The position numbers were made by a program, and so were the translations under genes. Positions 1-64,000 of a stretch of DNA of 64,000 bases are shown here, piece after piece. Each line of letters opens with the position of its first letter. Position 1 is the first letter of the stretch. The stretch comes from Candidatus Gastranaerophilales bacterium (GTDB lineage: Bacteria; Cyanobacteriota; Vampirovibrionia; Gastranaerophilales; Gastranaerophilaceae). Below the pieces are notes generated by a model. It was given only the letters and a program-made list of their open reading frames with translations, was not told the origin of the DNA and did not search any database. The stretch covers positions 62,001 through 126,000 of the forward strand of contig CALUYO010000002.1 of assembly GCA_944325005.1 (NCBI GenBank), in the 5' to 3' direction.

Positions 1-113
1 GCAAATATAAGTTGTGAGTTTAACTCCTGTACATCAAACGGATTATGATTCAGCTGTGCTCCTGCGGCATAGCTGGCTAATTTATAATAATTATTGTTTA
101 TAGAACTTGCCAT
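1..113 (-). CDS. Hypothetical protein, N-terminal fragment (runs off window)
   Basis: An open frame starts at ATG 113 on the minus strand and reads MASSINNNYYKLASYAAGAQ..., still open at base 1, so only about 37 codons are visible. The start is Asn/Ser/Ala-rich with no signal peptide. An AAGGG sequence lies about 13 bases upstream, and the GCAATT-N15 promoter-like element found before five other orphan genes here sits at 142-179. That element is the main reason for taking this as a real gene of the same group. I do not recognise a family. An ATG at 121 in another frame stops after seven codons and was discarded. Confidence 0.55.
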   Translation of the reverse strand, partial: MASSINNNYYKLASYAAGAQLNHNPFDVQELNSQLIF

Positions 114-141
114 AAAACCATTTTCCCTTAAATTTAATTCC

Positions 142-179
142 CCGTATTATATATAAAAATTTTTTTCATCAAAAATTGC
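142..179 (-). promoter_or_regulatory. Shared GCAATT-N15 element, copy 1
   Basis: Read on the minus strand: GCAATT, 15 bases, TTTT, then ATATATAATA and CGGGG, ending about 30 bases before ATG 113. GCAATT and the following TT-TATATA block keep the same 15-base spacing as the five other copies in the window. The usual ACTT is replaced by TTTT here. Probably a promoter; its sigma factor or regulator is unknown. Confidence 0.5.
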
Positions 180-199
180 GTTTTATGTAACAATTTATT

Positions 200-229
200 A
201 AAAAAAAAAGCGGTTATTTACCGCCTTTT
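200..229 (-). terminator. Rho-independent terminator of the 299-residue orphan gene
   Basis: On the minus strand, GCGGT-AAATA-ACCGC forms a 5-bp stem (7 bp with flanking pairs), followed by a run of ten T. It lies directly after the stop codon of the gene at 232-1131. Confidence 0.8.
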
Positions 230-231
230 AA

Positions 232-1131
232 TTAACATTGATAGTTAAGTCTGTTCAATCCTGATGTCATTGCCATAAAATCTTGATCCATTGGATTTGT
301 CATTCCGCCACCATAAAGCATCTGCTGCATTGCCATTAACTCTTGCGGCGTTATTGTTGGTTGTGGAATGTTAAATGGATTTGCCGGCTGCGTATTTATT
401 CCATTATAAGATGGTGTTCCGAAAGGATTTATACCATACCCCTGCATCATTGCTTGCTGCTGTTTTTGCGCTTCTTCAGCTTCGGCTTTCTTTTCGGAAT
501 GAGTTTTGCCTGTAAATTTGCTCATTAGCCAATCACCTGCCATATAACCTACCATAAATCCTACAAACGGTATTGGAATTAATGCCTGTGCTATTGCGCC
601 TGTTATGGTGCCTGCACCTATTCTCAATGCCGTTTTCCCTGTTTCGGCAAGCCCGCCAATCAACCCTTTATCTTTAAAAGCTGAAAATAAATTCGGAATT
701 TCCGGCAGTATAACCATAAGAGTGAATATTAACGGCATTCTTTTGCCTAATCCGCTCATTGCACCTTTAAATTGTGACCAGAATTTAGAGAAGCCTGTTT
801 TACCTGCTCTATCAGCAAGTTTTCCTCCAACTCTCCAGCCTTGGGCTACTTTTTTAGGAGCACTTTTTAAAGATTTCCATGTGCTTTGCCAAAAACCTCC
901 ATCTCTTGCTTTTAGGATGCCATTATGTTTTTCTGCTGCTTTTGCTCCGTTTTTTATGCCGCTGCCAACAGCTTGCCAGTATGATTGGCCTGATGCAGCT
1001 CTATTTTTAATTGTATTACGCATTGTTTGGGTAAATGCTTCATTGCCTGTTCCGAGAATAAAATCCGGTGCAATTTTTGCTCCTCTGCGAATATATCTCA
1101 ATCCTGCTGATGCAATTGATCCTATACCCAT
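232..1131 (-). CDS. Orphan protein with two hydrophobic segments and a Gln/Asn/Pro-rich tail
   Basis: A 299-residue protein I do not recognise. Residues 1-120 are basic and rich in Gly, Ala and Lys. Two hydrophobic stretches follow: one around 130-150 (IFTLMVILPEIPNLF) and a Gly-rich one around 170-200 (GAGTITGAIAQALIPIPFVGFMVGYMAG). The tail is low-complexity, with Lys/Glu then Gln/Met/Asn/Pro/Tyr. AGGTAGG precedes the ATG by about 8 bases and a clear terminator follows. It is preceded by the shared GCAATT-N15 element, which groups it with the orphan genes at 19.0, 20.3, 29.3 and 49.4 kb. A membrane-associated structural role is possible but inferred only from composition. Confidence 0.7.
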   Translation of the reverse strand: MGIGSIASAGLRYIRRGAKIAPDFILGTGNEAFTQTMRNTIKNRAASGQSYWQAVGSGIKNGAKAAEKHNGILKARDGGFWQSTWKSLKSAPKKVAQGWRVGGKLADRAGKTGFSKFWSQFKGAMSGLGKRMPLIFTLMVILPEIPNLFSAFKDKGLIGGLAETGKTALRIGAGTITGAIAQALIPIPFVGFMVGYMAGDWLMSKFTGKTHSEKKAEAEEAQKQQQAMMQGYGINPFGTPSYNGINTQPANPFNIPQPTITPQELMAMQQMLYGGGMTNPMDQDFMAMTSGLNRLNYQC

Positions 1132-1159
1132 TGTTTACCTACCTAATCTTTAACCTACC

Positions 1160-1195
1160 TTAATTACATGAAAAAATTTTTTTATTAAAAATTGC
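1160..1195 (-). promoter_or_regulatory. Shared GCAATT-N15 element, copy 2
   Basis: Minus strand: AGCAATT, 15 bases, TTTT, CATGTAATT. The first half matches copy 1 almost base for base (GCAATTTTT-AT-AAAAAAA), but the distal TATATA block is weak. It stands upstream of the 299-residue orphan gene, about 30-60 bases before its ATG. Confidence 0.4.
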
Positions 1196-1264
1196 TTTTG
1201 TTTAGAAATTTTGTTAAGATTTGTTAATATTTACAAACACGCTGCTAAGTTGTATAATTAGACT

Positions 1265-1483
1265 ATGTATTGTGATAACGGTAAAATTTATATTGAAGAT
1301 GATGATCAGTGTATGGAATGCAAAAACTACGCTGAAGGTGTTTCTTGCCCTTTGTTGACGGCATTGGGATTGGGTGTTGTTTATCTTGAGGATAATTTGA
1401 CCGTTACTAATTGCGGATTTTTTGAAAAATTTGAACGAAAGTTGCATATTGTGAGGAATAATGACACGGATAACATTGATTAA
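1265..1483 (+). CDS. Small cysteine-rich protein overlapping the isocitrate dehydrogenase start
   Basis: A 72-residue open frame with five cysteines at residues 3, 16, 19, 28 and 50, including a C-x2-C pair (CMEC) inside an acidic context. This could bind a metal or iron-sulfur cluster. It overlaps the start of the next gene by 23 bases in another frame, which favours translational coupling. No good Shine-Dalgarno precedes its ATG, so the start is uncertain. I do not recognise the family. Its cysteine spacing and position just ahead of a TCA-cycle gene make it more likely real than a chance frame. Confidence 0.6.
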   Translation: MYCDNGKIYIEDDDQCMECKNYAEGVSCPLLTALGLGVVYLEDNLTVTNCGFFEKFERKLHIVRNNDTDNID

Positions 1484-2453
1484 CGGAGATGGTATCGGTC
1501 CTGAAATATCTGATGCTGTTGTAAAAATAATTGAAGCTGCGGGACTAAAAATTGACTGGGATGTCCAGACAGCTGGAGAGGCTGTTATTGATACAGAGGG
1601 AGTTCCCCTTCCTGAGCGTGTTTTGAATTCTATAAGAAAAAATAAAGTTGCCCTCAAAGCTCCGGTGACTACACCGATAGGTAAAGGTTTTCGTTCAGTT
1701 AATGTTCAACTTCGTAAATCGCTTGATTTATATGCAAATCTGCGTCCATGCAAAAATCTGCCGAACATCAAAACAAAGTTTGATAATGTTGATATAGTTG
1801 TTGTTAGAGAAAATACTGAGGATTTATATGCAGGTATTGAACGTCAGGTTGATAAAAATACTGCTGAAAGTATAAAACTTATTACCCGTGATGCTTCTGA
1901 GCGGATTTGTAAATTTGCGTTTGATTATGCCGTTAAAAATAATCGTAATGAAGTTTGTGTTGTTACAAAGGCAAATATTATGAAGCTTTCTGACGGTCTA
2001 TTTTTAGACAGTTATAGAAAAATTTCGGAACATTATCCTCAAATCAAAAAACGTGAAATTCTTGTCGATAATCTTTGTATGCAGTTAGTACAAAATCCGT
2101 CACAATTTGATGTTCTTGTTTTGCCAAATCTATATGGCGACATAGTATCTGATTTGTGTGCCGGACTTATTGGCGGTTTGGGGGTTGCCCAAGGAGCTAA
2201 TATTGGTTTGGATTATGCGGTATTTGAGCCTGTACACGGTTCGGCTCCTGATATAAAAGGTCTGAATATAGCTAATCCGACGGCTCTTTTGCTCTCTGCC
2301 ATAGAAATGCTAAAATATATCGGTGAAAATTCTTATGCTAAAAGAATTGAAAAGGCCTTATATACAACTCTGGCAAAAGGAATTTGTACGCCTGATTTAG
2401 GTGGAAATGCCTCTACTGATGAGTTCTCATTGGCTATTATTCGGGAATTATAA
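1461..2453 (+). CDS. Isocitrate dehydrogenase, NAD-dependent type
   Basis: A member of the isocitrate/isopropylmalate dehydrogenase family, 330 residues, the usual length of the short NAD-type enzymes. Visible motifs: GDGIGPEI at the N-terminus; the substrate-arginine region SVNVQLRKSLDLYANLRP (about 80-97); VRENTEDLYAGIE (about 114-126); NLYGDIVSDLCAGLIGGLG with the metal-binding aspartates (about 223-241); and EPVHGSAPDIKG, the cofactor loop. SxNxxLRK and NTEDLYAG favour isocitrate or homoisocitrate over 3-isopropylmalate. The expected reaction is isocitrate to 2-oxoglutarate plus CO2 with NAD+. The LeuD/aconitase-like small subunit at 53.3 kb is distant. The gene overlaps the preceding small ORF and, tail to tail, the following minus-strand gene by 17 bases. 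Confidence 0.88.
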   Translation: MTRITLINGDGIGPEISDAVVKIIEAAGLKIDWDVQTAGEAVIDTEGVPLPERVLNSIRKNKVALKAPVTTPIGKGFRSVNVQLRKSLDLYANLRPCKNLPNIKTKFDNVDIVVVRENTEDLYAGIERQVDKNTAESIKLITRDASERICKFAFDYAVKNNRNEVCVVTKANIMKLSDGLFLDSYRKISEHYPQIKKREILVDNLCMQLVQNPSQFDVLVLPNLYGDIVSDLCAGLIGGLGVAQGANIGLDYAVFEPVHGSAPDIKGLNIANPTALLLSAIEMLKYIGENSYAKRIEKALYTTLAKGICTPDLGGNASTDEFSLAIIREL

Positions 2454-3492
2454 CTTTCTTCCGTTTCTTAAGACTTAAGATTGTTAATATAGAAATTATT
2501 ATAAGAGGTATAGCTCTTTCTGGTCTGAACAAGAACCAGCCTATTGAAATTGTTATTGTACTTAAGGCTAATGTTATAATAATTGTTGATATTAAAGCTG
2601 ACATTTTTGTGTGTAAGCCTAAAAACGGGATACTTTTATCTTTAGTAATTATTGGTTGAATTAATAAATTAAGGCTTATAAATATTAGTATTATGCCTAT
2701 TCCTCTAAAAATACAGGTATTTTCCGAATTATTTTTTCTGTATTCATTCAGCATTGTTTGCAGACTTTTTTCTCCATTCATAATAATAACTAAACTTCCA
2801 TATTTATTATCTATACTTTCGAGTCTATTTCCGGTTTGTCTTGCTATAACTGATACTTGAATTTCTGATGGTATATAAGAATATGATAGTTTTTGATCAC
2901 CTATGGAAGGAGTATCATAGTTTGTGCCAGTAAAATAAAAACCGTTATAAATTTTAAGTTCAGGGTTATATGGAAGCTGTGTTATTTTCGTTATTGAGTT
3001 AATTTTTTCGGTAATTTCATTTGAAAGATAGAAGTCTCCGAGACTTACATTGTCTGCGTAGAAATTTTCTGCTTTGTATTTCATTTTTTTTGGATTATTA
3101 TATGTATTATTTTTAAATTTATCTGAGTCTATTAATTTTTTACTCCATATTTTTCTATATTCATATGAGGATTTTTGAGAACTTTTGTGTTGTTTTATTT
3201 CTTCCCATTGATACATTTCAGTATCTCTAAACAGGGCAATTGCGCTGGGTATGCTTATTATTGAATCTGTAAGTGTTTGCTGTGAACTGACTTTTCCGGT
3301 CATGTACACTGCTTTATTCTCATTTGACGGGTTAATGTTTTTAGAAGAGACTTGAATTGCATTCTTTTCTACAAAATTTGCGATTTGCAAAGTATTTGCG
3401 TAGTTAAATTCGTTAATAAATAAAAGGAAAAATGAAGCTGTAAATAGTATAAAACCTGCCGCAAGAGCGCAGAATGTCTTCTCTTTTTCCAT
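2437..3492 (-). CDS. TMEM43/LUMA family membrane protein
   Basis: A 351-residue protein with an N-terminal membrane helix (about 8-28) and three further hydrophobic segments near the C-terminus (about 260-345). They enclose a long, probably periplasmic or lumenal region. The diagnostic part is around 85-125: ALFRDTEMYQWEE, then SYEYRKIWSKKLIDSDKF and NNPKKM. These correspond to the conserved 'R.vEMyQW.E ... tY.Y...W' core of TMEM43 (LUMA) family proteins. GGA precedes the start by about 8 bases. The tail-to-tail overlap with the isocitrate dehydrogenase gene is 17 bases. The biochemical role in bacteria is unknown. Confidence 0.75.
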   Translation of the reverse strand: MEKEKTFCALAAGFILFTASFFLLFINEFNYANTLQIANFVEKNAIQVSSKNINPSNENKAVYMTGKVSSQQTLTDSIISIPSAIALFRDTEMYQWEEIKQHKSSQKSSYEYRKIWSKKLIDSDKFKNNTYNNPKKMKYKAENFYADNVSLGDFYLSNEITEKINSITKITQLPYNPELKIYNGFYFTGTNYDTPSIGDQKLSYSYIPSEIQVSVIARQTGNRLESIDNKYGSLVIIMNGEKSLQTMLNEYRKNNSENTCIFRGIGIILIFISLNLLIQPIITKDKSIPFLGLHTKMSALISTIIITLALSTITISIGWFLFRPERAIPLIIISILTILSLKKRKKVIIPE

Positions 3493-3510
3493 TCTTCCAT
3501 CCTTAGAAAG

Positions 3511-3837
3511 CTAGTCTATCAATCCCAGATCTTTAAGAAATCTTGTGTTATCAGAGAGCTCAAGAAGCTTTTCATCATCTGTCGGATCAATAACCCCTTT
3601 TGCAAATAGTTCATCCATAATTTTATTATGAGACTCATTTTCTGGGTTTGATAGGACTAATTTAGTAAAATTTTTTACATCACATTGATGTTCGTACATG
3701 TTAACTGCAGTTCTTGTGAGTTTATCGAGAAAAACACTTTTTCTCCCCTCAAAATCAACATCAAGCGGATTTATGACCGCATTATGGTGCTTTTTCCTCT
3801 CTAAATTTAGTTTTTGTGCTAACTTTTTAAACATCAT
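3511..3837 (-). CDS. Hypothetical protein, 108 residues
   Basis: Soluble, charged, predicted mostly helical, without cysteines except one (about residue 52). It starts MMFKKLAQKLNLERKK and ends RFLKDLGLID. It lies 18 bases upstream of the TMEM43-like gene on the same strand, so the two probably form one transcript. No Shine-Dalgarno is obvious, and the first or second methionine could be used. No family recognised. Confidence 0.6.
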   Translation of the reverse strand: MMFKKLAQKLNLERKKHHNAVINPLDVDFEGRKSVFLDKLTRTAVNMYEHQCDVKNFTKLVLSNPENESHNKIMDELFAKGVIDPTDDEKLLELSDNTRFLKDLGLID

Positions 3838-3925
3838 ATCTACACATTATCCCCTTATTTTATATTATACACTACCTGTCAAGAAAATCTACAATTCTTA
3901 ACAAATGTGACAGGATAATTTTTTC

Positions 3926-3954
3926 TTGATTATAACTTATATTTAAATTAGAAT
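3926..3954 (+). promoter_or_regulatory. Sigma70-type promoter of serS
   Basis: TTGATT, 17-base spacer, TAGAAT, ending 54 bases before the serS start codon. Good matches at standard spacing. Confidence 0.65.
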
Positions 3955-4007
3955 GTTGCCATAAATGCGTTAAATAATTAAAACGAAAATCTATAAAGGT
4001 GGTAAAA

Positions 4008-5273
4008 ATGCTTGATATTAAATTAATAAGAGAATGTCCGGATAAGGTTAACGAACTTTTAAAGAGAAGAAATCCTGAGCTTTCCATTGATGAAGTTTTA
4101 AAAATTGATGAAGAGAGACGTAAAATTCAAACGCAGGTTGACGAATTGCGTGCTAAGAGAAAAGCTGATTCGCAAAAAATCGGCCTTATGAAGAAAAACG
4201 GTGAAAATACTGATGATGTTCAGGAAGAAGTTCGTAAGCTTGGTGATGATATTAAAGCATTGGAAGAAAAACAAACAGAACTGGATAATAAACAGCGTGA
4301 TATTTTGCTGCATACGCCTAATATTCCTGACGAAACCACTCCTATCGGATTATCTGAAGATGATAATGTTGAAGTTTACAAGTGGGGTGAACCAAGAAAA
4401 TTCGATTTTGAATTTAAAGCTCACTGGGATTTATGTGAAGAAAAAGGTCTTGTTGATTTTGAACGCGGTGTAAAAATTTCCCAGAGCAGATTTATTTTAT
4501 ACAAAGGAAAAGGTGCAAAGTTAGAACGTGCAATTATAAACTTTTTCCTTGATTACCATACGCTGGAACAGGGATATGAAGAAATTCTTCCGCCGTTTAT
4601 GGCAAATGCGGCTACAATGACAGGGACCGGTCAGCTTCCAAAATTTAAGGAAGATATGTATAAGTGTGTAGATGAAGATTTGTACTTAATACCGACTGCT
4701 GAAGTACCCGTTACAAATATTTATTCTGGTGAAATTTTGTCAGAAGATGATCTCCCTAAGTATATGACTGCTTATACTCCCTGCTTCAGAAGAGAGTCAG
4801 GCTCTGCAGGCAAAGATACAAGAGGGCTTATAAGAGTTCATCAATTTAATAAGGTTGAGCTTGTAAAGCTATGTACACCTGAAACAAGCAGGGAAGAACA
4901 TGAAAAATTAACTGAAGATGCAGAAAAAATGCTTCAATTATTGGAATTACCATATAGACGTGAGGCTTTATCAACGGGTGATATTGGATTTTCTGCCAAT
5001 AAATGCTGGGATTTGGAAGTTTGGATGCCTTCTTACGGAACTTATAAAGAAATTTCGAGCTGTTCAAATTTTGGAGATTATCAGGCAAGACGTGCAAATA
5101 TTAGATACCGTGATAAGGCTACCGGAAAAACTCAATTTGTTCATACTATTAATGGGTCAGGTTTGGCTGTAGGCAGAACTTTTGCGGCTATCGTAGAAAA
5201 TTATCAACAGGAGGACGGAACAATTATTATTCCGGAAGTTCTCAGAAAATATACAGGATTTGATAAGATATAA
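4008..5273 (+). CDS. serS: Seryl-tRNA synthetase
   Basis: Class II aminoacyl-tRNA synthetase charging tRNA-Ser. 421 residues from ATG 4008, preceded by AAAGGTGG at a 5-base spacing; an upstream in-frame GTG at 3999 lies inside that ribosome binding site and was rejected. Residues 1-110 form the long antiparallel coiled-coil arm (LKRRNPELS..., [26 protein letters not shown]). The catalytic core contains TAEVPVTN, the class II motif 2 [22 protein letters not shown], and motif 3 [19 protein letters not shown] near the C-terminus. Length and motifs are normal. It is monocistronic, with its own promoter and a strong terminator. Confidence 0.97.
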
Positions 5274-5301
5274 AAAAATCCGGTTTAATACCGGATTTTT
5301 T
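5273..5301. terminator. Bidirectional terminator between serS and the 127-residue gene
   Basis: AATCCGGT-TTAAT-ACCGGATT, an 8-bp perfect stem flanked by A-run and T-run. It can end transcription of serS (plus) and of the converging minus-strand gene that stops at 5300. Confidence 0.85.
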
Positions 5302-5683
5302 ATTGCATTTTATTAAATATGCTGCTGTTTTTGATCTTATCTATCTTTTCGAGTTTATTTGCCTCTTTGTCTGCAACTTTTGCAAGTTTTTCTATAAATT
5401 CTACAGGACCTTTAAATAATTTTGTGAATGCATTTTCGCGGTATTGCTTAAATAAATTATTTTCAGGATCTTTTGCATATACATTACCGGATAGAGATTT
5501 ACCGTCCTGCATAACAAATAATGTTATATCTATTTTGTCATTTTTTGCCTGCTGATTTATTATTTTATCTAATTTATCTAATTCAGCAGTTGTTTTAATT
5601 CGTGCTTTAAGAGCTTTATTAACTACTTCATTGGAATGAATTGCCATCCCGAAATTTTGTTTGTTGTTTGAGCTTATCTGCAT
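5300..5683 (-). CDS. Hypothetical protein with MQIS...FGMA start
   Basis: A 127-residue soluble protein, Lys/Asn-rich, mostly helical, no signal peptide. The start MQISSNNKQNFGMAIHSN, with a conserved-looking FGMA about 11 residues in, is a type I associate with many short proteins of this lineage; no function is known to me. GGAG precedes the ATG at an 8-base spacing. It may be loosely related to the 142-residue protein at 14.5 kb, which also begins with a short Asn/Ser-rich lead. Both are single genes ahead of or behind housekeeping genes. Confidence 0.65.
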   Translation of the reverse strand: MQISSNNKQNFGMAIHSNEVVNKALKARIKTTAELDKLDKIINQQAKNDKIDITLFVMQDGKSLSGNVYAKDPENNLFKQYRENAFTKLFKGPVEFIEKLAKVADKEANKLEKIDKIKNSSIFNKMQ

Positions 5684-5775
5684 TTGTATCTCCTTTATTT
5701 GTTTTAGTATATTCCTATAAAAACTGTAATAAATATTTTTTGCTATTTTAACTTTTTTAGGTTATATTATATAGC

Positions 5776-6366
5776 ATGAGCGGTTTTAATCCTAATAAGT
5801 GTTATGTTGAAAAAAATGACAGTGTTGCTGTAAGTTCTAATTGGACTTCTATAACTTATTATTTTCAGATAATTTCGTCTTTTGTGTATACCGTGCTTAT
5901 TGTATGTTTATTTTTTATATTAATATCATCATGGCCTTCAAGCGGTTATAGGGCAAGGCACCGTCACGGGGCAACCTTTTTGGTGGATTTTTTTCTCTTA
6001 TATGTTCTTGGCTGGCCGAATTTAAAAATTTTTCTAAATTCTTTTTTTGCGCCTAAAATTAAACTTGATTTTGTAAATGGCTTAATTTCTGTTAAAAATA
6101 AACCGCTTTCATTTGAAAGAATACAAAAAGTCAGAATTCTTGAAATCAGGCCTTATCATGATTCCTGGCGTTTTGGCGAGTATTCTGCATTTAATTTATC
6201 CGGATATAAAAAATCGATTGTTACGATAACTACTTCATACGGTGATATAAATTTTTATATCTGTTCTGAAAAAGCTATTGAGCTGATTACAAAATTTTGT
6301 GAAAAATTTAATATTGAAAGTGTCTATACTTATGTAGAACGCAGACTGTTTTTAACTTTTTATTAA
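5776..6366 (+). CDS. Hypothetical membrane protein with two transmembrane segments
   Basis: A 196-residue protein. Hydrophobic helices lie at about 25-53 (TYYFQIISSFVYTVLIVCLFFILISS) and about 68-88. A C-terminal cytoplasmic domain of about 100 residues follows (KIKLDFVNGLISVKNKPLSFERIQKV...), with a beta-rich look like a PH-like or bPH2-type domain. That resemblance is only an impression. No Shine-Dalgarno is visible. It is separated by 65 bases from the helicase gene downstream and may be cotranscribed with it. Confidence 0.6.
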   Translation: MSGFNPNKCYVEKNDSVAVSSNWTSITYYFQIISSFVYTVLIVCLFFILISSWPSSGYRARHRHGATFLVDFFLLYVLGWPNLKIFLNSFFAPKIKLDFVNGLISVKNKPLSFERIQKVRILEIRPYHDSWRFGEYSAFNLSGYKKSIVTITTSYGDINFYICSEKAIELITKFCEKFNIESVYTYVERRLFLTFY

Positions 6367-6431
6367 ATAAAAATAAAATATTTAAAAAATCTGTATTTTG
6401 TGGAATAATATAAATAATCTGAGGAGTATGA

Positions 6432-8717
6432 ATGTACGAATTTCCATTTGAGCTGGATGATTTTCAAAAAGATGCCTGTCAATTTATAGATGAGGGAAAA
6501 AGTGTTGTTGTGTGCGCTCCTACCGGAGCAGGTAAAACCGTTATTGCCCAGCATGCAATTCACAGAGCGCTTGAACAGGGTAAACGTATTTTTTATACAA
6601 CTCCATTAAAAGCTCTGTCTAATCAAAAATATTATGATTTCGGAGAGAAATACGGGCAGGATAAGGTCGGTCTTTTAACCGGCGATACTTCTATTAACCG
6701 CAATGCTCAAATTGTGGTTATGACTACTGAAGTTTTTAGAAATATGCTCTATGGCACGAATTTCGGCTCTGTTACCGATAACATGAAAGAGGTTAGATAC
6801 GTTGTTCTGGATGAAGTTCATTATATGAATGATGAGCAGCGCGGAACTGTTTGGGAAGAAAGCATAATTTATTGCCCTACAAATGTTCAAATTATAGCAC
6901 TTTCTGCAACAGTTGCCAATGCTCAGGAGCTGACTGACTGGATAAATACTGTTCATTCTAAAACTGAACTTGTTGACACTGATTTCAGACCGGTTCCTTT
7001 GCGTTTTTATTATTTCGACAGTTCACAGCCGACTAAACTTTTGCCATTGCTGACTCCAAGCGGGCAGTTGAATAAAAAAATCAAACCTGAAAAACGTGTA
7101 TTTGGCAGGAAGTTTCAAAATAAAAAATCCTATGTTAAGGAGGTTATAAGAAATTTGCGGGAAAATGATATGCTTCCGGCTATATACTTCACATTCTCAA
7201 GAAAAAAATGTGATGAGCAAATGGAAAAATGTGCTTCTCTTGATTTGATTACAAAAGGCGAAAGAGCCCAAATTCAGCAGTTTATTGATGAATATATCGC
7301 AGAAAATCCTCATTTATACAATAATAAGCACATTGAGTATCTTCTATGCGGTGTCGCATCTCACCATGCAGGACTTTTGCCCGCATGGAAAAATCTTGTT
7401 GAAAAACTTTTTCAAAAGGGACTAATAAAAGTAGTCTTTGCAACTGAAACGCTTGCAGCTGGAATTAATATGCCTGCTCGTTCTACTGTAATAAGTTCTA
7501 CAAGCAAACGGACTGACGGCGGGCACAGAATGCTTACGGCAAGTGAATTTTTGCAAATGTCAGGACGTGCCGGACGGCGTGGAATGGATGAAGTCGGCTA
7601 TGTTACAATTGTCGGCACGCAATTTCAATCTCCCGAAGAAGTTGCGGAGCTTGTTCTTAGCGATGCCAATCCTCTGGAAAGCCGTTTTTCTCCGAGCTAT
7701 TCAATGGTTTTGAATTTGTTGCAGCGTTTTAGTTTGGATGAAGCGAAAGAACTTATTTTAAAAAGTTTCGGTTACTTTTCTTCAGGCTCAAGACTTCAAC
7801 CGCTTCTTAAAACTCAAGAACAAATTAAAAATGAAATTAAGGCGCGAGAATTTGTCTGCCCTTATAAACTTTGCGATGATAAACTTTCTGAATACGACAA
7901 ATTACGTCATATTTATGTACAAAACCGACAAACTTATAAAAAAATTTGCAAACAAGAGCGTTCTAAAAACAGACCTCTATCGCCTGAAGCTGTAAAATTT
8001 GGAAAAGAAACAAAAGCAATGCTTGAAAAAATGCATTCATTTAAGTGCGATACCTGCAAACTTTATAAAAAACATTCAAAAAATGTTGAAGTACTAGCCC
8101 GTTTTTCGGTACGACTAAAGAAACTTGATAAAGAAATTGAAAAACAAAGGGATATATTCTGGAATAAATTCTTGGCTCATAGGAATGTTTTAATTGATAT
8201 GGGTTATCTGAAAGATGATTATCCGACTGCACAAGGCATAACGACCTCACAAATACGCTCAGAGAATGAATTATTTATTGCAGAAATAATTTTTTCTAAT
8301 GTTCTTGACGGACTCACTCCGGCACAGCTTGCTGCAGTTGTATGCGCTATTACAACTGAGGATTTGCGAATTGATATTCCGTATCTTCCAATTTCTGAGA
8401 CTGTCAGAAAAACTCTTAATCTTATAAGAAATATCAGGCGTAAACTTGAAAAAGTTCAGAGCAAGTATTCTGTTGAAGCGCCGATGTACATTAACCCTTA
8501 TTTCAGTTCTCTTATTGAATTGTGGGTTGAAGGAGCTGAGTGGGAAACTATTACAGAACAGATTGATATTGGAGAAGGAGATATTGTACGCTCATTTAAA
8601 CGTGTAGTAGATGTTTTAAGACAATTTACCACTATTGAGCATGTTCCTGAAGCCATTGTATTTACGGCAAGAGAAGCTATTGATAAAATTTTGCGTGAAC
8701 CTGTTGATGTTGATTAA
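6432..8717 (+). CDS. Ski2-like superfamily 2 RNA helicase
   Basis: 761 residues. Helicase motifs in order: Q-motif-like FELDDFQKDAC; Walker A APTGAGKT (about 30-37); TPLKALSNQK; TGD; DEVHYMND (motif II, DEVH); SATVANAQE (motif III); VFATETLAAGINMPAR (V); and QMSGRAGRRGMDEVG (VI). The long C-terminal half (about 400-761) looks like the Ski2/Mtr4-type helical region ending in a DSHCT-like domain (LTPAQLAAVVCAITTEDLR..., IEHVPEAIVFTAREAID). Two Cys pairs lie near 475-545 (CPYKLC and CDTC) and may bind zinc. GAGGAG precedes the ATG. The likely role is RNA unwinding in turnover or rRNA processing. Confidence 0.88.
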   Translation: MYEFPFELDDFQKDACQFIDEGKSVVVCAPTGAGKTVIAQHAIHRALEQGKRIFYTTPLKALSNQKYYDFGEKYGQDKVGLLTGDTSINRNAQIVVMTTEVFRNMLYGTNFGSVTDNMKEVRYVVLDEVHYMNDEQRGTVWEESIIYCPTNVQIIALSATVANAQELTDWINTVHSKTELVDTDFRPVPLRFYYFDSSQPTKLLPLLTPSGQLNKKIKPEKRVFGRKFQNKKSYVKEVIRNLRENDMLPAIYFTFSRKKCDEQMEKCASLDLITKGERAQIQQFIDEYIAENPHLYNNKHIEYLLCGVASHHAGLLPAWKNLVEKLFQKGLIKVVFATETLAAGINMPARSTVISSTSKRTDGGHRMLTASEFLQMSGRAGRRGMDEVGYVTIVGTQFQSPEEVAELVLSDANPLESRFSPSYSMVLNLLQRFSLDEAKELILKSFGYFSSGSRLQPLLKTQEQIKNEIKAREFVCPYKLCDDKLSEYDKLRHIYVQNRQTYKKICKQERSKNRPLSPEAVKFGKETKAMLEKMHSFKCDTCKLYKKHSKNVEVLARFSVRLKKLDKEIEKQRDIFWNKFLAHRNVLIDMGYLKDDYPTAQGITTSQIRSENELFIAEIIFSNVLDGLTPAQLAAVVCAITTEDLRIDIPYLPISETVRKTLNLIRNIRRKLEKVQSKYSVEAPMYINPYFSSLIELWVEGAEWETITEQIDIGEGDIVRSFKRVVDVLRQFTTIEHVPEAIVFTAREAIDKILREPVDVD

Positions 8718-8795
8718 TTTTTCGGCTCTTGTAATTAGTTTTTGTTCCTGATAAAATTTCGTTAAGTGAAGAAATATAAATAGAGGACATAAATT

Positions 8796-10322
8796 ATGAC
8801 ACAGAGAGTATTATTATGTATTATGGATGGCTGGGGCATAAGTAAAAATCACCCCGAATTTGATGCAACTAAACTTGCTCATCCTGTTCATGTTGACACA
8901 TTAGAAAAAGAGTATCCTACAATTTCAATTCACGCTGACGGACAATATGTCGGTCTGCCTGAGGGTCAAATGGGTAACAGCGAAGTAGGGCACTTAAATT
9001 TAGGTGCAGGACGTGTTGTGCATCAGGATTTGTCAAGAATTAACAGAGCTATAAAAGATGGTTCTTTTTTCAAAAATGAGCGTTTTTTAATGGCTATAAA
9101 TCATGCTAAAGAAAATGATTCAGCTTTACATATTTTTGGGCTTGTTTCAACCGGCGGTGTTCATTCTTCTTTAGATCACCTTTTAGCACTTATAAAAATG
9201 GCTGCTGATAACGGATTGAAAAAAGTTTATGTTCACGCATTTTTGGATGGCCGCGATACACCTCCTCAGAGTGCTTGTACATTTATTCAGCCTGTTGAAG
9301 ATGAGTTGAAAAAATACAATCTTCCTCCTGTAGCTACAATTATCGGCCGTTACTATATTATGGACAGAGATAATCGCTGGGAAAGAGTTGAAAAAGGTTA
9401 TAATGCATTGTTGTTCGGTGAAGGAGAACACGCTTCTACTGCTTGTGAAGGAGTAAAGGCTTCATACGCAAGAGGAGATAATGACGAATTTGTGCTTCCT
9501 ACTGTTATTGGCGGTGAAGAATCAAGAATACATGATAATGATGCTATAATTTTCTTTAACTACAGACCTGATAGGGCAAGAGAAATTTCTAAAGCTTTAA
9601 ATTTCACAGACTTTGACGGCTTTGAAAGAAAGAAAGTTCTTAAAAATCTTTGTTATATAACTATGACAAGTTATAATGAAGATTTTACATTCCCGGTAGC
9701 ATTCCCGAAAGAGCACCTCGTAAATATTCTCGGTGATGTTTTGGAAGCTAACGGAGTTAAGCAGTTCAGAACTGCTGAAACAGAGAAGTATGCGCACGTA
9801 ACATTTTTCTTTAACGGTGGTATTGATGAACCTCAGCCTCATGAAACAAGAGTTCTTGTTCCTTCTCCCAAAGTGGCTACTTATGACTTACAGCCTGAGA
9901 TGAGTGCTTTTGAGGTTTGTGAAAATGTATTAAAAGCTATTGACAATCCGGAATACGGCTTTATTTTGGTTAATTTTGCTAACCCTGATATGGTTGGACA
10001 TACAGGAGTTGTTGAAGCTGCAACTAAGGCTTGCCATGTTGTTGACGAGTGTGTAGGAAAAATTGCAGATGCTTGTATTAAAAATGACATTGTTATGTTA
10101 TTGACAGCGGACCATGGGAATTCTGAAGTTATGGTAAACCCTGATACAGGAAAACCTCAGACTGCTCATACTACAAACAAAGTTCCGTTTGTTCTTATTA
10201 ACGCTCCAAAAGATATGCAGTTAAAAGATGATGGTGCTTTGTGCAATATTGCACCTACGGTGCTTCAATTGATGGGTATTGACAAGCCCGCGGAAATGGA
10301 TTGCGATTCTTTGATTAAATAA
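8796..10322 (+). CDS. gpmI: 2,3-bisphosphoglycerate-independent phosphoglycerate mutase
   Basis: 508 residues, the standard size. It interconverts 3- and 2-phosphoglycerate in glycolysis using two manganese ions and a phosphoserine intermediate. Visible: the metal-binding CIMDGWGI at the start; the catalytic serine in GQMGNSEVGHLNLGAGR (about residue 61); HAFLDGRDTPP; YYIMDRDNRWERVEKGY; NYRPDRARE; NFANPDMVGHTG; and TADHGNSEVM. GAGGACA lies 6-12 bases ahead of the ATG. Single gene with its own terminator. Confidence 0.97.
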   Translation: MTQRVLLCIMDGWGISKNHPEFDATKLAHPVHVDTLEKEYPTISIHADGQYVGLPEGQMGNSEVGHLNLGAGRVVHQDLSRINRAIKDGSFFKNERFLMAINHAKENDSALHIFGLVSTGGVHSSLDHLLALIKMAADNGLKKVYVHAFLDGRDTPPQSACTFIQPVEDELKKYNLPPVATIIGRYYIMDRDNRWERVEKGYNALLFGEGEHASTACEGVKASYARGDNDEFVLPTVIGGEESRIHDNDAIIFFNYRPDRAREISKALNFTDFDGFERKKVLKNLCYITMTSYNEDFTFPVAFPKEHLVNILGDVLEANGVKQFRTAETEKYAHVTFFFNGGIDEPQPHETRVLVPSPKVATYDLQPEMSAFEVCENVLKAIDNPEYGFILVNFANPDMVGHTGVVEAATKACHVVDECVGKIADACIKNDIVMLLTADHGNSEVMVNPDTGKPQTAHTTNKVPFVLINAPKDMQLKDDGALCNIAPTVLQLMGIDKPAEMDCDSLIK

Positions 10323-10330
10323 AATTACTA

Positions 10331-10361
10331 AAAAGGGTGCCTTTATTTGGCATCCTTTTTC
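10331..10361 (+). terminator. Terminator of gpmI
   Basis: AAAAGGGTGCC-TTTATTT-GGCATCCTTTT, an 11-bp stem with one G.T pair followed by T, directly after the gpmI stop codon. Confidence 0.8.
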
Positions 10362-10385
10362 AAATAAATAGAGATTAGGATGATT

Positions 10386-13358
10386 ATGGCTGATAATAAA
10401 GTTTTAGATATAGATTTTTCATTTAAAAAAAATAACGTGGATGAACTTTTCTTTAATTTGTCCGAAAATCCGGAAGGATTCAAGAATAAAGATTTTCGTT
10501 ATACCTTGAGCTTGATTTATCAGACTGTTGAAGATGAATTTGTCGGTGTATTTTTGAGTCCTAACCCGCCGACAAGAAATACAAATTTTTACCTTGTGAA
10601 TAATAATGATAAACTGTCATTTTTTGTTTCTCCGACAAATAATTTCCAGTATTATTTAAAGTCTAAAGGTTCATTGTTCCGTTTTAAGTCAGAGGTTATG
10701 GATGATAAAGTCGGTTATGCTATGAGCCTTGATCTTGTAATGGATTACTTCGGCGGTTTCGGTAATATTGTTGATCTGGATGCTCTTACTCCTACTTTCA
10801 TTTATTTGAATAAGCTTACATATTTTGTAATGAAGCTTATAGAAAAGCTGTATTTTATTCCTACAATTAAAAAACATGGAACAATGTTTAGAATTGTTTA
10901 TGAACCGATTATAAATTCGCAGCAGCTTGCAAGAATTATTAATCAGTTTGAAGAAAATATTCCTGATGATTTGTTTATAAAGGGTGGTAAACCTAAAAAC
11001 TTTATTAATGATTTTATTTATAATTATTTGAATTATGTTATTTATAAATTTTTAGGTATAAAAGCATATAAGTTTAAAGATGTTAAATCAGGCACTTATA
11101 TGATAAAAGATTTGGAACAGCGTTCTGTTATGAAAGGACATGACATTGCAGAAAGTCTTGCTCAGTGGTTTGATGAACTTTATCTAGGTAAATATGATGT
11201 TATTCCTTTTTTCAAGATTGATAAGATTGAAAATGAGGAATTATTTCGGTTAAAAGTTCATATAAAAAATAGAAAGACAGATGAAGATGTTTTAATTGAT
11301 AGACTTTATACGGACGAAGAAGTTTTCGGCGCAAATTCTTCTGATATCGCAAGAATTGTCGAAAAACAGCTTAATTATGCTTCAAGATATATGCCTGAAC
11401 TTGAAGAACTTTTTGAAGATGAAGAAAAATTGGCACTTGATTTAGATTTAAATCAGGTTTACAAAATTATAACCCAGACAGCCTATTACCTTCAAAAAGC
11501 CCAGATTGAAGTTGTGTTGCCGAAAGAACTTACAAATATTGTAGTTCCGCGTGCATCTATTAATGCAAAAGTTAAAACATCGCGCTCAAAAGAGCTTGCC
11601 GATATTTTTAACAACAACTCTTCGTCTAAAATTTCTCTTGATGACATTCTTGAGTTTTCTTACGAGATTGCTATAGGCAATGAAAAGCTGTCTGTTGAGG
11701 AATTTAATAAGCTTGTTGAGGGACAAAATGGTTTAATAAAGTATAAAAATAAATATGTCCTTGTTGATAAAGAAGATACAAAAAAACTTTTTGAGCAGAT
11801 TGCCAAAGCTAACCTTAAATCAATGTCAAGAATGGAATTGATTCATGCATCAATGTCAGGTCAGTTGCAGCAATATGATTTTGACTATGATGAGGCTTTT
11901 GCAAAAGTTATTCAGGATTTTAACAAGCCTGTAGAGGTCACTCCTCCTAAAGAATTAAAAGGAGAATTGAGGCCTTATCAGCAAACCGGTCTTAAATGGC
12001 TGTGGACGAATATTTTTAAAGGCTTTGGCGCCTGTATGGCAGATGATATGGGGTTAGGTAAAACTATTCAGGTTATAAGCTTAATTCTTAAAATGAAAGA
12101 AGAGAATAAACTTAATAAGCCGGTTCTTGTTATTTGTCCGACAACCTTGATGGGAAACTGGATGAAAGAACTACAAATGTTTGCACCATCATTGGATACT
12201 GTTATATATCACGGTGCAGAAAGACAGTTAGATTTAAAACATGATGTAATTTTAACTACATATGCTATTATGCGTATTGACGTAGAAGAATTAAAGAAGA
12301 ACGATTGGGGTATGATAATTGTAGATGAGGCGCAAAATATTAAAAATCCTGATACTGCTCAAACTCTTGCTGTTAAAATGTTAAAATCTCCTGTTAAAAT
12401 TGCAATGACAGGTACACCTGTTGAAAATAGACTAACCGAACTGTGGAGCATTTTTGATTTTATTAATCAGGGATATTTGGGAACTTTAAGGGAATTTCAA
12501 AAAAGTTATGCTATTCCTATTGAAAGATTTAAAGAAAATTCACGTGCGGCAAAATTGAAAATGTCTGTCTCGCCTTTTGTCCTCAGGCGTTTGAAAACTG
12601 ATAAACATGTAATTACTGATTTACCTGAAAAAATGGTTATTAATGATTACTGCTACCTGTCAAAACCGCAGGCAGTTCTTTATGAAAAGACTCTAAATGA
12701 AATGATGGAAAAAATTTCGGGCTTTACGGGTATAAATAGACGAGGGAATATATTCAAACTTATTACCGCTCTTAAACAGATTTGTAACCATCCGTATCAG
12801 TTCTTAAAAGGCGGTGAGATGAGCAAAGAGCTTTCAGGGAAAATGGATAAATGTATTTCAACTGTCCAGAGCATTCTAGATAATAATGAAAAAACTCTTA
12901 TCTTTACTCAATATAAAGAAATGGGTGATATTTTGTGCAAGGTTATAGCTGATGAGTGCTCTACTGAACCTTTGTTCTTCCATGGGTCCTTAACCGTTCC
13001 TCAGCGTGAGGATTTGATAAATCGTATTCAAAATGATGATGATGCTAAAATTATGGTTCTTTCTCTAAAAGCTGGAGGAACCGGTTTGAACCTTACCAGT
13101 GCTACAAATGTTATTCACTACGATTTGTGGTGGAATCCTGCTGTTGAAGATCAGGCAACAGACAGAACTTATCGTATCGGTCAGGATAAAAATGTTATGG
13201 TTCACAGGATGATTACTCTCGGAACTTTTGAAGAAAAGATCGATGAGATGTTAAAATCTAAAAAAGAGCTTGCCGACCTTGCCGTATATGAAGGTGAAAA
13301 GATTATAACAGAGCTTTCTGACGAGGAAATTTACCAGATATTTACTCTATCTGCTTAA
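10386..13358 (+). CDS. SNF2/RapA-type DEAD-like helicase
   Basis: About 990 residues. The C-terminal half is a SWI2/SNF2 ATPase: ADDMGLGKTIQV (Walker A, about 555-565), ICPTTLMGNW, VDEAQNIKN (motif II, DEAQ), MTGTPVENRLTELWSIFDF, LRRLKTDK, IFTQYKEMGDIL, LKAGGTGLNLTSA and RTYRIGQDKNV. The N-terminal half (about 1-500) is less conserved and probably carries the SNF2-associated domain of bacterial homologues. ATG 10386 is preferred over 10380 because TTAGGATGA then sits at a proper distance. The role is probably nucleic-acid translocation or RNA-polymerase recycling like RapA, but the substrate cannot be read from sequence. Confidence 0.88.
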   Translation: MADNKVLDIDFSFKKNNVDELFFNLSENPEGFKNKDFRYTLSLIYQTVEDEFVGVFLSPNPPTRNTNFYLVNNNDKLSFFVSPTNNFQYYLKSKGSLFRFKSEVMDDKVGYAMSLDLVMDYFGGFGNIVDLDALTPTFIYLNKLTYFVMKLIEKLYFIPTIKKHGTMFRIVYEPIINSQQLARIINQFEENIPDDLFIKGGKPKNFINDFIYNYLNYVIYKFLGIKAYKFKDVKSGTYMIKDLEQRSVMKGHDIAESLAQWFDELYLGKYDVIPFFKIDKIENEELFRLKVHIKNRKTDEDVLIDRLYTDEEVFGANSSDIARIVEKQLNYASRYMPELEELFEDEEKLALDLDLNQVYKIITQTAYYLQKAQIEVVLPKELTNIVVPRASINAKVKTSRSKELADIFNNNSSSKISLDDILEFSYEIAIGNEKLSVEEFNKLVEGQNGLIKYKNKYVLVDKEDTKKLFEQIAKANLKSMSRMELIHASMSGQLQQYDFDYDEAFAKVIQDFNKPVEVTPPKELKGELRPYQQTGLKWLWTNIFKGFGACMADDMGLGKTIQVISLILKMKEENKLNKPVLVICPTTLMGNWMKELQMFAPSLDTVIYHGAERQLDLKHDVILTTYAIMRIDVEELKKNDWGMIIVDEAQNIKNPDTAQTLAVKMLKSPVKIAMTGTPVENRLTELWSIFDFINQGYLGTLREFQKSYAIPIERFKENSRAAKLKMSVSPFVLRRLKTDKHVITDLPEKMVINDYCYLSKPQAVLYEKTLNEMMEKISGFTGINRRGNIFKLITALKQICNHPYQFLKGGEMSKELSGKMDKCISTVQSILDNNEKTLIFTQYKEMGDILCKVIADECSTEPLFFHGSLTVPQREDLINRIQNDDDAKIMVLSLKAGGTGLNLTSATNVIHYDLWWNPAVEDQATDRTYRIGQDKNVMVHRMITLGTFEEKIDEMLKSKKELADLAVYEGEKIITELSDEEIYQIFTLSA

Positions 13359-13365
13359 AGTATAC

Positions 13366-13393
13366 TTGAATTTATTTTTGTTTAGGTTATAAT
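13366..13393 (+). promoter_or_regulatory. Sigma70-type promoter of rpsU
   Basis: TTGAAT, 16-base spacer, TATAAT (perfect -10), ending 48 bases before the rpsU start. Confidence 0.65.
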
Positions 13394-13441
13394 TTATTTA
13401 TATATTGTATACAAGAGACTATAAAGGTGGTGAAAATATAA

Positions 13442-13615
13442 ATGGCAGAAGTTAAAGTTGGCGAAAACGAATCAATTGAAAGCGCTCTTAGACGTTTTAA
13501 GAAAAAGATTCAAAAAGCCGGTATACTTTCAGAAGTAAAAAAACGTGAAAGATATGAAAAACCAAGCGTAAAAAGAAAACGCAAATCTGAAGCAGCCAGA
13601 AAAAGAAAAGTTTAA
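13442..13615 (+). CDS. rpsU: Small ribosomal subunit protein bS21
   Basis: A 57-codon gene. The protein begins [20 protein letters not shown] and ends in a very basic tail ([14 protein letters not shown]). The [18 protein letters not shown] core and the basic C-terminus are diagnostic of bS21, a late-assembling 30S protein near the mRNA 3'-end/anti-Shine-Dalgarno region. AAGGTGGTG lies 8-10 bases before the ATG. The gene has its own promoter and terminator and is monocistronic. Confidence 0.95.
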
Positions 13616-13638
13616 GCTGTTTATAAATATTTAAAATA

Positions 13639-13672
13639 AAAGAACGGACTAATTTTAGTCTGTTCTTTTTAT
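13639..13672 (+). terminator. Terminator of rpsU
   Basis: AAGAACGGACTA-ATTT-TAGTCTGTTCTT, a 12-bp stem with one G.T pair, then a T-run; begins 24 bases after the rpsU stop. Confidence 0.8.
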
Positions 13673-13700
13673 TGAAAACTTTTTTAAAATATGTTAAAAT
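13672..13700 (+). promoter_or_regulatory. Sigma70-type promoter of the first pilin-like gene
   Basis: TTGAAA, 17-base spacer, TAAAAT, followed by AAAGGAG 8 bases before ATG 13728. Promoter and ribosome binding site look intact although the reading frame behind them is broken. Confidence 0.6.
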
Positions 13701-13727
13701 TGTTTTATTAAGAAAGGAGCATAATGT

Positions 13728-14418
13728 ATGAAAAAATTTTTTAATTTTGTTTGTCGGGGGGGGGGAGCAATTTTTAGCTCCTTTACGTTCGTTTACCCTC
13801 GCGGAGGTCTTGGTTACACTCGGAATAATTAGTGTTGTGGCGGCTTTGACTATTCCATCGCTTATACAAAACCATAATAAACGTATTATTGAAACAAGGC
13901 TCCAAAAGTTTTATTCAACAATTAATCAGGCTGTCTTAATGTATGAGTAAGAAAATAATGTCATGAAAGAAGACTGGCATCCAAGTGCACTCTGTTCCAA
14001 TATGAATTCCAGTTCTTATGAATGTAATTTAATTATTTTTAATCAATATATTGCCCCTTATATAAAATACACAAAAATAGAAGATAGGGATAATCGATTA
14101 TATGTGTATTTTACAGATAGTTCAGCCGCACGTTTTACCTATTATGGTCAGGATATTTGGTTTTTCCCAAAATCAACAAAAACATTAATGCCATTTGACT
14201 CACTAAAAATCGGTAAAGACTATTTTGGATTTGCTTTTTATCCGGCCGGCGCCAGCGGCAATAGAAATAGTTACTTTAAAGGTAAAGGTGTTGAACCTTA
14301 TATTACTGTGGACTGGGATGGCACAAAAAAAGGGCTTTATTCTAGTTGTAATAATGCTGCAAAAATTATTCAGTTGAATGGCTGGCTTATTCCTGACGAT
14401 TATCCCTGTCTGCACTAA
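13728..14418 (+). pseudogene. Type IV pilin-like gene, out of frame at a poly-G tract and with an in-frame stop
   Basis: ATG 13728 with AAAGGAG upstream reads MKKFFNFVC and enters a run of ten G (13756-13765), after which it ends at a TAG near 13830. With nine (or twelve) G it would join the frame carrying LRSFTLAEVLVTLGII (from about 13785). That is the class III prepilin N-terminus, with the usual Gly before FTLAE replaced by Ser. The same frame has a TAA at 13948-13950 and then continues to 14418 (NNVMKEDWHPS... ending NGWLIPDDYPCLH), matching its intact paralogues. So there are two lesions, one possibly reversible and one a single-codon nonsense change. An in-frame TTG at 13747 has no ribosome binding site. 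Confidence 0.8.
13756..13765 (+). repeat. Poly-G tract of ten bases in the pilin leader (locus 1)
   Basis: Ten consecutive G on the coding strand within leader-peptide codons. Loss of one G restores the frame from ATG 13728 into the pilin helix. Its flank (TC-G10-AGCAATTTTTAGCT) resembles the non-coding strand of the tracts at 24.6 and 46.9 kb, so the module lies inverted relative to the gene here. Confidence 0.85.
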
Positions 14419-14499
14419 TTATTATTAATTTGACATATTGAATGTTTTAGGGTTTAATAAGTGTGTTATATACATTTTTAACTTTAAAAAGGATAAATT

Positions 14500-14928
14500 A
14501 TGATTTCTAAAATTTCTTACAACCCCGTAATTTTTTCAACAAATAATTCTATGAATATTAAAAATACTTATTCATCTGTTAAATTAAATTCTGATTTAAC
14601 GTCTGATATGGTTAGTTTTACTTCTAAAAATAAAGAGATTGAAGAAGTTGTAAAAAATGCTTTCAGAAAATTAGCTCAGAACAGAAAGGCTGATAAACTT
14701 GGTACTTATATGACTACGGCCGGTAATGCTAATGTATTCTTGCAGGAAACGAAATTGTCAAAAGAGGCAAAATTAAGCTTAAGTGATGGAATTTTTGGTA
14801 ATAAATCTTATGCTAATTTTTATATAAAGAAATCTTTAGGCAAACCTGTTGAAATAACATCTCTCGATGAAGATTTAAGTAAAACTGAAGCTAAAAAAAT
14901 GGTTTTGACATATTTACGAGATATTTAG
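14500..14928 (+). CDS. Hypothetical protein, 142 residues
   Basis: A soluble protein. The N-terminal 45 residues are Ser/Asn/Thr-rich and probably flexible (MISKISYNPVIFSTNN...). The rest (about 45-142) is Lys-rich with a helical start (EIEEVVKNAFRKLAQN). No cysteine, signal peptide or membrane segment. AAAAAGGA lies about 6 bases before the ATG, and a TTGACA-like -35 lies at about 14430. I do not recognise the family. It resembles in style the 127-residue protein at 5.3 kb. Confidence 0.6.
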   Translation: MISKISYNPVIFSTNNSMNIKNTYSSVKLNSDLTSDMVSFTSKNKEIEEVVKNAFRKLAQNRKADKLGTYMTTAGNANVFLQETKLSKEAKLSLSDGIFGNKSYANFYIKKSLGKPVEITSLDEDLSKTEAKKMVLTYLRDI

Positions 14929-14970
14929 TTTTATTATAAGAGTGTATAATTTACTATATTTAGTTTTGTA

Positions 14971-15020
14971 AATCCCTTGCAAGACAAGGGATTGAACTCT
15001 TTGTTAAAATATGTTACAAT
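14971..15020 (+). promoter_or_regulatory. Inverted repeat overlapping a sigma70-type promoter
   Basis: AATCCCTTG-CAAGA-CAAGGGATT (14971-14993), a 9-bp perfect inverted repeat without a following T-run. It overlaps by two bases TTGAAC (14992-14997), which with a 17-base spacer and TACAAT (15015-15020) makes a good promoter for the phosphodiester-glycosidase gene. The repeat could be an operator or a weak terminator of the preceding gene. The transcript would have a leader of about 115 bases. Confidence 0.5.
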
Positions 15021-15141
15021 AGTAGTAGGAAGATCCTGAAAAATGGTTTATTTAAGAAATTCAGGTTTCCGATGAGTGTTATTCCCCACCCCACTCTTAA
15101 ATCAAAAAGGTATCCGGTTACTTAACCTAAGAGGTGACATT

Positions 15142-16401
15142 ATGGATACGTTGATTTACAATGCACAAAATTATGAGCTGAAAAAATTAGCAGAAATAGC
15201 TGTAAATGTTTCTATAATAGGGGTATTAAGTTTGTGTCAGGTGCTTTTGCCTATTCATGCAAGTAACACAAAAATCGCACAGGTAACTGCACCTGACTTT
15301 GATACTGGTCAGTTAAAAGCAAAAATTCTCAATGAGATTTCTCCCGAAGTCCGTCAAAAGAATTTTGATACTCTAATCCGGCAAAAGTATCCTAAGGCAG
15401 TAATCACTGACGTAACCGGCGGGGTAAAGCATATAAAACTTACAAAATATTATAGCGGGAGGCCGGTTAGAATTAATGTGGTAGAAGTTGATATGAAACT
15501 TGCAAAAGATCTGGAGTTAGCTCCCGCACTCTCATCGGACACAACTCTTAAAAGCAGAAGGACTATTACAAAAATTGCACAAAATAATAATGCTATAGTT
15601 GCATTAAATGGTACATATTTTAAACCTCAGACAGGTGTTCCTCTTGGGACTTTAATGATTAACCAAAAAATGTACACAGGCCCGATCTATGATAGAGTAG
15701 CTATGGGATTTTTCGATGATGGTTTTGATGTTGCACGAATCACTCTTAACGCATCTGTTAAAGGGAGCGGTAAAACTGTAAAGGTCGATAATATTAATCA
15801 GCCTAGGATGCTTTCAACACATGTTCTTATTTATACTCCTGAATGGGGAAAATATTCTCAGGCTGCACCAAAATATGGTGTTGGACTGCAGGTTGTAGAT
15901 GATAAAATTATAAAAGCTTCTGCAAACTCTGTTGAAATTCCTGAAAACGGTTATGTAATTTCAGGTCCTAAAAGTGTTCTTTATGCATTACTTGATAAAA
16001 AAGATGTTAAGCTTGAAATAAAGACTGTTCCGGAATGGAAGGGTGTAAAGCATATTATAAGCGGTGGTCCGTATCTTATTAAGGATGGAGAGGTATTTGT
16101 TGATATGACTGCTCAAAAGCTTGGCGCAATCGGCGGACGAAATCCAAGGAGTGCAATTGGATATACCTCTGAAAATAATATCATACTGGTTGCAGTCGAC
16201 GGACGTGAAGGAAGTTCTATAGGAATGACTTTAATGGAACTTGCAAATTTTATGCATTCAATAGGCTGTGTTGCTGCTATTAATCTTGACGGCGGGGGCT
16301 CAACCGTCATGTATGTAAATGGTCAAGTAGTCAATAAACCTCAGATGGCAGGCGGAATACCTCTTTCAAATGCAATAATTCTTTCGAAAATAAGTTTATA
16401 A
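15142..16401 (+). CDS. Exported phosphodiester glycosidase-domain (NAGPA-like) protein
   Basis: ATG 15142, with AGAGGTGA at a good spacing, gives 419 residues; an upstream in-frame ATG at 15076 has no ribosome binding site. A hydrophobic segment at about 20-40 (IIGVLSLCQVLLPIHAS) is probably a signal peptide or anchor. The C-terminal region carries the NAGPA-type pattern: ALNGTYFKPQTGVPLG, ISGGPYLIKDGE, RNPRSAIGY, LVAVDGREGSS, GMTLMELA and INLDGGGSTVMYVNG. This domain is found in exopolysaccharide and cell-wall-active bacterial proteins and removes a sugar phosphodiester cap in the animal enzyme. The precise substrate here is unknown. Confidence 0.87.
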   Translation: MDTLIYNAQNYELKKLAEIAVNVSIIGVLSLCQVLLPIHASNTKIAQVTAPDFDTGQLKAKILNEISPEVRQKNFDTLIRQKYPKAVITDVTGGVKHIKLTKYYSGRPVRINVVEVDMKLAKDLELAPALSSDTTLKSRRTITKIAQNNNAIVALNGTYFKPQTGVPLGTLMINQKMYTGPIYDRVAMGFFDDGFDVARITLNASVKGSGKTVKVDNINQPRMLSTHVLIYTPEWGKYSQAAPKYGVGLQVVDDKIIKASANSVEIPENGYVISGPKSVLYALLDKKDVKLEIKTVPEWKGVKHIISGGPYLIKDGEVFVDMTAQKLGAIGGRNPRSAIGYTSENNIILVAVDGREGSSIGMTLMELANFMHSIGCVAAINLDGGGSTVMYVNGQVVNKPQMAGGIPLSNAIILSKISL

Positions 16402-16441
16402 ACATAACTTCTTCTCATAATCTTTTCATACTTTGCACATA

Positions 16442-16469
16442 CCTGCGTTATTATACGCAGTTTTTTTTA
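16442..16469 (+). terminator. Terminator of the phosphodiester-glycosidase gene
   Basis: CTGCGT-TATTAT-ACGCAG, a 6-bp stem, followed by eight T. It abuts the stop of the converging minus-strand gene. Confidence 0.75.
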
Positions 16470-16892
16470 TCTGCTTATATTCTGATCAATAATGTCTGAA
16501 ACCCATGGAATATAGCTATACTTACCAACAAATGACGAGATGGCAAGATACATTAAAAATATATAGATAACTGTCTGAATTAATGAGTATTCAAATATCA
16601 AAGGCATATTCAGCCAGAACGTAAGCTGCGCAACAATCTGGTTGATTATCGGAATAAAACTAAAAATATTTGACAGCCAGCCTATTAAAATTGACAGAAC
16701 TGCAAAACCAAGCGATATAAATATTGATTGGAAAATATGATACTGTAAGAAAGGTCTTAATCTTGCTTTAGTGAAAAGTCCGATAATAAGCCATATAAAA
16801 CCTACCATACCCATTGTAAGATATGTTAATGCTGCAATAATTCTTTCAATCATTTGCGGGGTATCTTCACGCATTTTATACAGGTTCTCCAT
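16467..16892 (-). CDS. Tic20-like four-helix membrane protein
   Basis: 141 residues with four hydrophobic segments (about 17-40, 53-75, 80-100 and 105-125). The start RIIAALTYLTMGMVG and the loop LRPFLQYHIFQSIFISLGF resemble the Tic20-like proteins of cyanobacteria ('R...ALpYL' and 'fh.vQaill'). The assignment is by pattern only; a DUF4870-type protein is the alternative. It overlaps the upstream TPR gene by 17 bases, so the two are cotranscribed and probably translationally coupled. Confidence 0.55.
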   Translation of the reverse strand: MENLYKMREDTPQMIERIIAALTYLTMGMVGFIWLIIGLFTKARLRPFLQYHIFQSIFISLGFAVLSILIGWLSNIFSFIPIINQIVAQLTFWLNMPLIFEYSLIQTVIYIFLMYLAISSFVGKYSYIPWVSDIIDQNISR

Positions 16893-17937
16893 TTCTTTTT
16901 TTGTCTATGTATTCTTCAAGAACCTGATTATAAACAAGTCTGTATTCATCATTTTCCGGCGAAATATTTATTGAAGCTTTGTATGAAGCAATAGACTGCT
17001 CAATTTCTCCTTTAAGATAATGTGCGTTTCCGAGAAGCATATAAGTTTCAGCGCTGTTTGGCTTTAATCTGACAGCAGACCTATATAAATCCATTGCTAA
17101 ATCCAGATGGTTAAAGTTGGTATAAAGATTAGCAAGCAGAACCTGAGCGTCAATTTCTTTAGGGTGAATTTCTTCTGCTTTTTTGTACATTGCAACTGCC
17201 ATATCATATTCTCCGAACTCAGAGAGAGAAATTGCATAACAAATATATGCTTTGTAATTATCTCCTTCCATTTGAAGGGCTTTTTCAAAGTAGTTGTATG
17301 CCTTTTCTCGTTCTTTCATAAGTGTAAGTGTGTTGCCTATACAAATACATACAATTTTATTATCAGGATTAAGTACAAAAACTTTTTTATAAAGTTCCAA
17401 AGCAGTTTCATAGTCAAAAAGCTTAAAGCAGACATTACCCATGTCAACAAGAGCCGTAATATTTTCAGGATCAAGTGAAAGAGCTTTTTCATAATAAGCT
17501 TTTGCTTCAACATAATCTTCATTATCCTGATATAGAAGAGCAATAGCATTATAAATTTCAGGGTTTGTAGAATTTAAGTCAATAGCTCTGTTATAATAAA
17601 ATAAAGCTTTTGGAAAGTTTTTCCACTCCGCAAAAACATTTCCCATGTTATAATAGATTAAGTAGTTTTTTGGATTAACAGTAAGAGCCTTATTGTAATA
17701 GGATAGAGATTTCCTAAAATCCCTCTCATAAAACCACATTGTCCCCATTCCAACAAGTGCCTGAACGTCGTCCGGCTTGATTGCCAGAAGGCTGTCTAAA
17801 ACTGACATAACTTTATCATAATCTTCAATTTTAAGATAAAGTTCTGATAATTTATGGTAATTTTCTGTATTTGTCGGTTCTTTAGCCATAGCGAGAACCA
17901 GTTCGTTAATTTGTTTATCTATCTCTTCTCTATTCAT
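16876..17937 (-). CDS. Tetratricopeptide-repeat protein
   Basis: 353 residues built almost entirely of about nine tandem TPR units of 34 residues. Consensus positions are clear, for example 'NYLIYYNMGNVFAEWKNFPKA', 'NPEIYNAIALLYQDNEDYVEA' and 'NSAETYMLLGNAHYLKGEIEQ' each start a repeat. No signal peptide or membrane segment, so it is probably a cytoplasmic protein-protein scaffold. The 17-base overlap with the Tic20-like gene suggests a joint function at the membrane, but the partner is not known. Confidence 0.9.
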   Translation of the reverse strand: MNREEIDKQINELVLAMAKEPTNTENYHKLSELYLKIEDYDKVMSVLDSLLAIKPDDVQALVGMGTMWFYERDFRKSLSYYNKALTVNPKNYLIYYNMGNVFAEWKNFPKALFYYNRAIDLNSTNPEIYNAIALLYQDNEDYVEAKAYYEKALSLDPENITALVDMGNVCFKLFDYETALELYKKVFVLNPDNKIVCICIGNTLTLMKEREKAYNYFEKALQMEGDNYKAYICYAISLSEFGEYDMAVAMYKKAEEIHPKEIDAQVLLANLYTNFNHLDLAMDLYRSAVRLKPNSAETYMLLGNAHYLKGEIEQSIASYKASINISPENDEYRLVYNQVLEEYIDKKRNGEPV

Positions 17938-17999
17938 AATAATTTTATTCTACACTATTTTTGGTATTTTGCAATACTATTTCGAATTGTAACAGTTTA

Positions 18000-18026
18000 A
18001 GAAAAAGCTCCACATAATGCGGAGCC
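18000..18026 (-). terminator. Terminator of rpiB-rsfS
   Basis: Minus strand: GCTCCGCA-TTA-TGTGGAGC (8 bp with one G.T), then TTTTT; 11 bases after the rsfS stop. Confidence 0.8.
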
Positions 18027-18036
18027 GGTTACGTTA

Positions 18037-18429
18037 TTAAAATTCTTTATATGGTTCTGAAATTTCTTTCCATTCATTTTCTGGAATGCTGAAAGCGTTA
18101 CTCCAGAATTTTTCTATTGCATAAGTCTGACGTTCTTCTTTGTGGAGTATATGAACAACAACATCTCCGTAATCAAGTAAATTCCACCGATTTCTTGCAT
18201 CATTTTCTAATCTTGATGGCGAACGTGAGAATAATTCTTTGATACGTTCTTTAGTGTTATTCATAAGTGCTTTTACCTGCGGAGTTGAATCACCTGTTAC
18301 TATTACAAAGTAGTCTGCAAGCGAGGATACATTACTTATATTTAATATAGTAATGTCTTTTCCCAGTTTTTCATCAAGTGCTCTTGCTACAACGCAAGCT
18401 AAAGTTTTAGAATCAAGTTCGTTTGTCAT
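18037..18429 (-). CDS. rsfS: Ribosomal silencing factor RsfS (Iojap family)
   Basis: ATG 18429, with AAAGGAAA upstream, gives 130 residues; an upstream in-frame ATG at 18471 would overlap the preceding gene and lacks a site. Conserved features: DITILNISNVSSLADYFVIVTGDS; the central helix QVKALMNNTKERIKE; and WNLLDYGDVVVHILHKEERQTYAIEKFW, where the 'DYGDVVVHIF...R.fY.LE.LW' signature is diagnostic. RsfS binds uL14 on the large subunit and blocks subunit joining in starvation. It follows rpiB by 42 bases on one transcript. Confidence 0.95.
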   Translation of the reverse strand: MTNELDSKTLACVVARALDEKLGKDITILNISNVSSLADYFVIVTGDSTPQVKALMNNTKERIKELFSRSPSRLENDARNRWNLLDYGDVVVHILHKEERQTYAIEKFWSNAFSIPENEWKEISEPYKEF

Positions 18430-18471
18430 TGTATTTCCTTTTTCACTATAATAATTATACCATGAAAACAA

Positions 18472-18906
18472 TTATTCTAGCATATCTACTCTGCGTTTAT
18501 GTCTGCCTGCCTCAAATTCTGTATTAAGCCATTCTTCAACTATTTCAAGGGCTATGCATTCTCCCGTAATTCTTTGCCCAAGGCACAAAATATTAGAATT
18601 ATTATGTGCTCTTGATGCTCTGGCACTGAATGTATCTGTACAATGAGCTGCGCGAATTCCATTAATTTTATTTGCAGCAATTGACATACCAATACCTGTA
18701 CCGCAAATAAGTATACCTCTGTCTGCTTCTCCGAAAATAATTTTTTCTGCAACATTTCTTGCAATTACAGGGTAATCACATGCTTCTTTTGAGTATGTTC
18801 CTTCATCAACATAAGCAACGTCGTGTGCTTTTAAATATTCAATGATAGATTCTTTATACTCATATCCGCCATGGTCGGAACCTATTGCTATTTTAATATT
18901 TTTCAT
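18472..18906 (-). CDS. rpiB: Ribose-5-phosphate isomerase B
   Basis: 144 residues, the usual length. It interconverts ribose-5-phosphate and ribulose-5-phosphate. Visible: IAIGSDHGGYEYKE at the start; the catalytic cysteine in ILICGTGIGMSIAANK (about residue 68); RAAHCTDTFSARASRAHNNSNILCLGQR; and the C-terminal GRHKRRVDML. First gene of the rpiB-rsfS pair. Confidence 0.95.
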   Translation of the reverse strand: MKNIKIAIGSDHGGYEYKESIIEYLKAHDVAYVDEGTYSKEACDYPVIARNVAEKIIFGEADRGILICGTGIGMSIAANKINGIRAAHCTDTFSARASRAHNNSNILCLGQRITGECIALEIVEEWLNTEFEAGRHKRRVDMLE

Positions 18907-18975
18907 ATAACCTTCTTTTTTCTTAATTATACATTTTTTTTGTTAAAATGTAAATTAATATTATAAAAAATACTT

Positions 18976-19008
18976 CAACAAAAACTCCCTTTTAGGGAGT
19001 TTTTGTTG
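18976..19008. terminator. Bidirectional terminator
   Basis: A 14-bp perfect stem (CAACAAAAACTCCC with its complement) around a TTTTA loop. It directly follows the stop of the minus-strand gene at 19010. Confidence 0.85.
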
Positions 19009-19009
19009 A

Positions 19010-20038
19010 TTATTCTGTTATGTTGCTCCATGGTGTTTTAAATAACTGATTTGGATTTTGTTCTTCCACTGAATAGTATTTTCCGTCAGAATGTTTATAA
19101 GGTGTCATAAAGGTTTCTGTATCACTGACAAGATTCCCGTTACCATCATCTTCAATATTTGTAGTTTGTTGTGTTGATATGTCTGATACCTGTGTTGTTC
19201 CGGATGTGCGTATACCAATTCCATATCCATTTTGGCTTTGTTCATTAACAAGTTTTCCATCTTTTAATGAATAATTAGGGGCTCCTATTGTGGTCTGACC
19301 ATTTTTACTTACACATTCGTAGCTCAGTGAACCATCACTGCCGACTCTGACTTCATAGTTATATTTATTACCGCTTTTATCATCTGTAAGTGTGAAGCTT
19401 TGCGGAACGCCATTTGCATCTGTTTGCACATTTGATAACGTGCCTGATATATCTTGTGTTTTTCCGCTTGCATCTGTACAAACCATTTTCTTTCCATTGG
19501 CAATATTTGAATAATCTGCCTGTGGTGTTGTCGGTTCATCGGGTGTTTCCGGTTCCTCTGCCGCCGGTGCCGGAGTTTGTTCAGGTGTCGTTACGGGAGC
19601 AGGAGTTGCTGCTGGAGGTTTACCTGTTGCAAGTTGATCACTTAGTTTGTCTATTTGGGCCTGCATTTCTTTCATTTGATCCATAATACCCTTATATTGA
19701 TTATTATTGTTCGGGGTAGTTTCCGGTTCTTTCCCGCCGGCTCCTTCAACTGAGCCGCCACCGCCGCCAATTCCAAACATGTTCAAAATGCCGCCGAGTA
19801 ATGTTGTACCCATACCGATACCCATCATCCAGTTCATCCATTTCGGTGTACCATTGTCGCAGCAATGATGGTCTGTATAGACACCGTAGCCGCCGCCAAT
19901 AATATTATTATTTATAATTGTCGTTTTGCTTGGAAAAACATTAACTCTACCCATGCCTCTGAATTGGCCTGCTTTTAAGTTATAGGTTAATGATTGTCTG
20001 CTGCCTCCGGACCATCCGGTGATACCATAATTACCCAT
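19010..20038 (-). CDS. Low-complexity orphan protein, INNN/CC/MNWMM family, paralogue 1
   Basis: ATG 20038 (MGNYGITGW...), with GGAGA 6-8 bases upstream, gives 342 residues. A longer in-frame start at 20116 would put the promoter inside the coding sequence and was rejected. Order: Gly/Ser-rich start; TTIINNNIIGGGYGVY (about 35-50); HHCCDNG; a hydrophobic KWMNWMMGIGMGTTLLGGIL stretch (about 65-85); a short coiled coil MDQMKEMQAQIDKLSDQL; a Pro/Ala/Thr-rich linker; and a C-terminal beta-looking region. The same INNN-IGG, CC and (M/L)NWMMGxG blocks occur in order in the adjacent 385-residue protein. Function unknown; transcription likely from the shared GCAATT-N15 element. Confidence 0.72.
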   Translation of the reverse strand: MGNYGITGWSGGSRQSLTYNLKAGQFRGMGRVNVFPSKTTIINNNIIGGGYGVYTDHHCCDNGTPKWMNWMMGIGMGTTLLGGILNMFGIGGGGGSVEGAGGKEPETTPNNNNQYKGIMDQMKEMQAQIDKLSDQLATGKPPAATPAPVTTPEQTPAPAAEEPETPDEPTTPQADYSNIANGKKMVCTDASGKTQDISGTLSNVQTDANGVPQSFTLTDDKSGNKYNYEVRVGSDGSLSYECVSKNGQTTIGAPNYSLKDGKLVNEQSQNGYGIGIRTSGTTQVSDISTQQTTNIEDDGNGNLVSDTETFMTPYKHSDGKYYSVEEQNPNQLFKTPWSNITE

Positions 20039-20064
20039 GGCATTATCTCCATTGTTATATACTC

Positions 20065-20104
20065 TCTGTATATATATAAAGTATATATTTTTTAAATAAT
20101 TGCC
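20065..20104 (-). promoter_or_regulatory. Shared GCAATT-N15 element, copy 3
   Basis: Minus strand: GGCAATT, 15 bases, ACTTTATATATATA, CAGAGAG. Nearly identical to the copies at 21.4 and 49.9 kb, including the ACTTTATATAT block and the CAGAG/GAG end. It sits 27-66 bases before ATG 20038. Confidence 0.65.
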
Positions 20105-20220
20105 TTTTTCATACAATTTACTGTTACATTTCTTAATATAAACAGACTGCTAATATAAAAAAGACACTGAAAATAACGATCCCTGTACTTTTTATATACC
20201 CTGAAAATCTTTATAAATAA

Positions 20221-20252
20221 CAAAAGCTTCCGGTTTTAACCGGAAGCTTTTG
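20221..20252. terminator. Terminator after the 385-residue orphan gene
   Basis: A near-perfect 32-base palindrome, CAAAAGCTTCCGGTT then its complement. It lies 20 bases after the stop codon at 20272. Confidence 0.8.
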
Positions 20253-20271
20253 TGCCTTACTAACTTTTTTA

Positions 20272-21429
20272 CTACGAGTATTTTTCACTGAGTATTTTAT
20301 TATATTCTGCTTCTGTCATTAATTTATTTTGAAGAACATATGCTTTTGATAATTTCTTTTCTCCGTTTATGAATGCAGTTTTCAGGTCTGAAATTCTTTT
20401 ATTAGTCTTAGTTATTTCCCCCTGTCTTGTAATGCCGTCTTGTGCATCCTGCATTAAAGCTTTTAATCCATATTCAGATACTCCGCTTGCGATTATTGTA
20501 TCACCTGAGAGCGGGTTAACAATAAGTCTGCTTTCTGAGCCCTGTGTATGTAATTTTGCTTTTGCTACTTCAAGATCACTTTTTTCATCTTCTGTGTAAA
20601 ATCTGTTGATAATAGAATTTAAGTTATCACCATCATGAACAACTGCTTTGATATCATATTTTACAGTGCCGTTTTCATCAAGATAGACCTGTGTTATTCT
20701 GCTTTTTACGTAGCTTTGTGCTGCACTATCAAGGTTATTAAAACCTGCATTATTTAATATTTTGTCGAGTGTTTCAGTTTCTGTTGTTTGTGCAGTATCA
20801 ACTTTATATGCTGGAGTTGTAACTTCCTCCGTTTTATTCAGGTCCTCTGTTGAGGGTGAATAATTTATAGTTTCAGTTCCTTCTTCATCCGCAGGGATTG
20901 TCACTGCTGCTTGAGCAGGAGTATTTTTTTGATTTGGAGTTGTTACTCCTTGCGTCGTAGCCTGTTCATTGGAGGGTGTACTCTCTGCTGTTATTTCATT
21001 ATGTTCACATTTACATTGTGCTTTTGTAAGATCTTCAAGTTGTTTTTGACAAACGGCAAGTTCATCTTCAAGGCTGTTTACCTTTGATGCAAGGTCTGCA
21101 ATATATTGATTTGAGGAATAATTGTTATAATTATTGTAATTATTATAGTCAGGTGTATACCCCTGCGGGTTGTTCAGTCCGTCAAAATACATATTATTTT
21201 GTTTTTGATTTCCTGCCAATCCAAATAAACCGCCGACTAATGTACTTGCAAGTCCGAACCCCATCATCCAGTTAAGCATTTTAGAGTTTCCACCGCCGCA
21301 GCATTGATGCCCGAAACCGAATAAAGGCATTGGGGCAGGCCTGTATATGGGACGGTGCATCATTGGCATACCGCCTATAAAATTATTATTAATTATTGTT
21401 GTATTGTGACCTCTCCAAAAATGTCTCAT
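20272..21429 (-). CDS. Low-complexity orphan protein, INNN/CC/MNWMM family, paralogue 2
   Basis: 385 residues. Its N-terminal blocks match the neighbouring gene in order: TTIINNNFIGGMP (about 9-21); a Pro/Met/Arg stretch; HQCCGGGN; then the hydrophobic KMLNWMMGFGLASTLVGGLF (about 50-70). Next come Asn/Tyr repeats, a coiled coil (YIADLASKVNSLEDELAVCQKQLEDL) with a later CKCEH motif, a Thr/Pro/Ala-rich linker, and a C-terminal domain (LDKILNNAGFNNLD..., LMQDAQDGITRQGE) that differs from the paralogue. No classical signal peptide. The hydrophobic Gly-rich helix could anchor it in a membrane. Function unknown. Confidence 0.72.
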   Translation of the reverse strand: MRHFWRGHNTTIINNNFIGGMPMMHRPIYRPAPMPLFGFGHQCCGGGNSKMLNWMMGFGLASTLVGGLFGLAGNQKQNNMYFDGLNNPQGYTPDYNNYNNYNNYSSNQYIADLASKVNSLEDELAVCQKQLEDLTKAQCKCEHNEITAESTPSNEQATTQGVTTPNQKNTPAQAAVTIPADEEGTETINYSPSTEDLNKTEEVTTPAYKVDTAQTTETETLDKILNNAGFNNLDSAAQSYVKSRITQVYLDENGTVKYDIKAVVHDGDNLNSIINRFYTEDEKSDLEVAKAKLHTQGSESRLIVNPLSGDTIIASGVSEYGLKALMQDAQDGITRQGEITKTNKRISDLKTAFINGEKKLSKAYVLQNKLMTEAEYNKILSEKYS

Positions 21430-21437
21430 GATATATC

Positions 21438-21479
21438 CTCTGATATATATATAAAGTAATTTTTGTAGAAATAATTGCT
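21438..21479 (-). promoter_or_regulatory. Shared GCAATT-N15 element, copy 4
   Basis: Minus strand: AGCAATT, 15 bases, ACTTTATATATATAT, CAGAGG. Best match to copy 3, even in the ATTT after GCAATT. It lies 9-50 bases before ATG 21429, so the TATATA part is close to the start codon. Confidence 0.65.
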
Positions 21480-21514
21480 TTATTTTTATTTTAAATCTTT
21501 ATATAAGTTAACAA

Positions 21515-23893
21515 TCAGATATCAAGACTGGTAAATAGCTGTAAAGAGGTTATTTCTTTCAAAAGAGGATAGTCCTCTATTTTTTTTGTTTTAACGAAAT
21601 CAATCGATTCATTACGCGCCATTTCAAGAATTTTTGCATCGCGTACAATGTCTGAAATTATTAAATCCGGCAGACCGCTCTGTCTTGTCCCTAAAAATTC
21701 TCCGGGCCCCCTCAACTGTAAATCTTTTTCTGCAATTACAAAACCGTCATTTGTCTGTGTCATAATATTAAGCCGTTCTCTTGTTTCCTGTGATTTCGTT
21801 GAAGTATGAAGAATGCAATAAGATTGCAAATCATTTCTTCCGACACGTCCTCTAAGTTGGTGCAGCTGCGACAGACCGAAACGCTCTGCATTTTCAATAA
21901 GCATAACAGTTGCATTTGGGACATCTACACCGACTTCTACAACGGTTGTTGAAACAAGAATATCATATTTTTTATCCTTAAAGTCTGCCATAACCTTATC
22001 TTTTTCATCATTTTTTAGTTTCCCATGCAAAAGTCCTATTTTAAACTGCGGAAAAACTGCGTTTTGAAGCCTTTCAGCCTCAATTGTTGCGGCTTTGGCA
22101 GATAAAGTTTCACTTTCTTCTATGAGTGGATATACAACATAAGCCTGGCGTCCCGCTTCTATTTCCTGTTTAATTAACTCATAAACTCCTCTATGCGATG
22201 TGACAAGTGATGTTTTAATCGGTTTTCTTCCTTTTGGCAATTCATCAATAATTGTTAAATCCAAATCTCCATGCACAGTCAATGCAAGAGTCCGCGGAAT
22301 AGGAGTTGCTGTCATTGTCAGCATTTGAGGATTTTGGGATTTTTTCTTTAATACGTTTCTTTGCTTTACGCCGAACCTGTGCTGTTCATCAACTACAATT
22401 GCACCGAGATTATTAAAATCCACATCTTCCTGAATAAGAGCATGAGTTCCTACTGCAATATTCATCTGTCCATTGCGCAAATCAGTTCTGAATTTTTCTC
22501 TGACCTTTTTCCCCTGACTTCCTAAAAACAGTCCTACACTGACTCCCATGGGTGTGAGCCATTGCTGGAGATTATTGTAGTGCTGCTGTGCAAGAATTTC
22601 TGTAGGTGCCATTAATGCTCCCTGATAGCCGTTTTCTACTCCGGCAAGAAGCATAATTGTCGCAACTACTGTTTTACCGCTGCCTACATCCCCCTGAAGC
22701 AGACGCGCCATCGGTACATCAGAGTTAAGATCTCCTAATATTTCATTTACAGCTTTTTTTTGACCGCCTGTTAATTCAAACGGCAAACTGTCAATAAACT
22801 GTCTTACAAGACCTTTTTCTTTAATTTTAAGCGCTAAAGCTGAATGGTTATTAGCATTTTGCTCGCGCAGTCTTACTAATTTAAGCTGTACAAGGAACAG
22901 TTCTTCAAAAATTAGAGAAAATCTTGCCTGCTCAAGCAGTTCAATGCTTTCAGGAAAATGGATTTGTTCCACTGCAGTCTTTTTATCCAGTATTCCATAT
23001 TTTTCTCTTATGTATGCCGGAATTACATTTTCAATCTCATTTTTATACATATTGACGGCATTATAAATTGCTCTTCTCAGAACCTTTATGCTCAAATCTT
23101 CGCATACCGTATAAACAGGTACAATTCTAGCAAGATTAAGATTAGCATTTTTGTCCTCAAGAAATTCACCTGTCATTATTGAGTAGTTAGGCTTATCAAA
23201 AGTGAGTTTCCCGTCATAGTTATTCCTTTTAACTGTCCCTGAAAGCATAATTCCGGTGTTAACAGGAAATTGTGCTTTTACTCTTTCAAGCATAAAGCGG
23301 TTTGATTTGGCCTGAAAAAAGCTTAAATCCAGCCGCCCGCTTTCATCTGTTACTGCGACTTTAACAACGGCAAGATTATTTTTTGTGTTGAATGCGGAAA
23401 CAGATTTAATGTATCCGAAAACAGTAGTATTTTCTCCTTCTTTTAAGTCACGTATAAGAGTTCTTGATGAATAATCTATATGTTTTTTGGGAAAATACAT
23501 TATTAAATCTTGAGCAGTGTATATTCCAAGTTTGTTTAATTTATAAGCAATTTTGGGGCCAACGCCTTTCATGTACATGACATCTGTATCTTTTGCGGGT
23601 TTTAATTTTCCTGCAAGCGTTTTTTCTGGCTCTTTTGGTGAGTTTTCTGATTTTAAGACCTTAATAAGTCTGTCTATACTTTTGCGTCTTTCATTAATTC
23701 CTGCAAAAGGGTAGTGCTCGAATGTTTCAACAAGCACTGCCCATTTTGGATTTTTTTTAGAAAGTTTATAATATTTTTTTGCTTCGTTTTTTATAAAACT
23801 GGAAAAGGCCTGTGTTTTTCCGTGAATATCAATGTATTTATACTGAATTTCTATTTCAATAGCTTTTTTAAGTTGTTCGAGATTATCAATCAT
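21515..23893 (-). CDS. recG: ATP-dependent DNA helicase RecG
   Basis: 792 residues, roughly 100 longer than E. coli RecG because of an N-terminal extension (about 1-105). Long N-terminal extensions are also known in cyanobacterial RecG. The wedge domain follows with MKGVGPKIAYKLNKLGI, TAQDLIMYFPKKHIDYS and an OB fold. Helicase motifs: LLQGDVGSGKTVVA (I), MAPTEILAQQHY (Ia), VGTHALIQ, VVDEQHRFGVKQR (II, DEQH), MTATPIPRTLAL (III), STTVVEVGVDVPNAT (V) and QLRGRVGRN (VI), then the TRG-type region GPGEFLGTRQSGLPD. RecG remodels stalled replication forks and branched DNA. Confidence 0.96.
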   Translation of the reverse strand: MIDNLEQLKKAIEIEIQYKYIDIHGKTQAFSSFIKNEAKKYYKLSKKNPKWAVLVETFEHYPFAGINERRKSIDRLIKVLKSENSPKEPEKTLAGKLKPAKDTDVMYMKGVGPKIAYKLNKLGIYTAQDLIMYFPKKHIDYSSRTLIRDLKEGENTTVFGYIKSVSAFNTKNNLAVVKVAVTDESGRLDLSFFQAKSNRFMLERVKAQFPVNTGIMLSGTVKRNNYDGKLTFDKPNYSIMTGEFLEDKNANLNLARIVPVYTVCEDLSIKVLRRAIYNAVNMYKNEIENVIPAYIREKYGILDKKTAVEQIHFPESIELLEQARFSLIFEELFLVQLKLVRLREQNANNHSALALKIKEKGLVRQFIDSLPFELTGGQKKAVNEILGDLNSDVPMARLLQGDVGSGKTVVATIMLLAGVENGYQGALMAPTEILAQQHYNNLQQWLTPMGVSVGLFLGSQGKKVREKFRTDLRNGQMNIAVGTHALIQEDVDFNNLGAIVVDEQHRFGVKQRNVLKKKSQNPQMLTMTATPIPRTLALTVHGDLDLTIIDELPKGRKPIKTSLVTSHRGVYELIKQEIEAGRQAYVVYPLIEESETLSAKAATIEAERLQNAVFPQFKIGLLHGKLKNDEKDKVMADFKDKKYDILVSTTVVEVGVDVPNATVMLIENAERFGLSQLHQLRGRVGRNDLQSYCILHTSTKSQETRERLNIMTQTNDGFVIAEKDLQLRGPGEFLGTRQSGLPDLIISDIVRDAKILEMARNESIDFVKTKKIEDYPLLKEITSLQLFTSLDI

Positions 23894-23917
23894 AAATTAA
23901 TTTTAGCACAGCTAAAA

Positions 23918-24681
23918 TTAATATGTCATTTCCCAGTTATCATTTAATATTTTGCCGAAACAACCGGCGCCAAATGTGCTTGCTTTACAATGAGAATTAT
24001 AGTATGTATCTCTGATATCTTTAAGTGAGCTGCCGCCACAGATCCCTTCGGATTTACAGGAAGGTGTTGCACCCTCTATATCTATTGATCCATCATCGTA
24101 AAATTCAACATAGAACATATCTCTACCACCTATGTTAGGCCCCTGAGGACCATTTATATCAATCAGCATGTGTCCATAATATGATGTAATTCCGTCAACA
24201 GTTTTAGAATAAATGTTGGGTTTATCAATTGCAATTGCTGCACCGCTTGCGAGGGTAACTACAGAAGCGCCGCTCCAGTTTTGTTTTGTGTTAGATGAAA
24301 CCCCGTTTAAATTTTTATAACTTTCAGAAAAACAGGGTGCTTGTACACCAGTTCCACAATCATTTATTACTTTAAAATAATTTAGTGTAAATTCCTTTAT
24401 TTTTGCTGCACTTGTAAGTCCTGCTTCTCTCAGATTTACGGCATTTCTGTCGGTCATATATTGAATAGAAGCCTGTTGGACTTCAGTATAAACTTTATGT
24501 AGTTGCGTAACATATGTTTTTCGTTGATGATTTTGCATCAAAGATGGTACAGTCATCGCTGATACTATACCGATAATCCCGAGAGTAACCAGTACTTCCG
24601 CAAGTGTAAACCCCCTAAGCCCCTTCTTCAGTCTTAGTTTCTCGGGGGGGGGGCAACTTCTAAAGCTTTAAAATCAATCAT
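23918..24681 (-). CDS. Type IV pilin-like protein, frame-interrupted by a poly-C tract (phase-variable candidate, OFF)
   Basis: ATG 24681, with AAGGAGGC 5 bases upstream and a TTGACA-17-AATAAT promoter, reads MIDFKALEVAPPP and enters ten C. It then terminates at a TAA (24634-24636). With eleven or eight C the same start gives a 24-residue leader ending KKGLRG followed by FTLAEVLVTLGIIGIVSAMT, a standard class III prepilin site (G before FTLAE). The rest is intact to 23918 (about 210 residues after the helix), with six cysteines in the C-terminal third. No ATG, GTG or TTG lies in the pilin frame between tract and helix, so the OFF state should be tight. Likely an envelope-associated pseudopilin; assembly partners are outside this window. 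Confidence 0.82.
24644..24653 (-). repeat. Poly-C tract of ten bases in the pilin leader (locus 2)
   Basis: Ten C on the coding (minus) strand, flanked by AGCTTTAGAAGTTG and GAGAAACTA. It encodes the ALxxAPPP-EKL part of the leader. At ten it is out of frame; adding one C or removing two restores the pilin frame. Confidence 0.88.
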
Positions 24682-24706
24682 TTTTGCCTCCTTCTTTAAT
24701 ATTTTT

Positions 24707-24735
24707 ATTATTTACCATGTTTTACTATTTGTCAA
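24707..24735 (-). promoter_or_regulatory. Sigma70-type promoter of the second pilin-like gene
   Basis: Minus strand: TTGACA, 17-base spacer, AATAAT, 25 bases before ATG 24681. The same TTGAC(A/T)-17-AATAAT arrangement precedes the third pilin-like gene. Confidence 0.65.
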
Positions 24736-24738
24736 TAT

Positions 24739-26685
24739 TTAACTTAGTCTTAAAACCTCGTAAATATCCATCTTTTTTGCTTTCCCGCGTATTGTTACAT
24801 CTGCAATTTTAATTACATCTACTATGTCGCTTACATATGAATATGTGGAATTGCTTATGAGCATATTAGTTTTGTAAACTTTATTGTAGCTTTCAATTCT
24901 GCTTGCAAGGTTTACCATGTCTCCAATTACAGTGTATTCAAGTCGTTTTTCAGAACCTATATTTCCGACAAAGGCTTCTCCTGTATTAATTCCTATACCT
25001 ATTTCAATTTTAGGTTTTCCTTCAAAAAGCCATTTATCCTGAAGCTGATCAACCTTTTTTAGCATTTCACAGGCACATTTTACTGCATTTTGAGGGTGAT
25101 TGATGTCCTGTATAGGTTCACCAAATATCGCCATAACAGCATCGCCGATGAATTTATTTATAACTCCGTTATATTTTGTAATAATAGGTTCAATTTCTGA
25201 AAAATACTCATTTAGGATAACTGATACTTCTTCTGCAGTCATTTTTTCACTCATGCTTGTGAAACCTCTTATATCTGCAAACAAAACAGTAACGTTTGCT
25301 TTTTTCCCGCCGAGCTTTATATCATCTATATTCTGTACAACATTTTTCATAATATCCTGAGAAAGGTACTTCCCCATAGCGTTTTTAATTTTTTCTTTAT
25401 TTCGTCCTTCAAGTATAAACCTGTATGAATATCCAAAAATCATAGTACTTAGCTGGACCGCAAGCGGGGTTATTACATAAGGAATTACATTGTGTTTGAA
25501 ACATATAATGCAGAATATAAAATATAAGACGGCAATGCCTATTAATGTAATTAAAGACGGAATAAATGCAAGAAATCTAATTATTGCAAAAGTTATTATA
25601 CTTAACAATATTATAATTCCGATATTTAGCCAGTTTGCGAATTTTACAAGATACACATTATCCAGAAAATTGTTGAGTATTGTCGCTTGAATATCAACTC
25701 CCGGGTGGTTAAGCGAAATAGAAGTTTCCAGAACATCTTCAACTCCCATGGCGTTTGCACCGACCAGAACAATTTTATTATTAAACTCTGAGGGGTTAAT
25801 TAAAGGTTTCTCACCTCTGTTCAGCTGCCTGTTTGAATTAATAATGTCTATTGCCGAGTAATCTTTATGTGAGAATTCCGAATCCTTCATGAGTTTATAA
25901 AATTTAATATTATGTTTAATGTCGCCGTTCTTTTTAAAAGTTGGAATTTTTAGCCCTGTTTTATCAACAACAATATATTGATTTGTAAGAGTAATTTTAT
26001 CTGTTTTGTTTGCAAGCAGATAAGCCATTAATGCAAGAGACGGGTAATAGTTGTCATTATAGCTGATTAAGTCAGTAGCCTCTCTTAAGACGCCGTCAAC
26101 AGAGTTCAGTGTAAGATTTACGGAACCTGCATATTTTTGGGCATTGAAGTATGCTTTTGGGAACATTGTTAAACTGTTATAATTGCTCAGACTTGAATTA
26201 TTTTTTGTTCTTTTATCTGTAATATCGATTGAGAACTTTTTATGAAATTCATCATCATAGAGATTGCCAGTATATTGATTTTCATAGTTCTGGCTCAGTG
26301 CCATGTAACCGCCTATAAAGTTATCTGATTTTGCAACGGTATCAAAAAAGAATTTGTCAGAAGATGCCGGTCTTTCTGTATCAAGGCTGCTTAGTACAGA
26401 ATCGAAAACCACAACTTTGGCATTAGTATATTTGCTTAAATATTCAAAAATTTCTCCGTATAAAGCTCTTGCCCATGGCCATCTGTAGCTGTCAAGAGAT
26501 TTATTATCAATTACTATAAGAGATATGTCTTTTGAACCTTCTACTGTTGCCGATGTTGTATTTATTATTGCGTCATAAACAGGATTTTCCCAGAAATTTA
26601 TTGAAACAAAAGCAATTACAGCAACTAAAAATATGTGTAATAATATTGTCTTGATGAAAAAAGTTTTTCCCTTAAAAATTTTCAT
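24739..26685 (-). CDS. Class III adenylate/guanylate cyclase with CHASE2 sensor domain
   Basis: 648 residues. An N-terminal helix (about 10-30) is followed by an extracytoplasmic CHASE2 domain (about 35-340; SLIVIDNKSLDSYRWPWAR, KVVVFDSVLSS, NKIVLVGANAMGVEDVLETSI). Three transmembrane helices follow (about 350-425), then the cyclase catalytic domain (about 455-645). Catalytic features: VLFADIRGFTSMSE (first metal Asp), FIGDAVMAIFGEP (second Asp), KRLEYTVIGDMVNLASRIES (with Asn and Arg of the transition state) and IGINTGEAFVGNIGSE. The CHASE2-TM3-cyclase order is common in cyanobacteria and suggests production of cAMP in response to an outside signal. The AAGGGAT ribosome binding site is good. 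The downstream pilin-like gene has its own promoter. Confidence 0.93.
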   Translation of the reverse strand: MKIFKGKTFFIKTILLHIFLVAVIAFVSINFWENPVYDAIINTTSATVEGSKDISLIVIDNKSLDSYRWPWARALYGEIFEYLSKYTNAKVVVFDSVLSSLDTERPASSDKFFFDTVAKSDNFIGGYMALSQNYENQYTGNLYDDEFHKKFSIDITDKRTKNNSSLSNYNSLTMFPKAYFNAQKYAGSVNLTLNSVDGVLREATDLISYNDNYYPSLALMAYLLANKTDKITLTNQYIVVDKTGLKIPTFKKNGDIKHNIKFYKLMKDSEFSHKDYSAIDIINSNRQLNRGEKPLINPSEFNNKIVLVGANAMGVEDVLETSISLNHPGVDIQATILNNFLDNVYLVKFANWLNIGIIILLSIITFAIIRFLAFIPSLITLIGIAVLYFIFCIICFKHNVIPYVITPLAVQLSTMIFGYSYRFILEGRNKEKIKNAMGKYLSQDIMKNVVQNIDDIKLGGKKANVTVLFADIRGFTSMSEKMTAEEVSVILNEYFSEIEPIITKYNGVINKFIGDAVMAIFGEPIQDINHPQNAVKCACEMLKKVDQLQDKWLFEGKPKIEIGIGINTGEAFVGNIGSEKRLEYTVIGDMVNLASRIESYNKVYKTNMLISNSTYSYVSDIVDVIKIADVTIRGKAKKMDIYEVLRLS

Positions 26686-26738
26686 ATCCCTTATCCCTTT
26701 ATTTTATGATATAATAAATTTTGAAAAAAGGATAGTTT

Positions 26739-27347
26739 ATGAATAAAAATTTAATTGATGTTCTTGCTGAGGAGAAAATTTTTCCGATTCTACGCACCAA
26801 TGATGCGCAGGTTATGGTCGATAGAGCAAAAGCACTAATTGATGCAGGAATTAAAGTCTTAGAGATTAATGTAGAAAATCCTTCAATTTACAAAGCGGTT
26901 GAGGAAATTTCAAAATATGCAAGTGTATGTGCAGGTGGAATTATAACTTCCATGCAGGCTGAAGCTGCTATTATGTCAGGGGCTAAAATTCTTTCTTCTC
27001 CTATATTTTCAATGAATCTCGTTAAAATTTCAAAGGATAAACAAATTCCCTATATTGCCGGAACGTCAACGGCAAATGAAGCATATAACGCATGGAAAGC
27101 CCGTATTCCTCTAATAAAAATTTATCCGATTACAGCTATGGGCGGTGCTATGTATATTGAAGATCTGCTTAGACCCATGCCTTTTTTGCGCGTAATGCCT
27201 CTTGGCAATGTTAAAATTGATGAAATTAGAGCTTATATAAATGCAGGAGCTTCTGTTGTAGGAGTTGGGCGTGATTTGTATGAAGGATATTCGCTTCCTG
27301 AAATTACAAAAAGAGCCGCCCGTATTTTGGCTGAGTTGAAAGGTTAA
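26739..27347 (+). CDS. eda: KDPG / 4-hydroxy-2-oxoglutarate aldolase
   Basis: 202 residues, the normal size for this class I aldolase. It cleaves 2-keto-3-deoxy-6-phosphogluconate to pyruvate and glyceraldehyde-3-phosphate. Visible: ILRTNDAQ; KVLEINVENPS (Glu of the active site); CAGGIITSMQAEAAIMSGAKILSSP; the Schiff-base lysine in LIKIYPITAMGG; and a phosphate-binding GASVVGVGRDL near the C-terminus. AAAAAAGGA lies 6 bases before the ATG. It is followed after 2 bases by a sugar kinase that would provide its substrate, so the pair reads as a KDG-to-pyruvate module. Confidence 0.92.
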   Translation: MNKNLIDVLAEEKIFPILRTNDAQVMVDRAKALIDAGIKVLEINVENPSIYKAVEEISKYASVCAGGIITSMQAEAAIMSGAKILSSPIFSMNLVKISKDKQIPYIAGTSTANEAYNAWKARIPLIKIYPITAMGGAMYIEDLLRPMPFLRVMPLGNVKIDEIRAYINAGASVVGVGRDLYEGYSLPEITKRAARILAELKG

Positions 27348-27349
27348 TT

Positions 27350-28294
27350 ATGGAAGGCAAATTAGATATTGTTGCTATAGGTGAAAGTTTAATAGAGCTA
27401 TCTACTAATGCAAAGCTGTCTGCTTCAGGATGTCTTTATAAATATTACGGCGGGGATGCTCTGGCAACTGCGATATCTGCCTTGCGCATGGGGTCAAAAG
27501 TCGGCTTTATTACAAGAATTGGAAATGACCCGTTCAAAGATTATCTGCTTGAAAGCTGGCAAAATGAAGGATTGGATATAAGCCAGATAAAATTTACATA
27601 TGAGCAAAACGGACTTTATATAATTTCAAGGCCTTCAGTCAATGAGAAAGAAGTTGTTTATTACAGAAAAAAAATAGCACCTTCAAAGTTGTCAATTGAC
27701 GATATTAATGAAGATTATATTAAAATGGCTGATATAATATATGCTTCAGGTGTAACCCAGTCTCTTTCTGCGTCGGCTGCCGAAGCTGTTGAATATTCTT
27801 TCAAACTTGCAAAAGATAACGGTATTTCGACTGCCTATGATCCAAACTACCACTCTGTTTTAACAACTGCAGATGAGGCTAAAGAAGCTTTTTCGCGTAT
27901 TTGTCCTTTTGTTGATGTTATGTTTTTAAATACAAAACATGATTCTGTTAATATTTTGGAAATAGATTCACCTGAAAATATTATAAAAAAACTATGGGAT
28001 CTTGGAATTCAGACTATTGTTCTTAAAAGTATAGATAAAAAAGGATATTTTACGGGGTATAACGGTACTATTGTATTTACTGATTTTTATACCTGTGATT
28101 ATCTTGATACAACCTGCTCAGGTGATACTTTTAACGGTGGCTTTCTGCATGCGGTTAATCATGGATTTACTCCATTTGAAGCGACTAAGTTTGCCTCAAT
28201 AACGGCAGGATTGCAGGCTAAGGGTATAGGTGCAATTAAATCTATTCCTTATAAAGATGAGGTTTATACAATTTACAGGGGAAATAATGGTTAA
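27350..28294 (+). CDS. kdgK: PfkB-family sugar kinase, probably 2-keto-3-deoxygluconate kinase
   Basis: 314 residues. PfkB hallmarks: AIGESLIELS at the start; YYGGDALATAISALRMGSKVGFITRIGNDPF (first signature, sugar-binding); the late DTTCSGDTFNGGFLHAV signature with the catalytic Asp and anion hole; and FASITAGLQAKGIGA. PfkB specificity cannot be read safely from motifs. Position directly downstream of eda (2-base gap) makes KDG the probable substrate, giving KDPG. The C-terminus overlaps the next gene by 8 bases (ATGGTTAA), so all three genes form one coupled operon. Confidence 0.85.
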   Translation: MEGKLDIVAIGESLIELSTNAKLSASGCLYKYYGGDALATAISALRMGSKVGFITRIGNDPFKDYLLESWQNEGLDISQIKFTYEQNGLYIISRPSVNEKEVVYYRKKIAPSKLSIDDINEDYIKMADIIYASGVTQSLSASAAEAVEYSFKLAKDNGISTAYDPNYHSVLTTADEAKEAFSRICPFVDVMFLNTKHDSVNILEIDSPENIIKKLWDLGIQTIVLKSIDKKGYFTGYNGTIVFTDFYTCDYLDTTCSGDTFNGGFLHAVNHGFTPFEATKFASITAGLQAKGIGAIKSIPYKDEVYTIYRGNNG

Positions 28295-29300
28295 GGTTGC
28301 TATATCAGGTTATTACGGTTTTAGAAATTTTGGTGATGAAGCTATTTTATCTGTTCTGGTTAAGCATCTTAAGGAACTGGGTAATATTGATATTACGGTT
28401 TTTTCCGGTGATGTAGAGTTTACTTCAAAAACTTATGATGTAAACTCGATTAAGCGTTTTGATGTTAACAATGTTATCAGAACTATTAAGGCTTCGGATG
28501 TTTTAATCTCGGGCGGCGGAAGCCTGCTTCAGGATGTAACAAGCTTTAAAAGTCTTGTTTATTATTCTTTGATTATTGCTCTTGGCCTTTTCTTTAATAA
28601 AAAGGTTATAATTTTTGCTCAGGGCATAGGCCCATTAAATTCAAAACCTGCCGGATTTATTGTTAAAAATCTTTTGAAACAGTGTTCACTGGTGACTGTA
28701 AGGGATGAAAACAGTTTAAATCTTTTAAAAAACTGGGGCATACCCGCAAGTCTTGTATGTGATCCGATTTATTCCATGTCTATAACTTCGAAAACAGAAT
28801 TAAATACTGTTGGTATTCAGCTTCGTGAATTTAAAACAATGAATTATAATCTTTTACATAAACTTGCTTTGCTTATAATTACAAAGTTTAGTGATAAAAA
28901 AATTGAAATTTTTTCTTTACAGCGGTCTCAAGATCTTGAGCTTTGTAAAAGGTTTGAACATATTTTAAGAACATTTAATCCTGATATTAAAACTGAAATT
29001 GTTTGCGATGATATAGTACATAAAATTTCTAAACTAGAATATTTAATTGCTATGCGTTTTCATGCTATTTTGATTGCTTTAAAATGCGGAGTTAAAACGT
29101 GTGCAGTAAATTATGACGTAAAAGTTGAAAAACTTGCATCTGATGCATCTATTCCAACTATTTCCATGGATGCGCATGAAAATCTTGAAGATGTTTATAC
29201 TAAATTAGCAAATCTAAAAAAAGATGAACTTTTGAGATTTGCTAATAGTAAAATATTTGATTGGACTGAATTTGACAGTTTATTCGTTTTTTCCAAATAG
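28287..29300 (+). CDS. csaB: Polysaccharide pyruvyl transferase CsaB
   Basis: ATG 28287, with GGGGAAA upstream, gives 338 residues; an ORF start at 28230 would lie far inside kdgK and was rejected. Recognisable: SGYYGFRNFGDEAILSVLV, SGGGSLLQDVTSFKSLVYY, FAQGIGPLNS, VTVRDENSLNLLKNWGI, CDPIYSM and AMRFHAILIALKCGVKTCAVNYDVKVEKLA. CsaB transfers pyruvate from phosphoenolpyruvate onto secondary cell-wall polysaccharide, which anchors SLH-domain surface proteins in organisms that have them; cyanobacteria carry homologues. The operon with KDG catabolism is unusual. It ends tail to tail, overlapping the next gene by 21 bases. Confidence 0.92.
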   Translation: MVKVAISGYYGFRNFGDEAILSVLVKHLKELGNIDITVFSGDVEFTSKTYDVNSIKRFDVNNVIRTIKASDVLISGGGSLLQDVTSFKSLVYYSLIIALGLFFNKKVIIFAQGIGPLNSKPAGFIVKNLLKQCSLVTVRDENSLNLLKNWGIPASLVCDPIYSMSITSKTELNTVGIQLREFKTMNYNLLHKLALLIITKFSDKKIEIFSLQRSQDLELCKRFEHILRTFNPDIKTEIVCDDIVHKISKLEYLIAMRFHAILIALKCGVKTCAVNYDVKVEKLASDASIPTISMDAHENLEDVYTKLANLKKDELLRFANSKIFDWTEFDSLFVFSK

Positions 29301-30245
29301 CTGTGTATAACTCTTTCTAACGTTTATGTCAAATTCATTTGAACCGGCTTGTGACAGTAATGCTGACCATTTTGCAAAATCATTTGAACTAATTTTCCCG
29401 TCTAAAGGCTGTTTTGCATCGCTTTCTGTATCGGTATCAAATGTAGCAACTGCGGAAGCTAATTCTTTCCAATCTGCGTATCCGTCACCGTTTTGATCAA
29501 TTTTATTGAATGCGGTTTGAGCCATAAATTGAGCTGCTTTTTTAGTATCTTCTGTTGCATCCGAGGATAATTTAGACATTTCATATTTAGTAAACTCTTC
29601 TACTGTTACTTTTCTGTCACTGTTTCCTGATGAAGTGTCTATATCTGCTGCATATGATTTGCCAATATCGCTTACGGCTTTTCTATATTCATCTGCACAT
29701 TTTTTTGCATCATTCGGATCACTGTATGAATCAATTATGGTATATTCCTTACCACTAATAGGATTTCCATCTTTATCGCTCATTGCATCTGTCGCCTGGT
29801 CGAAAGCTTTGCCTGTATCCGTCTCCTGATTTGCTTCCAAATCTCCTGCGTAATCCGCATTTGTTTTTTGTAATTGCTGTTGCTGCATACTTGTTGCGCG
29901 GTTTGCAGCAATTTGTGCATTAGATCTGGCAGCAAGATTTAAACCGTATTGGTATGCAAGCATATTACCATAAGCAGCATTTTGAGCATAATCAATATTT
30001 GAATAGTTTGGAAGCCATGAAAATCCCATAGGATCTGCCATCATTTGCGGAGTAACGCCAAATCCAATTCCAATGCCTCCATATCCATAGCCAAACCCTC
30101 TGCAGCCTCCGCTAAATATACTGGGATGAGCACAGCAGCTATTCATACTTTTTAGTGCAATACCGGTCATGGCGGTTTTTGTAAAGCCATCACCCATTTT
30201 TAATAAAGTACTGCTTAATCTTTGCATGAAATTTAATTTAGTCAT
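29280..30245 (-). CDS. Orphan protein with Gly-rich Cys motif and EF-hand-like region
   Basis: 321 residues. The N-terminus is amphipathic (MQRLSSTLLKMGDGFTKTA), then SMNSCCAHPSIFSGGCRGFGYGYGG, a Cys/Gly/Tyr-rich stretch (about 33-58) recalling the CC-and-Gly block of the two paralogues at 19-21 kb. The middle is Ala/Gln/Asp-rich. About 235-290 carries a good calcium loop, DQNGDGYADWKE (DxNxDGxxxxxE), then DTDTESDAKQPLDGKISSNDF, which looks like a second, irregular loop with an insertion. GGAGA precedes the ATG by 5 bases, and the shared GCAATT-N15 element lies upstream. Calcium binding is an inference from the loop pattern; the cellular role is unknown. Confidence 0.75.
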   Translation of the reverse strand: MTKLNFMQRLSSTLLKMGDGFTKTAMTGIALKSMNSCCAHPSIFSGGCRGFGYGYGGIGIGFGVTPQMMADPMGFSWLPNYSNIDYAQNAAYGNMLAYQYGLNLAARSNAQIAANRATSMQQQQLQKTNADYAGDLEANQETDTGKAFDQATDAMSDKDGNPISGKEYTIIDSYSDPNDAKKCADEYRKAVSDIGKSYAADIDTSSGNSDRKVTVEEFTKYEMSKLSSDATEDTKKAAQFMAQTAFNKIDQNGDGYADWKELASAVATFDTDTESDAKQPLDGKISSNDFAKWSALLSQAGSNEFDINVRKSYTQLFGKNE

Positions 30246-30261
30246 TATACTCTCCGATAAT

Positions 30262-30306
30262 TATATAATATATATATAATAAGTATTGATTGATAAAAAA
30301 ATTGCT
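30262..30306 (-). promoter_or_regulatory. Shared GCAATT-N15 element, copy 5
   Basis: Minus strand: AGCAATT, 15 bases, ACTT, ATTATATATATATTATATAA. Spacing is identical to copies 3, 4 and 6, with ACTT kept and a slightly longer AT run before GGAGA and ATG 30245. Confidence 0.6.
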
Positions 30307-30377
30307 CTTATCTTATCCCTTATTAACTTATATTCCCTTGTCGAGAGCGGATTTTACACTTGTTTAATATTTCTTAA

Positions 30378-30404
30378 TAAAAAAGAACCTTTAACAGGTT
30401 CTTT
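30378..30404 (-). terminator. Terminator of tRNA-Leu
   Basis: Minus strand: AAAGAACCT-GTTAA-AGGTTCTTT, a 9-bp stem followed by TTTATT; starts 6 bases after the tRNA 3' end. Confidence 0.8.
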
Positions 30405-30409
30405 AAAAT

Positions 30410-30495
30410 TGCCCTGGGCCAGACTTGAACTGGCACTGGATTTAACTCCAACCGGATTTTAAGTCCGACGCGTCTACCGATTCCGCCACCAGGGC
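30410..30495 (-). tRNA. tRNA-Leu(UAA)
   Basis: 86 bases on the minus strand. Acceptor stem GCCCTGG pairs with CCAGGGC, with discriminator A and no encoded CCA. The anticodon loop is CTTAAAA, with TAA at positions 34-36 and a 5-bp stem (TCGGA/TCCGG). The T-arm carries GTTCAAGTC. A long variable arm between the anticodon and T stems marks a class II tRNA. Anticodon TAA, long arm and discriminator A agree on leucine. Confidence 0.96.
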
Positions 30496-30564
30496 ATATT
30501 TAATTGTTATTACTTAATTTAAGCATTGTTATATTAACTCAAAGATATAAGATTGTCAACAATT

Positions 30565-31767
30565 TTATTGTAGCGGATAAAGTTCAAGATAATTTTCCAA
30601 ATCATTTACTTTTTGGCTTAAGTTATTGTTAATACGAGTTATTTCGGCCTTTATAAGATTTTCATGCTCTAGTAAAATCTTTCCGAACAGAGGGGGATAG
30701 ATTATACTTTTAAGAAACATATTTTTAAAGTTTTTTATATCATTGTAATCAGCCAGATCAATTATGGAATTTAACTCACAAAGATCTGTAAATAGTTCTC
30801 CAAGTTGAACTTTAGCTTTAATTATTTTTCGTGCATTAATATATTTTTGAATCTTTTGCATGTGTGATAATATGATTTCATAGTTATTTTTAATTTTAGC
30901 TTTCTTTTTAGGCAGAATATTGCTGAAGTAGTTCATTGTCTGTTTATACCCTGATTCAATAAGTTCAAGCCTTTTATTTTCAGCAATATTAAAATCTACA
31001 ACAACAATATCTCCGGTGTTTAAAACTATATAATCAAATTTATCTTTCTTAGCGTATATATTGGTAATAAAATTTGTCGCCATTGCAGTCATGCAGCTAT
31101 AAACAGCATTTGCATAATCTATACCTGTTATGTCATTTGTGTCATAGTAGCCCTCAAGCCTGAATTCCAGAATTCTTTCATCGCTGAGAAGAAGATTTTT
31201 TGAAAGTTTCCACATAGGCCAGCTTTTTTGCAAATCTCCGTCTACAAGAAGTGTTTTATTGTACTCAATAGGTTTCATAAGTCCGGGCATACAGCTTGAA
31301 ATCCTTATTGCGGAAGCTATTTCATAATCAGGAGTTTCAAATTTCGAAAATTCTTTGCACTCAAAATTTGAAAGGTCAGTTGTAATAATGACAAGATTTT
31401 TATCAATGTCTTTAAATGTTACGGCCCTGTTTGCACCCTTTTTGTACTTTTTTCCGTAATATTTGGATTCTATTAATTCTCTAACCCATTCCAGAAAAAC
31501 TTCACCTTTGCTGAGGGCAAATATTGGACCAATACCTATTGAAATATCTTTAAAAAGCTCAAAATTTACTTTAAGAAAAATTTCTTTAATCTCCTCTGCA
31601 GTATAATCAACTGCAAGCATTGCTGCAATAATAGAACCTACAGAAGAGCCGGCAAGAGTAGTTGGGTTTACACCAAGTTCTTCTAGTGCTTTTATTGCTC
31701 CTATATATGAAACCCCGCGGATTGCACCTCCGCCAAAAAGGCAGGTGTATTTAAAATTGTTATCCAT
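30565..31767 (-). CDS. Patatin-like phospholipase
   Basis: 400 residues. The N-terminal patatin domain (about 8-210) shows the oxyanion motif GGGAIRGVSYIGAIKALEELG, the nucleophile elbow GSSVGS (GxSxG; Ser about residue 43), and DGDL (about 173-176) as the catalytic Asp. The C-terminal 190 residues are helical and Lys/Asn-rich with no known domain. No signal peptide, so it is probably a cytoplasmic acyl hydrolase acting on membrane lipid. It follows the GT-C-type membrane gene by 12 bases and is likely cotranscribed. No Shine-Dalgarno is obvious. Confidence 0.9.
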   Translation of the reverse strand: MDNNFKYTCLFGGGAIRGVSYIGAIKALEELGVNPTTLAGSSVGSIIAAMLAVDYTAEEIKEIFLKVNFELFKDISIGIGPIFALSKGEVFLEWVRELIESKYYGKKYKKGANRAVTFKDIDKNLVIITTDLSNFECKEFSKFETPDYEIASAIRISSCMPGLMKPIEYNKTLLVDGDLQKSWPMWKLSKNLLLSDERILEFRLEGYYDTNDITGIDYANAVYSCMTAMATNFITNIYAKKDKFDYIVLNTGDIVVVDFNIAENKRLELIESGYKQTMNYFSNILPKKKAKIKNNYEIILSHMQKIQKYINARKIIKAKVQLGELFTDLCELNSIIDLADYNDIKNFKNMFLKSIIYPPLFGKILLEHENLIKAEITRINNNLSQKVNDLENYLELYPLQ

Positions 31768-31779
31768 ATTTTTATTATA

Positions 31780-33294
31780 CTACGATTTAAAATTTATGCC
31801 TGTAGTAAACAGTGTATTTTTATAATACTCCAGATTATCAGTAGGTTTTCTAAAGTTTTTGTCATGATAATTGACCGGCAAAAATACTCCGAAATATTTC
31901 CCTTCATAAGCAAGCTGCCATTCCTTAGACGCTTTTAAAACAGTGAATATCGGATAATTTTTTTCAATAATCATTATATCTGGCGGAAATATTTCAAGAA
32001 CCTGTTTCCAGTTAGGATAAGCAAGGAAAAATTCTTTTAATAGCGGAACCATGTAATCATAGTAAACTTCTTCATATCGTCCATCCATATAAATTAAATT
32101 ATCAGGATAAAGTTTATAAGAAATATAACTTCCATAGCCAAAATTTGAAAGAATTTTACCTTTTATGTTATTTATTTTCAAAAATTCTACTTCTTTAACA
32201 GGATATGCGTCCATGCCAACCGGAACAGAAAAATCTTTAATTATAAATGTAAATAATGAGATCCCGAGAATTAGAATATATACCACTCTGTCTTTCCATT
32301 GTGGCAGATTAACATTTTTAATAAGTTTATAAAAATCTTCATATACAAAACATAATGCTGATATTGCAAAGAATGGAAGAAGTTTTACATGACTTATTGC
32401 AAGATAGAGAGTTGAAAGCAGTATAATGTATTTTACTTTATCTGCATTTTGATACCATGTTTTTATTGAGTGTGTTTTAATATTTTTGAAAATACAAATA
32501 CTTTCTATTAAAACTGAAACCAGCATGAATAGCTTAAATTTAATCTGTTTAAACAGGTAAAACTGTGAGAAAAGTCCCCACCACTCGATAATATATGGTC
32601 TTTGCATAGTATTTGCCATAAATAAAAATTTAATATATTCGTATCCCCACGGGTTAATAAGGAGGGTCAAAGCCGATATAATTAGCGTCAATATATATTT
32701 AAAATATTGTTTCCTGTTTAAAAATTCTCCAAGGGCATACATGGCTATAAGTCCTAATCCTGAAACAACACCCCCATGAACATTGTTCCAGAGTATAGTT
32801 AAAATCGGGATTAAAAAGAGTAATTTAGAATTGCCTCTGCGTACTTTTTCAAGCAGATATATAAACACCGTAAAAAGCAAAAAACTAAACATGTGGCATC
32901 TTACCGGATTATTCAAATTAGACATCACAGCCATCAATGTAAAGAAATAAAATAGAATATTGTAAGGAGTCTCATCAGTTCTAAGTTTTATAATTCCTGA
33001 TGCTGTAAAAAATATTCCAAACATAAGAACTGCTTGCAAAATTATGAGGCTATACGGACCCAAAAATTTAAGGAAAAAATAAAATATAACTCCGGAGCCC
33101 CATTCGTGGTCCCACCAGATATGTACCGGCGTGTAAGAAAGGAAATCCTGTTTAAGAACTTGTCCTCCGTCTATTACCCCCATGCCTGCGATTAGTCTTG
33201 CCCACAGGTCAAAATCAAAATACAATGCTGTTGTTGTAAACGCAAGTATAAGCAAAAATAATGTTATATAAAATAGTACAGCTTTTCTCCCCAT
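31780..33294 (-). CDS. Polytopic membrane protein, GT-C glycosyltransferase-like
   Basis: ATG 33294 gives 504 residues. The longest frame starts at 33330, but that is inside a terminator palindrome, so I moved the start. About ten transmembrane helices are visible. The first extracytoplasmic loop has DFDLWARLIAGMGVIDGG...LSYTPVHIWWDHEWG, matching the 'D.dlWwHL..G.wi...g..P..DpFSyt....w.dHeWl' pattern of bacterial GT-C-type proteins that use polyprenyl-phosphate sugars. A soluble C-terminal region (about 385-504; ILSNFGYGSYISYKLYP...IYMDGRYEEVY) follows. It probably adds sugar to a lipid or protein on the outer face. Substrate unknown. Confidence 0.75.
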   Translation of the reverse strand: MGRKAVLFYITLFLLILAFTTTALYFDFDLWARLIAGMGVIDGGQVLKQDFLSYTPVHIWWDHEWGSGVIFYFFLKFLGPYSLIILQAVLMFGIFFTASGIIKLRTDETPYNILFYFFTLMAVMSNLNNPVRCHMFSFLLFTVFIYLLEKVRRGNSKLLFLIPILTILWNNVHGGVVSGLGLIAMYALGEFLNRKQYFKYILTLIISALTLLINPWGYEYIKFLFMANTMQRPYIIEWWGLFSQFYLFKQIKFKLFMLVSVLIESICIFKNIKTHSIKTWYQNADKVKYIILLSTLYLAISHVKLLPFFAISALCFVYEDFYKLIKNVNLPQWKDRVVYILILGISLFTFIIKDFSVPVGMDAYPVKEVEFLKINNIKGKILSNFGYGSYISYKLYPDNLIYMDGRYEEVYYDYMVPLLKEFFLAYPNWKQVLEIFPPDIMIIEKNYPIFTVLKASKEWQLAYEGKYFGVFLPVNYHDKNFRKPTDNLEYYKNTLFTTGINFKS

Positions 33295-33311
33295 GAAATA
33301 AAGTTTAGCAT

Positions 33312-33344
33312 AAAAAAACATCCGGTACATGCCGGATGTTTTTT
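33312..33344. terminator. Terminator of the HEAT-repeat gene
   Basis: AAAAAACATCCGG-TACATG-CCGGATGTTTTT, strong stem with A and T runs on both sides. It lies 18 bases after the stop codon at 33362. Confidence 0.85.
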
Positions 33345-33361
33345 ATATATGAATTAAACAC

Positions 33362-33646
33362 CTAAGCAGCAATTGAACCTTTAATTTCTCTGATTAAATA
33401 TTCAGCAACCCATTCAAAATCCTTGTTGCATTCTGCAGCTTTTTTTAAATATTTAACGGAAGCATCGCCAATTCTAATCAAAGTCATAGCAACAACACCT
33501 CTTTTAATACCTCTTACAACCTGTAATTCATCAACAAGCTGCGGTAAAACTGCAGTTCCGATATTTACTAATTCATTTTCCAGCTTATTTTTTGTAATGT
33601 TGTCTGCATTTTCTAATTTTGAAAGAATTTCACTAACTGTTTCCAT
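33362..33646 (-). CDS. Small HEAT-repeat-like protein
   Basis: ATG 33646 gives 94 residues and places GGAGA about 9 bases upstream. The in-frame ATG at 33661 overlaps that GGAGA and was rejected. All-helical. Pattern: ELVNIGTAVLPQLVDELQ then VVAMTLIRIGDASVKYLKKAA. This is two HEAT-like repeats (short helix pair with conserved Gly/Asp and Val/Leu-Lys). It probably works as a protein-binding adaptor. It is a single gene between terminators. Confidence 0.7.
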   Translation of the reverse strand: METVSEILSKLENADNITKNKLENELVNIGTAVLPQLVDELQVVRGIKRGVVAMTLIRIGDASVKYLKKAAECNKDFEWVAEYLIREIKGSIAA

Positions 33647-33749
33647 TATAATTATCTCCATTTATCTAATCTATATTATGATTATAAACTAAAAAATATG
33701 AGTCTTTGGATTTCCTTACATAATCTTTATATCGTATAAAAATGAATAT

Positions 33750-33776
33750 AAAAAGCAGGGAACTGACCCTGCTTAT
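33750..33776 (-). terminator. Terminator of the 666-residue orphan gene
   Basis: Minus strand: AGCAGGG-TCAGTT-CCCTGCT, 7 bp, followed by TTTTA; 18 bases after the stop at 33794. Confidence 0.8.
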
Positions 33777-33793
33777 GTTCGTTACTATTGGTT

Positions 33794-35794
33794 TTAGCTA
33801 TATATTTTGAATGTTCTTTCTATATTTTTATCAATTGCGGATTTAATTGACTCATATTCAGTTTCAAGAGAATTATGTTCTGTATCAATATTTTTCAATT
33901 CTAAGTCATACATTTTGTCTTTATTTTCTATTTTATTCATAGCTGCGTTATATTCCGCTTCAGCAATTGTTATGGCAACGCTGTCTGTTTGTTCTGTAAT
34001 ATCACTGCAGTTAGAATAAATTGTTGTATTCCAGTTATTGCTGGAATCGACTTGTTCAAGTGTAACAATACCGTTTTCAAGAGCAAATTCAATCCATTCA
34101 GTGCTGGAAGCAAGCCCGTCCTGTAATACTTGATAACCATCTTGCATGCGGTTAAATAAATTTGTATACCATTGTGCCTTGGCATCTCCATTCTCATTAT
34201 ATGAATCTGTTACGGCGCTTGTATCAATCCATGCATATTGTGGTTCCCCGTATGTATTCATTATTTCGTCCAGTATCAATACATCCAATATTGGTTGAAA
34301 TCTATTTTTTTGCTCAGGGTTCATACGGCTCACTAAGAAATCTGTATCAAAAAGATTCGGGTATTCTTCTTCACTTATTGGCGTTGCCGGTCCGCCCGGG
34401 AAAACAGTGTTAATCAGTGCCTGTACTTTTTCGATATAGTTCTTGTATTCAGTTGAATTGGTTCCTTTAAATGCTTCATTCGTTGGGTTCCATACATTGT
34501 AAACTGATTGTTCCAAGCTTTTAAGTATTTCTATTGCTGCTTCTTTCAATGAATCAGCATCAACAGGGTTTGTTTCTATTATTGTATAATTGTCTGTACT
34601 TGCACCGTTGAAAGCATCCGGGATCCCTGAAAATGAAACCGTAAATGACCCGCCCTCGTCATCTTGTGTCTGATATGATATATCAAGTGTGCCTGATGAG
34701 CCGTTAGTAATAGATGCCCCGGTTTTTTCTACCCATTCTTCTTCGTCTGTACTGTCGTTATACTCCATTAAAAATAGCTTATAACTCTCTATGCCGGTTA
34801 TTTGATCTACTGTTTTTTCTATTTTCCATATATCTTCATTTTCTCCGGATCCTGTACCTGAAAATGTCAATATAGCCGGATTACCGCTGCCATCATATAT
34901 TAATTGAGTTTCACCATCTGTTTTTTCATATTTTGTTTGGCCGGTTACTGCACTATCAATCTGTTCAGTTAAACTGCTAAGATACTCTTTGACATCTTCG
35001 TCACCTGAAACAGTATAACTTGCGTAAGTGCCGTTAATAAATGTTTTTAAATTTTCTAATGTAGTTTTTAGTGTGTTTACATCATTTGTAGCGTTTATTT
35101 CTTCTCTCAATTGAGATGGAGTTTTTCCATTTATTTGTAAATTATCAAATACATTATCCATATTGTTTGCAATTGTTGCACTCCAGGTTGTATAAGCATC
35201 ATTTAAATTTGTCATGGCTGATGTAAAGTTGTAATAGTCTTCTCCGGCTATTGTCGTATTATAACCGGGGTGAATACTGCCTTCTATACCTTCATAATAT
35301 GCCTGTAGTTGTTCTGCTGTTAAATCCGAGCTTATACTGGCAGAGTTGCCTTCTGTATCAAAACCGGTATATGGAATTGTACCATCTTCCATTTTATATT
35401 CATTTAAATTATCAAAATATGTAGTTGTGTATTCCAGACCATAGTAGCCCAGGAATGTATTTAAATCTCCATTTGCATTTTTGAAATTTATTGCATCTGC
35501 TTCAGAAACAAGAATTTGTCCCGATGCATTTGACAGTCCATACTGGTTGTTATATGGATTGTATGCTGTTAAAGCATTAAATGTTAATTGCTGGTATGTA
35601 GAATTATTATCAGCATCATAATTGGTAAACATTAATTTGGCGTCATTTAAGGCTGTGGTATAAGCTTCACTTACCTGTGAGCTTTGTGTCGCAAGACGCA
35701 TCTTCTGGTTGTTGATAATTTGAGCTCTTAACTCGTTATCAGACATACGAGAAGTTATTGATAATAATCTTGCCTGTCCTGCGGCCATTCCCAT
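33794..35794 (-). CDS. Large orphan protein of the MGMAAGQARLL type
   Basis: 666 residues. The N-terminal 60 residues (MGMAAGQARLLSI..., MSDNELRAQIINNQKMRLA, SSQVSEAYTTALNDAKL) form a helical head I remember as recurrent in this lineage. The middle is Asn/Thr/Ser/Tyr-rich with several predicted coiled stretches. Around 300-410 it becomes beta-like (GETQLIYDGSGNPAILTFSG). The last 60 residues are a coiled coil (EYNAAMNKIENKDKMYDLELK). No cysteine in most of it, no signal peptide. The head-coil layout is superficially like flagellar or secreted filament proteins, but no such system is visible here. It does not have the GCAATT-N15 element. Confidence 0.75.
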   Translation of the reverse strand: MGMAAGQARLLSITSRMSDNELRAQIINNQKMRLATQSSQVSEAYTTALNDAKLMFTNYDADNNSTYQQLTFNALTAYNPYNNQYGLSNASGQILVSEADAINFKNANGDLNTFLGYYGLEYTTTYFDNLNEYKMEDGTIPYTGFDTEGNSASISSDLTAEQLQAYYEGIEGSIHPGYNTTIAGEDYYNFTSAMTNLNDAYTTWSATIANNMDNVFDNLQINGKTPSQLREEINATNDVNTLKTTLENLKTFINGTYASYTVSGDEDVKEYLSSLTEQIDSAVTGQTKYEKTDGETQLIYDGSGNPAILTFSGTGSGENEDIWKIEKTVDQITGIESYKLFLMEYNDSTDEEEWVEKTGASITNGSSGTLDISYQTQDDEGGSFTVSFSGIPDAFNGASTDNYTIIETNPVDADSLKEAAIEILKSLEQSVYNVWNPTNEAFKGTNSTEYKNYIEKVQALINTVFPGGPATPISEEEYPNLFDTDFLVSRMNPEQKNRFQPILDVLILDEIMNTYGEPQYAWIDTSAVTDSYNENGDAKAQWYTNLFNRMQDGYQVLQDGLASSTEWIEFALENGIVTLEQVDSSNNWNTTIYSNCSDITEQTDSVAITIAEAEYNAAMNKIENKDKMYDLELKNIDTEHNSLETEYESIKSAIDKNIERTFKIYS

Positions 35795-35896
35795 AGTTGA
35801 CGTTTACCTTTCAATTTTCCTTAGTAACTTTCACTATGGTATATCGGTCCATTTAATCTAATTCTTTAATAATAAGATAAAAATATTACAAATATG

Positions 35897-36922
35897 TTAC
35901 AATTTTAAAAGAGCTCTTTTTAATCTTTTAAGTTTGGCAAATGATGTGCCAATTCCGCATAATAGCATGGTTGAAATGTTATTTGTTTTTTCATCTTCTA
36001 TGTTAAATTGGTTAAACAAAACTTCTGACAATTCTTCTCCCGTCATGCCATCTTTTTTTATAAGAATTTTTGTCACATCATCCCCGCCAAAATCAATATT
36101 TTTAACATCTTTTTTTATATTCTCTATTGTTGTGATAAGGTTGTTAAGATGCTTTCTTCCTCTTGGAGAGTGTAAAAAGTTTATGTTAGCCTCTATTGAT
36201 GCAAGAAGAGGATATGATGGTGATGTTGTATTAATCATATCCAGAGCGCTTTTAGCATCCAAATTACAATTTACATGCAAAAGTGCAGTAGGATTAAGAC
36301 CTCCTGCAGTTTTGTGAAGTGACTGAACCGTAAAATCCGCTATGTTCACAGCACTTTCAGGAAGTTTTTCAGAAAAAGGATAAAGTGCACCGTGGGCCTC
36401 ATCAACTATTAAATATGCTTTATTTTTTTTGCAGATTTCTTTTAATATTCGTATGTCAGATACAATTCCTTCATAAGTTGGAGAGGTGACAATAACAGCC
36501 TTTATTCCCTTAATATCTATTAAATCCGGAGTTGTTTTATCAGGAATCCCCCATTCGCTAATAACTGGTAGATCATAGTATACAGGAGTGCAGCCGGCAA
36601 GTTTAACAGCATTTTCATGGCATGGATGTGCATTTCTACATATTAAAACTTTATCATTTTTACTGGTACATGCTAAAACAGAGGCAATTATACCGCTTGT
36701 AGACCCATTTGATAAAAAATACGTATAATTTGTCTTATAAATTTCTGAAGCTCGTTTTTGCGCATTAGAAAGTGCTCTCTGCGGATCATGTGCATCGGTT
36801 TCAGAAATATCGTATTTATAAAACTGTCTGAACTTATTAAAAATAAAAAATTTTTGTCCATGCGAAGGTGTAGTGAACAAAAATTTTCGGTTATGTTTTC
36901 TGAGTAAATTTACCAAGCTCAT
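35897..36922 (-). CDS. Short Orn/Lys/Arg decarboxylase-family PLP enzyme
   Basis: 341 residues of the fold type I PLP family. Matches to the group III decarboxylase core: TPSHGQKFF; DISETDAHDPQRALSNAQKRASEIY; FLSNGSTSGI; NAHPCHENAVKLAG; SPTYEGIVSDI; VDEAHGAL (Asp and His contacting PLP); and the Schiff-base Lys in QSLHKTAGGLNP. The usual members are about 480 residues. This one stops after the large domain and lacks the C-terminal Orn/Lys/Arg domain, so its activity may differ. GGGTGA lies about 10-15 bases before ATG. Next gene upstream is PilZ, 80 bases away. Substrate unknown. Confidence 0.8.
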   Translation of the reverse strand: MSLVNLLRKHNRKFLFTTPSHGQKFFIFNKFRQFYKYDISETDAHDPQRALSNAQKRASEIYKTNYTYFLSNGSTSGIIASVLACTSKNDKVLICRNAHPCHENAVKLAGCTPVYYDLPVISEWGIPDKTTPDLIDIKGIKAVIVTSPTYEGIVSDIRILKEICKKNKAYLIVDEAHGALYPFSEKLPESAVNIADFTVQSLHKTAGGLNPTALLHVNCNLDAKSALDMINTTSPSYPLLASIEANINFLHSPRGRKHLNNLITTIENIKKDVKNIDFGGDDVTKILIKKDGMTGEELSEVLFNQFNIEDEKTNNISTMLLCGIGTSFAKLKRLKRALLKL

Positions 36923-37001
36923 TGAGCATCTTCACCCTTTCTTTAGATTCTTAAGTTTAAGGTAATTGAAAGCCTGTTTGGCGGGTGGAGCGGCTACGCT
37001 C

Positions 37002-37592
37002 CTATTTATTTTTTATTTCAATACTTCTTTTTGCGCAGTATTGAGTTAAAGTCATTTTATCTTTACTGTTATGGTATTCAAATCTTCCTGATACCGTATA
37101 ACCGCTTTTTTCATTTTTTTCTATTCTTATCGGGCTGAACATGCATTCAATAGATTGCTCTTTAGACAACGGCAGCGTAATTTTGTATAACCCCTCAATA
37201 TTAATATTTTCTTCCGTTCTAAACTTCATACCGCCTGCAGATATATCAAGAGTTGTTATTTTATGAGAAACAGTTTCTCCGGCTAAATCAAGCTCATGCA
37301 CAAACTTAATACGTGTATACTGACGTCTTTGCAGGAATCTGTGCTTTGCAGGTGTTGCAATTTTAACTCGTTTTCCATCAATTATTTCAGGATATGAATC
37401 AAAATATAAAGTTCCATGCGTAGTCTGTGTATAGAACTCACAATAATTATGTCTCATCATTCCAGTAGGTTCGTATTCAAGTTCAATAGTAAAATATTGC
37501 GGTTCTACATCAACTATGGTGCCTTTATTCGCACATTTAAAATCTGAAGGAACAACAATAATCTTTCTCTCTTTTTCAATTAATTCTCTCAT
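37002..37592 (-). CDS. PilZ-domain protein (putative c-di-GMP receptor)
   Basis: ATG 37592, with GAGGATTATT upstream, gives 196 residues; the longer frame from 37622 lacks a site. The N-terminal half is a flagellar-brake-like beta domain (VPSDFKCANKGTIVDVEPQYFTI). The PilZ domain begins around 95 with the RxxxR box RRQYTRIKF and the (D/N)xSxxG box TLDISAGGMKF. Both c-di-GMP contact motifs are intact. Together with pilin-like genes elsewhere in the window, a role in surface or pilus behaviour is plausible but not shown. Confidence 0.88.
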   Translation of the reverse strand: MRELIEKERKIIVVPSDFKCANKGTIVDVEPQYFTIELEYEPTGMMRHNYCEFYTQTTHGTLYFDSYPEIIDGKRVKIATPAKHRFLQRRQYTRIKFVHELDLAGETVSHKITTLDISAGGMKFRTEENINIEGLYKITLPLSKEQSIECMFSPIRIEKNEKSGYTVSGRFEYHNSKDKMTLTQYCAKRSIEIKNK

Positions 37593-37650
37593 AATAATCC
37601 TCTTTTGTATCCTATTATACAATATCAGTTTAATTTTGTCGATATGTTCT

Positions 37651-37682
37651 AAAAAAAAAGCTCCCCTTATATAATGAGGAGC
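37651..37682 (-). terminator. Second terminator downstream of secY
   Basis: Minus strand: GCTCCTC-ATTATATAA-GGGGAGC, 7 bp with one T.G, then nine T. It lies about 100 bases beyond the first terminator at 37777-37813. The bases between hold no open frame longer than about ten codons. Confidence 0.7.
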
Positions 37683-37776
37683 AAATACTGAGCAATCAGA
37701 AGAGTTGAGGATTTACATTTATATGATACAAATTTTTAGGTACATAATCATTCAACAAAATGTTAATTATTTACAT

Positions 37777-37813
37777 AAAAAAATAGCCCCTAAGTATTAG
37801 AGGCTATTTTTAT
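37777..37813. terminator. Terminator of the rpsE-rpmD-rplO-secY operon
   Basis: AAATAGCC and GGCTATTT arms around a 13-base loop, A-run before and TTTTATTTTTT after. It begins 15 bases past the secY stop. Confidence 0.75.
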
Positions 37814-37827
37814 TTTTTAAGATATTG

Positions 37828-39165
37828 TTATTCTTTCAGGAAGGATTCATAATTTCTGGCCAGCAGATGTGTTCTTACCTGATTGATTAAATCAAGTGCT
37901 ACACCGACCATGATGATTAAAGATGTAGCTCCGATCCCCTGCAAAGTTTTAATATTTGTAACATAACTTGCAAGTGAGGGAACAAGTGCAATAATACCAA
38001 GTCCCATAGCTCCGATAAATGTAGTTTTGGTTAAAATTCTATCAAGAGCTTCTGCTGTCGGTCTGCCCGGTTTAATCCCCGGAATTGATGACCCGTATTT
38101 TTTCAGGTTATCTGCTATATCTTTTGGCTGCATATTAGGCATAATTGATGCATAGAAGAATGTTAAAGCAACAATCAACAGAAAATATATAACATAATAG
38201 GTTATTCCGTCCGGACTCAAAAATTGAGTTAGGTGTACTACCATAGTTTTTACAGCCTCGCTTTTGAAATTAGCCTGTCCTACCAAACTCAAAATAGTTG
38301 ATGGAAAAAGCAAAATTGCAATAGCAAAGATAATCGGCATAACGCCGCCAGGATTTAGCTTAAACGGAATAAATGAATTCATTCCGCCGTAAACCTTATT
38401 TCCTACCTGTCTTTTAGGATTAACAATAATAACTTTTCTTACAGCTTCCTGCATAATTACAATGAAAATCATTGCTGCAAAGAATATAAGAAGTAAAACA
38501 GCTAATCCAAGCTGCATCATTGAATTATGAGCAACAATCTGAGCAGTTCTTGATGCGTAAATCGGAATACCAGATATAATACCGATAAAGATTATTAAAG
38601 AACCGCCGTTGCCTATACCTTTTTCGGTAATAAGTTCTGATATCCACATTACAAGAACAGAGCCTGCTGTTAATACGACAATTGAACTTATAAAGAACAT
38701 CACCGGATTAACATTTGGCAAAACTGCTCCAGGCAAATGATGCAGGTATAACATAAAGATTAAAGACTGGAACACAGCTAATACAACCGTAAAAATACGG
38801 GTATACTGTGACAGTTTTCTTCTGCCTGCTTCTCCTTCTTCTTTCTGCAGTTTTTCAAGAGAAGGTATTACTACAGAAACAAGCTGGATAATAATTGATG
38901 ACGTAATGTAAGGCCCGATACCCAATGCAAATATTGACACTTTACCAAGAGCACCGCCGGAAAATAAATCTAAAAATCCTATGATATTATTTCCCTGAGC
39001 TATATTGGCAAATATCTGGTTATTTATTCCAAATAAAGGCATCTGTACACCAAACCTGAAAGCAGCAATCATCAGGAAAGTAAAAATAATTTTTTCCTTT
39101 AAACCTGATGCTTGCCACATTGACATTAAGTCCTCAGTAGTAGGCATTCTCATTCCCTGTGCCAT
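37828..39165 (-). CDS. secY: Protein translocase subunit SecY
   Basis: 445 residues with ten transmembrane helices, the usual length. Typical stretches: KIIFTFLMIAAFRFGVQMPLFGI (TM1), FSGGALGKVSIFALGIGPYITSSIIIQL (plug/TM2), QKEEGEAGRRKL, LVMWISELITEKGIGNGGSLIIF, VNPKRQVGNKVYGG, IPFKLNPGGVMPIIFA, DIADNLKKYGSSIPGIKPGRPT. It forms the protein-conducting channel of the general secretion system. The start overlaps the rplO stop (TAATG), indicating coupling. Unlike the usual order, adk, map and infA do not follow. Confidence 0.97.
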   Translation of the reverse strand: MAQGMRMPTTEDLMSMWQASGLKEKIIFTFLMIAAFRFGVQMPLFGINNQIFANIAQGNNIIGFLDLFSGGALGKVSIFALGIGPYITSSIIIQLVSVVIPSLEKLQKEEGEAGRRKLSQYTRIFTVVLAVFQSLIFMLYLHHLPGAVLPNVNPVMFFISSIVVLTAGSVLVMWISELITEKGIGNGGSLIIFIGIISGIPIYASRTAQIVAHNSMMQLGLAVLLLIFFAAMIFIVIMQEAVRKVIIVNPKRQVGNKVYGGMNSFIPFKLNPGGVMPIIFAIAILLFPSTILSLVGQANFKSEAVKTMVVHLTQFLSPDGITYYVIYFLLIVALTFFYASIMPNMQPKDIADNLKKYGSSIPGIKPGRPTAEALDRILTKTTFIGAMGLGIIALVPSLASYVTNIKTLQGIGATSLIIMVGVALDLINQVRTHLLARNYESFLKE

Positions 39166-39611
39166 TATATTAACTCAACCTTTCCGCCTGCTTTTTCGAT
39201 TTTTTCTTTAGCTGATGGTGTTACGTAACAAGCTTTAACAGTAACAGCGTCTTTCAATTCGCCGTTGCCTAAAACTCTTAATCCAACACAGGAAGCGTGA
39301 ACTCTTCCGGCTTCTTTCAAAATTTCAAGAGAAACTTCTTTCATGCCGTACTGAGCAATTCTTCCGACATTAATTTCAGCATATTTAAGCTGATTAATAA
39401 GCTTAAAGCCTTTTAACTTAGGCATTTGTCTGTAACCCGGCATTTGACCGCCTTCGAAACCTCTTTTAGCAGAGCTTCCAGAGCGTTGTCCTTCACCGTT
39501 ATGGCCGCGGCAAGATGTTTTACCTCTGCCTGATGAACGGCCTCTGCCTACTCTTTTAATTTTATGTGTTGCACCTTCTGCAGGTCTTAAATCTTCTAAT
39601 GTAATTGTCAT
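39165..39611 (-). CDS. rplO: Large ribosomal subunit protein uL15
   Basis: 148 residues. The Gly/Arg-rich N-terminal extension HKIKRVGRGRSSGRGKTSCRG, the KRGFEGGQMPGYRQMPKLKGF segment and the C-terminal VKACYVTPSAKEKIEKAGGKVELI are diagnostic. It binds 23S rRNA late in 50S assembly. It lies between rpmD and secY in the conserved spc order; stop and secY start share one A. Confidence 0.97.
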   Translation of the reverse strand: MTITLEDLRPAEGATHKIKRVGRGRSSGRGKTSCRGHNGEGQRSGSSAKRGFEGGQMPGYRQMPKLKGFKLINQLKYAEINVGRIAQYGMKEVSLEILKEAGRVHASCVGLRVLGNGELKDAVTVKACYVTPSAKEKIEKAGGKVELI

Positions 39612-39695
39612 TTTAATTTCCTTTATATTTCTCTTGTATTACCGCTCGCTTTCACTGTAACTGCTTAAAGCAGCCATACGCGGTCAGTAAGTAAA

Positions 39696-39887
39696 TTACT
39701 CAACGATTTGAACTAGATGGGAAACTTTGTTTACCATGCCCAAAATAGTTGCACTGTTGTAGTGCTCTACAACTTGATTTTGTTTCTTTAATCCTAAACC
39801 TGCAACAACTTTACGCTGTTGTTCAGAAGCTCCGATAAGGCTTCTTACAAGTTTAATTTTTATCTGTTTTAATTCTGTTTTTGCCAT
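39696..39887 (-). CDS. rpmD: Large ribosomal subunit protein uL30
   Basis: 63 residues. IKIKLVRSLIGASEQQRKVVAGLGLKK followed by NSATILGMVNKVSHLVQIVE matches uL30 (LVRSxIG, VxxLGLxK, GM..KV.HLV.V.E). It sits in conserved order between rpsE and rplO. Confidence 0.95.
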   Translation of the reverse strand: MAKTELKQIKIKLVRSLIGASEQQRKVVAGLGLKKQNQVVEHYNSATILGMVNKVSHLVQIVE

Positions 39888-39965
39888 TTTATTTAATTCC
39901 TTATAGTTATAATACTAAATTTTATTAAGTTTATAAATTGTCCGATTTGGTTATAACCTTAGCTC

Positions 39966-40631
39966 TTAATTAAGTAATTCAGCCATTGTTAAACCGCGTT
40001 TTTTAGCAACTTCACTGAACGGTGTAAGTGCTTTCAATGCTTCTAATGTAGCGTTTGCAGCATTAAGAGGAGCTTTTGAACCTAAAGATTTTGCCAAGAT
40101 ATTTTCAATACCAGCAAGTTCAAGAACTAAACGAACTGCACCGCCTGCAATGATACCTGTACCTTGAGAAGCTGGTTTAAGCATAACAGCACCAGCTCCT
40201 GAACGCCCAGTAATCGGGTGCGGAATAGTTGTTTTGAAAATAGGAACATTGATAAGATTTTTTCTTCCGTCAGCGATAGCTTTTTGAATAGCGATAATAA
40301 CTTCTGCAGCTTTAGCACATCCAACGCCTACCTGACCTTTTTTGTTTCCTACGATAACAATAGCGCGGAAGCTTAATTTTTTACCGCCCTTAACAACTTT
40401 TGTTACACGGCTGATTTGAACAACACGTTCAATCCATTCGGATTGCGGTTTTTCTTCTGTTGTTTCAATTTTTTGTTTTTTGCCGCGTCCGCGTCTTTGA
40501 GTGCGTGCAGGCTTTTCTTCTGCAGTTTCTTCTACGGCAGAAGTTTCCTCAACAGCTTGTGTAGATGTATCTTCTGTTGTTTCAACAGTGGTTTCTTCAA
40601 CTGTCATTTCTTCTTTGTTTTCTAAATCCAT
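39966..40631 (-). CDS. rpsE: Small ribosomal subunit protein uS5 with acidic N-terminal extension
   Basis: 221 residues against about 166 in E. coli. The conserved part starts near residue 64 with [39 protein letters not shown] and continues through [33 protein letters not shown] and [10 protein letters not shown]. The first 45 residues are almost only Glu, Thr, Val and Ser repeats, followed by a basic patch ([11 protein letters not shown]). S5 proteins with N-terminal extensions are known, but this acidic repeat is unusual. It heads a four-gene remnant of the spc operon; rplR, rplF and the rest are absent upstream. Confidence 0.96.
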
Positions 40632-40870
40632 TAATTTTACCTTTCATTTTTAATTAATTTTAAATTTATATACACTGAATGTACCACAATAAAGCTAATC
40701 AAAGCCTATGGTAAAATATTCGTGAGTAACTTTTCTGACAGTGATTATTATTACAGAAAAATTTTTTATTTGCAAGCATGTTTTAATAATTTTTAAAGTC
40801 GTATTGGATAATCCGTTTAATTGCCAGGGCACTGAATGTTGAGCCTTATGAGTTATTAAAATTTTAGCAA

Positions 40871-42319
40871 TTATTTTAATATATTTTCTAATGTACTAAT
40901 CATACAATATTTAAATCTGTCACATTCTTCTTTGTTTTTTGCTTCAAATCTAAGAGTAAATACCGGTTCTGTATTACTTTGCCTTATTAAAGCAAAGCCT
41001 CCGTCAAAAACTATTCTCATACCGTCGAGAGTTATAATTTCTTTGATATCAGAGCCGAACATGTTTCTATTTGCTTCAACGCAGTGTTTAAATTTTTCCA
41101 GAACTTCTTTTTTCTTTTCATTCGGGCAAGGAAAGCGGACTTCCGGAGATGAACAAACCTCCTCAAATGCTTTAAGCATATCTGAAATTTTGAAGTTAGG
41201 ATTAGCCTTTTTATGTTTAGAAATTATTTCTATAATTCTGCATCCTGCGTATATTGCGTCATCAAAACCGAAGTATCTGTCTTTAAAGAATGTATGTCCG
41301 CTCATTTCTCCCGCTAATAATGCATTAGTTTCTTTCATTTTATCTTTTATGTATCCATGACCGGTTTTACACATAACAGCATTTCCGCCAAGTTTGTTTA
41401 TCTGGTCATACAGAACCTGAGAGCATTTTACTTCACTCACGATGGCAGGGCAGGTCCCTGTTTTTTTACAATCTTCTATTAAATCCATTGAATAAATTAA
41501 AAGCAATTTATCACCGGTAAGGAATTTCCCGTCTTCATCAATAACCCCTATTCTGTCACTGTCCCCGTCATAGGCTATGCCAATATCGGCTTTATTTTCG
41601 ACAACAACTTCTTTTAGAATATCAAGAGTTTTTTCAACACTGGGATTAGGGTGGTGGTTCGGGAAATTGCCGTCCGGTTCGGAGAATAATTCAATTACTT
41701 CACATCCAAGTTGCCTGTAAAGTTCCGGTCCGACAACTCCTCCTGTAGCATTCGCACTGTCGACTACGACTTTTACGCCTTTCCCGATTTTTCCGAAACG
41801 ATTTTTCATATCTTCAATGTAATGTGGAATAATATTATATTCTTCAACTTTCCCTTTTTTTACTGAATTTTTTTTGTCCAGTTTCAATTCTTCAAAAGTA
41901 AGCTCTTTTACTTCAGAAATTTGTTTTTCTGTAAGAGTTCGTTTATTGTATGTCATTTTAAGACCGTTATACTCTTTTGGATTGTGGCTGGCCGTAATAA
42001 TTGCAGCAGCCAATATGTTATACCCATTTATTCCTGCTGCTTCAGAATAATAACCTATCGGGGTAGGAGCCAGTCCGAGATGAATAACATTAGCTCCGGT
42101 AGATGTGATACCGTCTGTCAATGCTTTTTCAAGTGCGGGAGAATGAAGTCTTGCATCGCGGGTAATTGTAATCCACATATCCGCTTCTTCTTTTCCTGAT
42201 TGTTTTTTTAGCCAGTTTACAAATCCTCGACCTGTATTATAAAAAAGCTCTTCTGTAATATCTTCGCCGTAAATGCCTCTTATATCGTTTTTCCCGAATG
42301 CGTGTTCATATTTTTTCAT
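40871..42319 (-). CDS. Phosphomannomutase/phosphoglucomutase
   Basis: 482 residues of the alpha-D-phosphohexomutase family, four domains. The start EHAFGKNDIRGIYGEDITEEL; the phosphoserine loop TASHNPKEYNGLKMT (about 110-125); metal loop AYDGDSDRIGVIDEDG (about 248-263); sugar loop GEMSGHTFFKDRYFGFDDAIYAG (about 336-358); and phosphate loop RQSNTEPVFTLRFEA near the C-terminus. It converts hexose-6-phosphate to hexose-1-phosphate for nucleotide-sugar synthesis. GEMSGHxFF is typical of the bifunctional PMM/PGM (AlgC) group. Single gene, with a divergent ABC permease upstream. Confidence 0.93.
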   Translation of the reverse strand: MKKYEHAFGKNDIRGIYGEDITEELFYNTGRGFVNWLKKQSGKEEADMWITITRDARLHSPALEKALTDGITSTGANVIHLGLAPTPIGYYSEAAGINGYNILAAAIITASHNPKEYNGLKMTYNKRTLTEKQISEVKELTFEELKLDKKNSVKKGKVEEYNIIPHYIEDMKNRFGKIGKGVKVVVDSANATGGVVGPELYRQLGCEVIELFSEPDGNFPNHHPNPSVEKTLDILKEVVVENKADIGIAYDGDSDRIGVIDEDGKFLTGDKLLLIYSMDLIEDCKKTGTCPAIVSEVKCSQVLYDQINKLGGNAVMCKTGHGYIKDKMKETNALLAGEMSGHTFFKDRYFGFDDAIYAGCRIIEIISKHKKANPNFKISDMLKAFEEVCSSPEVRFPCPNEKKKEVLEKFKHCVEANRNMFGSDIKEIITLDGMRIVFDGGFALIRQSNTEPVFTLRFEAKNKEECDRFKYCMISTLENILK

Positions 42320-42358
42320 ATAAAGTTCTCCCCTTGTTAATTATTGTATAATTATAAC

Positions 42359-43243
42359 ATGAAAAAATTTCTTAAGAATTTATTAAATAATACTCGTTTT
42401 GCCGGCTGGGTATTTATTTTTCCTGCCTTGATAGGAACGCTTATATTTATTATAATACCTGTTATTTGTTCATTCGGACTAAGTTTCGCAAAGTGGGATT
42501 TACTTAATCCTATAAAATTTATTGGGTTTGATAATTATAAAGAAATTTTTTCAGAACCGCTATTTTATAAAATTTTTTGGAATACCATTGTTTTTGCTTT
42601 TTCTACATCTATTTTAGGGGTTATTATCCCTCTTGTTCTTGCTTGCATTTTAAACTCTAAAGTCAGAGGATCGGAATTTTATAAAACAGCATATTTTCTC
42701 CCTTTTATTACCCCTATGATTGTTATAGGAGTTGTTTGGGAATGGATTTTTGACCCGAATATTGGGCTTTTAAATCATATTTTGCACATACATATTAATT
42801 GGCTTTACGACACACATTACGCTATGCCTGCACTTATAATTGTTTCTGTATGGAAGCTCGTTGGGTACAATATGGTAATTTTTTTGTCCGGTCTTTCCGG
42901 TATTTCGCAGAGCCTGTTTGAGGCCGCAAAAATTGACGGTGCAAATTATTTTCAAACATTTAAAAATGTAACAGTTCCAATGCTTTCTCCTACTATTTTC
43001 TTTGTTGTAATAATTACGGCAATAAGTTCCTTCCAAATATTTGACTTAATATATCTTATGACTCAGGGAGGGCCTCTTGATAGTACGAATGTCCTTGTTT
43101 ATGCCATTTATAAAAATGCCTTTGAGTACTTTAATGTTGGGAAAGCTTCTGCAATTGCCTATGTGCTCTTTTTCGTTATCCTTGTGTTAACCATGATTCA
43201 ATGGAATTTAAGAAAGAAACTTGTATATAACGAAATAGACTAA
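42359..43243 (+). CDS. ABC transporter permease, carbohydrate-type (MalF/UgpA family)
   Basis: ATG 42359 gives 295 residues with six transmembrane helices. The EAA loop reads SLFEAAKIDGANYFQTFKNVTVPMLSP (about 182-208), the ATPase contact site of binding-protein-dependent sugar importers. The C-terminal QIFDLIYLMTQGGPLDSTNVLVYAIYKNAF is also characteristic. No second permease, binding protein or ATPase is nearby, so the gene is an orphan here. Partners may be elsewhere. The divergent phosphohexomutase starts about 40 bases away, and promoters must overlap in between. Confidence 0.9.
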   Translation: MKKFLKNLLNNTRFAGWVFIFPALIGTLIFIIIPVICSFGLSFAKWDLLNPIKFIGFDNYKEIFSEPLFYKIFWNTIVFAFSTSILGVIIPLVLACILNSKVRGSEFYKTAYFLPFITPMIVIGVVWEWIFDPNIGLLNHILHIHINWLYDTHYAMPALIIVSVWKLVGYNMVIFLSGLSGISQSLFEAAKIDGANYFQTFKNVTVPMLSPTIFFVVIITAISSFQIFDLIYLMTQGGPLDSTNVLVYAIYKNAFEYFNVGKASAIAYVLFFVILVLTMIQWNLRKKLVYNEID

Positions 43244-43357
43244 TATTAATTTGATAGATTTTTAAATTATGTAACAATGTTGTAAAACTGATTAAAGTTT
43301 TTGCTGTTTACATCCGAAATAAATTATGTAAGAAAAATTTATCATGGGGTGTGTACT

Positions 43358-43498
43358 ATGTTTGATGACTTAAAAAACGAAAAAATTGTTATTGAAATTA
43401 CGAATCTTGTAGAAAAAGTTGAAAAAACACAAGAAGATATTGATGCATACTGTGAATTTATGAAAGGTGTAATTTTAAATACATCAGGATTAAACTAA
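43358..43498 (+). CDS. Small hypothetical protein, 46 residues
   Basis: ATG 43358 with GGGGTG 7-12 bases upstream. The peptide is helical and charged, starts MFDDLKNEKIVIEITN, and has one Cys (about residue 32). An upstream in-frame ATG at 43301 lacks a site. No family recognised. It lies alone, 42 bases before the flavoprotein gene. The good ribosome binding site is the main support. Confidence 0.5.
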   Translation: MFDDLKNEKIVIEITNLVEKVEKTQEDIDAYCEFMKGVILNTSGLN

Positions 43499-43540
43499 CA
43501 GTCTAATGAAAAAGTTTTAATAAAGTATTATATTAATTTT

Positions 43541-44905
43541 ATGAAAATTTTAATATTAGGCGGCGTAGCTGCGGGCGCAAAAGCCGCAGCAAAAGCGAGA
43601 AGGATTTTACCTGATGCAACTATTGATTTATATACTGATGATACGCATATTTCATATTCAGCATGCGGTCTGCCCTATTATATCGAAGGAAATTTTGAAG
43701 ATTACAGACAGCTCCTTGTAAGATCTCCGGAAGATTTTGAAAAAAAAGGGGTTCACATTCATCTCAAAAACCGTGCTGCAAAAATTATACCCGAGGCTAA
43801 ACAAGTATTAATTCAAGATTTGGAGACACAGCGTGCCTTTCTTGTCGACTATGATAAATTAATAATTGCTATTGGCGCAAGGCCTGTAATTCCAAAAATC
43901 AAAAATGTTAATTTACCTAATATTTTTACATTGAGAAAAATAGAAGACGGTATAGCATTGAAAGAAAAGGTATTAAAGTCAAAACACGGCACAATTATAG
44001 GTGGCGGTTATATTGGAATGGAACTTTTAGAAGCTCTAGTTAAGCAGAATCTAAAGGTTACTCTTGTTGAATATGCGCCAAATATTATGACAATGTTTGA
44101 TGATGATATGTCTAAACTTATACTTGAACAACTCAATTCTATAAATGACGGACGATTTGAAATTTTAACTTCTGAACTAGTTACTGAGTTTTCAGGGGAC
44201 ATTAACGGTGTAAATGCTGTAAGAACAGGTACAGGAAAAGAATTTAGTACAGATTTTGTAATTTTGTGCGCCGGTGTTACACCTAATGTAGAAATCGCAA
44301 AAGATGCAGGAATTGAATTAGGGCTGACAGGTGCTATTAAAGTTAATGAGAAAATGGAAACAAATATACAGGATATTTATGCCTGTGGTGATTGTGTGGA
44401 AGAAAATCTTGTTGTCAGCAATACAAAAATTTGGATGCCCCTTGGTTCTAATGCTAATAAAGAAGGTAGAACTGCTGCAATTAATGCATGCGGTGGTGAA
44501 GATAAATTCCCGGGGGTTCTTGGTTCGGCTGTTACAAGATGTTTAAACTTAACCATGTCTATGACCGGACTAACTGAAAAAAAGGCTGCTTCATTGGGCT
44601 ATAATCCGGTTTCCGTGACGGTAACAAAAAATGATAAAGTAGGCTACATGCCTAATGTTAATAACATAACTTTAAAACTTATTGCAGACTATGAGACAGG
44701 GAAAATATTAGGTGCACAAGCTGTCGGCGCGGGTGATGCTGATAAAAGAATTAATTCTCTGGCAGCAGCTCTGCTTGCGGGAATGAGTGTTGAAGAATTT
44801 TACAATAATGATTTAACCTATGCACCGCCATTTTCTCCGACAATAGATCCTCTGCTCAATGCGGCACAGCTTCTTTCTGGCAAAGTTAGGCAGAAAGAAT
44901 ACTAG
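43541..44905 (+). CDS. FAD-dependent pyridine nucleotide-disulfide oxidoreductase (NADH oxidase/CoA-disulfide reductase type)
   Basis: 454 residues. FAD motif LILGGVAAGAKAAAKARR; single redox cysteine in YSACGLPYYIEG (about residue 43), as in NADH oxidase/peroxidase and CoA-disulfide reductase; ATG motif IAIGARPVIP; NAD motif IIGGGYIGMELLEALVKQ; second FAD motif IYACGDCVEE; and dimerisation domain VGAGDADKRINSLAAALLAGMS...DLTYAPPFSPTIDPL. The substrate (oxygen, peroxide, CoA disulfide or polysulfide) cannot be fixed. No rhodanese domain is fused. It overlaps the converging flavoprotein gene by 20 bases. Confidence 0.92.
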   Translation: MKILILGGVAAGAKAAAKARRILPDATIDLYTDDTHISYSACGLPYYIEGNFEDYRQLLVRSPEDFEKKGVHIHLKNRAAKIIPEAKQVLIQDLETQRAFLVDYDKLIIAIGARPVIPKIKNVNLPNIFTLRKIEDGIALKEKVLKSKHGTIIGGGYIGMELLEALVKQNLKVTLVEYAPNIMTMFDDDMSKLILEQLNSINDGRFEILTSELVTEFSGDINGVNAVRTGTGKEFSTDFVILCAGVTPNVEIAKDAGIELGLTGAIKVNEKMETNIQDIYACGDCVEENLVVSNTKIWMPLGSNANKEGRTAAINACGGEDKFPGVLGSAVTRCLNLTMSMTGLTEKKAASLGYNPVSVTVTKNDKVGYMPNVNNITLKLIADYETGKILGAQAVGAGDADKRINSLAAALLAGMSVEEFYNNDLTYAPPFSPTIDPLLNAAQLLSGKVRQKEY

Positions 44906-46187
44906 CAATATATTTTGCAACTCCTTCACCCATAGAAAAACAGCTGCCCTGAACACGTAAAGCGCCTTGTGACATAAAATCCGCAGAAAGGCATCTGCCG
45001 GCCACAAACAGGTTGTCAATATCAGCTGACATAAGGCTTTCTATCGGCAGCTGGTAATCTTGTACAGCTTTTAATGTTGATTTTCCCCGTTTATTTGAGT
45101 GCACGTCTACGGGGTAATTTGATACAACAACAGGGTGTTCAAAAGTTTTACCTGAAGTTAAATCATCAATTGTATATATATATTTTCCTTTGATCCTTCT
45201 TGATACTCGTACACCGAGCATGTCAGCAATGTTTGAAATATAGGCATTTTCAAAACCGGGGAAATAAATTCTGCAAAATTGCAGATACCTGTATATGTTC
45301 TGACGGGCTATGAGCAGGGCTTTTGATATATTTTTAACTTCTAAAGAATTTCTGTAATCAATAATTCGAGGGCAGTTGAACGCAACAGTATCAGGCATAC
45401 CCGGTACCGTAAAAATTTGAAAATAGTTTGTATCATATTTATTAAGTATCCCCTTTTTTACAGCATCCTTGAACAATGGTTCTAAGGCCCATTTCTTGTC
45501 TTTATCCCACGTATAGGCCGTAGATAGATGTATATAGCCGTCAATGTACTCAACAGTTGTAACATTTCTGTCTTTATCAAATTCTTTTAACCAGTCTGAA
45601 AATATTTTCAAATTAATACCACCCATCATGAATCTCAGTGTTACAGGCTGAAATTCATCAGGTTTTTCCAGAAAATGGCAGTTACAAATTTTCCCGACAA
45701 TGCAATTACCTGTTGCATCAATAACATATCTCGCTCCGACAGATACTGATAATTCTTTTTGTGGCATTTCTATCTCATCGTTATATGCTGATAATATTTC
45801 TTTGGTTATTTTGATCCTTTTTATCTTATTATCTTCTATTTTAATTCCTAATATGTTGGTATCAAAGAAAATTTCCACATTTGCCCTTTTCATTAAGTTA
45901 TCAAGAGCAATTTTGGTAATCTCAGGATTAAACCAGGCAGGGTTATTCATATATGTGGTTTGTCCACCAAGCGCATGACATTCCTCTATCAGGGCATTTT
46001 TAAAGTCTGTGTTAATTTGATTATTCCCCGACTTCATAACCGGAATAACCATACCTGAAGTAATTGTACCTCCAAGATGTATATTTTTTTCTATAATTAA
46101 CGTCTTAAGTCCTAATTTCCCTGCGGTATAAGCTGCAGCACAGCCGGCTGTTCCTCCGCCAATAATAACAACATCATATTTATTCAT
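44886..46187 (-). CDS. FAD-dependent oxidoreductase (FAD_oxidored family)
   Basis: 433 residues. DVVIIGGGTAGCAAAYTAGKLGLKTLIIEK is the N-terminal dinucleotide-binding fold. It is followed by LGGTITSGMVIPVM, YVIDATGNCIVGKI (second FAD contact), ADMLGVRVSRRIKGKY and, at the C-terminus, NLFVAGRCLSADFMSQGALRVQGSCFSMGEGVA. This arrangement matches the 'FAD-dependent oxidoreductase' family containing proteins of unknown substrate next to carbohydrate genes. No signal peptide. It overlaps the preceding gene tail to tail by 20 bases. Confidence 0.88.
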   Translation of the reverse strand: MNKYDVVIIGGGTAGCAAAYTAGKLGLKTLIIEKNIHLGGTITSGMVIPVMKSGNNQINTDFKNALIEECHALGGQTTYMNNPAWFNPEITKIALDNLMKRANVEIFFDTNILGIKIEDNKIKRIKITKEILSAYNDEIEMPQKELSVSVGARYVIDATGNCIVGKICNCHFLEKPDEFQPVTLRFMMGGINLKIFSDWLKEFDKDRNVTTVEYIDGYIHLSTAYTWDKDKKWALEPLFKDAVKKGILNKYDTNYFQIFTVPGMPDTVAFNCPRIIDYRNSLEVKNISKALLIARQNIYRYLQFCRIYFPGFENAYISNIADMLGVRVSRRIKGKYIYTIDDLTSGKTFEHPVVVSNYPVDVHSNKRGKSTLKAVQDYQLPIESLMSADIDNLFVAGRCLSADFMSQGALRVQGSCFSMGEGVAKYIASILSA

Positions 46188-46239
46188 AATTATCTATTAT
46201 ACAAATAAGTGTATTCGAATTGCAAATAATTACATAATA

Positions 46240-46988
46240 TTACAACCTGTATGGGTAATCGTCAGGAATTTTCCACCCGTTAGACATAATCTCATAGGCG
46301 CAATATTTTACATTGTCTTTGCATTTACCTTCAAAGGCGGTTATAGTACCATTCTCATAATCACGCATAAAGTGAAAAACGTCTCTTCCTGCCTCATTTG
46401 GATTTTTAGGACCGTTAATATCTATAAATAGATCTGAAACATAAACTGGAGCTCCGGATGCATTTTGAGTGTTTCTTGGAAAAAATATTACAGTACCATC
46501 ATTAAGTTGAAATAATAGTCTGGTAGAAGAAGTTTGCAGGCCCCACATTCCTTCGCCTGCCCACTTGTTAGAAAATGTTGTATTAGTACAACTGCTTGGA
46601 TAGCCACAAGTTGCACAGGTTTCACATAGTCTAGCGCCATTAAAATAAGGTCTCAGATAAGTTGTCCAAAACTCGTTAACATTCATATTGGCTCCATTTG
46701 GCCAATCTTTCATCATACCGTTATCATTTTCGGAAAGCCTTATGGCATTTGTCATAACATTATATGCTTTACTCAAGCGAGTTTCAGCGACTTTTTTATT
46801 TTGATTTGCAATTAACGATGGCATAGTCAATGCTGCAACAACTCCTATAATTCCAAGAGTAATTAAAACTTCGGCAAGAGTAAAACCGATCTCAAAGGTA
46901 GAATATGGTAAAAGGCATCTTGTATCAAAGTTATTAACTGCTAACTTTTCGGGGGGGGGGCAATTTTTAAAGCTGAAATTTTTCTCAT
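46240..46988 (-). CDS. Type IV pilin-like protein, frame-interrupted by a poly-C tract (phase-variable candidate, OFF)
   Basis: ATG 46988 follows AAGGAG by 7 bases and a TTGACT-17-AATAAT promoter. It reads MRKISALKIAPPP, enters ten C and ends at a TAG just behind. With eleven (or eight) C the frame joins a 35-residue leader ending TFEIG and the helix FTLAEVLITLGIIGVVAALT. It then runs open to 46240 (about 212 residues after the helix; CETCATCGYPSSC motif; end NGWKIPDDYPYRL). No start codon lies in the pilin frame between tract and helix. The body closely parallels the intact gene at 56.1 kb (WPNGA, FWTTYLRPYFNGARLCETC). Probably an envelope pseudopilin. Confidence 0.82.
46951..46960 (-). repeat. 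Poly-C tract of ten bases in the pilin leader (locus 3)
   Basis: Ten C on the coding (minus) strand, flanked by AGCTTTAAAAATTG and GAAAAGTTA. The flanks are shared with locus 2, and in inverted orientation with locus 1. Same length, same place in the leader, and same out-of-frame state as at 24.6 kb. Confidence 0.88.
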
Positions 46989-47019
46989 ATGTAACTCCTT
47001 AAGTTATAATAACCTTTTT

Positions 47020-47048
47020 ATTATTTACTATTTTATAAAAAAAGTCAA
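47020..47048 (-). promoter_or_regulatory. Sigma70-type promoter of the third pilin-like gene
   Basis: Minus strand: TTGACT, 17-base spacer, AATAAT, 31 bases before ATG 46988. The spacer end ATAGTAAATAAT resembles that of the locus 2 promoter. Confidence 0.65.
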
Positions 47049-47089
47049 GATAAAAAATGTTTATATCGCAACGATATATGCTAATAATT

Positions 47090-48280
47090 TTACTTGTTCT
47101 TATAAGACTTTATAAATTTGGAACTTGATATTAAGTTTGAACTTGCAACCTCTTTTTTGTGTGCCTCTATGATAGCCTCATTATCGAGCTTTAAATTTCT
47201 ATCGCGATAAAATATACCTGCCCTTGTTTTTATAAGTCCTAAATCGTATTCTGAGAGTTCATGTTTTATGAGTGATTTATTTTTGACTGCAACAGTCCCG
47301 GTGAATTTACCGGCAGATTCTGAAAATATTTTCCCAACATAAAATCCAGCATTCAAAAAAGCGTTCCTGACCTGCGCAGAATTTGAGTAAGTTAAAATCA
47401 TTCCATCATTATTCAAATGGTCATATAGTAATTTGAAAAAATCAACCGTCCATAGACAAGGGCATTTTACAGGAGTAAATGCATCCAAAAATACGTAATT
47501 ATATATTTCATTATCATTAATAATCGCATGTCTGGCATCGTCAATATCAAGAGTAAAATTAAAATCAAGTAATTTAAGGACTTTTTGAGCTTTTTTATAA
47601 CCACTAGATATATTCTTATAATATATATTATGTAAGAAGCCCTTGAAATAAATTATGGGGTTACTTTTATATATATTATTCTTTAAAAAAGGCACTAAGG
47701 ACGTAAAATAATTATCAAAAAATAGTCTGTATTTTTTTTCTGATAAAATTTTAATAATTTCTTCATCAATTAAATTAATCATTTTTTCAAACAATAATAT
47801 ATTTACTTCTTTTTTCAATGCGTACTTTTGAGTAATCTTTTTAGAAAGCATCTTTTGTATTTTGGCATGTTTAAACATTAATTTGTTATTTTTAATATTG
47901 TGCTTGTTTGAAATAAAAAACGGAGATAAAAGTGCTACATTTTTATCGTTATCTATTGCATGAATAAAAATGTTTAATTTTTTATTATCAGTATATAACT
48001 TATCGTTATATATAATTTTATTAGTATCTCTCGTTTCGTTATATAGGAAATCAAGAACATTATTTAAAAAACTTTTTGTGTTATATCCGATTCCAAAACA
48101 AATATCTAAAATTTTTATCTCACTATTTTTTTTTAGAAATTCATTTATATTTGCCGGCAGAATAAATTTTTCGTATGCTTCTGTCAGAGCACCATAGGTA
48201 GAATGATATATATCATCCGCATCTGGAGAGAACAGGCCTACAGAACCGTCATTTGTAAAGTAAGGGTATAGTTCATACAT
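47090..48280 (-). CDS. MnmD-like tRNA 5-aminomethyl-2-thiouridine methyltransferase with insert
   Basis: 396 residues. The start LYPYFTNDGSVGLFSPDADDIYHSTYGALTEAYEKFI matches the N-terminal methyltransferase domain of MnmC/MnmD ('TaDGS.Tl..pe.gE.YHS.hGA..Ea..kfl'). SAM site ILDICFGIGYNTKS (about 57-70); catalytic-side motif YNYVFLDAFTPVKCPCLWT (about 260-278); LTYSNSAQVRNAFLNAGFYVGK. The distance between these motifs is about 200 residues, perhaps 80 more than usual, because of a Lys/Asn/Ile-rich stretch at about 120-220. MnmD methylates nm5U34 in tRNA wobble positions. The MnmC oxidase half is absent. Confidence 0.8.
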   Translation of the reverse strand: MYELYPYFTNDGSVGLFSPDADDIYHSTYGALTEAYEKFILPANINEFLKKNSEIKILDICFGIGYNTKSFLNNVLDFLYNETRDTNKIIYNDKLYTDNKKLNIFIHAIDNDKNVALLSPFFISNKHNIKNNKLMFKHAKIQKMLSKKITQKYALKKEVNILLFEKMINLIDEEIIKILSEKKYRLFFDNYFTSLVPFLKNNIYKSNPIIYFKGFLHNIYYKNISSGYKKAQKVLKLLDFNFTLDIDDARHAIINDNEIYNYVFLDAFTPVKCPCLWTVDFFKLLYDHLNNDGMILTYSNSAQVRNAFLNAGFYVGKIFSESAGKFTGTVAVKNKSLIKHELSEYDLGLIKTRAGIFYRDRNLKLDNEAIIEAHKKEVASSNLISSSKFIKSYKNK

Positions 48281-48383
48281 ATACTGATTATAAGATATAT
48301 CTTAAATATTGGCAAATTTTAATATTTTTGATATAATATATTCATAACAATTTATGCAGGGCGTATGCCCTGATGAGGGAATT

Positions 48384-49328
48384 ATGAAAATAAGCGTTAA
48401 AGTGCCGGCAACAACGGCAAATCTGGGCCCTGGCTTTGACTGTCTGGGGATGGCATTACCTATTTATAATACAATTACTATTGAAGAAACCGTTTTACCA
48501 GGTACCGGTATTGAAATTAATGTTATTAATGACAATGCAACATCAGATGAATTACTGATGGAACATTTGCCTATGGATGAAAATAGTATAATTTATAAGG
48601 CTGTTGAATTGTTATATAATTCAATAGGGCAGACTCCAAGTGAATTAAAGATTACTGTTCAATCCCAAATACCTATTGCAAGAGGGCTTGGCAGCAGTGC
48701 TTCAGTCATTGTCGGCGGATTGCTTGCTGCTAATGAACTTCTGGGACATCCGGCGGACGAAGTTGCACTTTTGTCTATTGCAACTGAGGTTGAAGGACAT
48801 CCGGACAACGTTACACCCGCTATTGTCGGAGGCCTTGTACTCACCTCTCAGGAAGATGACGGCAGCATTATATACAAAAAATTAGATTGGCCTGAAGAAT
48901 GGAATATTACTGTTTGTGTCCCTGATTATGAACTGTCTACAGAAATTTCACGCTCTGTGCTTCCTAAAGAAGTTCCTATGTCTGATGCTGTTTTCAACGC
49001 AAAGCGTCTTGCAATGTTCATTCAAGCTGTAAACTCCAAAGATGCGGATTTAATGAAATATGCTTTGCAAGATAAACTTCATCAGCCGTATAGAATGAAG
49101 CTTGTACCGGGACTGGACAAAATTATGGAAAATCTCAAGCATGAAGAAAATGTTTTAGGTTGCGTACTAAGTGGAGCAGGACCTTCTATAATAGTTATTT
49201 CCCGGAAGATTAACCTTGATAAAATTAAATCAATTATTAAAAATACCTGGGAAGAGATGAATGTAAAAGTTAATATAATGACATTACCAATTGAAAATGA
49301 AGGGGCTCAAATTATAAATCATGAATAA
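48384..49328 (+). CDS. thrB: Homoserine kinase
   Basis: ATG 48384 with TGAGGGA upstream gives 314 residues. GHMP-kinase features: VKVPATTANLGPGFDCLGMALP at the start; ATP loop IPIARGLGSSASVIVGGLLAAN (about 90-111); EGHPDNVTPAIVGGLV (about 134-149); and VLGCVLSGAGPSIIVISR near the C-terminus. It phosphorylates homoserine on the way to threonine. Single gene with a strong terminator; other threonine genes are not in the window. Confidence 0.95.
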   Translation: MKISVKVPATTANLGPGFDCLGMALPIYNTITIEETVLPGTGIEINVINDNATSDELLMEHLPMDENSIIYKAVELLYNSIGQTPSELKITVQSQIPIARGLGSSASVIVGGLLAANELLGHPADEVALLSIATEVEGHPDNVTPAIVGGLVLTSQEDDGSIIYKKLDWPEEWNITVCVPDYELSTEISRSVLPKEVPMSDAVFNAKRLAMFIQAVNSKDADLMKYALQDKLHQPYRMKLVPGLDKIMENLKHEENVLGCVLSGAGPSIIVISRKINLDKIKSIIKNTWEEMNVKVNIMTLPIENEGAQIINHE

Positions 49329-49366
49329 AAATAAGAGGCTCACTATTTGGAGAGCCTCTTATTTTA
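49327..49366. terminator. Bidirectional terminator between thrB and the 171-residue orphan gene
   Basis: AATAAGAGGCTC-ACTATTTGGA-GAGCCTCTTATT, 12-bp perfect stem with T-run on the plus side and A-rich flank on the other. Confidence 0.85.
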
Positions 49367-49376
49367 TTTAAAAGTC

Positions 49377-49892
49377 TTAACCCTGTCCTGTATAATCCGG
49401 TGTCATACCTTTTACTCCGGCCTTTTCTTCTTCTTTCTTCGCATCGTATTCTGCCTGAGCTATCTTTAACCGTGATTCAAGATTATCTTTTTCAGTCTGC
49501 AAACTTTCTTCTAGGTCTTTAAGAGGTTGTAGTGCTGACTCCCTTTGCATTTCAAACATATCCTGCCATACATTTTGTGCCATAGCAAACTGTTGCTGTA
49601 TTGCCTGCTGGTTCATCATATATTGTTGATATTGATCATTTTGCATTTGCTGAATTTGGCCGTTATTGCCCAAAATCCCCATACCAAACATCATGGCATA
49701 AGAAGAATTCTGCATTTGTGACTGCATTTGGGTTCTCAAATTTCTTTCCTGAGACTGAAACATTTTTTCCATGTCACCAACTTCTCTGGTGACACGACGC
49801 AAACGGCTCTGTACGCTTGTCATTTGATACTGAAGATCTCTGACAAGTTTTCCGGCCATTAATTTACCATATGCGCCTGATAGAAAACCCAT
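49377..49892 (-). CDS. Gln/Met-rich coiled-coil orphan protein
   Basis: 171 residues. Helical head (GFLSGAYGKLMAGKLVRDLQYQM), heptad-rich segment TSVQSRLRRVTREVGDMEKMF, a Gln/Met/Asn-rich centre with a small hydrophobic patch (YAMMFGMGILGNN), then a second coiled coil LKDLEESLQTEKDNLESRLKIAQAEYDAKKEEE. No cysteine and no signal peptide. The first residues recall the heads of other orphan proteins in the window. The shared GCAATT-N15 element lies upstream. Role unknown; coiled coils suggest an assembly subunit. Confidence 0.7.
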   Translation of the reverse strand: MGFLSGAYGKLMAGKLVRDLQYQMTSVQSRLRRVTREVGDMEKMFQSQERNLRTQMQSQMQNSSYAMMFGMGILGNNGQIQQMQNDQYQQYMMNQQAIQQQFAMAQNVWQDMFEMQRESALQPLKDLEESLQTEKDNLESRLKIAQAEYDAKKEEEKAGVKGMTPDYTGQG

Positions 49893-49916
49893 GTCTATAT
49901 CCTTTGTGTTTAGTCC

Positions 49917-49954
49917 TCGTAAATATATAAAGTATATATTTTATTTTAAATTGC
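49917..49954 (-). promoter_or_regulatory. Shared GCAATT-N15 element, copy 6
   Basis: Minus strand: GGCAATT, 15 bases, ACTTTATATATT, TACGAGGA. Identical to copy 3 over ATATATACTTTATATAT. Lies 25-62 bases before ATG 49892. Confidence 0.65.
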
Positions 49955-50056
49955 CATATTAGAGGGTTTTGTTAACATTTCGTTACAAAATTTATACCCT
50001 CATGATAAATTGCTAATTTTAATTTTTCTTGATAAAATATTTAAGAAGGAGAATTT

Positions 50057-51100
50057 ATGTTCAACAAGCGCTTTTTAACGGGAAAAAATTTAATTTTTAT
50101 AGGATTAGTTATACTGCTTTTATTAGTATTGCCAAAAATTGTTGGAATATTAATGTTATTCTTTGGCGCTTATGTAATAGCGTGTGCCTTAAATCCATAT
50201 GTTACAAAACTGATGATAAAGATGAAAAATCGTACAGCTGCATCATCAATTGTTATTTTAGCTTCTGTTCTTGGAATTATAGCATTATTTATCCCTATAG
50301 TGTTTGTTGCTTACAAGGAAATAAAAACCTTTCTTGTTACTTTGCCTGAAAAAATAACAGATGTAACAAATTTTTTATTGCACGCAGAATTTTACGGGCA
50401 TAAAATACCTGAGATGTTTGACCCTCAAACTTTATTAGGTAATTCTTCTTCATTCGCTCAGGGACTGGTAAATCAATCGTGGAGCTTTACGGTCAGCTTA
50501 TTTCAGCTTTTGATGGTATCAGTTGCTTTGACTATGATTGTCTACTATATTCTCGTTGATAAAGCATACTTAAAGAAAAAATTTCTACAATTTTTTCCGC
50601 CTGACCTAAAGGATAAGGCTGATGAGATATTAAGTAATATTAGCAATAAAGTTGGCGGATACGTAAGAGCACAGATTTTATCTATGGTTGCGGTCGGTCT
50701 TATGATGGCAATTGTACTTGTTATTCTCGGTGTTGAATATGCAACGCTTCTTGGATTAATTACAGGTATTTTAGATATTGTTCCGATTTTAGGACCAACT
50801 ATAGCACTAGGAATTATTATACTTGTTGCTTATCCTGCAGGTTTGATTAAAATTATACTTATTATTGTCGGTTTTTTGCTTGTTCAGCAGATTTCAAATT
50901 ACGTAGTCAGACCGGTATTATTCGGAAAACTAATGGAATTACACCCGCTAATGATATTTTTGGCACTGTTCTTATCGGAACAGTTTCTGGGTTTCTGGGG
51001 AGTAATTCTTTCCCCTGCAATAGCTGCCACAATATGCGTGCTTATAGACGAATTATATCTGGTGCCTATGAATATAAAGGCAAAAGACATTGATGAATAA
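50057..51100 (+). CDS. AI-2E family (PerM/YdiK) transporter
   Basis: 347 residues with about eight transmembrane helices (two at the N-terminus: LIFIGLVILLLLVLPKIVG and ILMLFFGAYVIACALNPYV). The conserved C-terminal block GLITGILDIVPILGPTIALGIIILVAYPAG and VVRPVLFGKLMELHPLMIFLALFLSEQFLGFWGVILSPAIAA is diagnostic of the AI-2E transporter family. AAGAAGGAGA precedes the ATG by 5 bases. Members export autoinducer-2 or act as cation/proton antiporters; the substrate is uncertain here. It overlaps the next gene by 8 bases. Confidence 0.92.
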   Translation: MFNKRFLTGKNLIFIGLVILLLLVLPKIVGILMLFFGAYVIACALNPYVTKLMIKMKNRTAASSIVILASVLGIIALFIPIVFVAYKEIKTFLVTLPEKITDVTNFLLHAEFYGHKIPEMFDPQTLLGNSSSFAQGLVNQSWSFTVSLFQLLMVSVALTMIVYYILVDKAYLKKKFLQFFPPDLKDKADEILSNISNKVGGYVRAQILSMVAVGLMMAIVLVILGVEYATLLGLITGILDIVPILGPTIALGIIILVAYPAGLIKIILIIVGFLLVQQISNYVVRPVLFGKLMELHPLMIFLALFLSEQFLGFWGVILSPAIAATICVLIDELYLVPMNIKAKDIDE

Positions 51101-52640
51101 GACTGAAAAATTTTTATATAGAAAAATAACAGATAAATCTTCAGATTTCGTTATGTGGATGGCTTTTCCGGGTATTTATTCATTTTCCATGTCATCACTC
51201 GGCTATCTGTGGATGTATAAAACTATTGATGAACTCGAAGATGTTAATATTGAAAGAATATGTCTGGATACAACGAATACTAAGTATAAAATTTCTGATG
51301 TTAAAATATTCGGATTTTCTTTCTCTTTTGATATGGATTTTTTAAATATTTTCTCAATGCTTGAAAAGTATAATGTCCCTTTGAAAGCAAAGAGCAGAAA
51401 TGAATTTCCTTTGATATTCGCAGGTGGTCCGGTTGTTTCTGCTAATCCTGAACCTTATAAAGAATTTTTTGACTTTTTTATTATAGGCGACGGTGAAGAT
51501 GTTAATTTAAAAGTTTTAAATATTTGCCGAAATAATCAAGACAAGAGTAAAACTGAAATATTAGAATTGCTCTCAAATATTGAGGGGGTGTATGTGCCGC
51601 TCTTCCCCAAAGAAGTACAAAAGCTTACAAAAAAGCTTACTGAATGTATTTATACACCTATCTTAAGCAAAAGTTCTTTTTTTAAAGAAACTTTCATTTT
51701 GGAAATGTCAAGAGGATGTGCAAATAGATGCGGTTTTTGTCTTGCATCATATCTGAATTTACCATTACGATGTGTTCCATATGAAGAATTATTGCAAACA
51801 ATTAATCTTGGGCTCAGGCACACCAATAAAATTGCACTTCTTGGTGCTCAAATAAGTGCTCACCCGCATTTCCATGAGATATGTAGCTACATATACGATA
51901 AAATTCAAAGCGGTGAAAAAATAGAAATGAGTGTATCCTCATTGAGAGTTGATGCAATAACACCTGATGTTGTTAAAACACTTGTTGCAGCAGGACAAAA
52001 AAATACAACTCTCGCAATCGAAGCCGGAAGCGACAGGCTGCGGCGTGTTATTAATAAGAATTTGACAGAGGAACAGATATTCAATGCTGTAGTTATTGCT
52101 CGCGAAAATGGCTTGAAAGGGCTTAAATTTTATGGTATGATTGGGCTTCCAACAGAAACGCAGGAAGATTTAGCCGCAATTGTCGAGCTCGCTAAAAAAT
52201 TAAAAAAAGAGAACAAAGGTTTTGACATGTCTTTTGGTTTTTCAAGCTTTGTTCCTAAACCAAATACTCCGTTTCAGTGGTTTGGGCGAGAAGATACAAA
52301 ATCTCTGGAGAGTAAAAGTAACTATTTAAAAAAAGAGCTGCATAAGCTCGGAATGACCGTACATATTTCAAGTATTAAATGGGATTACTGGCAGGCAGTT
52401 CTTTCACGTGGGGATGCTTCTTTGAATGATTTTATACTGGAAGTGTACAAAAATGGCGGGAAACTCGGCGGTTTTAAATCTGCAGCCAAAAATTTGAATA
52501 TTAATACAGACTACTTTGCATTAGAGAATTACCAGTTTACTAAAAATTTCCCGTGGGACTTTATTAAAATATCCCCCGGGAAAGAATTTTTAATCAAAGA
52601 AAATCACAACCTTATTAACCGTCAAGCTACAGGTGTATAG
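51093..52640 (+). CDS. Radical SAM protein of the TIGR03960-like group
   Basis: 515 residues from ATG 51093, which overlaps the preceding stop by 8 bases. The N-terminal third looks like a B12-binding-type fold (IFGFSFSFDMDFLNIFSML, PLIFAGGPVVSANPEPYKEFFDFFIIGDGE). The radical SAM cluster motif is SRGCANRCGFCLASY (CxxxCxxC, about residues 206-213), followed by SVSSLRVDAITPDVVK, IEAGSDRLRRVINKNLT and LKFYGMIGLPTETQEDL. This resembles the N-terminal part of the TIGR03960 family, often found beside a DUF2344 protein and ribonuclease G, neither of which is seen here. Substrate unknown. Confidence 0.85.
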   Translation: MNKTEKFLYRKITDKSSDFVMWMAFPGIYSFSMSSLGYLWMYKTIDELEDVNIERICLDTTNTKYKISDVKIFGFSFSFDMDFLNIFSMLEKYNVPLKAKSRNEFPLIFAGGPVVSANPEPYKEFFDFFIIGDGEDVNLKVLNICRNNQDKSKTEILELLSNIEGVYVPLFPKEVQKLTKKLTECIYTPILSKSSFFKETFILEMSRGCANRCGFCLASYLNLPLRCVPYEELLQTINLGLRHTNKIALLGAQISAHPHFHEICSYIYDKIQSGEKIEMSVSSLRVDAITPDVVKTLVAAGQKNTTLAIEAGSDRLRRVINKNLTEEQIFNAVVIARENGLKGLKFYGMIGLPTETQEDLAAIVELAKKLKKENKGFDMSFGFSSFVPKPNTPFQWFGREDTKSLESKSNYLKKELHKLGMTVHISSIKWDYWQAVLSRGDASLNDFILEVYKNGGKLGGFKSAAKNLNINTDYFALENYQFTKNFPWDFIKISPGKEFLIKENHNLINRQATGV

Positions 52641-53248
52641 TCACAATAGACAAGACTTGACCATCTTTCATAATAACTTATTTGAGTTGCACTGCCAGAT
52701 TTGATGTAAATTCTGTGCAGAGAACTGTGGGGAATATTTAAAGCTGCAACAATTGCAGCTTTTATCACATCTTTATGTGTAACAATAATAATTCTGCTGC
52801 CGAGGTTATTTTCAATTATTTTATTTATTGAAGCCTGAACCCTGTTGATAAAATCCGTTACGCTTTCTGCATCATCAGGTACTGCAGTTTCAGGACAGTT
52901 GATAAATTTTTCAAGAGAATCCGGAAATTTTTCATCTACCTGCTCAAATGTTAAACCGTTAAATCCTCCGCATTTCCTCGGGTGCAGGTCCTCTACGGTC
53001 TCAAAGTCTTGCTTAAATAGTTTAGAAATCATTGCAGCCGACTGCTGTGAGCGCAGTGCCGGCGATGCAAAAATTTTATCATTTTTAATTCCTCTGTTTT
53101 TTAAGAATTCACAAATACGCTCAATTTCATCCTGCCCCGCATCATTCAACGGCGGGTATGCTTCTGAATCTGTAAATCTGTCATCTTCACTGTATATTGT
53201 TGCTCCGTTACATATAAATGTTATTTTACATCTTCTGTCAAAATACAT
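52622..53248 (-). CDS. Histidine phosphatase-fold protein lacking the catalytic RHG motif
   Basis: 208 residues. The fold is recognisable from PLNDAGQDEIERICEFLKNRG, IFASPALRSQQSAAMISKLF, GGFNGLTFEQVDEKFPD, VTDFINRVQASINKII and RIIIVTHKDVIKAAIVAAL. The N-terminal RHGET motif that carries the phosphorylated histidine is replaced by CNGAT (residues 13-17), so both Arg and His are missing. The second active-site His (VTH) remains. It should therefore be inactive as a phosphatase or have another role such as binding. GAGGTG precedes the ATG. It overlaps the radical SAM gene tail to tail by 19 bases. Confidence 0.8.
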   Translation of the reverse strand: MYFDRRCKITFICNGATIYSEDDRFTDSEAYPPLNDAGQDEIERICEFLKNRGIKNDKIFASPALRSQQSAAMISKLFKQDFETVEDLHPRKCGGFNGLTFEQVDEKFPDSLEKFINCPETAVPDDAESVTDFINRVQASINKIIENNLGSRIIIVTHKDVIKAAIVAALNIPHSSLHRIYIKSGSATQISYYERWSSLVYCDYTPVA

Positions 53249-53347
53249 AATTACACCTCTTTACACTGTTAACAAAAAAGGCAAAAGCCAAATTTTTTCT
53301 TTATTATAACATTATTTTGTAGTATAATCAAGAAAAAGGAGAATATA

Positions 53348-53845
53348 ATGAGAGGTAAAGCTTTTAAATTTGGTGATAACATTTCAACAGATCATATTGC
53401 GCCGGGAAGATTATTTCATTTGCGCTCAAATCTTGTGGAGTTTGCAAAGCATGTACTTGAGGATGCTGATCCAAATTTTGCAGCCTCTATGAAAAAAGGG
53501 GATTTTGTAGTTGCAGGTTCTAACTTCGGGCTTGGTTCTTCAAGAGAGCATGCACCCCAAATTATAAAAATTGCAGGAGTAGGTGCAGTTATAGCTAAGT
53601 CTTTTGCAAGAATATTTTATAGGAACGCTATTAATATAGGTTTGTTAGCCATTGAATGCGATACCGATTCTATCGATCCTGGTGATGAGCTGGAGCTTGA
53701 TATTGAAAAAGGTATATTAACAAATCTGACAAACGGAACAATTGTTCAAATTGAACCTTTACCACCTGTCATGATTAAATTATTACAGGACGGAGGTTTG
53801 GTTGAGCACATAAAGAAAAATGGAGATTTTAAATTAACTGATTAG
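53348..53845 (+). CDS. 3-isopropylmalate dehydratase / aconitase-type small subunit (LeuD-like)
   Basis: 165 residues, the size of separate small subunits. DNISTDHIAPGR at the start, FVVAGSNFGLGSSREHAPQIIKIAGVGAVIAKSFARIFYRNAINIGLLAIE in the middle, and DIEKGILTNLTNGTIVQIEPLPPVMIKLLQDGG at the end match the swivelling domain of archaeal-type and clostridial isopropylmalate/homoaconitate dehydratases. GGAGAA lies 5 bases before the ATG. No large subunit with the iron-sulfur cluster is in the window, so the partner and substrate remain open. The isocitrate dehydrogenase at 1.5 kb is not linked. Confidence 0.88.
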   Translation: MRGKAFKFGDNISTDHIAPGRLFHLRSNLVEFAKHVLEDADPNFAASMKKGDFVVAGSNFGLGSSREHAPQIIKIAGVGAVIAKSFARIFYRNAINIGLLAIECDTDSIDPGDELELDIEKGILTNLTNGTIVQIEPLPPVMIKLLQDGGLVEHIKKNGDFKLTD

Positions 53846-54520
53846 CTACCAGTTAACAAGATCATTTATCATTTTGACAGCCTGGCCGGAATTTTTAGAC
53901 TTAAGCATTACATATTGTCCATTTGACGGCTTAATAATACACATTGTTTTACCGCAAAGCTTTAAAAATTCAGATAAAGCGGTATAATCAGATGCCTTTT
54001 GACTTACCATATTGCATTCATCCAAACTATCGCAAATTTTAGACGCGCCGCCCTCGCCAACGCGCATTGAACTAAATTGGTCAGCGGTATAAGCATAACA
54101 GTTAAAACGGCCCTTTTTAGACTTTGTCCCGAGGTAATTTTGTACTGAATTATGAAAATCTTTCTGGTTTGCACTATACAAGTAGAATACAACTTTTTTG
54201 TCAGAATTAAATATCTGCTGCCACGCACCGGAAGAAGAAACGCCCCGAAGAACAGAAGCCGGAATATACATAACTCTATAGCCCTTAAAACTTGTAATCT
54301 TCCTATTGTTTTTTGAGTTACTTTCTAAAAAAGCAACTTTGTCTTTATTTGCTCTTGCTGATTTTGAAAAATTATAAACGGTTCTATTATAGGCATCTTG
54401 AATATCCGCCACTGTAAAACCTTTCAAAAAACCCGTATAATATGCAATTGCAAGTAGTATACCGACACAGATAAAAAAACATCCGGTCTCAATAATCTTA
54501 TCTTTAATTTCTTTTTTCAT
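53846..54520 (-). CDS. Membrane-anchored hypothetical protein
   Basis: 224 residues. An N-terminal membrane anchor (about 12-32: GCFFICVGILLAIAYYTGFL) is followed by an extracytoplasmic or cytoplasmic domain with strands such as GYRVMYIPASVLRGV, KKVVFYLYSANQKDF and GKTMCIIKPSNGQYVML. The alternating strand/helix layout with VVFYLYSAN hints at a thioredoxin-like fold, but the CxxC motif is absent. Five cysteines, four in the second half. Its stop codon abuts that of the LeuD-like gene. No family recognised. Confidence 0.65.
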   Translation of the reverse strand: MKKEIKDKIIETGCFFICVGILLAIAYYTGFLKGFTVADIQDAYNRTVYNFSKSARANKDKVAFLESNSKNNRKITSFKGYRVMYIPASVLRGVSSSGAWQQIFNSDKKVVFYLYSANQKDFHNSVQNYLGTKSKKGRFNCYAYTADQFSSMRVGEGGASKICDSLDECNMVSQKASDYTALSEFLKLCGKTMCIIKPSNGQYVMLKSKNSGQAVKMINDLVNW

Positions 54521-54561
54521 AAGTCAATTATATAGCATTCTTAATATCTTTGCAAGATTTG

Positions 54562-54590
54562 TTGACAAGTGTCTATGCCTGTTGTTTAAT
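54562..54590 (+). promoter_or_regulatory. Sigma70 promoter of rpsL-rpsG
   Basis: Perfect TTGACA, 17-base spacer, TTTAAT. It is the best promoter match seen in the window, as expected for ribosomal protein genes. It predicts a transcript start near 54597, giving a leader of about 170 bases. Confidence 0.8.
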
Positions 54591-54596
54591 AAAAAT

Positions 54597-54767
54597 ACAC
54601 TAAAAGCCGAATTTTTGTGCTGAATTTTCGGTAGTGAGGTAAAAATAGGACGTAGGGCACTGTATAGTTTAATTATTATACTGGCCGGCAGTCCCATCAT
54701 AACCGGAATGCGTAAGGGTTTCAGGATATGATTTTGCCGTTGAAGTTACTAAATAAAGGAGAAAAAA
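54597..54767 (+). promoter_or_regulatory. Structured leader upstream of rpsL
   Basis: The leader has an imperfect hairpin with arms CCGAA/TTCGG (about 54607-54631). A stronger one (54655-54695) has arms GGGCACTG and CAGTCCC with a bulged C and contains an inner AGTTTAA/TTATACT hairpin and a GGCCGGC segment. There is no T-run, so it is not a plain terminator. A binding site for autoregulation by S7 or S12 is a reasonable guess only. Confidence 0.4.
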
Positions 54768-55154
54768 ATGCCTACAATTAACCAGCTTGTTCGTAGAGAA
54801 CGCAAAAAGCTAATCGACAAAACAAAATCTCCAGCTTTGATGGAATGTCCTCAAAGACGTGGAGTATGTACAAGGGTATACACAACAACCCCTAAAAAAC
54901 CTAACTCAGCTTTAAGAAAAGTTGCAAGGGTTAGACTAACTAACGGATTTGAAGTTACTTCATATATTCCGGGTATAGGTCACAATCTTCAAGAACACAG
55001 CGTTGTTCTTATCAGAGGTGGAAGGGTTAAAGATCTTCCCGGTGTAAGATACCACATTGTCAGAGGCACATTGGATACAGCAGGTGTGGCAAACCGTGCA
55101 CAAAGCAGATCTAAATATGGTGCTAAGAAAAATGCTAAAGGAGGTAAAAAATAA
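54768..55154 (+). CDS. rpsL: Small ribosomal subunit protein uS12
   Basis: 128 residues. [14 protein letters not shown] at the start, [64 protein letters not shown] and a basic tail. Both lysines where streptomycin resistance mutations fall (TPKKPNS and GRVKDLPG) are wild type. GGAG lies 6-9 bases before the ATG. Its stop overlaps the rpsG start by one base (TAATG). Confidence 0.98.
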
Positions 55155-55624
55155 TGTCAAGACGTTCTAAACCGGCTAAAAGAACACCTTTAGCAGATCC
55201 AGTATATAATAGTGTTGATATTTCAAAATTTATCAACAGAATTATGAGACGCGGTAAAAAATCACTTGCTGAAAAAATCTTCTATGCTACTTTATCAAAA
55301 ATAGAAGAAAGAACTGGTGAAAAACCGCTTGAAATTTTCCAGAAAGCTATGACAAATGCAACTCCGCTTTTAGAAGTTAAAGCAAGACGTATCGGTGGTT
55401 CAACTTATCAGGTACCTATTGAAGTCAAAGCTGACAGAGGTTTTGCTCTTGCTTCGTCATGGCTTATTGAAGCTGCCAAAAAACGTGGCGGTAAATCTTT
55501 CATTGATAAATTAACTAATGAATTGATTGATGCTTCAAACGGCTCAGGTTCAGCTTGCAAAAAACGCGAAGATACTCATAAAATGGCTGAAGCTAACAAG
55601 GCTTTTGCTCATTACAGATATTAA
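55154..55624 (+). CDS. rpsG: Small ribosomal subunit protein uS7
   Basis: 156 residues. Features: SRRSKPAKRTPLADPVYNS; FINRIMRRGKKSLAEKIFY; PLEIFQKAMTNATPLLEVKARRIGGSTYQVPIEV; ALASSWLIEAAKKRGGKSFIDKL; and KKREDTHKMAEANKAFAHYRY. S7 initiates 30S head assembly and represses the str operon in E. coli. The usual following genes fusA and tuf are absent: a terminator and a HTH gene come next. Confidence 0.98.
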   Translation: MSRRSKPAKRTPLADPVYNSVDISKFINRIMRRGKKSLAEKIFYATLSKIEERTGEKPLEIFQKAMTNATPLLEVKARRIGGSTYQVPIEVKADRGFALASSWLIEAAKKRGGKSFIDKLTNELIDASNGSGSACKKREDTHKMAEANKAFAHYRY

Positions 55625-55643
55625 TTTGTGTTTAAAGCAATAT

Positions 55644-55677
55644 AAAAAAAGAGTTCCTTATCTGGAACTCTTTTTTT
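55644..55677. terminator. Bidirectional terminator after rpsG
   Basis: AAAAAAAGAGTTCC-TTATCT-GGAACTCTTTTTTT; 7-bp GC-containing core extended by A/T pairs. It serves rpsG (plus) and the converging HTH gene (stop at 55676). Confidence 0.9.
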
Positions 55678-56002
55678 ATATTAAACTTTTTATCACTATA
55701 TCTACTGTTTGCAATTTTGAGTAATTATTTTTTATTAAATCTAAATTTTTAATTATTGAGGAGTATATTAATTCAGTATCTTTGCTATTTTGCGTTTCAA
55801 ATAGCTCCGAAGCTTGAACGTTTAGCACCGATGCGAGCTTTTCAAGTGTTTTTGCGGAAACAAAACCTTTTCCGGTTTCTATTAGACTTAACGATTTAAT
55901 TTCAAGCCCTATAAGCTCAGCAAGCTCTTCTTGTTTTAGATTTCTTGCTTTTCTCAAACGTTTTATATTATCGCCAAGTATTTTACATATATGATTTTGC
56001 AT
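55676..56002 (-). CDS. XRE-family helix-turn-helix regulator
   Basis: 108 residues. Helix-turn-helix at about 10-65: LGDNIKRLRKARNLKQEELAELIGLEIKSLSLIETGKGFVSAKTLEKLASVLNV, the Cro/C1-type consensus. The C-terminal 40 residues (DTELIYSSIIKNLDLIKNNYSKLQ) are helical and probably mediate dimerisation. The divergent pilin-like gene at 56125 starts about 120 bases away, so control of that gene, of itself, or both is a natural hypothesis. No operator repeat stands out clearly. Confidence 0.9.
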   Translation of the reverse strand: MQNHICKILGDNIKRLRKARNLKQEELAELIGLEIKSLSLIETGKGFVSAKTLEKLASVLNVQASELFETQNSKDTELIYSSIIKNLDLIKNNYSKLQTVDIVIKSLI

Positions 56003-56124
56003 TTTTACTCCTATTTTTAATAGTATTTATAAGAAATAATAAGTAAATCCATTTAAAATACTTTACAGAAGAAGTAAAATACCTTATAATATTGGTATTA
56101 GACATGGAGTTGGAGGGTATTTAA

Positions 56125-56760
56125 ATGAGAATTACAAATAATGGATTTACACTCGCTGAAATTCTTATTACACTTGGTATAATTGGGGTTGTTGCTGCCA
56201 TGACTGTACCTGTGCTTTTTTCTAATAATCGAAAAAAGGTTTTATTAGTGAGTTTACAAAAGTCTTATTCTACTATTACGAATGGTATACGTATGTCAGA
56301 ACTTGATAACGGAATGATGTCAGATTGGCCTAATGGGTCAACACTTGAATTTAACACTTTTTGGAGTACTTACATTCACCCTTATTTCACGGGTTCAAAA
56401 ATTTGTAATACAATGAAAGATTGTGGCTATCGAGAAACAATTGACAGCAATTTCAGAAAACAATGGAGCAATGCACAATGGCGATTAGAATCTACATATG
56501 GCGATGAGCTTCTTTTTCAGCTTGCTGACGGAACCGTTGTACATTGGACAAAAAATACTTATGGTTATAACAACGAAATTTGGTACAGTAATCGAGTATA
56601 TATAGATGTTAATGGGGCAAAGTCGCCAAATACTTATTGCAAAGATGTTTATCCTTTTGAGCGGAGTAATTGTGCAATTCGCCCATATCCTAACTCTTGT
56701 ACTGAATTAATTTTTGAAAACAGCTGGGAATTTCCAAAAGATTATCCGTACAGAATTTAA
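56125..56760 (+). CDS. Type IV pilin-like protein, intact (no homopolymer)
   Basis: 211 residues. Short leader MRITNNG, then FTLAEILITLGIIGVVAAMT, a canonical class III prepilin start with cleavage after Gly7 and Glu5 of the mature protein. The body (SLQKSYSTITNGIRMSELDNGMMSDWPNGS..., end SWEFPKDYPYRI) aligns by eye with the genes at 46.2 and 13.7 kb. It has six Cys in the C-terminal two thirds, possibly disulfide-bonded outside. GGAGGG lies about 9 bases before the ATG. It is the only one of four paralogues without a G/C tract, and the only one in frame. It would need a prepilin peptidase and assembly system from elsewhere. Confidence 0.92.
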   Translation: MRITNNGFTLAEILITLGIIGVVAAMTVPVLFSNNRKKVLLVSLQKSYSTITNGIRMSELDNGMMSDWPNGSTLEFNTFWSTYIHPYFTGSKICNTMKDCGYRETIDSNFRKQWSNAQWRLESTYGDELLFQLADGTVVHWTKNTYGYNNEIWYSNRVYIDVNGAKSPNTYCKDVYPFERSNCAIRPYPNSCTELIFENSWEFPKDYPYRI

Positions 56761-58334
56761 TATTTATTGAGTAGTTCTAAATCATCCTTTGGATTTGTAA
56801 TAGTATGAATACCGAATAATTTGTTAAAACCTCTTAAAACTGCAGGATTAATAACCGTAGGAGGACAGTCTGATAAAAATATATTCTTTGCTCCATTATT
56901 TTTTAGGTTTATAATGTTCGACAAAGAACTTACATCGCACTTTGTCAGGAAAAATGCGAGTTTATCTGAGGTAATGGGAATTTTATTAAATATTTTATGC
57001 AAAGCACTATACAGAAGAGCATAATCATTTCCTAAATTTATTGTCAGCACGTTATCCATTTCAGGATTATACGAAAAGGATATTGCTCTGCTACTTTTAG
57101 GCAAAAGAGAAAAGAATTTCTTGAAGTAATCTTTCTGGTGCATTGATAAGTCTGAATGACCGATTATAAAAATTTTGTCAGGATTTGCCGATATTATTTT
57201 ATCAAGCATTTCTTCAAACACATTCTCATCGTAACCTACATATAATGAATTTCTTTCCTGACCTTTAGCAAAGCCTTTTGCTTGTTGCGCAGACTCAATA
57301 AGCGGTCTGAAATCATTATTATCTATTTTAACAACACCTTTTGGAGCTATGTCATCGGTTGTAAATAAGCGTCCTCTATATAGATATTCAATATTCTGTG
57401 CTTCATTCTTTGTAAGAAGTATTGCCCCTGGAAATGTCGCAAAATCAAGAATTGTGTTAAATGAACCAGTACCAAAATGCCCTCTTAAATTTTTTGAATT
57501 CTTAAAATAAGGAAATGCATGTGCAACAATTAAGTTGCCATTTGTGTATACATCTATATCCGTAGATGCAACGCTCTCCAAAACCATATTTAAATCTTCA
57601 AGGTTAGAACCTGAAACCATTATTGCCTTATTAGGCCGTGTAGAAAATGATACTTCTGATTTCTCTATATTACCATACTTTTTAATCTGCGCTTTATAAA
57701 TAAGATTAAGTAATTCAACATCACATTTTGTCAGAGCAGCAGTACTTAAACCTATTTTTTCAGCAGATACTCTACTCGCATTTAAAATATTGAGAGCAGT
57801 TAAGACTTCATATTCTGCCTGACTGCATACACTGTTAAGTTCATATAGAGAAATAAGATTTACACACACACTTTTGATGACGTTTGACAGAATTTCCGCC
57901 GAATATTTTTTGTCAAAACCAAACCTTTTTGATTTATGAATGAATTCTCGGCTGCCTCTTTTCAGAATACTTGAGAGGTTTGTTTTAGGTGAAAATTTTA
58001 TAAGACTTTTTAAATCTTCACATGGAGCCCCTTTTTCCTTACATACTTTTAAATATTCTTTTCTGCATTTTAGAAGATTAGTGTATTGCTTTGAAAAAGT
58101 ATTCAATATTTGAACTTCGGAAAGATCTTTTGCAGCATCTATCAAAGCAATTTCAGTTATAACATCTTTTATAATCTCATCTTTATTTATATCAAATGTC
58201 CGTAATTTGATCAGATAATAAGCAATCTGGCGCAAAAGCGAAAACATAACTTCCTGCATGGATGAAATGTTTGGTGATATTGAACAAGCGCCTTTTGCAA
58301 TACAATCATTATATTCAAAACCTGAATTATACAT
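56757..58334 (-). CDS. Hybrid cluster protein (Hcp/prismane) homologue lacking the metal ligands
   Basis: ATG 58334, with AAGGGG upstream, gives 525 residues. The fold is clear: GACSISPNISSMQEVM; VSGSNLEDLNMVLESV; DVYTNGNLIVAHAFP; LRGHFGTGSF; FPGAILLTKN; YRGRLFTTDDIAPKGVVKI; and a C-terminal NGAKNIFLSDCPP. The residues that hold the hybrid Fe-S-O cluster in known Hcp are changed: His244 becomes Ser243, Glu268 becomes Asn267, Cys312 becomes a non-Cys (NEA for TNC), and the three later cysteines and Glu494 are not found at GHSD, SFSYNP, NDYALLYS and FFLTK. Hydroxylamine or NO reductase activity is therefore unlikely. It follows glutaredoxin by one base. Confidence 0.85.
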   Translation of the reverse strand: MYNSGFEYNDCIAKGACSISPNISSMQEVMFSLLRQIAYYLIKLRTFDINKDEIIKDVITEIALIDAAKDLSEVQILNTFSKQYTNLLKCRKEYLKVCKEKGAPCEDLKSLIKFSPKTNLSSILKRGSREFIHKSKRFGFDKKYSAEILSNVIKSVCVNLISLYELNSVCSQAEYEVLTALNILNASRVSAEKIGLSTAALTKCDVELLNLIYKAQIKKYGNIEKSEVSFSTRPNKAIMVSGSNLEDLNMVLESVASTDIDVYTNGNLIVAHAFPYFKNSKNLRGHFGTGSFNTILDFATFPGAILLTKNEAQNIEYLYRGRLFTTDDIAPKGVVKIDNNDFRPLIESAQQAKGFAKGQERNSLYVGYDENVFEEMLDKIISANPDKIFIIGHSDLSMHQKDYFKKFFSLLPKSSRAISFSYNPEMDNVLTINLGNDYALLYSALHKIFNKIPITSDKLAFFLTKCDVSSLSNIINLKNNGAKNIFLSDCPPTVINPAVLRGFNKLFGIHTITNPKDDLELLNKY

Positions 58335-58335
58335 A

Positions 58336-58566
58336 TTACCCCTTACTTTTAACATAATTAATAATTTCGTCAGATTCATACATAGATACATTACTTTTCT
58401 TGTCATCAAGAAATGGTACTTGCTTTTTGCCGCCAAGTTTAAGCAACATATTCAAATTTTCAGGGTTAGAAATATCTTTTTTTAAATATTGAATATCATG
58501 TGCGTCAAAATAGTCCATTACTTTTCTGCAATACGGACAGTTCTCTAGCATATATAAATCAAACAT
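58336..58566 (-). CDS. Glutaredoxin
   Basis: 76 residues with the classical dithiol active site CPYC (residues 10-13), the cis-Pro motif KKQVPFLDD (about 47-55) and the GSH-binding MYESDEI end. Small thiol-disulfide oxidoreductase. GGAG lies 8 bases before the ATG. It is the first gene of a two-gene unit; its stop is one base from the start of the Hcp homologue, so the two are translated together and probably act together. Confidence 0.93.
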   Translation of the reverse strand: MFDLYMLENCPYCRKVMDYFDAHDIQYLKKDISNPENLNMLLKLGGKKQVPFLDDKKSNVSMYESDEIINYVKSKG

Positions 58567-58683
58567 AATTTATCTCCTTGTTTTCACATTATAAATCATC
58601 ACGATAAATATAAATTGCCTTACATGTCAATAATGTGTATTACACAATTGCATAAGAATAATTTTTATATTAAACTATTTTGT

Positions 58684-59793
58684 ATGAAAAATATATTATT
58701 TGTATTTGGCACACGCCCTGAGGTTATTAAGCTTGCTCCTGTTATATTGGAGCTGAAAAAGTATCCTTATAAGTATAATGTTATAGTTTGTAATACCGAA
58801 CAACAAAAAGAACTTTCAAACCAAACTTTAGCATATTTTGGATTAGAAGCAGACATAAATTTAGACTGTATGAAACCTAATCAGTCGCTACTGGAAGTAC
58901 AGACAAGAATTTTAAGTGCTCTTGATAAAGTATTTGAAGAGCATAATATTGATGCGACAATTGTTCAGGGTGATACTATGAGTGTTCTTTGCGGTGCCCT
59001 CGCAAGCTTTTACAGAAAAATCCCTGTATATCATGTTGAGGCGGGACTTCGTTCGTATGATATTTATGAACCATTTCCTGAAGAAGTTATGCGCCAGATG
59101 ACATCACGTGTTGCGGCTCTAAATTTTGCTCCAACAGAAATTAACCGACAGGCACTATTAAAAGAAAATATATCAGATGATAAAATTTTTGTTGTCGGAA
59201 ATACTGTTATTGATGCCCTGTTTTGTCTTTCTGACAGAACGCTTGACAGTGCAAGATTATATTTCGAAAACTTGGGGATTGAGGTTAGCGATAAACTGGT
59301 TTTAATAACTGCGCACCGGCGGGAAAATCATGGAGAAAGAATCGACAGGATTCTTGATGCTATTGAATATCTTGTTAAAGAGTATAAGGACCATACATTT
59401 GTTATCCCTGTTCATCCAAATCCGAATGTCAAAGATAAAATACATTCAAGATTAAGAGCTTATCATAACGTTAAATTATTGAAACCGTTAGATTACCCTT
59501 ATCTGGTATATTTAATGAAAAATGCCAAATTAATTCTTACGGATTCCGGCGGAATTCAGGAAGAAGCTCCTTCCTTCGGATGCCCTACTCTCGTTATGCG
59601 TTATGAAACAGAACGTCAGGAAGGTATTGATGCAGGAGTTTCAATTCTTGTGGGTGCAGATTATGACAAAATAGTTTCTCATAGTGGAGCTGTTCTTTCA
59701 AAAAAACGTGAAGAGACACGATTAAAGGCGCAAAATCCATATGGGGACGGAACGTCAGCAAAAAAAATTGAAGCAATAATCAGCAAATATTAA
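58684..59793 (+). CDS. wecB: UDP-N-acetylglucosamine 2-epimerase (non-hydrolysing)
   Basis: ATG 58684 gives 369 residues, the standard length. The longer frame from 58615 has no site; neither start has a clear Shine-Dalgarno. Motifs: FVFGTRPEVIKLAPVILEL at the start; VQGDTMSVLCGALASFYRKIPVYHVEAGLRS; EPFPEEVMRQMTSRVA; TAHRRENHGERIDRI; VHPNPNVKDKI; and TDSGGIQEEAPSFGCPTLVMRYETERQEGIDAG. It makes UDP-ManNAc for surface polysaccharides. Confidence 0.95.
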   Translation: MKNILFVFGTRPEVIKLAPVILELKKYPYKYNVIVCNTEQQKELSNQTLAYFGLEADINLDCMKPNQSLLEVQTRILSALDKVFEEHNIDATIVQGDTMSVLCGALASFYRKIPVYHVEAGLRSYDIYEPFPEEVMRQMTSRVAALNFAPTEINRQALLKENISDDKIFVVGNTVIDALFCLSDRTLDSARLYFENLGIEVSDKLVLITAHRRENHGERIDRILDAIEYLVKEYKDHTFVIPVHPNPNVKDKIHSRLRAYHNVKLLKPLDYPYLVYLMKNAKLILTDSGGIQEEAPSFGCPTLVMRYETERQEGIDAGVSILVGADYDKIVSHSGAVLSKKREETRLKAQNPYGDGTSAKKIEAIISKY

Positions 59794-59800
59794 AATTAAC

Positions 59801-59831
59801 AAAAAATCCGCGATTATGTGCGGATTTTTTA
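59801..59831. terminator. Bidirectional terminator between wecB and the AMIN-like gene
   Basis: AAAAAATCCGC-GATTATGT-GCGGATTTTTT, 11-bp perfect stem. Overlaps the stop of the minus-strand gene. Confidence 0.85.
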
Positions 59832-60452
59832 TACTTTTGAGTAATGCCTTAAAGTTTCTCCCTTTAACACATGTTTTTTATAGCTTTTTAGTTTGTAATG
59901 GGCAGAAGGCATAGACGCAATCTCTTTTTGGAAATTACGATACATGGCTTTTTCTCTCTCTTTAATAATCTCATTTATATCTTTTTTAACAGCAGGTTTG
60001 CAGGTGATATTTTTTGCAGAACGCATTAGAACAAGCAAAATTACAATAGATATAACGCTCCATACTATTTTGCTTTCCCCCATATTATCAGCGGCTTTTA
60101 ACGGAGCCGAATCAGGAGTGTCAAATATTATATCAGCTTTGGAAATATCAGGAGCATCAATGTATATTTTAAGCCCGCTGTTCCCCTCATTTTGAATCAT
60201 TAAACCATTAACGTTTGACGCATTTTTATAAAGAGTATTAATATTTGGGGACTGGGTGATACCTTTTAAAGTAAGAACTACCTTATTCTGTGTTTCTACT
60301 TCTCTCTTAAGTTTTGCCGGCTCATCAGAACGTAATATAACAGAAGTTTTTCCGTCGTTGTTATCTATTACTACAGAATTTAAGTAATTTTCGCCGGCAT
60401 AAGCCGTAAGTCCAGTAAATAAAATTAATGTAAGTACTATCTTTTTCAACAT
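59829..60452 (-). CDS. Exported AMIN-domain-like protein
   Basis: 207 residues. N-terminal signal peptide (MLKKIVLTLILFTGLTAYAG, cleavage probably after AYA). Residues about 22-115 resemble an AMIN domain (SVVIDNNDGKTSVILRSDEP... VVLTLKGI... GLKIYIDAPDI), a beta-fold that targets envelope proteins to peptidoglycan. It is followed by one transmembrane helix (about 128-146: IVWSVISIVILLVLM) and a basic 60-residue tail. The topology would put the AMIN part outside and the tail inside. AAAGGAT precedes the ATG closely. Domain assignment is by eye. Confidence 0.6.
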   Translation of the reverse strand: MLKKIVLTLILFTGLTAYAGENYLNSVVIDNNDGKTSVILRSDEPAKLKREVETQNKVVLTLKGITQSPNINTLYKNASNVNGLMIQNEGNSGLKIYIDAPDISKADIIFDTPDSAPLKAADNMGESKIVWSVISIVILLVLMRSAKNITCKPAVKKDINEIIKEREKAMYRNFQKEIASMPSAHYKLKSYKKHVLKGETLRHYSKV

Positions 60453-60645
60453 ATCCTTTTAATCCTTTACACATATACAATACTTTAGATTTTGCAACTT
60501 CGCATCAATCACCGGTGTTAAGTGTATAGGCCTTTAGATTGATAATTTTGTTAAGGATTGTAACAAAAGAACTCCATGCCGAAATCAGACAAAAAAATAT
60601 TTGTTTATATAAATGTAAGACACGAGATATTAATAGGAGCAGATA

Positions 60646-61014
60646 ATGAATAACATCGCATCTAAATCATCTGAAACAAGAACTAATAATATCAGAAGCA
60701 GCAAGCCTGCAGAATCTGTCGAAACTGCCGGTTCTCTGGCCATGAATCAGTTTCACAGCCTTTTTGAAACAAAAGTTTATGATGTATTCTCAACAAGTAA
60801 CCCATTTGCTGTTGACTATTCTCAATATACTGATTCCGGTGAAACAGTTGCATATACCGGCGGATTTTTAAGCAGCTTTTCAAGTGCAATTTCAACCTTA
60901 TCATCCGGAGGAAGTTTTTCTGACGGTGCTTCTTTCTCCTCCGCATCTTGTGGTGGAGGTTTCGCGGGGGCATCATGCAGCGGCTCCTCAGGCGGATTTA
61001 CTTCAGTATGCTAG
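60646..61014 (+). CDS. Ser/Gly-rich small protein with Cys-containing tail
   Basis: 122 residues. The first 60 are Ser/Asn/Glu-rich and soluble. The last 50 are almost entirely Ser, Gly, Ala and Phe with three cysteines (ASCGGGFAGASCSGSSGG and C at the end), ending TSVC. No signal peptide. GGAG lies 6-9 bases before the ATG and a strong terminator follows, so the gene is probably real. Low-complexity Gly/Ser/Cys tails occur in small modified peptides and structural proteins. No maturation enzyme is adjacent. Function unknown. Confidence 0.65.
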   Translation: MNNIASKSSETRTNNIRSSKPAESVETAGSLAMNQFHSLFETKVYDVFSTSNPFAVDYSQYTDSGETVAYTGGFLSSFSSAISTLSSGGSFSDGASFSSASCGGGFAGASCSGSSGGFTSVC

Positions 61015-61054
61015 TTAAAAATTTTTGAAAATAAAGAAAAAGAAATACACTAAT

Positions 61055-61081
61055 CGACGGTTAAAATAACCGTCTTTTTTA
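61055..61081 (+). terminator. Terminator of the Ser/Gly-rich gene
   Basis: GACGGTT-AAAAT-AACCGTC, 7-bp stem, six T after; about 40 bases past the stop codon. Confidence 0.8.
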
Positions 61082-61093
61082 TTTAAAAATAAA

Positions 61094-61345
61094 ATGATGG
61101 AGAAAAAATATTATACATACATATTACTGACAGAAAATGATACTCTTTATTGCGGTTACACAGATGATGTAGAAAAACGTTTTCAGGCACATCTGGAGGG
61201 GAAAGGCGCCAAATATACCAGAGCAAACAAGCCCATTAAAATCGTTTATCAGAAAGAATTTGCATCAAAATCTGAAGCAATGAAAGAAGAAGCAAGAATA
61301 AAAAAACTTACACACAAGGAAAAATTCAAACTTTTTAATTGTTAG
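61094..61345 (+). CDS. GIY-YIG domain protein (UPF0213/YhbQ type)
   Basis: 83 residues. YYTYILLTENDTLYCGYTDDVEKRFQAHLEGKGAKYTRANKPIKIVYQKEFASKSEAMKEEARIKKL is split here into the signature parts YTYILL, LYCGYTDD, RFQAH and AMKEEARIKKL. The GIY-YIG residues read TYI and CGY, followed by Arg and Glu. YhbQ-type members have DNA nuclease activity in E. coli. It overlaps the converging gene by 11 bases. Confidence 0.93.
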   Translation: MMEKKYYTYILLTENDTLYCGYTDDVEKRFQAHLEGKGAKYTRANKPIKIVYQKEFASKSEAMKEEARIKKLTHKEKFKLFNC

Positions 61346-62717
61346 ACTGCTGTTTCTCTAATTCCTTTTGACGCTGTTTTTCTTCTTTAAGTCTCTGCTT
61401 TTCAAGCTTTTTGAGTTCTTTTGCCTTTTGTTTTTCCAATTGAAGTTGTTTTTTAGCTTCCTGCTCGGCCTTAATTTCTTTATACTTGATTAAAATTTCA
61501 TCACCAGATGTAGATCCCTGTATTTTTCTGCGCAAGTTATAATCTTTTTGTGCCTCTTTAAATTCCTCGTCCATTTGTTTAATCTTAGCCTTATAAGATT
61601 TTTCCAGTGCCTCAACTTCTGCTTTATCTTCTTTTTTCTTTTGCTTTGCAGCTTCTTTTTCAATCCGTTTCAGTTGTTTTTCTTCTTTTTCTGTTATAGA
61701 AGGGGAAACTATACCATCTTTAACTAGTTTGTATCCATTCATGCTTACTTCAACTTCCGAATTTGTGAAAGTAATTAATTGAGATTGTTCACCTTTTGAA
61801 CTGACCTTCCAGGTTCCAAGATTAACAGGAGCAGCGCCTGTATAAGCAACAGCATTTACAATAACCCAGTCAGGATTATCCGCGGCAAAACCGAGAGGAT
61901 ATACATCCCACCGTTTATCATCAAGGTTAAGTCCGTTATTTTCCTTCCAGTAATAAATAATTGCATCTCTAATTTCGACAAGTCTGTATGAAACCCCGGT
62001 TGTAAAATCATAAACAACAGGCATTGTTTGCCATATTCCATCCTTAGTATTTCCTATTTTTTCTTTTACCAGCAATTTTGTACCGTCTGTAGAAAAATCA
62101 ACAGGAGTCAAAGTTCTGAAAGTATAGTAATTATCATTTGTTTTATCTGTTGATAAAATCGGTTCGGACATCCTGTGAATGGTATTTGCAGTCAAAATTT
62201 TATCCATATTTGACTTTGCATCTTCAAGATTAATTACAAACAAATCACAGGCAGTTGAACCACTGTTAGGATAATAGTAGACAGCAGGATAAACAAGCTT
62301 TGTAAAATCAGGAGAAACAATCCCCTGTGCATTCTGCTGACGTTTTTCATAAAATGTCTTAGTAAGATTAATTTCAGGACTACCGGGAGGATTATTATAT
62401 CTGACAATCTTATATGCGGGCTGGGGAACATAAACCATATCCGCAGGTGTTGGGATTTTGGGAATATCAACTTCTTCTGTCATTCTGTCTTTTGGAGCCG
62501 ATAAAAGTTCATATTCTTCAACAGTCATATACCCCGATGGCTTTCTGTCCAATTTAGCGCGTTTAAATTTTTCTTTTTCTTCTTGCTTATTAACATTATG
62601 GATATACTTTGCCTCTTTTTTAGTCATATCCTTATCGAAACTGGGAAGCGGTATTTCATCACCCCACTGTATATATGCACAAAAAGCCGCTGCAATCCCG
62701 AGAAGCGCATAAATCAT
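61335..62717 (-). CDS. Membrane-anchored protein with Lys/Glu coiled-coil tail
   Basis: 460 residues. It begins with a short hydrophobic segment (MIYALLGIAAAFCAYIQWG), probably a signal anchor. A middle domain (about 95-340) is rich in Tyr, Asp and Thr and beta-looking (IVSPDFTKLVYPAVYYYPNS, DGTKLLVKEKIGN, GYKLVKDGIVSPS). The last 110 residues are a highly charged Lys/Glu/Gln coiled coil. The start codon abuts the stop of the response regulator gene, so it belongs to the two-component operon and may be a target or sensor part. No family recognised. Confidence 0.7.
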   Translation of the reverse strand: MIYALLGIAAAFCAYIQWGDEIPLPSFDKDMTKKEAKYIHNVNKQEEKEKFKRAKLDRKPSGYMTVEEYELLSAPKDRMTEEVDIPKIPTPADMVYVPQPAYKIVRYNNPPGSPEINLTKTFYEKRQQNAQGIVSPDFTKLVYPAVYYYPNSGSTACDLFVINLEDAKSNMDKILTANTIHRMSEPILSTDKTNDNYYTFRTLTPVDFSTDGTKLLVKEKIGNTKDGIWQTMPVVYDFTTGVSYRLVEIRDAIIYYWKENNGLNLDDKRWDVYPLGFAADNPDWVIVNAVAYTGAAPVNLGTWKVSSKGEQSQLITFTNSEVEVSMNGYKLVKDGIVSPSITEKEEKQLKRIEKEAAKQKKKEDKAEVEALEKSYKAKIKQMDEEFKEAQKDYNLRRKIQGSTSGDEILIKYKEIKAEQEAKKQLQLEKQKAKELKKLEKQRLKEEKQRQKELEKQQSNN

Positions 62718-63392
62718 CTATACCAGTCCTTCTTTCATAGCCATAGAAATTGCTTTTGAACGGGTATTTACATAAAGTTTTTGCAAAATACTGTGAACAT
62801 GAGTTTTTGTAGTAGAAATAGTAATAACAAGTTTTTCGGCAATCTGCGGGTTAGTTAACCCGTCCACAATTAGTGCAAGAACTTCCATTTCGCGCTCTGT
62901 GAGACCATAAAGATTTTTACCAAGTTTGTAATTTATTTCTCCGCGTCTCTCAGTGGAAGAAGAACCGCGTCTTATATTTGTAAGAACGACCTTTGCAATT
63001 GCAGGATCAAGCCATCCTGCGCCTTCAGAAACAGCAATAACTGCAGAAACAGTCTGCTCCGAAGTAGCACCCTTGGTAATATAACCGTCAGCGCCGGCCT
63101 GAAAAGAATCAAAAATATCATCTTCACTCTCACGAGAAGTGTACATTAAAACTTTAATCTTTGAATTTGACATTTTAATTCTTTTTGTAGCTTCAATGCC
63201 GTCAATTGTAGGAAGCCCTATATCCATGACAACTACATCAGGTAAAATTTCAAGAGCCTTATCAACACCTTCCTGACCATCAGCGCACATCCCGGCAATT
63301 TCTATACTCGGGTTATTTCCAAGTATAACCGAAAGCCCCATACGAGCCATATCATGATCTTCTACTATAAGAACCCTGATATTTTTAGCCAT
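62718..63392 (-). CDS. NarL/LuxR-family response regulator
   Basis: ATG 63392 gives 224 residues; it overlaps the kinase stop by 8 bases (ATGGCTAA). The longer frame from 63470 lies inside the kinase gene. Receiver domain: RVLIVEDHDMARMGL (acidic pair), VVVMDIGLPTIDG (phospho-Asp, about residue 57), VLMYTSRESEDD and GYITKGATSEQ (Lys). DNA-binding LuxR helix-turn-helix at about 160-220: LTEREMEVLALIVDGLTNPQIAEKL, then STTKTHVHSILQKLYVNTRSKAI. It should bind DNA when phosphorylated. Confidence 0.95.
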   Translation of the reverse strand: MAKNIRVLIVEDHDMARMGLSVILGNNPSIEIAGMCADGQEGVDKALEILPDVVVMDIGLPTIDGIEATKRIKMSNSKIKVLMYTSRESEDDIFDSFQAGADGYITKGATSEQTVSAVIAVSEGAGWLDPAIAKVVLTNIRRGSSSTERRGEINYKLGKNLYGLTEREMEVLALIVDGLTNPQIAEKLVITISTTKTHVHSILQKLYVNTRSKAISMAMKEGLV

Positions 63393-64000
63393 TTGAAACC
63401 TGTCTTTCTTTAATTTTTGTATCTGTAACCACATCAGTAAGCAGGAATGAAAATTCACTGCCTTTATCAACCTTGCTGTCTACCCAAATTTTTCCGTTAT
63501 GAGCTTCAATAATTTGTCTGGAAAGGTATAAACCAAGTCCAGTACCGGTTGAACGTTTTCTTGCAGTACCCTGTGAAAACCTTTTAAATAGATTAGGAAT
63601 ATCTGATTGCGGTATGCCGTTACCGTTATCCGTTACAGAAAAAATAAAATCTCCGCTTTGAGCCTTGGCAAGGACTTTAATCTCTCCGCCCTTGTTTGTA
63701 TAATTAAGAGCATTTCCGCAAAGATTAATGATAACCCGTTTAATTTCAGCCCTATCCGCATAAATATGAAGATTATCCGGAAGTTCTAATATTACATCAA
63801 ATTTAAGATTTTTCTTTGCCGCAAGAGGTTTTAATTCGGTATAACACTGCTCTACTAAATCTTTAACAGAAAAAGCAGTCTTACAAAGATTTAATTTACC
63901 GCTTTCAAATCTATAAACTTCAAGCAAAGCATTAACAAGTCCAAGTAAATCTTCGTTACTTTGAAGCATCGTGGATAAAAGAACTTTTTGCTTGTCATCA
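63385..64000 (-). CDS. Sensor histidine kinase, C-terminal part (runs off window)
   Basis: The frame is open to base 64000, so the N-terminus with sensor and phospho-His is outside. Visible are the end of the dimerisation helix (LLSTMLQSNEDLLGLVNALLEVYRFESGK, split) and the ATPase domain: IKRVIINLCGNALNYTNKGGE (N box), FSVTDNGNGIPQSDIPNLFKRFSQG (G1/F boxes), GTGLGLYLSRQIIEAHNGKIWVDS (G2). Cyanobacterial-like sequence style. Coupled by an 8-base overlap to its response regulator. Confidence 0.93.
   Translation of the reverse strand, partial: DDKQKVLLSTMLQSNEDLLGLVNALLEVYRFESGKLNLCKTAFSVKDLVEQCYTELKPLAAKKNLKFDVILELPDNLHIYADRAEIKRVIINLCGNALNYTNKGGEIKVLAKAQSGDFIFSVTDNGNGIPQSDIPNLFKRFSQGTARKRSTGTGLGLYLSRQIIEAHNGKIWVDSKVDKGSEFSFLLTDVVTDTKIKERQVSNG

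Follow-up and report, generated by a model that had tools for sequence, protein, structure and literature searches.

The locus at 24 kb of the window, the 64,000-nucleotide stretch analyzed here from the genome of a Candidatus Gastranaerophilales gut bacterium with kinship to cyanobacteria, raises the question of whether ten C residues that put a prepilin gene out of frame act as a phase-variation switch. By sequence inspection of the minus strand, we found a ribosome binding site (AAGGAGGC, 24686–24693), an ATG (24679–24681), a conserved flank (AAAGCTTTAGAAGTTG, 24654–24670, with AGC 12–14 bases before the run) and, adjoining it, a C10 homopolymer (24644–24653), placing site, start and run where the first-pass annotation had put them. 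Shine-Dalgarno spacing supports this start codon, as does the leader MIDxxAxxVA, which is kept in species G016, G001 and G011. Read through ten C, the frame gives MIDFKALEVAPPPRN and closes at a TAA (24636–24634) with a product of 15 aa; the stop had been described as immediate, but it lies two codons beyond the run. Translation with 11 or 8 C instead yields MIDFKALEVAPPPEKLRLKKGLRGFTLAEVLVTLG..., a full prepilin of about 250 aa with a G↓F prepilin site. In this frame, the body (23918–24643) consists of the remainder of the leader, the G↓FTLAEVLVTLGIIGIVSAMTV helix, the pilin domain and a stop. It has the G↓F-x-x-x-E cleavage motif and hydrophobic helix of a type IV prepilin, and matches Pfam N_methyl (PF07963) at 26.4 bits against a cut-off of 21.2. 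No ATG, GTG or TTG was present in the pilin frame between the run and the helix. Because ten C leave the pilin frame unreached, the gene is OFF in the assembled genome, and the earlier account of the frames and of the missing alternative start holds in these respects. A mechanical ORF list puts the start of this gene at 24556; pilins of Gastranaerophilales are likely mis-annotated, with gene callers dropping the leader or beginning inside the pilin.

The window contains three G/C runs of at least 8 (13756–13765, 24644–24653 and 46951–46960), each exactly 10 long and each in a prepilin leader. These runs cover 9 octamer positions against 0.20 expected, a number reached in none of 100 shuffles. 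The second prepilin, also on the minus strand, has its ATG at 46988, a C10 run (46951–46960) that needs 11 or 8, and a body (46240–46950) with DUF6613 and N_methyl matches in Pfam. The third (13728–14418) is encoded on the plus strand, opposite to the other two; its leader starts with the ATG at 13728 and has a G10 run (13756–13765) that needs 9 or 12. A TAA (13948–13950) lies inside its pilin frame, and this gene is probably a pseudogene. As a contrast case, a run-free prepilin on the plus strand (MRITNNGFTLAEILITLG, 56125–56760) is in frame.

We then considered the whole genome (2,005,513 bases in 27 contigs, 99.95% complete), in which at least 96 G/C runs were found, about 80 of them in prepilin leaders. 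Ninety-one are exactly ten long, 7 are eleven, one is nine and one, from the stretches that were read, is twelve. The 2-Mb genome encodes 115 PF07963 prepilins. The majority are out of frame, and some 20 or more lack a run. In the run-bearing pilins, the run lies inside a surface gene, between the start codon and the remaining ORF. Within the stretches read, 83 runs stand between a ribosome binding site with start codon and a prepilin helix: 76 of length 10 are OFF and one is ON, four of length 11 are ON and one is OFF, making five classified pilin runs ON in the genome. The remaining one is the twelve-run (L047, C2:206480), a G12 pilin out of frame by +1 at its current length, which needs 13 or 10. 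ATG, GTG and TTG are absent between run and helix in 59 of 80 pilins, and the ORFs beyond the run are intact. All 13 run-free pilins with a start preceded by a ribosome binding site are in frame, a weak control since this tally favors frame 0 by construction and 13 others have no ribosome binding site match. Two pilins on contig C3 share the same leader, with 11 residues (ON) at 193 kb (L050) and 10 (OFF) at 210 kb (L051).

To describe the relationship between run and frame, distinct pilin runs of exactly 10 were pooled from this genome, other species of the genus and neighboring genera. One additional base was needed by 154 of 162, none by six and two by the other two. The rule covers C-coding and G-coding pilins in all three codon phases, that is, all six classes, indicating that the distances from start to run and from run to helix changed together many times. 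Of 13 pilin runs of 11, 12 are in frame, and 15 of 16 pilin runs of 9 need two bases, so the flanks have not compensated for changes in length. Thus, the pilin reading frame is set at 11 while the DNA sits at 10. In other genera, 16 of 18 pilin runs need exactly +1. The binomial p for 154 of 162 being ON at 11 is about 1e-62 with relatedness ignored; such p-values overstate independence since related loci are counted separately, and a better argument lies in how widely the pattern extends across letters, phases, distances and species. Unrelated ON lengths, which are typical of contingency loci although not strictly required of them, were found in non-pilin genes but not in pilins, and the uniform +1 excludes ordinary independent contingency loci for the latter. 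The G10 pilin at 13728–14418 in the window, which needs two bases, is one of two runs of exactly 10 in this genome that break the one-base rule. In genus g7 (G060), G10 pilins needing +1 (L270–L280) have a different conserved flank, ACGGACTCTACGCCTGTG before the C-run.

Length 10 also prevails across the genus. In 33 congeneric species, runs of exactly 9, 10 and 11 number 148, 1621 and 150, respectively, the nines including more runs without the G...G flanks; 84% of runs of 9–11 are at 10, with up to 169 exact-10 runs per genome. Run length differs between related copies and between related genomes, as in phase-variable loci. The first-pass annotation had proposed comparing the same pilin elsewhere: orthologues of the focal gene with 74–83% identity keep a MIDxxAxxVAPPP leader and have C10 in G016 (83% identical), C10 in G011 (75%) and C9 in G001 (74%). 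Length therefore varies (10, 10, 10 and 9 with the focal gene included), but all copies are out of frame, and no ON allele was seen among the four species compared, which stands against a DNA-level switch. In one congeneric genome, G025, lengths 10, 11 and 9 are represented by 12, 15 and 5 runs, respectively, and a single C10 is G-flanked; this seems to be a lineage in which the rule is loosening or absent. Exact motif matches in named genomes were to Gastranaerophilales MAGs, 'Fusobacterium sp. CAG:439' or a further bin, and to nothing else. An exact motif scan of IMG/VR gave zero matches, and a phage-borne element was rejected.

Runs also occur in genes for polysaccharide pyruvyl transferase, GT-D, GT92/GT2, GT61, GT9-like and NodZ-like transferases, polysaccharide deacetylase, methyltransferases and a large repetitive surface protein, the methyltransferase and surface-protein labels being assigned by reading the sequence and not by a family search. 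By hand tally, ON lengths in these genes are mixed, at about 10:5:3 for 10, 11 and 12/9, differing from the pilins with p of about 6e-11. Such mixed frames match a classical phasome and argue that ten is the true length. The non-pilin runs of this genome, too, nearly all have length ten; the DNA, and not the frame, thus seems to set the resting length. In another genus, a glycan-gene cluster with seven G/C runs (10, 10, 10, 10, 10, 11 and 14) and mixed frames in 11 kb (L288, G061:C18:2100-13500) looks like a phase-variable surface polysaccharide locus.

We next examined the strand on which the runs lie. Along large contigs of G014, G013 and G028, the strand of the C-run switches at only a few points. 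In G014, the GC skew changes sign within the switch intervals, the plus strand carrying the G-run in regions of positive skew and the C-run in regions of negative skew. Whatever the gene direction, the G-run occupies the GC-skew-leading strand on the contigs that were tested; since genes of both directions are involved, the element tracks the replication arm and not the gene. The misfits are the 11-run at a contig end in this genome (C10:55466) and a few non-G-flanked nines. Polarity is near 100%, exceeding the 88–96% or so that composition alone predicts, so it is not a mere by-product of GC skew, though part could be compositional. On contig C2, run polarity flips between 108961 and 129058, at the right end of the window, near which a replication origin or terminus probably lies.

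The flank follows the same strand. In this genome, 80% of the C-coding and 88% of the G-coding pilins have an AGC on the C-strand, 10–17 bases before the run, compared with 5–9% of shuffled flanks. A weight matrix derived from the flanks of C-coding pilins distinguishes those of G-coding pilins from shuffled ones with an AUC of 0.88. Whichever way the gene points, conservation of the flank thus stays with one DNA strand and does not follow the mRNA strand. Because opposite readings encode unrelated peptides (KALRVA-PPP versus GGG-RNLSS), its likeness is at the level of DNA. The AGC-type flank is confined to the genus; g7 and G061 lack it, which rejects a universal protein-binding site, and neighboring genera have other flanks, suggesting lineage-specific spread instead. 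A coding-sequence element oriented by the direction of replication and not by that of the gene is unusual.

Taken together, these sequence features lead us to favor, at a probability of roughly 55%, a DNA-level phase-variation switch that belongs to a genome-wide set, resting OFF at 10 and turning ON at 11. The proposal of a phase-variable surface gene is likely right in kind, the best available reading given the mixed-frame runs in glycosyltransferase-type genes and the occurrence of lengths 9, 11 and 12; as an isolated, independent contingency locus it was drawn too narrowly, because about 80 pilin runs have a common length of 10, a one-base offset, replication-strand polarity and a conserved flank, features that would not be predicted of ordinary independent loci. 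The object is a set with rules of its own. Replication slippage would alter run length at low frequency, and ten would be the stable resting length, at which about 80 prepilin genes are built OFF, with a peptide of 12–20 aa as product, to be ON at 11. Most pilins would be silent at any time and a few on. Polarity that follows GC skew whatever the gene direction points to a process at replication. The one-base offset may have been selected if 11 is less stable than 10, so that ON cells drift back OFF; the uniform offset would then reflect selection for rare, self-limiting expression, and the benefit may be variation of exposed pilus subunits in the gut. What the sequences display are the frames, the lengths, the flank, the strand polarity, the intact ORFs beyond the run and the differing lengths of paralogues and orthologues; slippage in living cells, the difference in stability and this benefit are inferred. 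Self-limiting expression is plausible given that in Bifidobacterium breve, an unrelated species, a G10 tract was 93% homogeneous and G11 was very mixed (PMC9187656).

Several observations fit this switch poorly. Independent switches should be ON at 9, 10 and 11 about equally, whereas 154 of 162 pilins are ON at 11, and the length spectrum is far sharper than that of Campylobacter (PMC6321876). The mismatch repair genes MutS1 and MutL were found across the genus, so that slippage should be slow and lost mismatch repair is rejected as the driver.

These same observations bring in the possibility, which we consider doubtful but serious, that recoding occurs at the RNA level. Here the DNA would truly be 10, and RNA polymerase slippage would add one base or ribosomes would shift by -1; every pilin would be expressed at a low set fraction, the run acting as a throttle and not as a switch. 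The RNA:DNA hybrid is about 10 long. RNA recoding explains the offset more simply than DNA slippage does. In its favor, exactly +1 is needed by 154 of 162 pilin runs, in all six letter and phase classes, and by 16 of 18 runs of other genera, length 10 is sharp over 33 species, the pilin ORFs are intact though nearly all are out of frame, and mismatch repair genes are present. By contrast, the flank is conserved by DNA strand and not by mRNA strand, and polarity that follows replication is unexpected of an RNA mechanism. Bacterial RNA polymerase insertions were seen in A/T runs only, and G/C runs were reported not to be prone to transcriptional insertion (PMC5574713). Moreover, 9-base runs need +2, and non-pilin genes are often in frame at 10, the glycan genes being mixed.

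Silent pilin cassettes have their comparison system in pilS/pilE of Neisseria, in which pilS cassettes are truncated. Out-of-frame pilins could similarly donate sequence, through gene conversion, to a small number of run-free pilins that are expressed, the G-run serving to start recombination, an arrangement that would fit a genome with 115 prepilins, mostly out of frame, and about 20 or more run-free, and in which polarity and the common flank could reflect recombination. We judge it improbable, since each run-bearing copy has its own ribosome binding site, start and complete ORF in place of the 5'-truncation of pilS, leaders as well as bodies are diverse and near-identical stretches are few, and the frame of an unexpressed leader is conserved across orthologues. 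A systematic sequencing or assembly error, with a true length of 11 and all genes in frame, would suit frames that fit 11 nearly everywhere, the difficulty of sequencing G-runs and a B. breve database length that disagreed with careful counting (PMC9187656), but is slightly less probable still and was rejected, because non-pilin genes that contain such runs often read in frame at 10, the same assemblies also include runs of 11 and 12, and 29 species assembled by several groups give the same outcome.

If the DNA-level switch is correct, few recorded homopolymer phasomes would match this one in size, and it would occur in a gut lineage that is widespread and uncultured. It would also be, to our knowledge, the first phasome with an entire gene family on one resting length and one offset, so that a self-resetting switch could be put to the test. 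Should expression instead be set genus-wide by a one-base RNA insertion (or a -1 ribosomal shift) at replication-placed G10/C10 runs in about 80 pilins per genome, which we hold to be the less expected outcome, this would add a new class of programmed recoding, acting on G/C runs, which are regarded as not prone to transcriptional slippage.

Our search for literature on poly-C or slippage in Melainabacteria/Gastranaerophilales found nothing relevant, and the nearest systems are in other organisms. Like type IV prepilins with a class III signal peptide (PF07963), these proteins have a G↓F(T/S)LAE site, a hydrophobic helix and a short basic leader; unlike the usual ones, the leader is extended by a run-coded APPP or RGGG, and there are 115 copies per 2 Mb. 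Programmed transcriptional slippage, as in bacterial IS genes, tssM of Citrobacter and potyvirus P3N-PIPO, similarly involves a conserved homopolymer, a fixed one-base offset and an intact second frame. The bacterial cases known to us use A/T runs, whereas the runs here are G/C, with a DNA-strand-specific flank and polarity set by replication.

In B. breve UCC2003, sortase pilus operons have a G-tract in the first gene, are OFF in the reference and are switched by replication slippage (PMC9187656). There, as here, a gut bacterium has a pilus gene split near its 5' end by a G10/G11 run, the reference is out of frame, a start after the run is absent and a changed run length restores the frame (PMC9187656). 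The B. breve system comprises two sortase-dependent operons, in which switching has been demonstrated, compared with about 80 single type IV prepilin genes, C- or G-coding, that are candidates for switching and have the +1 offset, flank and replication polarity in common. In the Campylobacter poly-G/C phasome analyzed with PhasomeIt, each strain has 5–81 variable genes, 9G and 10G account for 53% and 26%, and the ON proportion is near neutral in the larger set (PMC6321876). In both systems, genes for surface and glycan functions contain G/C runs, tens of them in all, and changes in length shift the frame (PMC6321876). Unlike Campylobacter, the present lineage has up to 169 exact-10 runs per genome, 84% of its runs of 9–11 at 10, pilins that are mostly OFF by one base, and mismatch repair genes.

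Follow-up and report, generated by a model that had tools for sequence, protein, structure and literature searches.

The poly-C and poly-G tracts that interrupt the leaders of type IV pilin genes in this Gastranaerophilales genome are oriented by replication and not by the genes that carry them. If the leading strand is assumed to be the strand of positive GC skew, the G run lies on the leading strand whichever way the gene points, and the polarity of the tracts flips at the origin and terminus defined by skew. This relationship was absent from the preliminary description, which presented one of the tracts as a length switch in a pilin leader, recurring in a second gene.

The window, i.e., the whole stretch of 64,000 nucleotides analysed (positions 62,001-126,000 of contig C2 in a 2.0-Mb genome of 27 contigs, denoted G000), contains C or G runs of at least eight bases in three places only, each run being exactly ten bases long. 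These yield nine eight-mer matches against 0.20 expected, a number reached in none of 100 shuffles, which rules out a chance origin. In all three tracts, the G side is on the plus strand, although the gene at locus 1 points the opposite way. Locus 3, labelled earlier as the second switch, is by coordinate the third of three, the first being a coding-strand G run. Its proposed layout is confirmed by the letters of the minus strand: a ribosome-binding site, AAGGAG (46,995-47,000, by direct reading), is followed by the leader ATG (46,986-46,988), located 28 nt ahead of the ten-C tract (46,951-46,960; a G run on the plus strand), and by an early TAG. With ten C, the leader frame reads MRKISALKIAPPPKS and then stops; with 11 (or 8) C it is joined, as had been predicted, to FTLAEVLITLGIIG, which follows a G at the start of an intact pilin body of 215 amino acids (46,240-46,887, minus strand). 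This body belongs to DUF6613 and matches the N_methyl family PF07963 only weakly (E 0.00145; 16.5 bits, below the cut-off of 21.2). Farther upstream lies a promoter-like element, TTGACT-17-AATAAT (47,020-47,048, minus strand, identified by eye), of the TTGACA/TAAATAAT type.

Locus 2, also on the minus strand, has a ten-C tract (24,644-24,653) in a leader that starts from ATG 24681, which is OFF at this length and would be ON at 11, followed by an intact body of 230 amino acids (23,918-24,610) without a Pfam match at E 0.01. The codons ALxxAPPPEKL are indeed common to the leaders of loci 2 and 3. At locus 1, on the plus strand, the leader starts from ATG 13728 and contains a ten-G tract (13,756-13,765), and the pilin body (13,792-14,418) is broken by an in-frame TAA (13,948-13,950), so that this pilin alone of the three looks degraded.

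Recurrence in two genes, as originally noted, greatly understates the extent of the phenomenon: the genome contains 101 runs of at least nine C, and 89 of the 100 that were fetched and examined are located within 200 bp ahead of a type IV pilin N-terminus. The genome encodes 111 matches to PF07963, the N-terminal methylation and cleavage motif. The lengths are sharply distributed, with 90 tracts of 10, seven of 11 and one each of 9, 12 and 14; merging tracts with equal flanks gives the lower totals of 96-97 tracts and 85-87 pilins and, with such merging, 31 pilin tracts are in the C sense and 55 in the G sense. A few tracts found elsewhere than at pilin starts have similar borders (L022, L023, L024, L051, L057, L074 and L101, among others); the first of these seems to be close to the 3' end of a gene for a membrane protein. 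Related tract sites, with runs of 14 and 10, are also seen near contig ends, at L067 and L101 (ends of C5 and C21, respectively).

Frame scoring covered all 100 tracts, 14 of which lack an open pilin leader. Among the remaining 86, a ribosome site and an open start are present in 83 (82 of these unambiguous and scored, and one ambiguous), and three are without a scorable start. Of the unambiguous starts, 78 belong to ten-base tracts: 75 of these are OFF and need one additional base, two are ON, and one, the degraded gene at locus 1, is the single exception that needs +2 or -1. By contrast, all four scorable eleven-base tracts are ON; another, L086, at a contig end, was ON in a looser scoring and was dropped by a stricter motif filter. 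The +1 rule is obeyed by C-sense (28 of 29) and G-sense (47 of 49) scorable ten-base genes alike, even though the spacing on either side of the tract, back to the start and on to the pilin, runs through all phases. Thus, as in homopolymeric simple-sequence-repeat contingency loci subject to phase variation, a tract in the 5' coding region sets the frame by its length. Beyond the OFF tracts, the pilin bodies stay open, mostly over 200-250 amino acids, with a few short ones.

The further in-frame stop in locus 1 might suggest decayed pseudogenes in which a homopolymer happened to occur. For the family as a whole, this reading has next to no probability and is refuted by the common frame (75 of 78) and the mostly open, full-length bodies, in a system that extends across the genus.

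Length polymorphism at homologous sites was found between paralogues and between species. The clearest pair consists of L033 (11 bases, ON) and L034 (10 bases, OFF), which are 97.4% identical over 193 nt, from the ribosome site into the pilin helix, and which differ upstream, so that the cassette is common to both and the promoter region is not. Among similar-flank tract pairs, 103 of 308 are unequal in length, and these comparisons point to real length change in descent. Taken together, the uniform frame, the 9/10/11 variants across the genus and the near-identical copies with 10 and 11 bases lend good support to the original proposal of a length switch in a pilin leader; its basis in the leader codons shared by two genes was too narrow, the conserved feature including a DNA pattern, YG-C10-G[AC]. 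Given that the assembly methods behind the genomes are unspecified, one could envisage that the true length is 11 and that one base was lost in the assemblies. This is very improbable, considering that runs of 11, 12, 13 and 14 were also assembled, that 33 genomes agree, that Illumina sequencing is accurate on such tracts according to the portions of PMC6321876 considered here, and that such an error would create no strand rule.

The strand rule itself is most clearly seen between neighbouring tracts on the same contig, whose orientation agrees in 79 of 81 pairs in G000; the strand of the pilin gene agrees in 42 of 71. Only two flips of orientation occur in this genome, one on C2 between 109 and 129 kb and the other on C10 between 30 and 55 kb, where the last tract is near the contig end. 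We set the flips against skew in two genomes, G000 and a relative, G026. On C2, both GC skew and T-A skew turn from positive to negative between about 72 and 132 kb and, on C10, GC skew turns from negative to positive near 35-40 kb. In three relatives (G026, G007 and G019), the tracts form one-flip blocks, with four flips in 114 neighbouring pairs (counted by hand); in G026, both flips bracket skew changes, which place the origin near 50 kb of C1 and the terminus near 230-260 kb of C2. At the level of single loci of about 3 kb, the strand with the G run has positive GC skew in 75 of 95 cases. The dnaA gene (C4:144492) is not at a flip and lies between equally oriented tracts; therefore, skew and not dnaA was used as the origin marker. 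In G026, tracts are sparse near the putative origin, with one in about 330 kb between 40 and 370 kb of C1.

Orientation fixed by replichore is a property of polar sites such as Chi and KOPS, which are G-rich on the leading strand and flip at the origin and the terminus, as the tracts do. The tracts might then be a Chi- or KOPS-like signal for recombination or translocation that shuffles 5' cassettes and bodies, the effect on the frame being secondary. The polarity, the conserved borders of the tracts, the common cassette with different promoter regions in L033 and L034, and the fact that in 27 of 84 genes the closest body match belongs to the opposite leader class all speak for this possibility. 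Nevertheless, we regard it as quite unlikely: unlike Chi and KOPS, whose known orientation biases are incomplete, the tracts are nearly restricted to pilin leaders, occur at a near-fixed distance from the start codon and are tied to the reading frame, and the uniform +1 relation and the ON state at 11 would be left unexplained.

The conserved borders consist of YG before the tract in 94 of 100 cases and G[AC] after it in 93 of 100, compared with 12-15% and 11-13%, respectively, at shorter C runs (3-5 bases) of that DNA. They are maintained whatever the sense and the reading phase, across all six combinations, and in both gene orientations. The 10-16 bases upstream of the tract are rich in purine-AGC in both classes, with a register that moves with phase. 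A longer upstream DNA motif (RRAGCTT..) was rejected because the position of AGC moves by one to two bases from one reading phase to another; the upstream motif is therefore likely to be partly coding, and we limit the DNA-level claim to the immediate borders.

Genes facing one way have poly-C leaders, mostly preceded (by eye) by TTGACA...TAAATAAT, and those facing the other way have poly-G leaders, mostly preceded (also by eye) by TTGAAA...TGTTATAAT. Bodies are common to both classes, as exemplified by L013 (C) and L089 (G), which match at 62%, so leader class goes with the strand relative to replication and not with the pilin family. Some leaders (L016, L020, L100, L060 and others) are long, with about 98-126 nt from tract to pilin, and contain a second promoter-like sequence, TTGCAA...TGTTATAAT, then an inverted repeat, GTGAT-N7-ATCAC, and often an inner start of the form M-K-K-A followed by FTLAEV, as though an earlier promoter and start had received the tract cassette in front of them with the frame preserved.

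The tracts are characteristic of the genus. The sequence C10GA was found in 30 of 33 same-genus genomes, in up to 121 copies, and at most twice per genome across 25 genomes outside the genus. The 33 congeneric genomes contain runs of at least ten C at 1365 places, of exactly eleven at 101 and of exactly nine at 66 (hand sums of per-genome tables); the modal tract length is 10, and 9, 10 and 11 all occur. In relatives, the nine-base tracts (33, nine of them unambiguous) are in frame 1 in seven of nine cases, and the ten-base tracts (31, 17 unambiguous) are in frame 2 in 14 of 17, with three ON. Of the eleven-base tracts (35, 16 unambiguous), 11 are ON, four are in frame 1 and one is in frame 2; the other tracts lack either a pilin within 200 bp or a start, or their starts are ambiguous, and a few loci were fetched twice. 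Among the 15 tracts fetched from G026, 11 of the ten-base tracts could be scored, nine of them requiring +1 and two being ON; both eleven-base tracts are ON. Matches to thrB came mainly from Gastranaerophilales MAGs, with identities of up to 93%, in line with an origin of the window in that order. Among 80 thrB loci (about 1 Mb), motif tracts are present at two only (L166 and L172). Some tract-bearing frames in relatives (L123, L232, L244, L247 and others) continue for at least 100 amino acids and resemble translated dispersed repeats. The tract cassette looks like an add-on since the tract-poor congeners G013, G022, G024, G028 and G030 have ordinary short pilin leaders (five pilin loci per genome). 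Two of these, G022 and G030, have 134 and 98 PF07963 matches but four and no tracts, respectively.

The most plausible interpretation, which we consider probable on the strength of these comparisons, is that the genome carries a phase-variable library of pilins, OFF by default and driven by slippage, with tracts that persist in a single replication orientation. Each tract would act as a simple-sequence-repeat switch in which length controls translation: with the preferred ten bases, the leader would be out of frame and the pilin OFF, and the gain of one base, by replication slippage, would turn it ON, so that, of about 90 pilins, nearly all would be OFF and only a few expressed per cell at once. 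The leader of type IV pilins is removed by prepilin peptidase and, since the switch lies in the part predicted to be removed, Pro3 or Gly3 there would cost little. A replication-slippage switch that is ON at 11 explains the frame, the intact bodies and the length variants; the strand rule calls for a strand-dependent step. The rule would then exist because a run retains a workable length and rate of switching in no other arrangement than with G on the leading strand, and hence the 5' cassettes would have evolved in two forms, poly-G in genes co-directional with the fork and poly-C in head-on genes. Loss of mutS1 as the cause is ruled out, MutS1 being present in the genus. For (G.C)6 runs in E. 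coli, differences in frameshifting between leading and lagging strands of 1.5- to 5-fold have been reported (PMC3306285), and strand-dependent slippage is raised solely as a possibility in the sections of PMC9187656 considered here. Such a few-fold asymmetry seems small for so strict a rule. Three further observations count against this interpretation: plain slippage would not lead one to expect a length mode that, as here, is sharper than that described for Campylobacter (PMC6321876); of the unambiguous eleven-base tracts in relatives, 5 of 16 are out of frame; and dnaA is off the flips.

A further possibility, to which we give only modest weight, is that a dedicated, strand-aware system recognises YG-C10-G[AC] at the fork, holds the run at ten and passes a rare extra base. 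The default state of the library would then be OFF, with genes switched singly, and head-on and co-directional genes would have had to evolve mirror-image cassettes to satisfy the system. The very sharp length mode, together with the same +1 offset in almost every gene, in Pro and Gly runs alike, also fits programmed recoding, whereby the ten-base form works through RNA polymerase slippage (+1) or -1 ribosomal frameshifting on C10 or G10, which would mean a constant low level of every pilin. Recoding appears unlikely because the replication-strand rule would then be needless and similar leaders exist with 11-base and 9-base tracts. Finally, a retron- or DGR-like retroelement that writes a fixed C10 motif into lagging-strand sites would account together for fixed length, fixed borders and replication strand; reverse transcriptase (RVT_1) was not found in the tract-rich genomes G007, G015, G025 and G026, so this candidate was rejected and its probability is minute.

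Large repertoires of surface proteins of which few are expressed are not without precedent. In Neisseria, pilin variation involves pilE/pilS conversion with an upstream G-rich element, alongside opa phase variation; the present system is similar in its repertoire and in having a G-rich element near the pilin gene. However, unlike the silent copies of pilE/pilS, which have no expression signals of their own, most copies here have their own promoter-like sequence (by eye), ribosome site and intact body, and no single expression locus as in Neisseria was found in this genome. The pilus switch of Bifidobacterium breve, as described in the parts of PMC9187656 considered here, likewise involves a gut bacterium and a homopolymer in the first pilin gene whose length, changed by replication slippage, joins two open reading frames, with two loci, sortase pili and a G tract on the coding strand. 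The present system differs in comprising about 90 type IV pilin genes, with G or C sense set by replication direction, common borders and 11 bases as the shared ON length. The poly-G tracts of Campylobacter, surveyed with PhasomeIt (PMC6321876, in the portions considered here), are similar in that an AT-rich genome contains many G/C runs of 9-11 that turn surface functions on or off by frame, with 5-81 phase-variable genes per strain; length nine accounts for 53% and ten for 26%, and the tracts are gene-locked, with coding-strand C in only 5% of ORF tracts. By contrast, the tracts described here are replication-locked, with 31 in the C sense and 55 in the G sense, 90 of 100 are exactly 10 bases long, and they serve one gene family. 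Among the open-licence papers searched, we found no report of phase variation in Gastranaerophilales or Melainabacteria and no description of the present pilin system.

The published accounts of repeat-driven phase variation compared here, in the parts considered, proceed gene by gene and mention the replication strand at most in passing. Against this background, a gut bacterial genus appears to have assembled an on/off library that is very large, draws on a single family and has a common ON length, with a polarity that, in the genomes examined, changes at the origin and the terminus only. Either ordinary asymmetry combined with selection or a dedicated factor could be responsible for the strand rule, and the system makes it possible to test whether leading and lagging replication treat G/C runs differently enough to shape the locations of switches.
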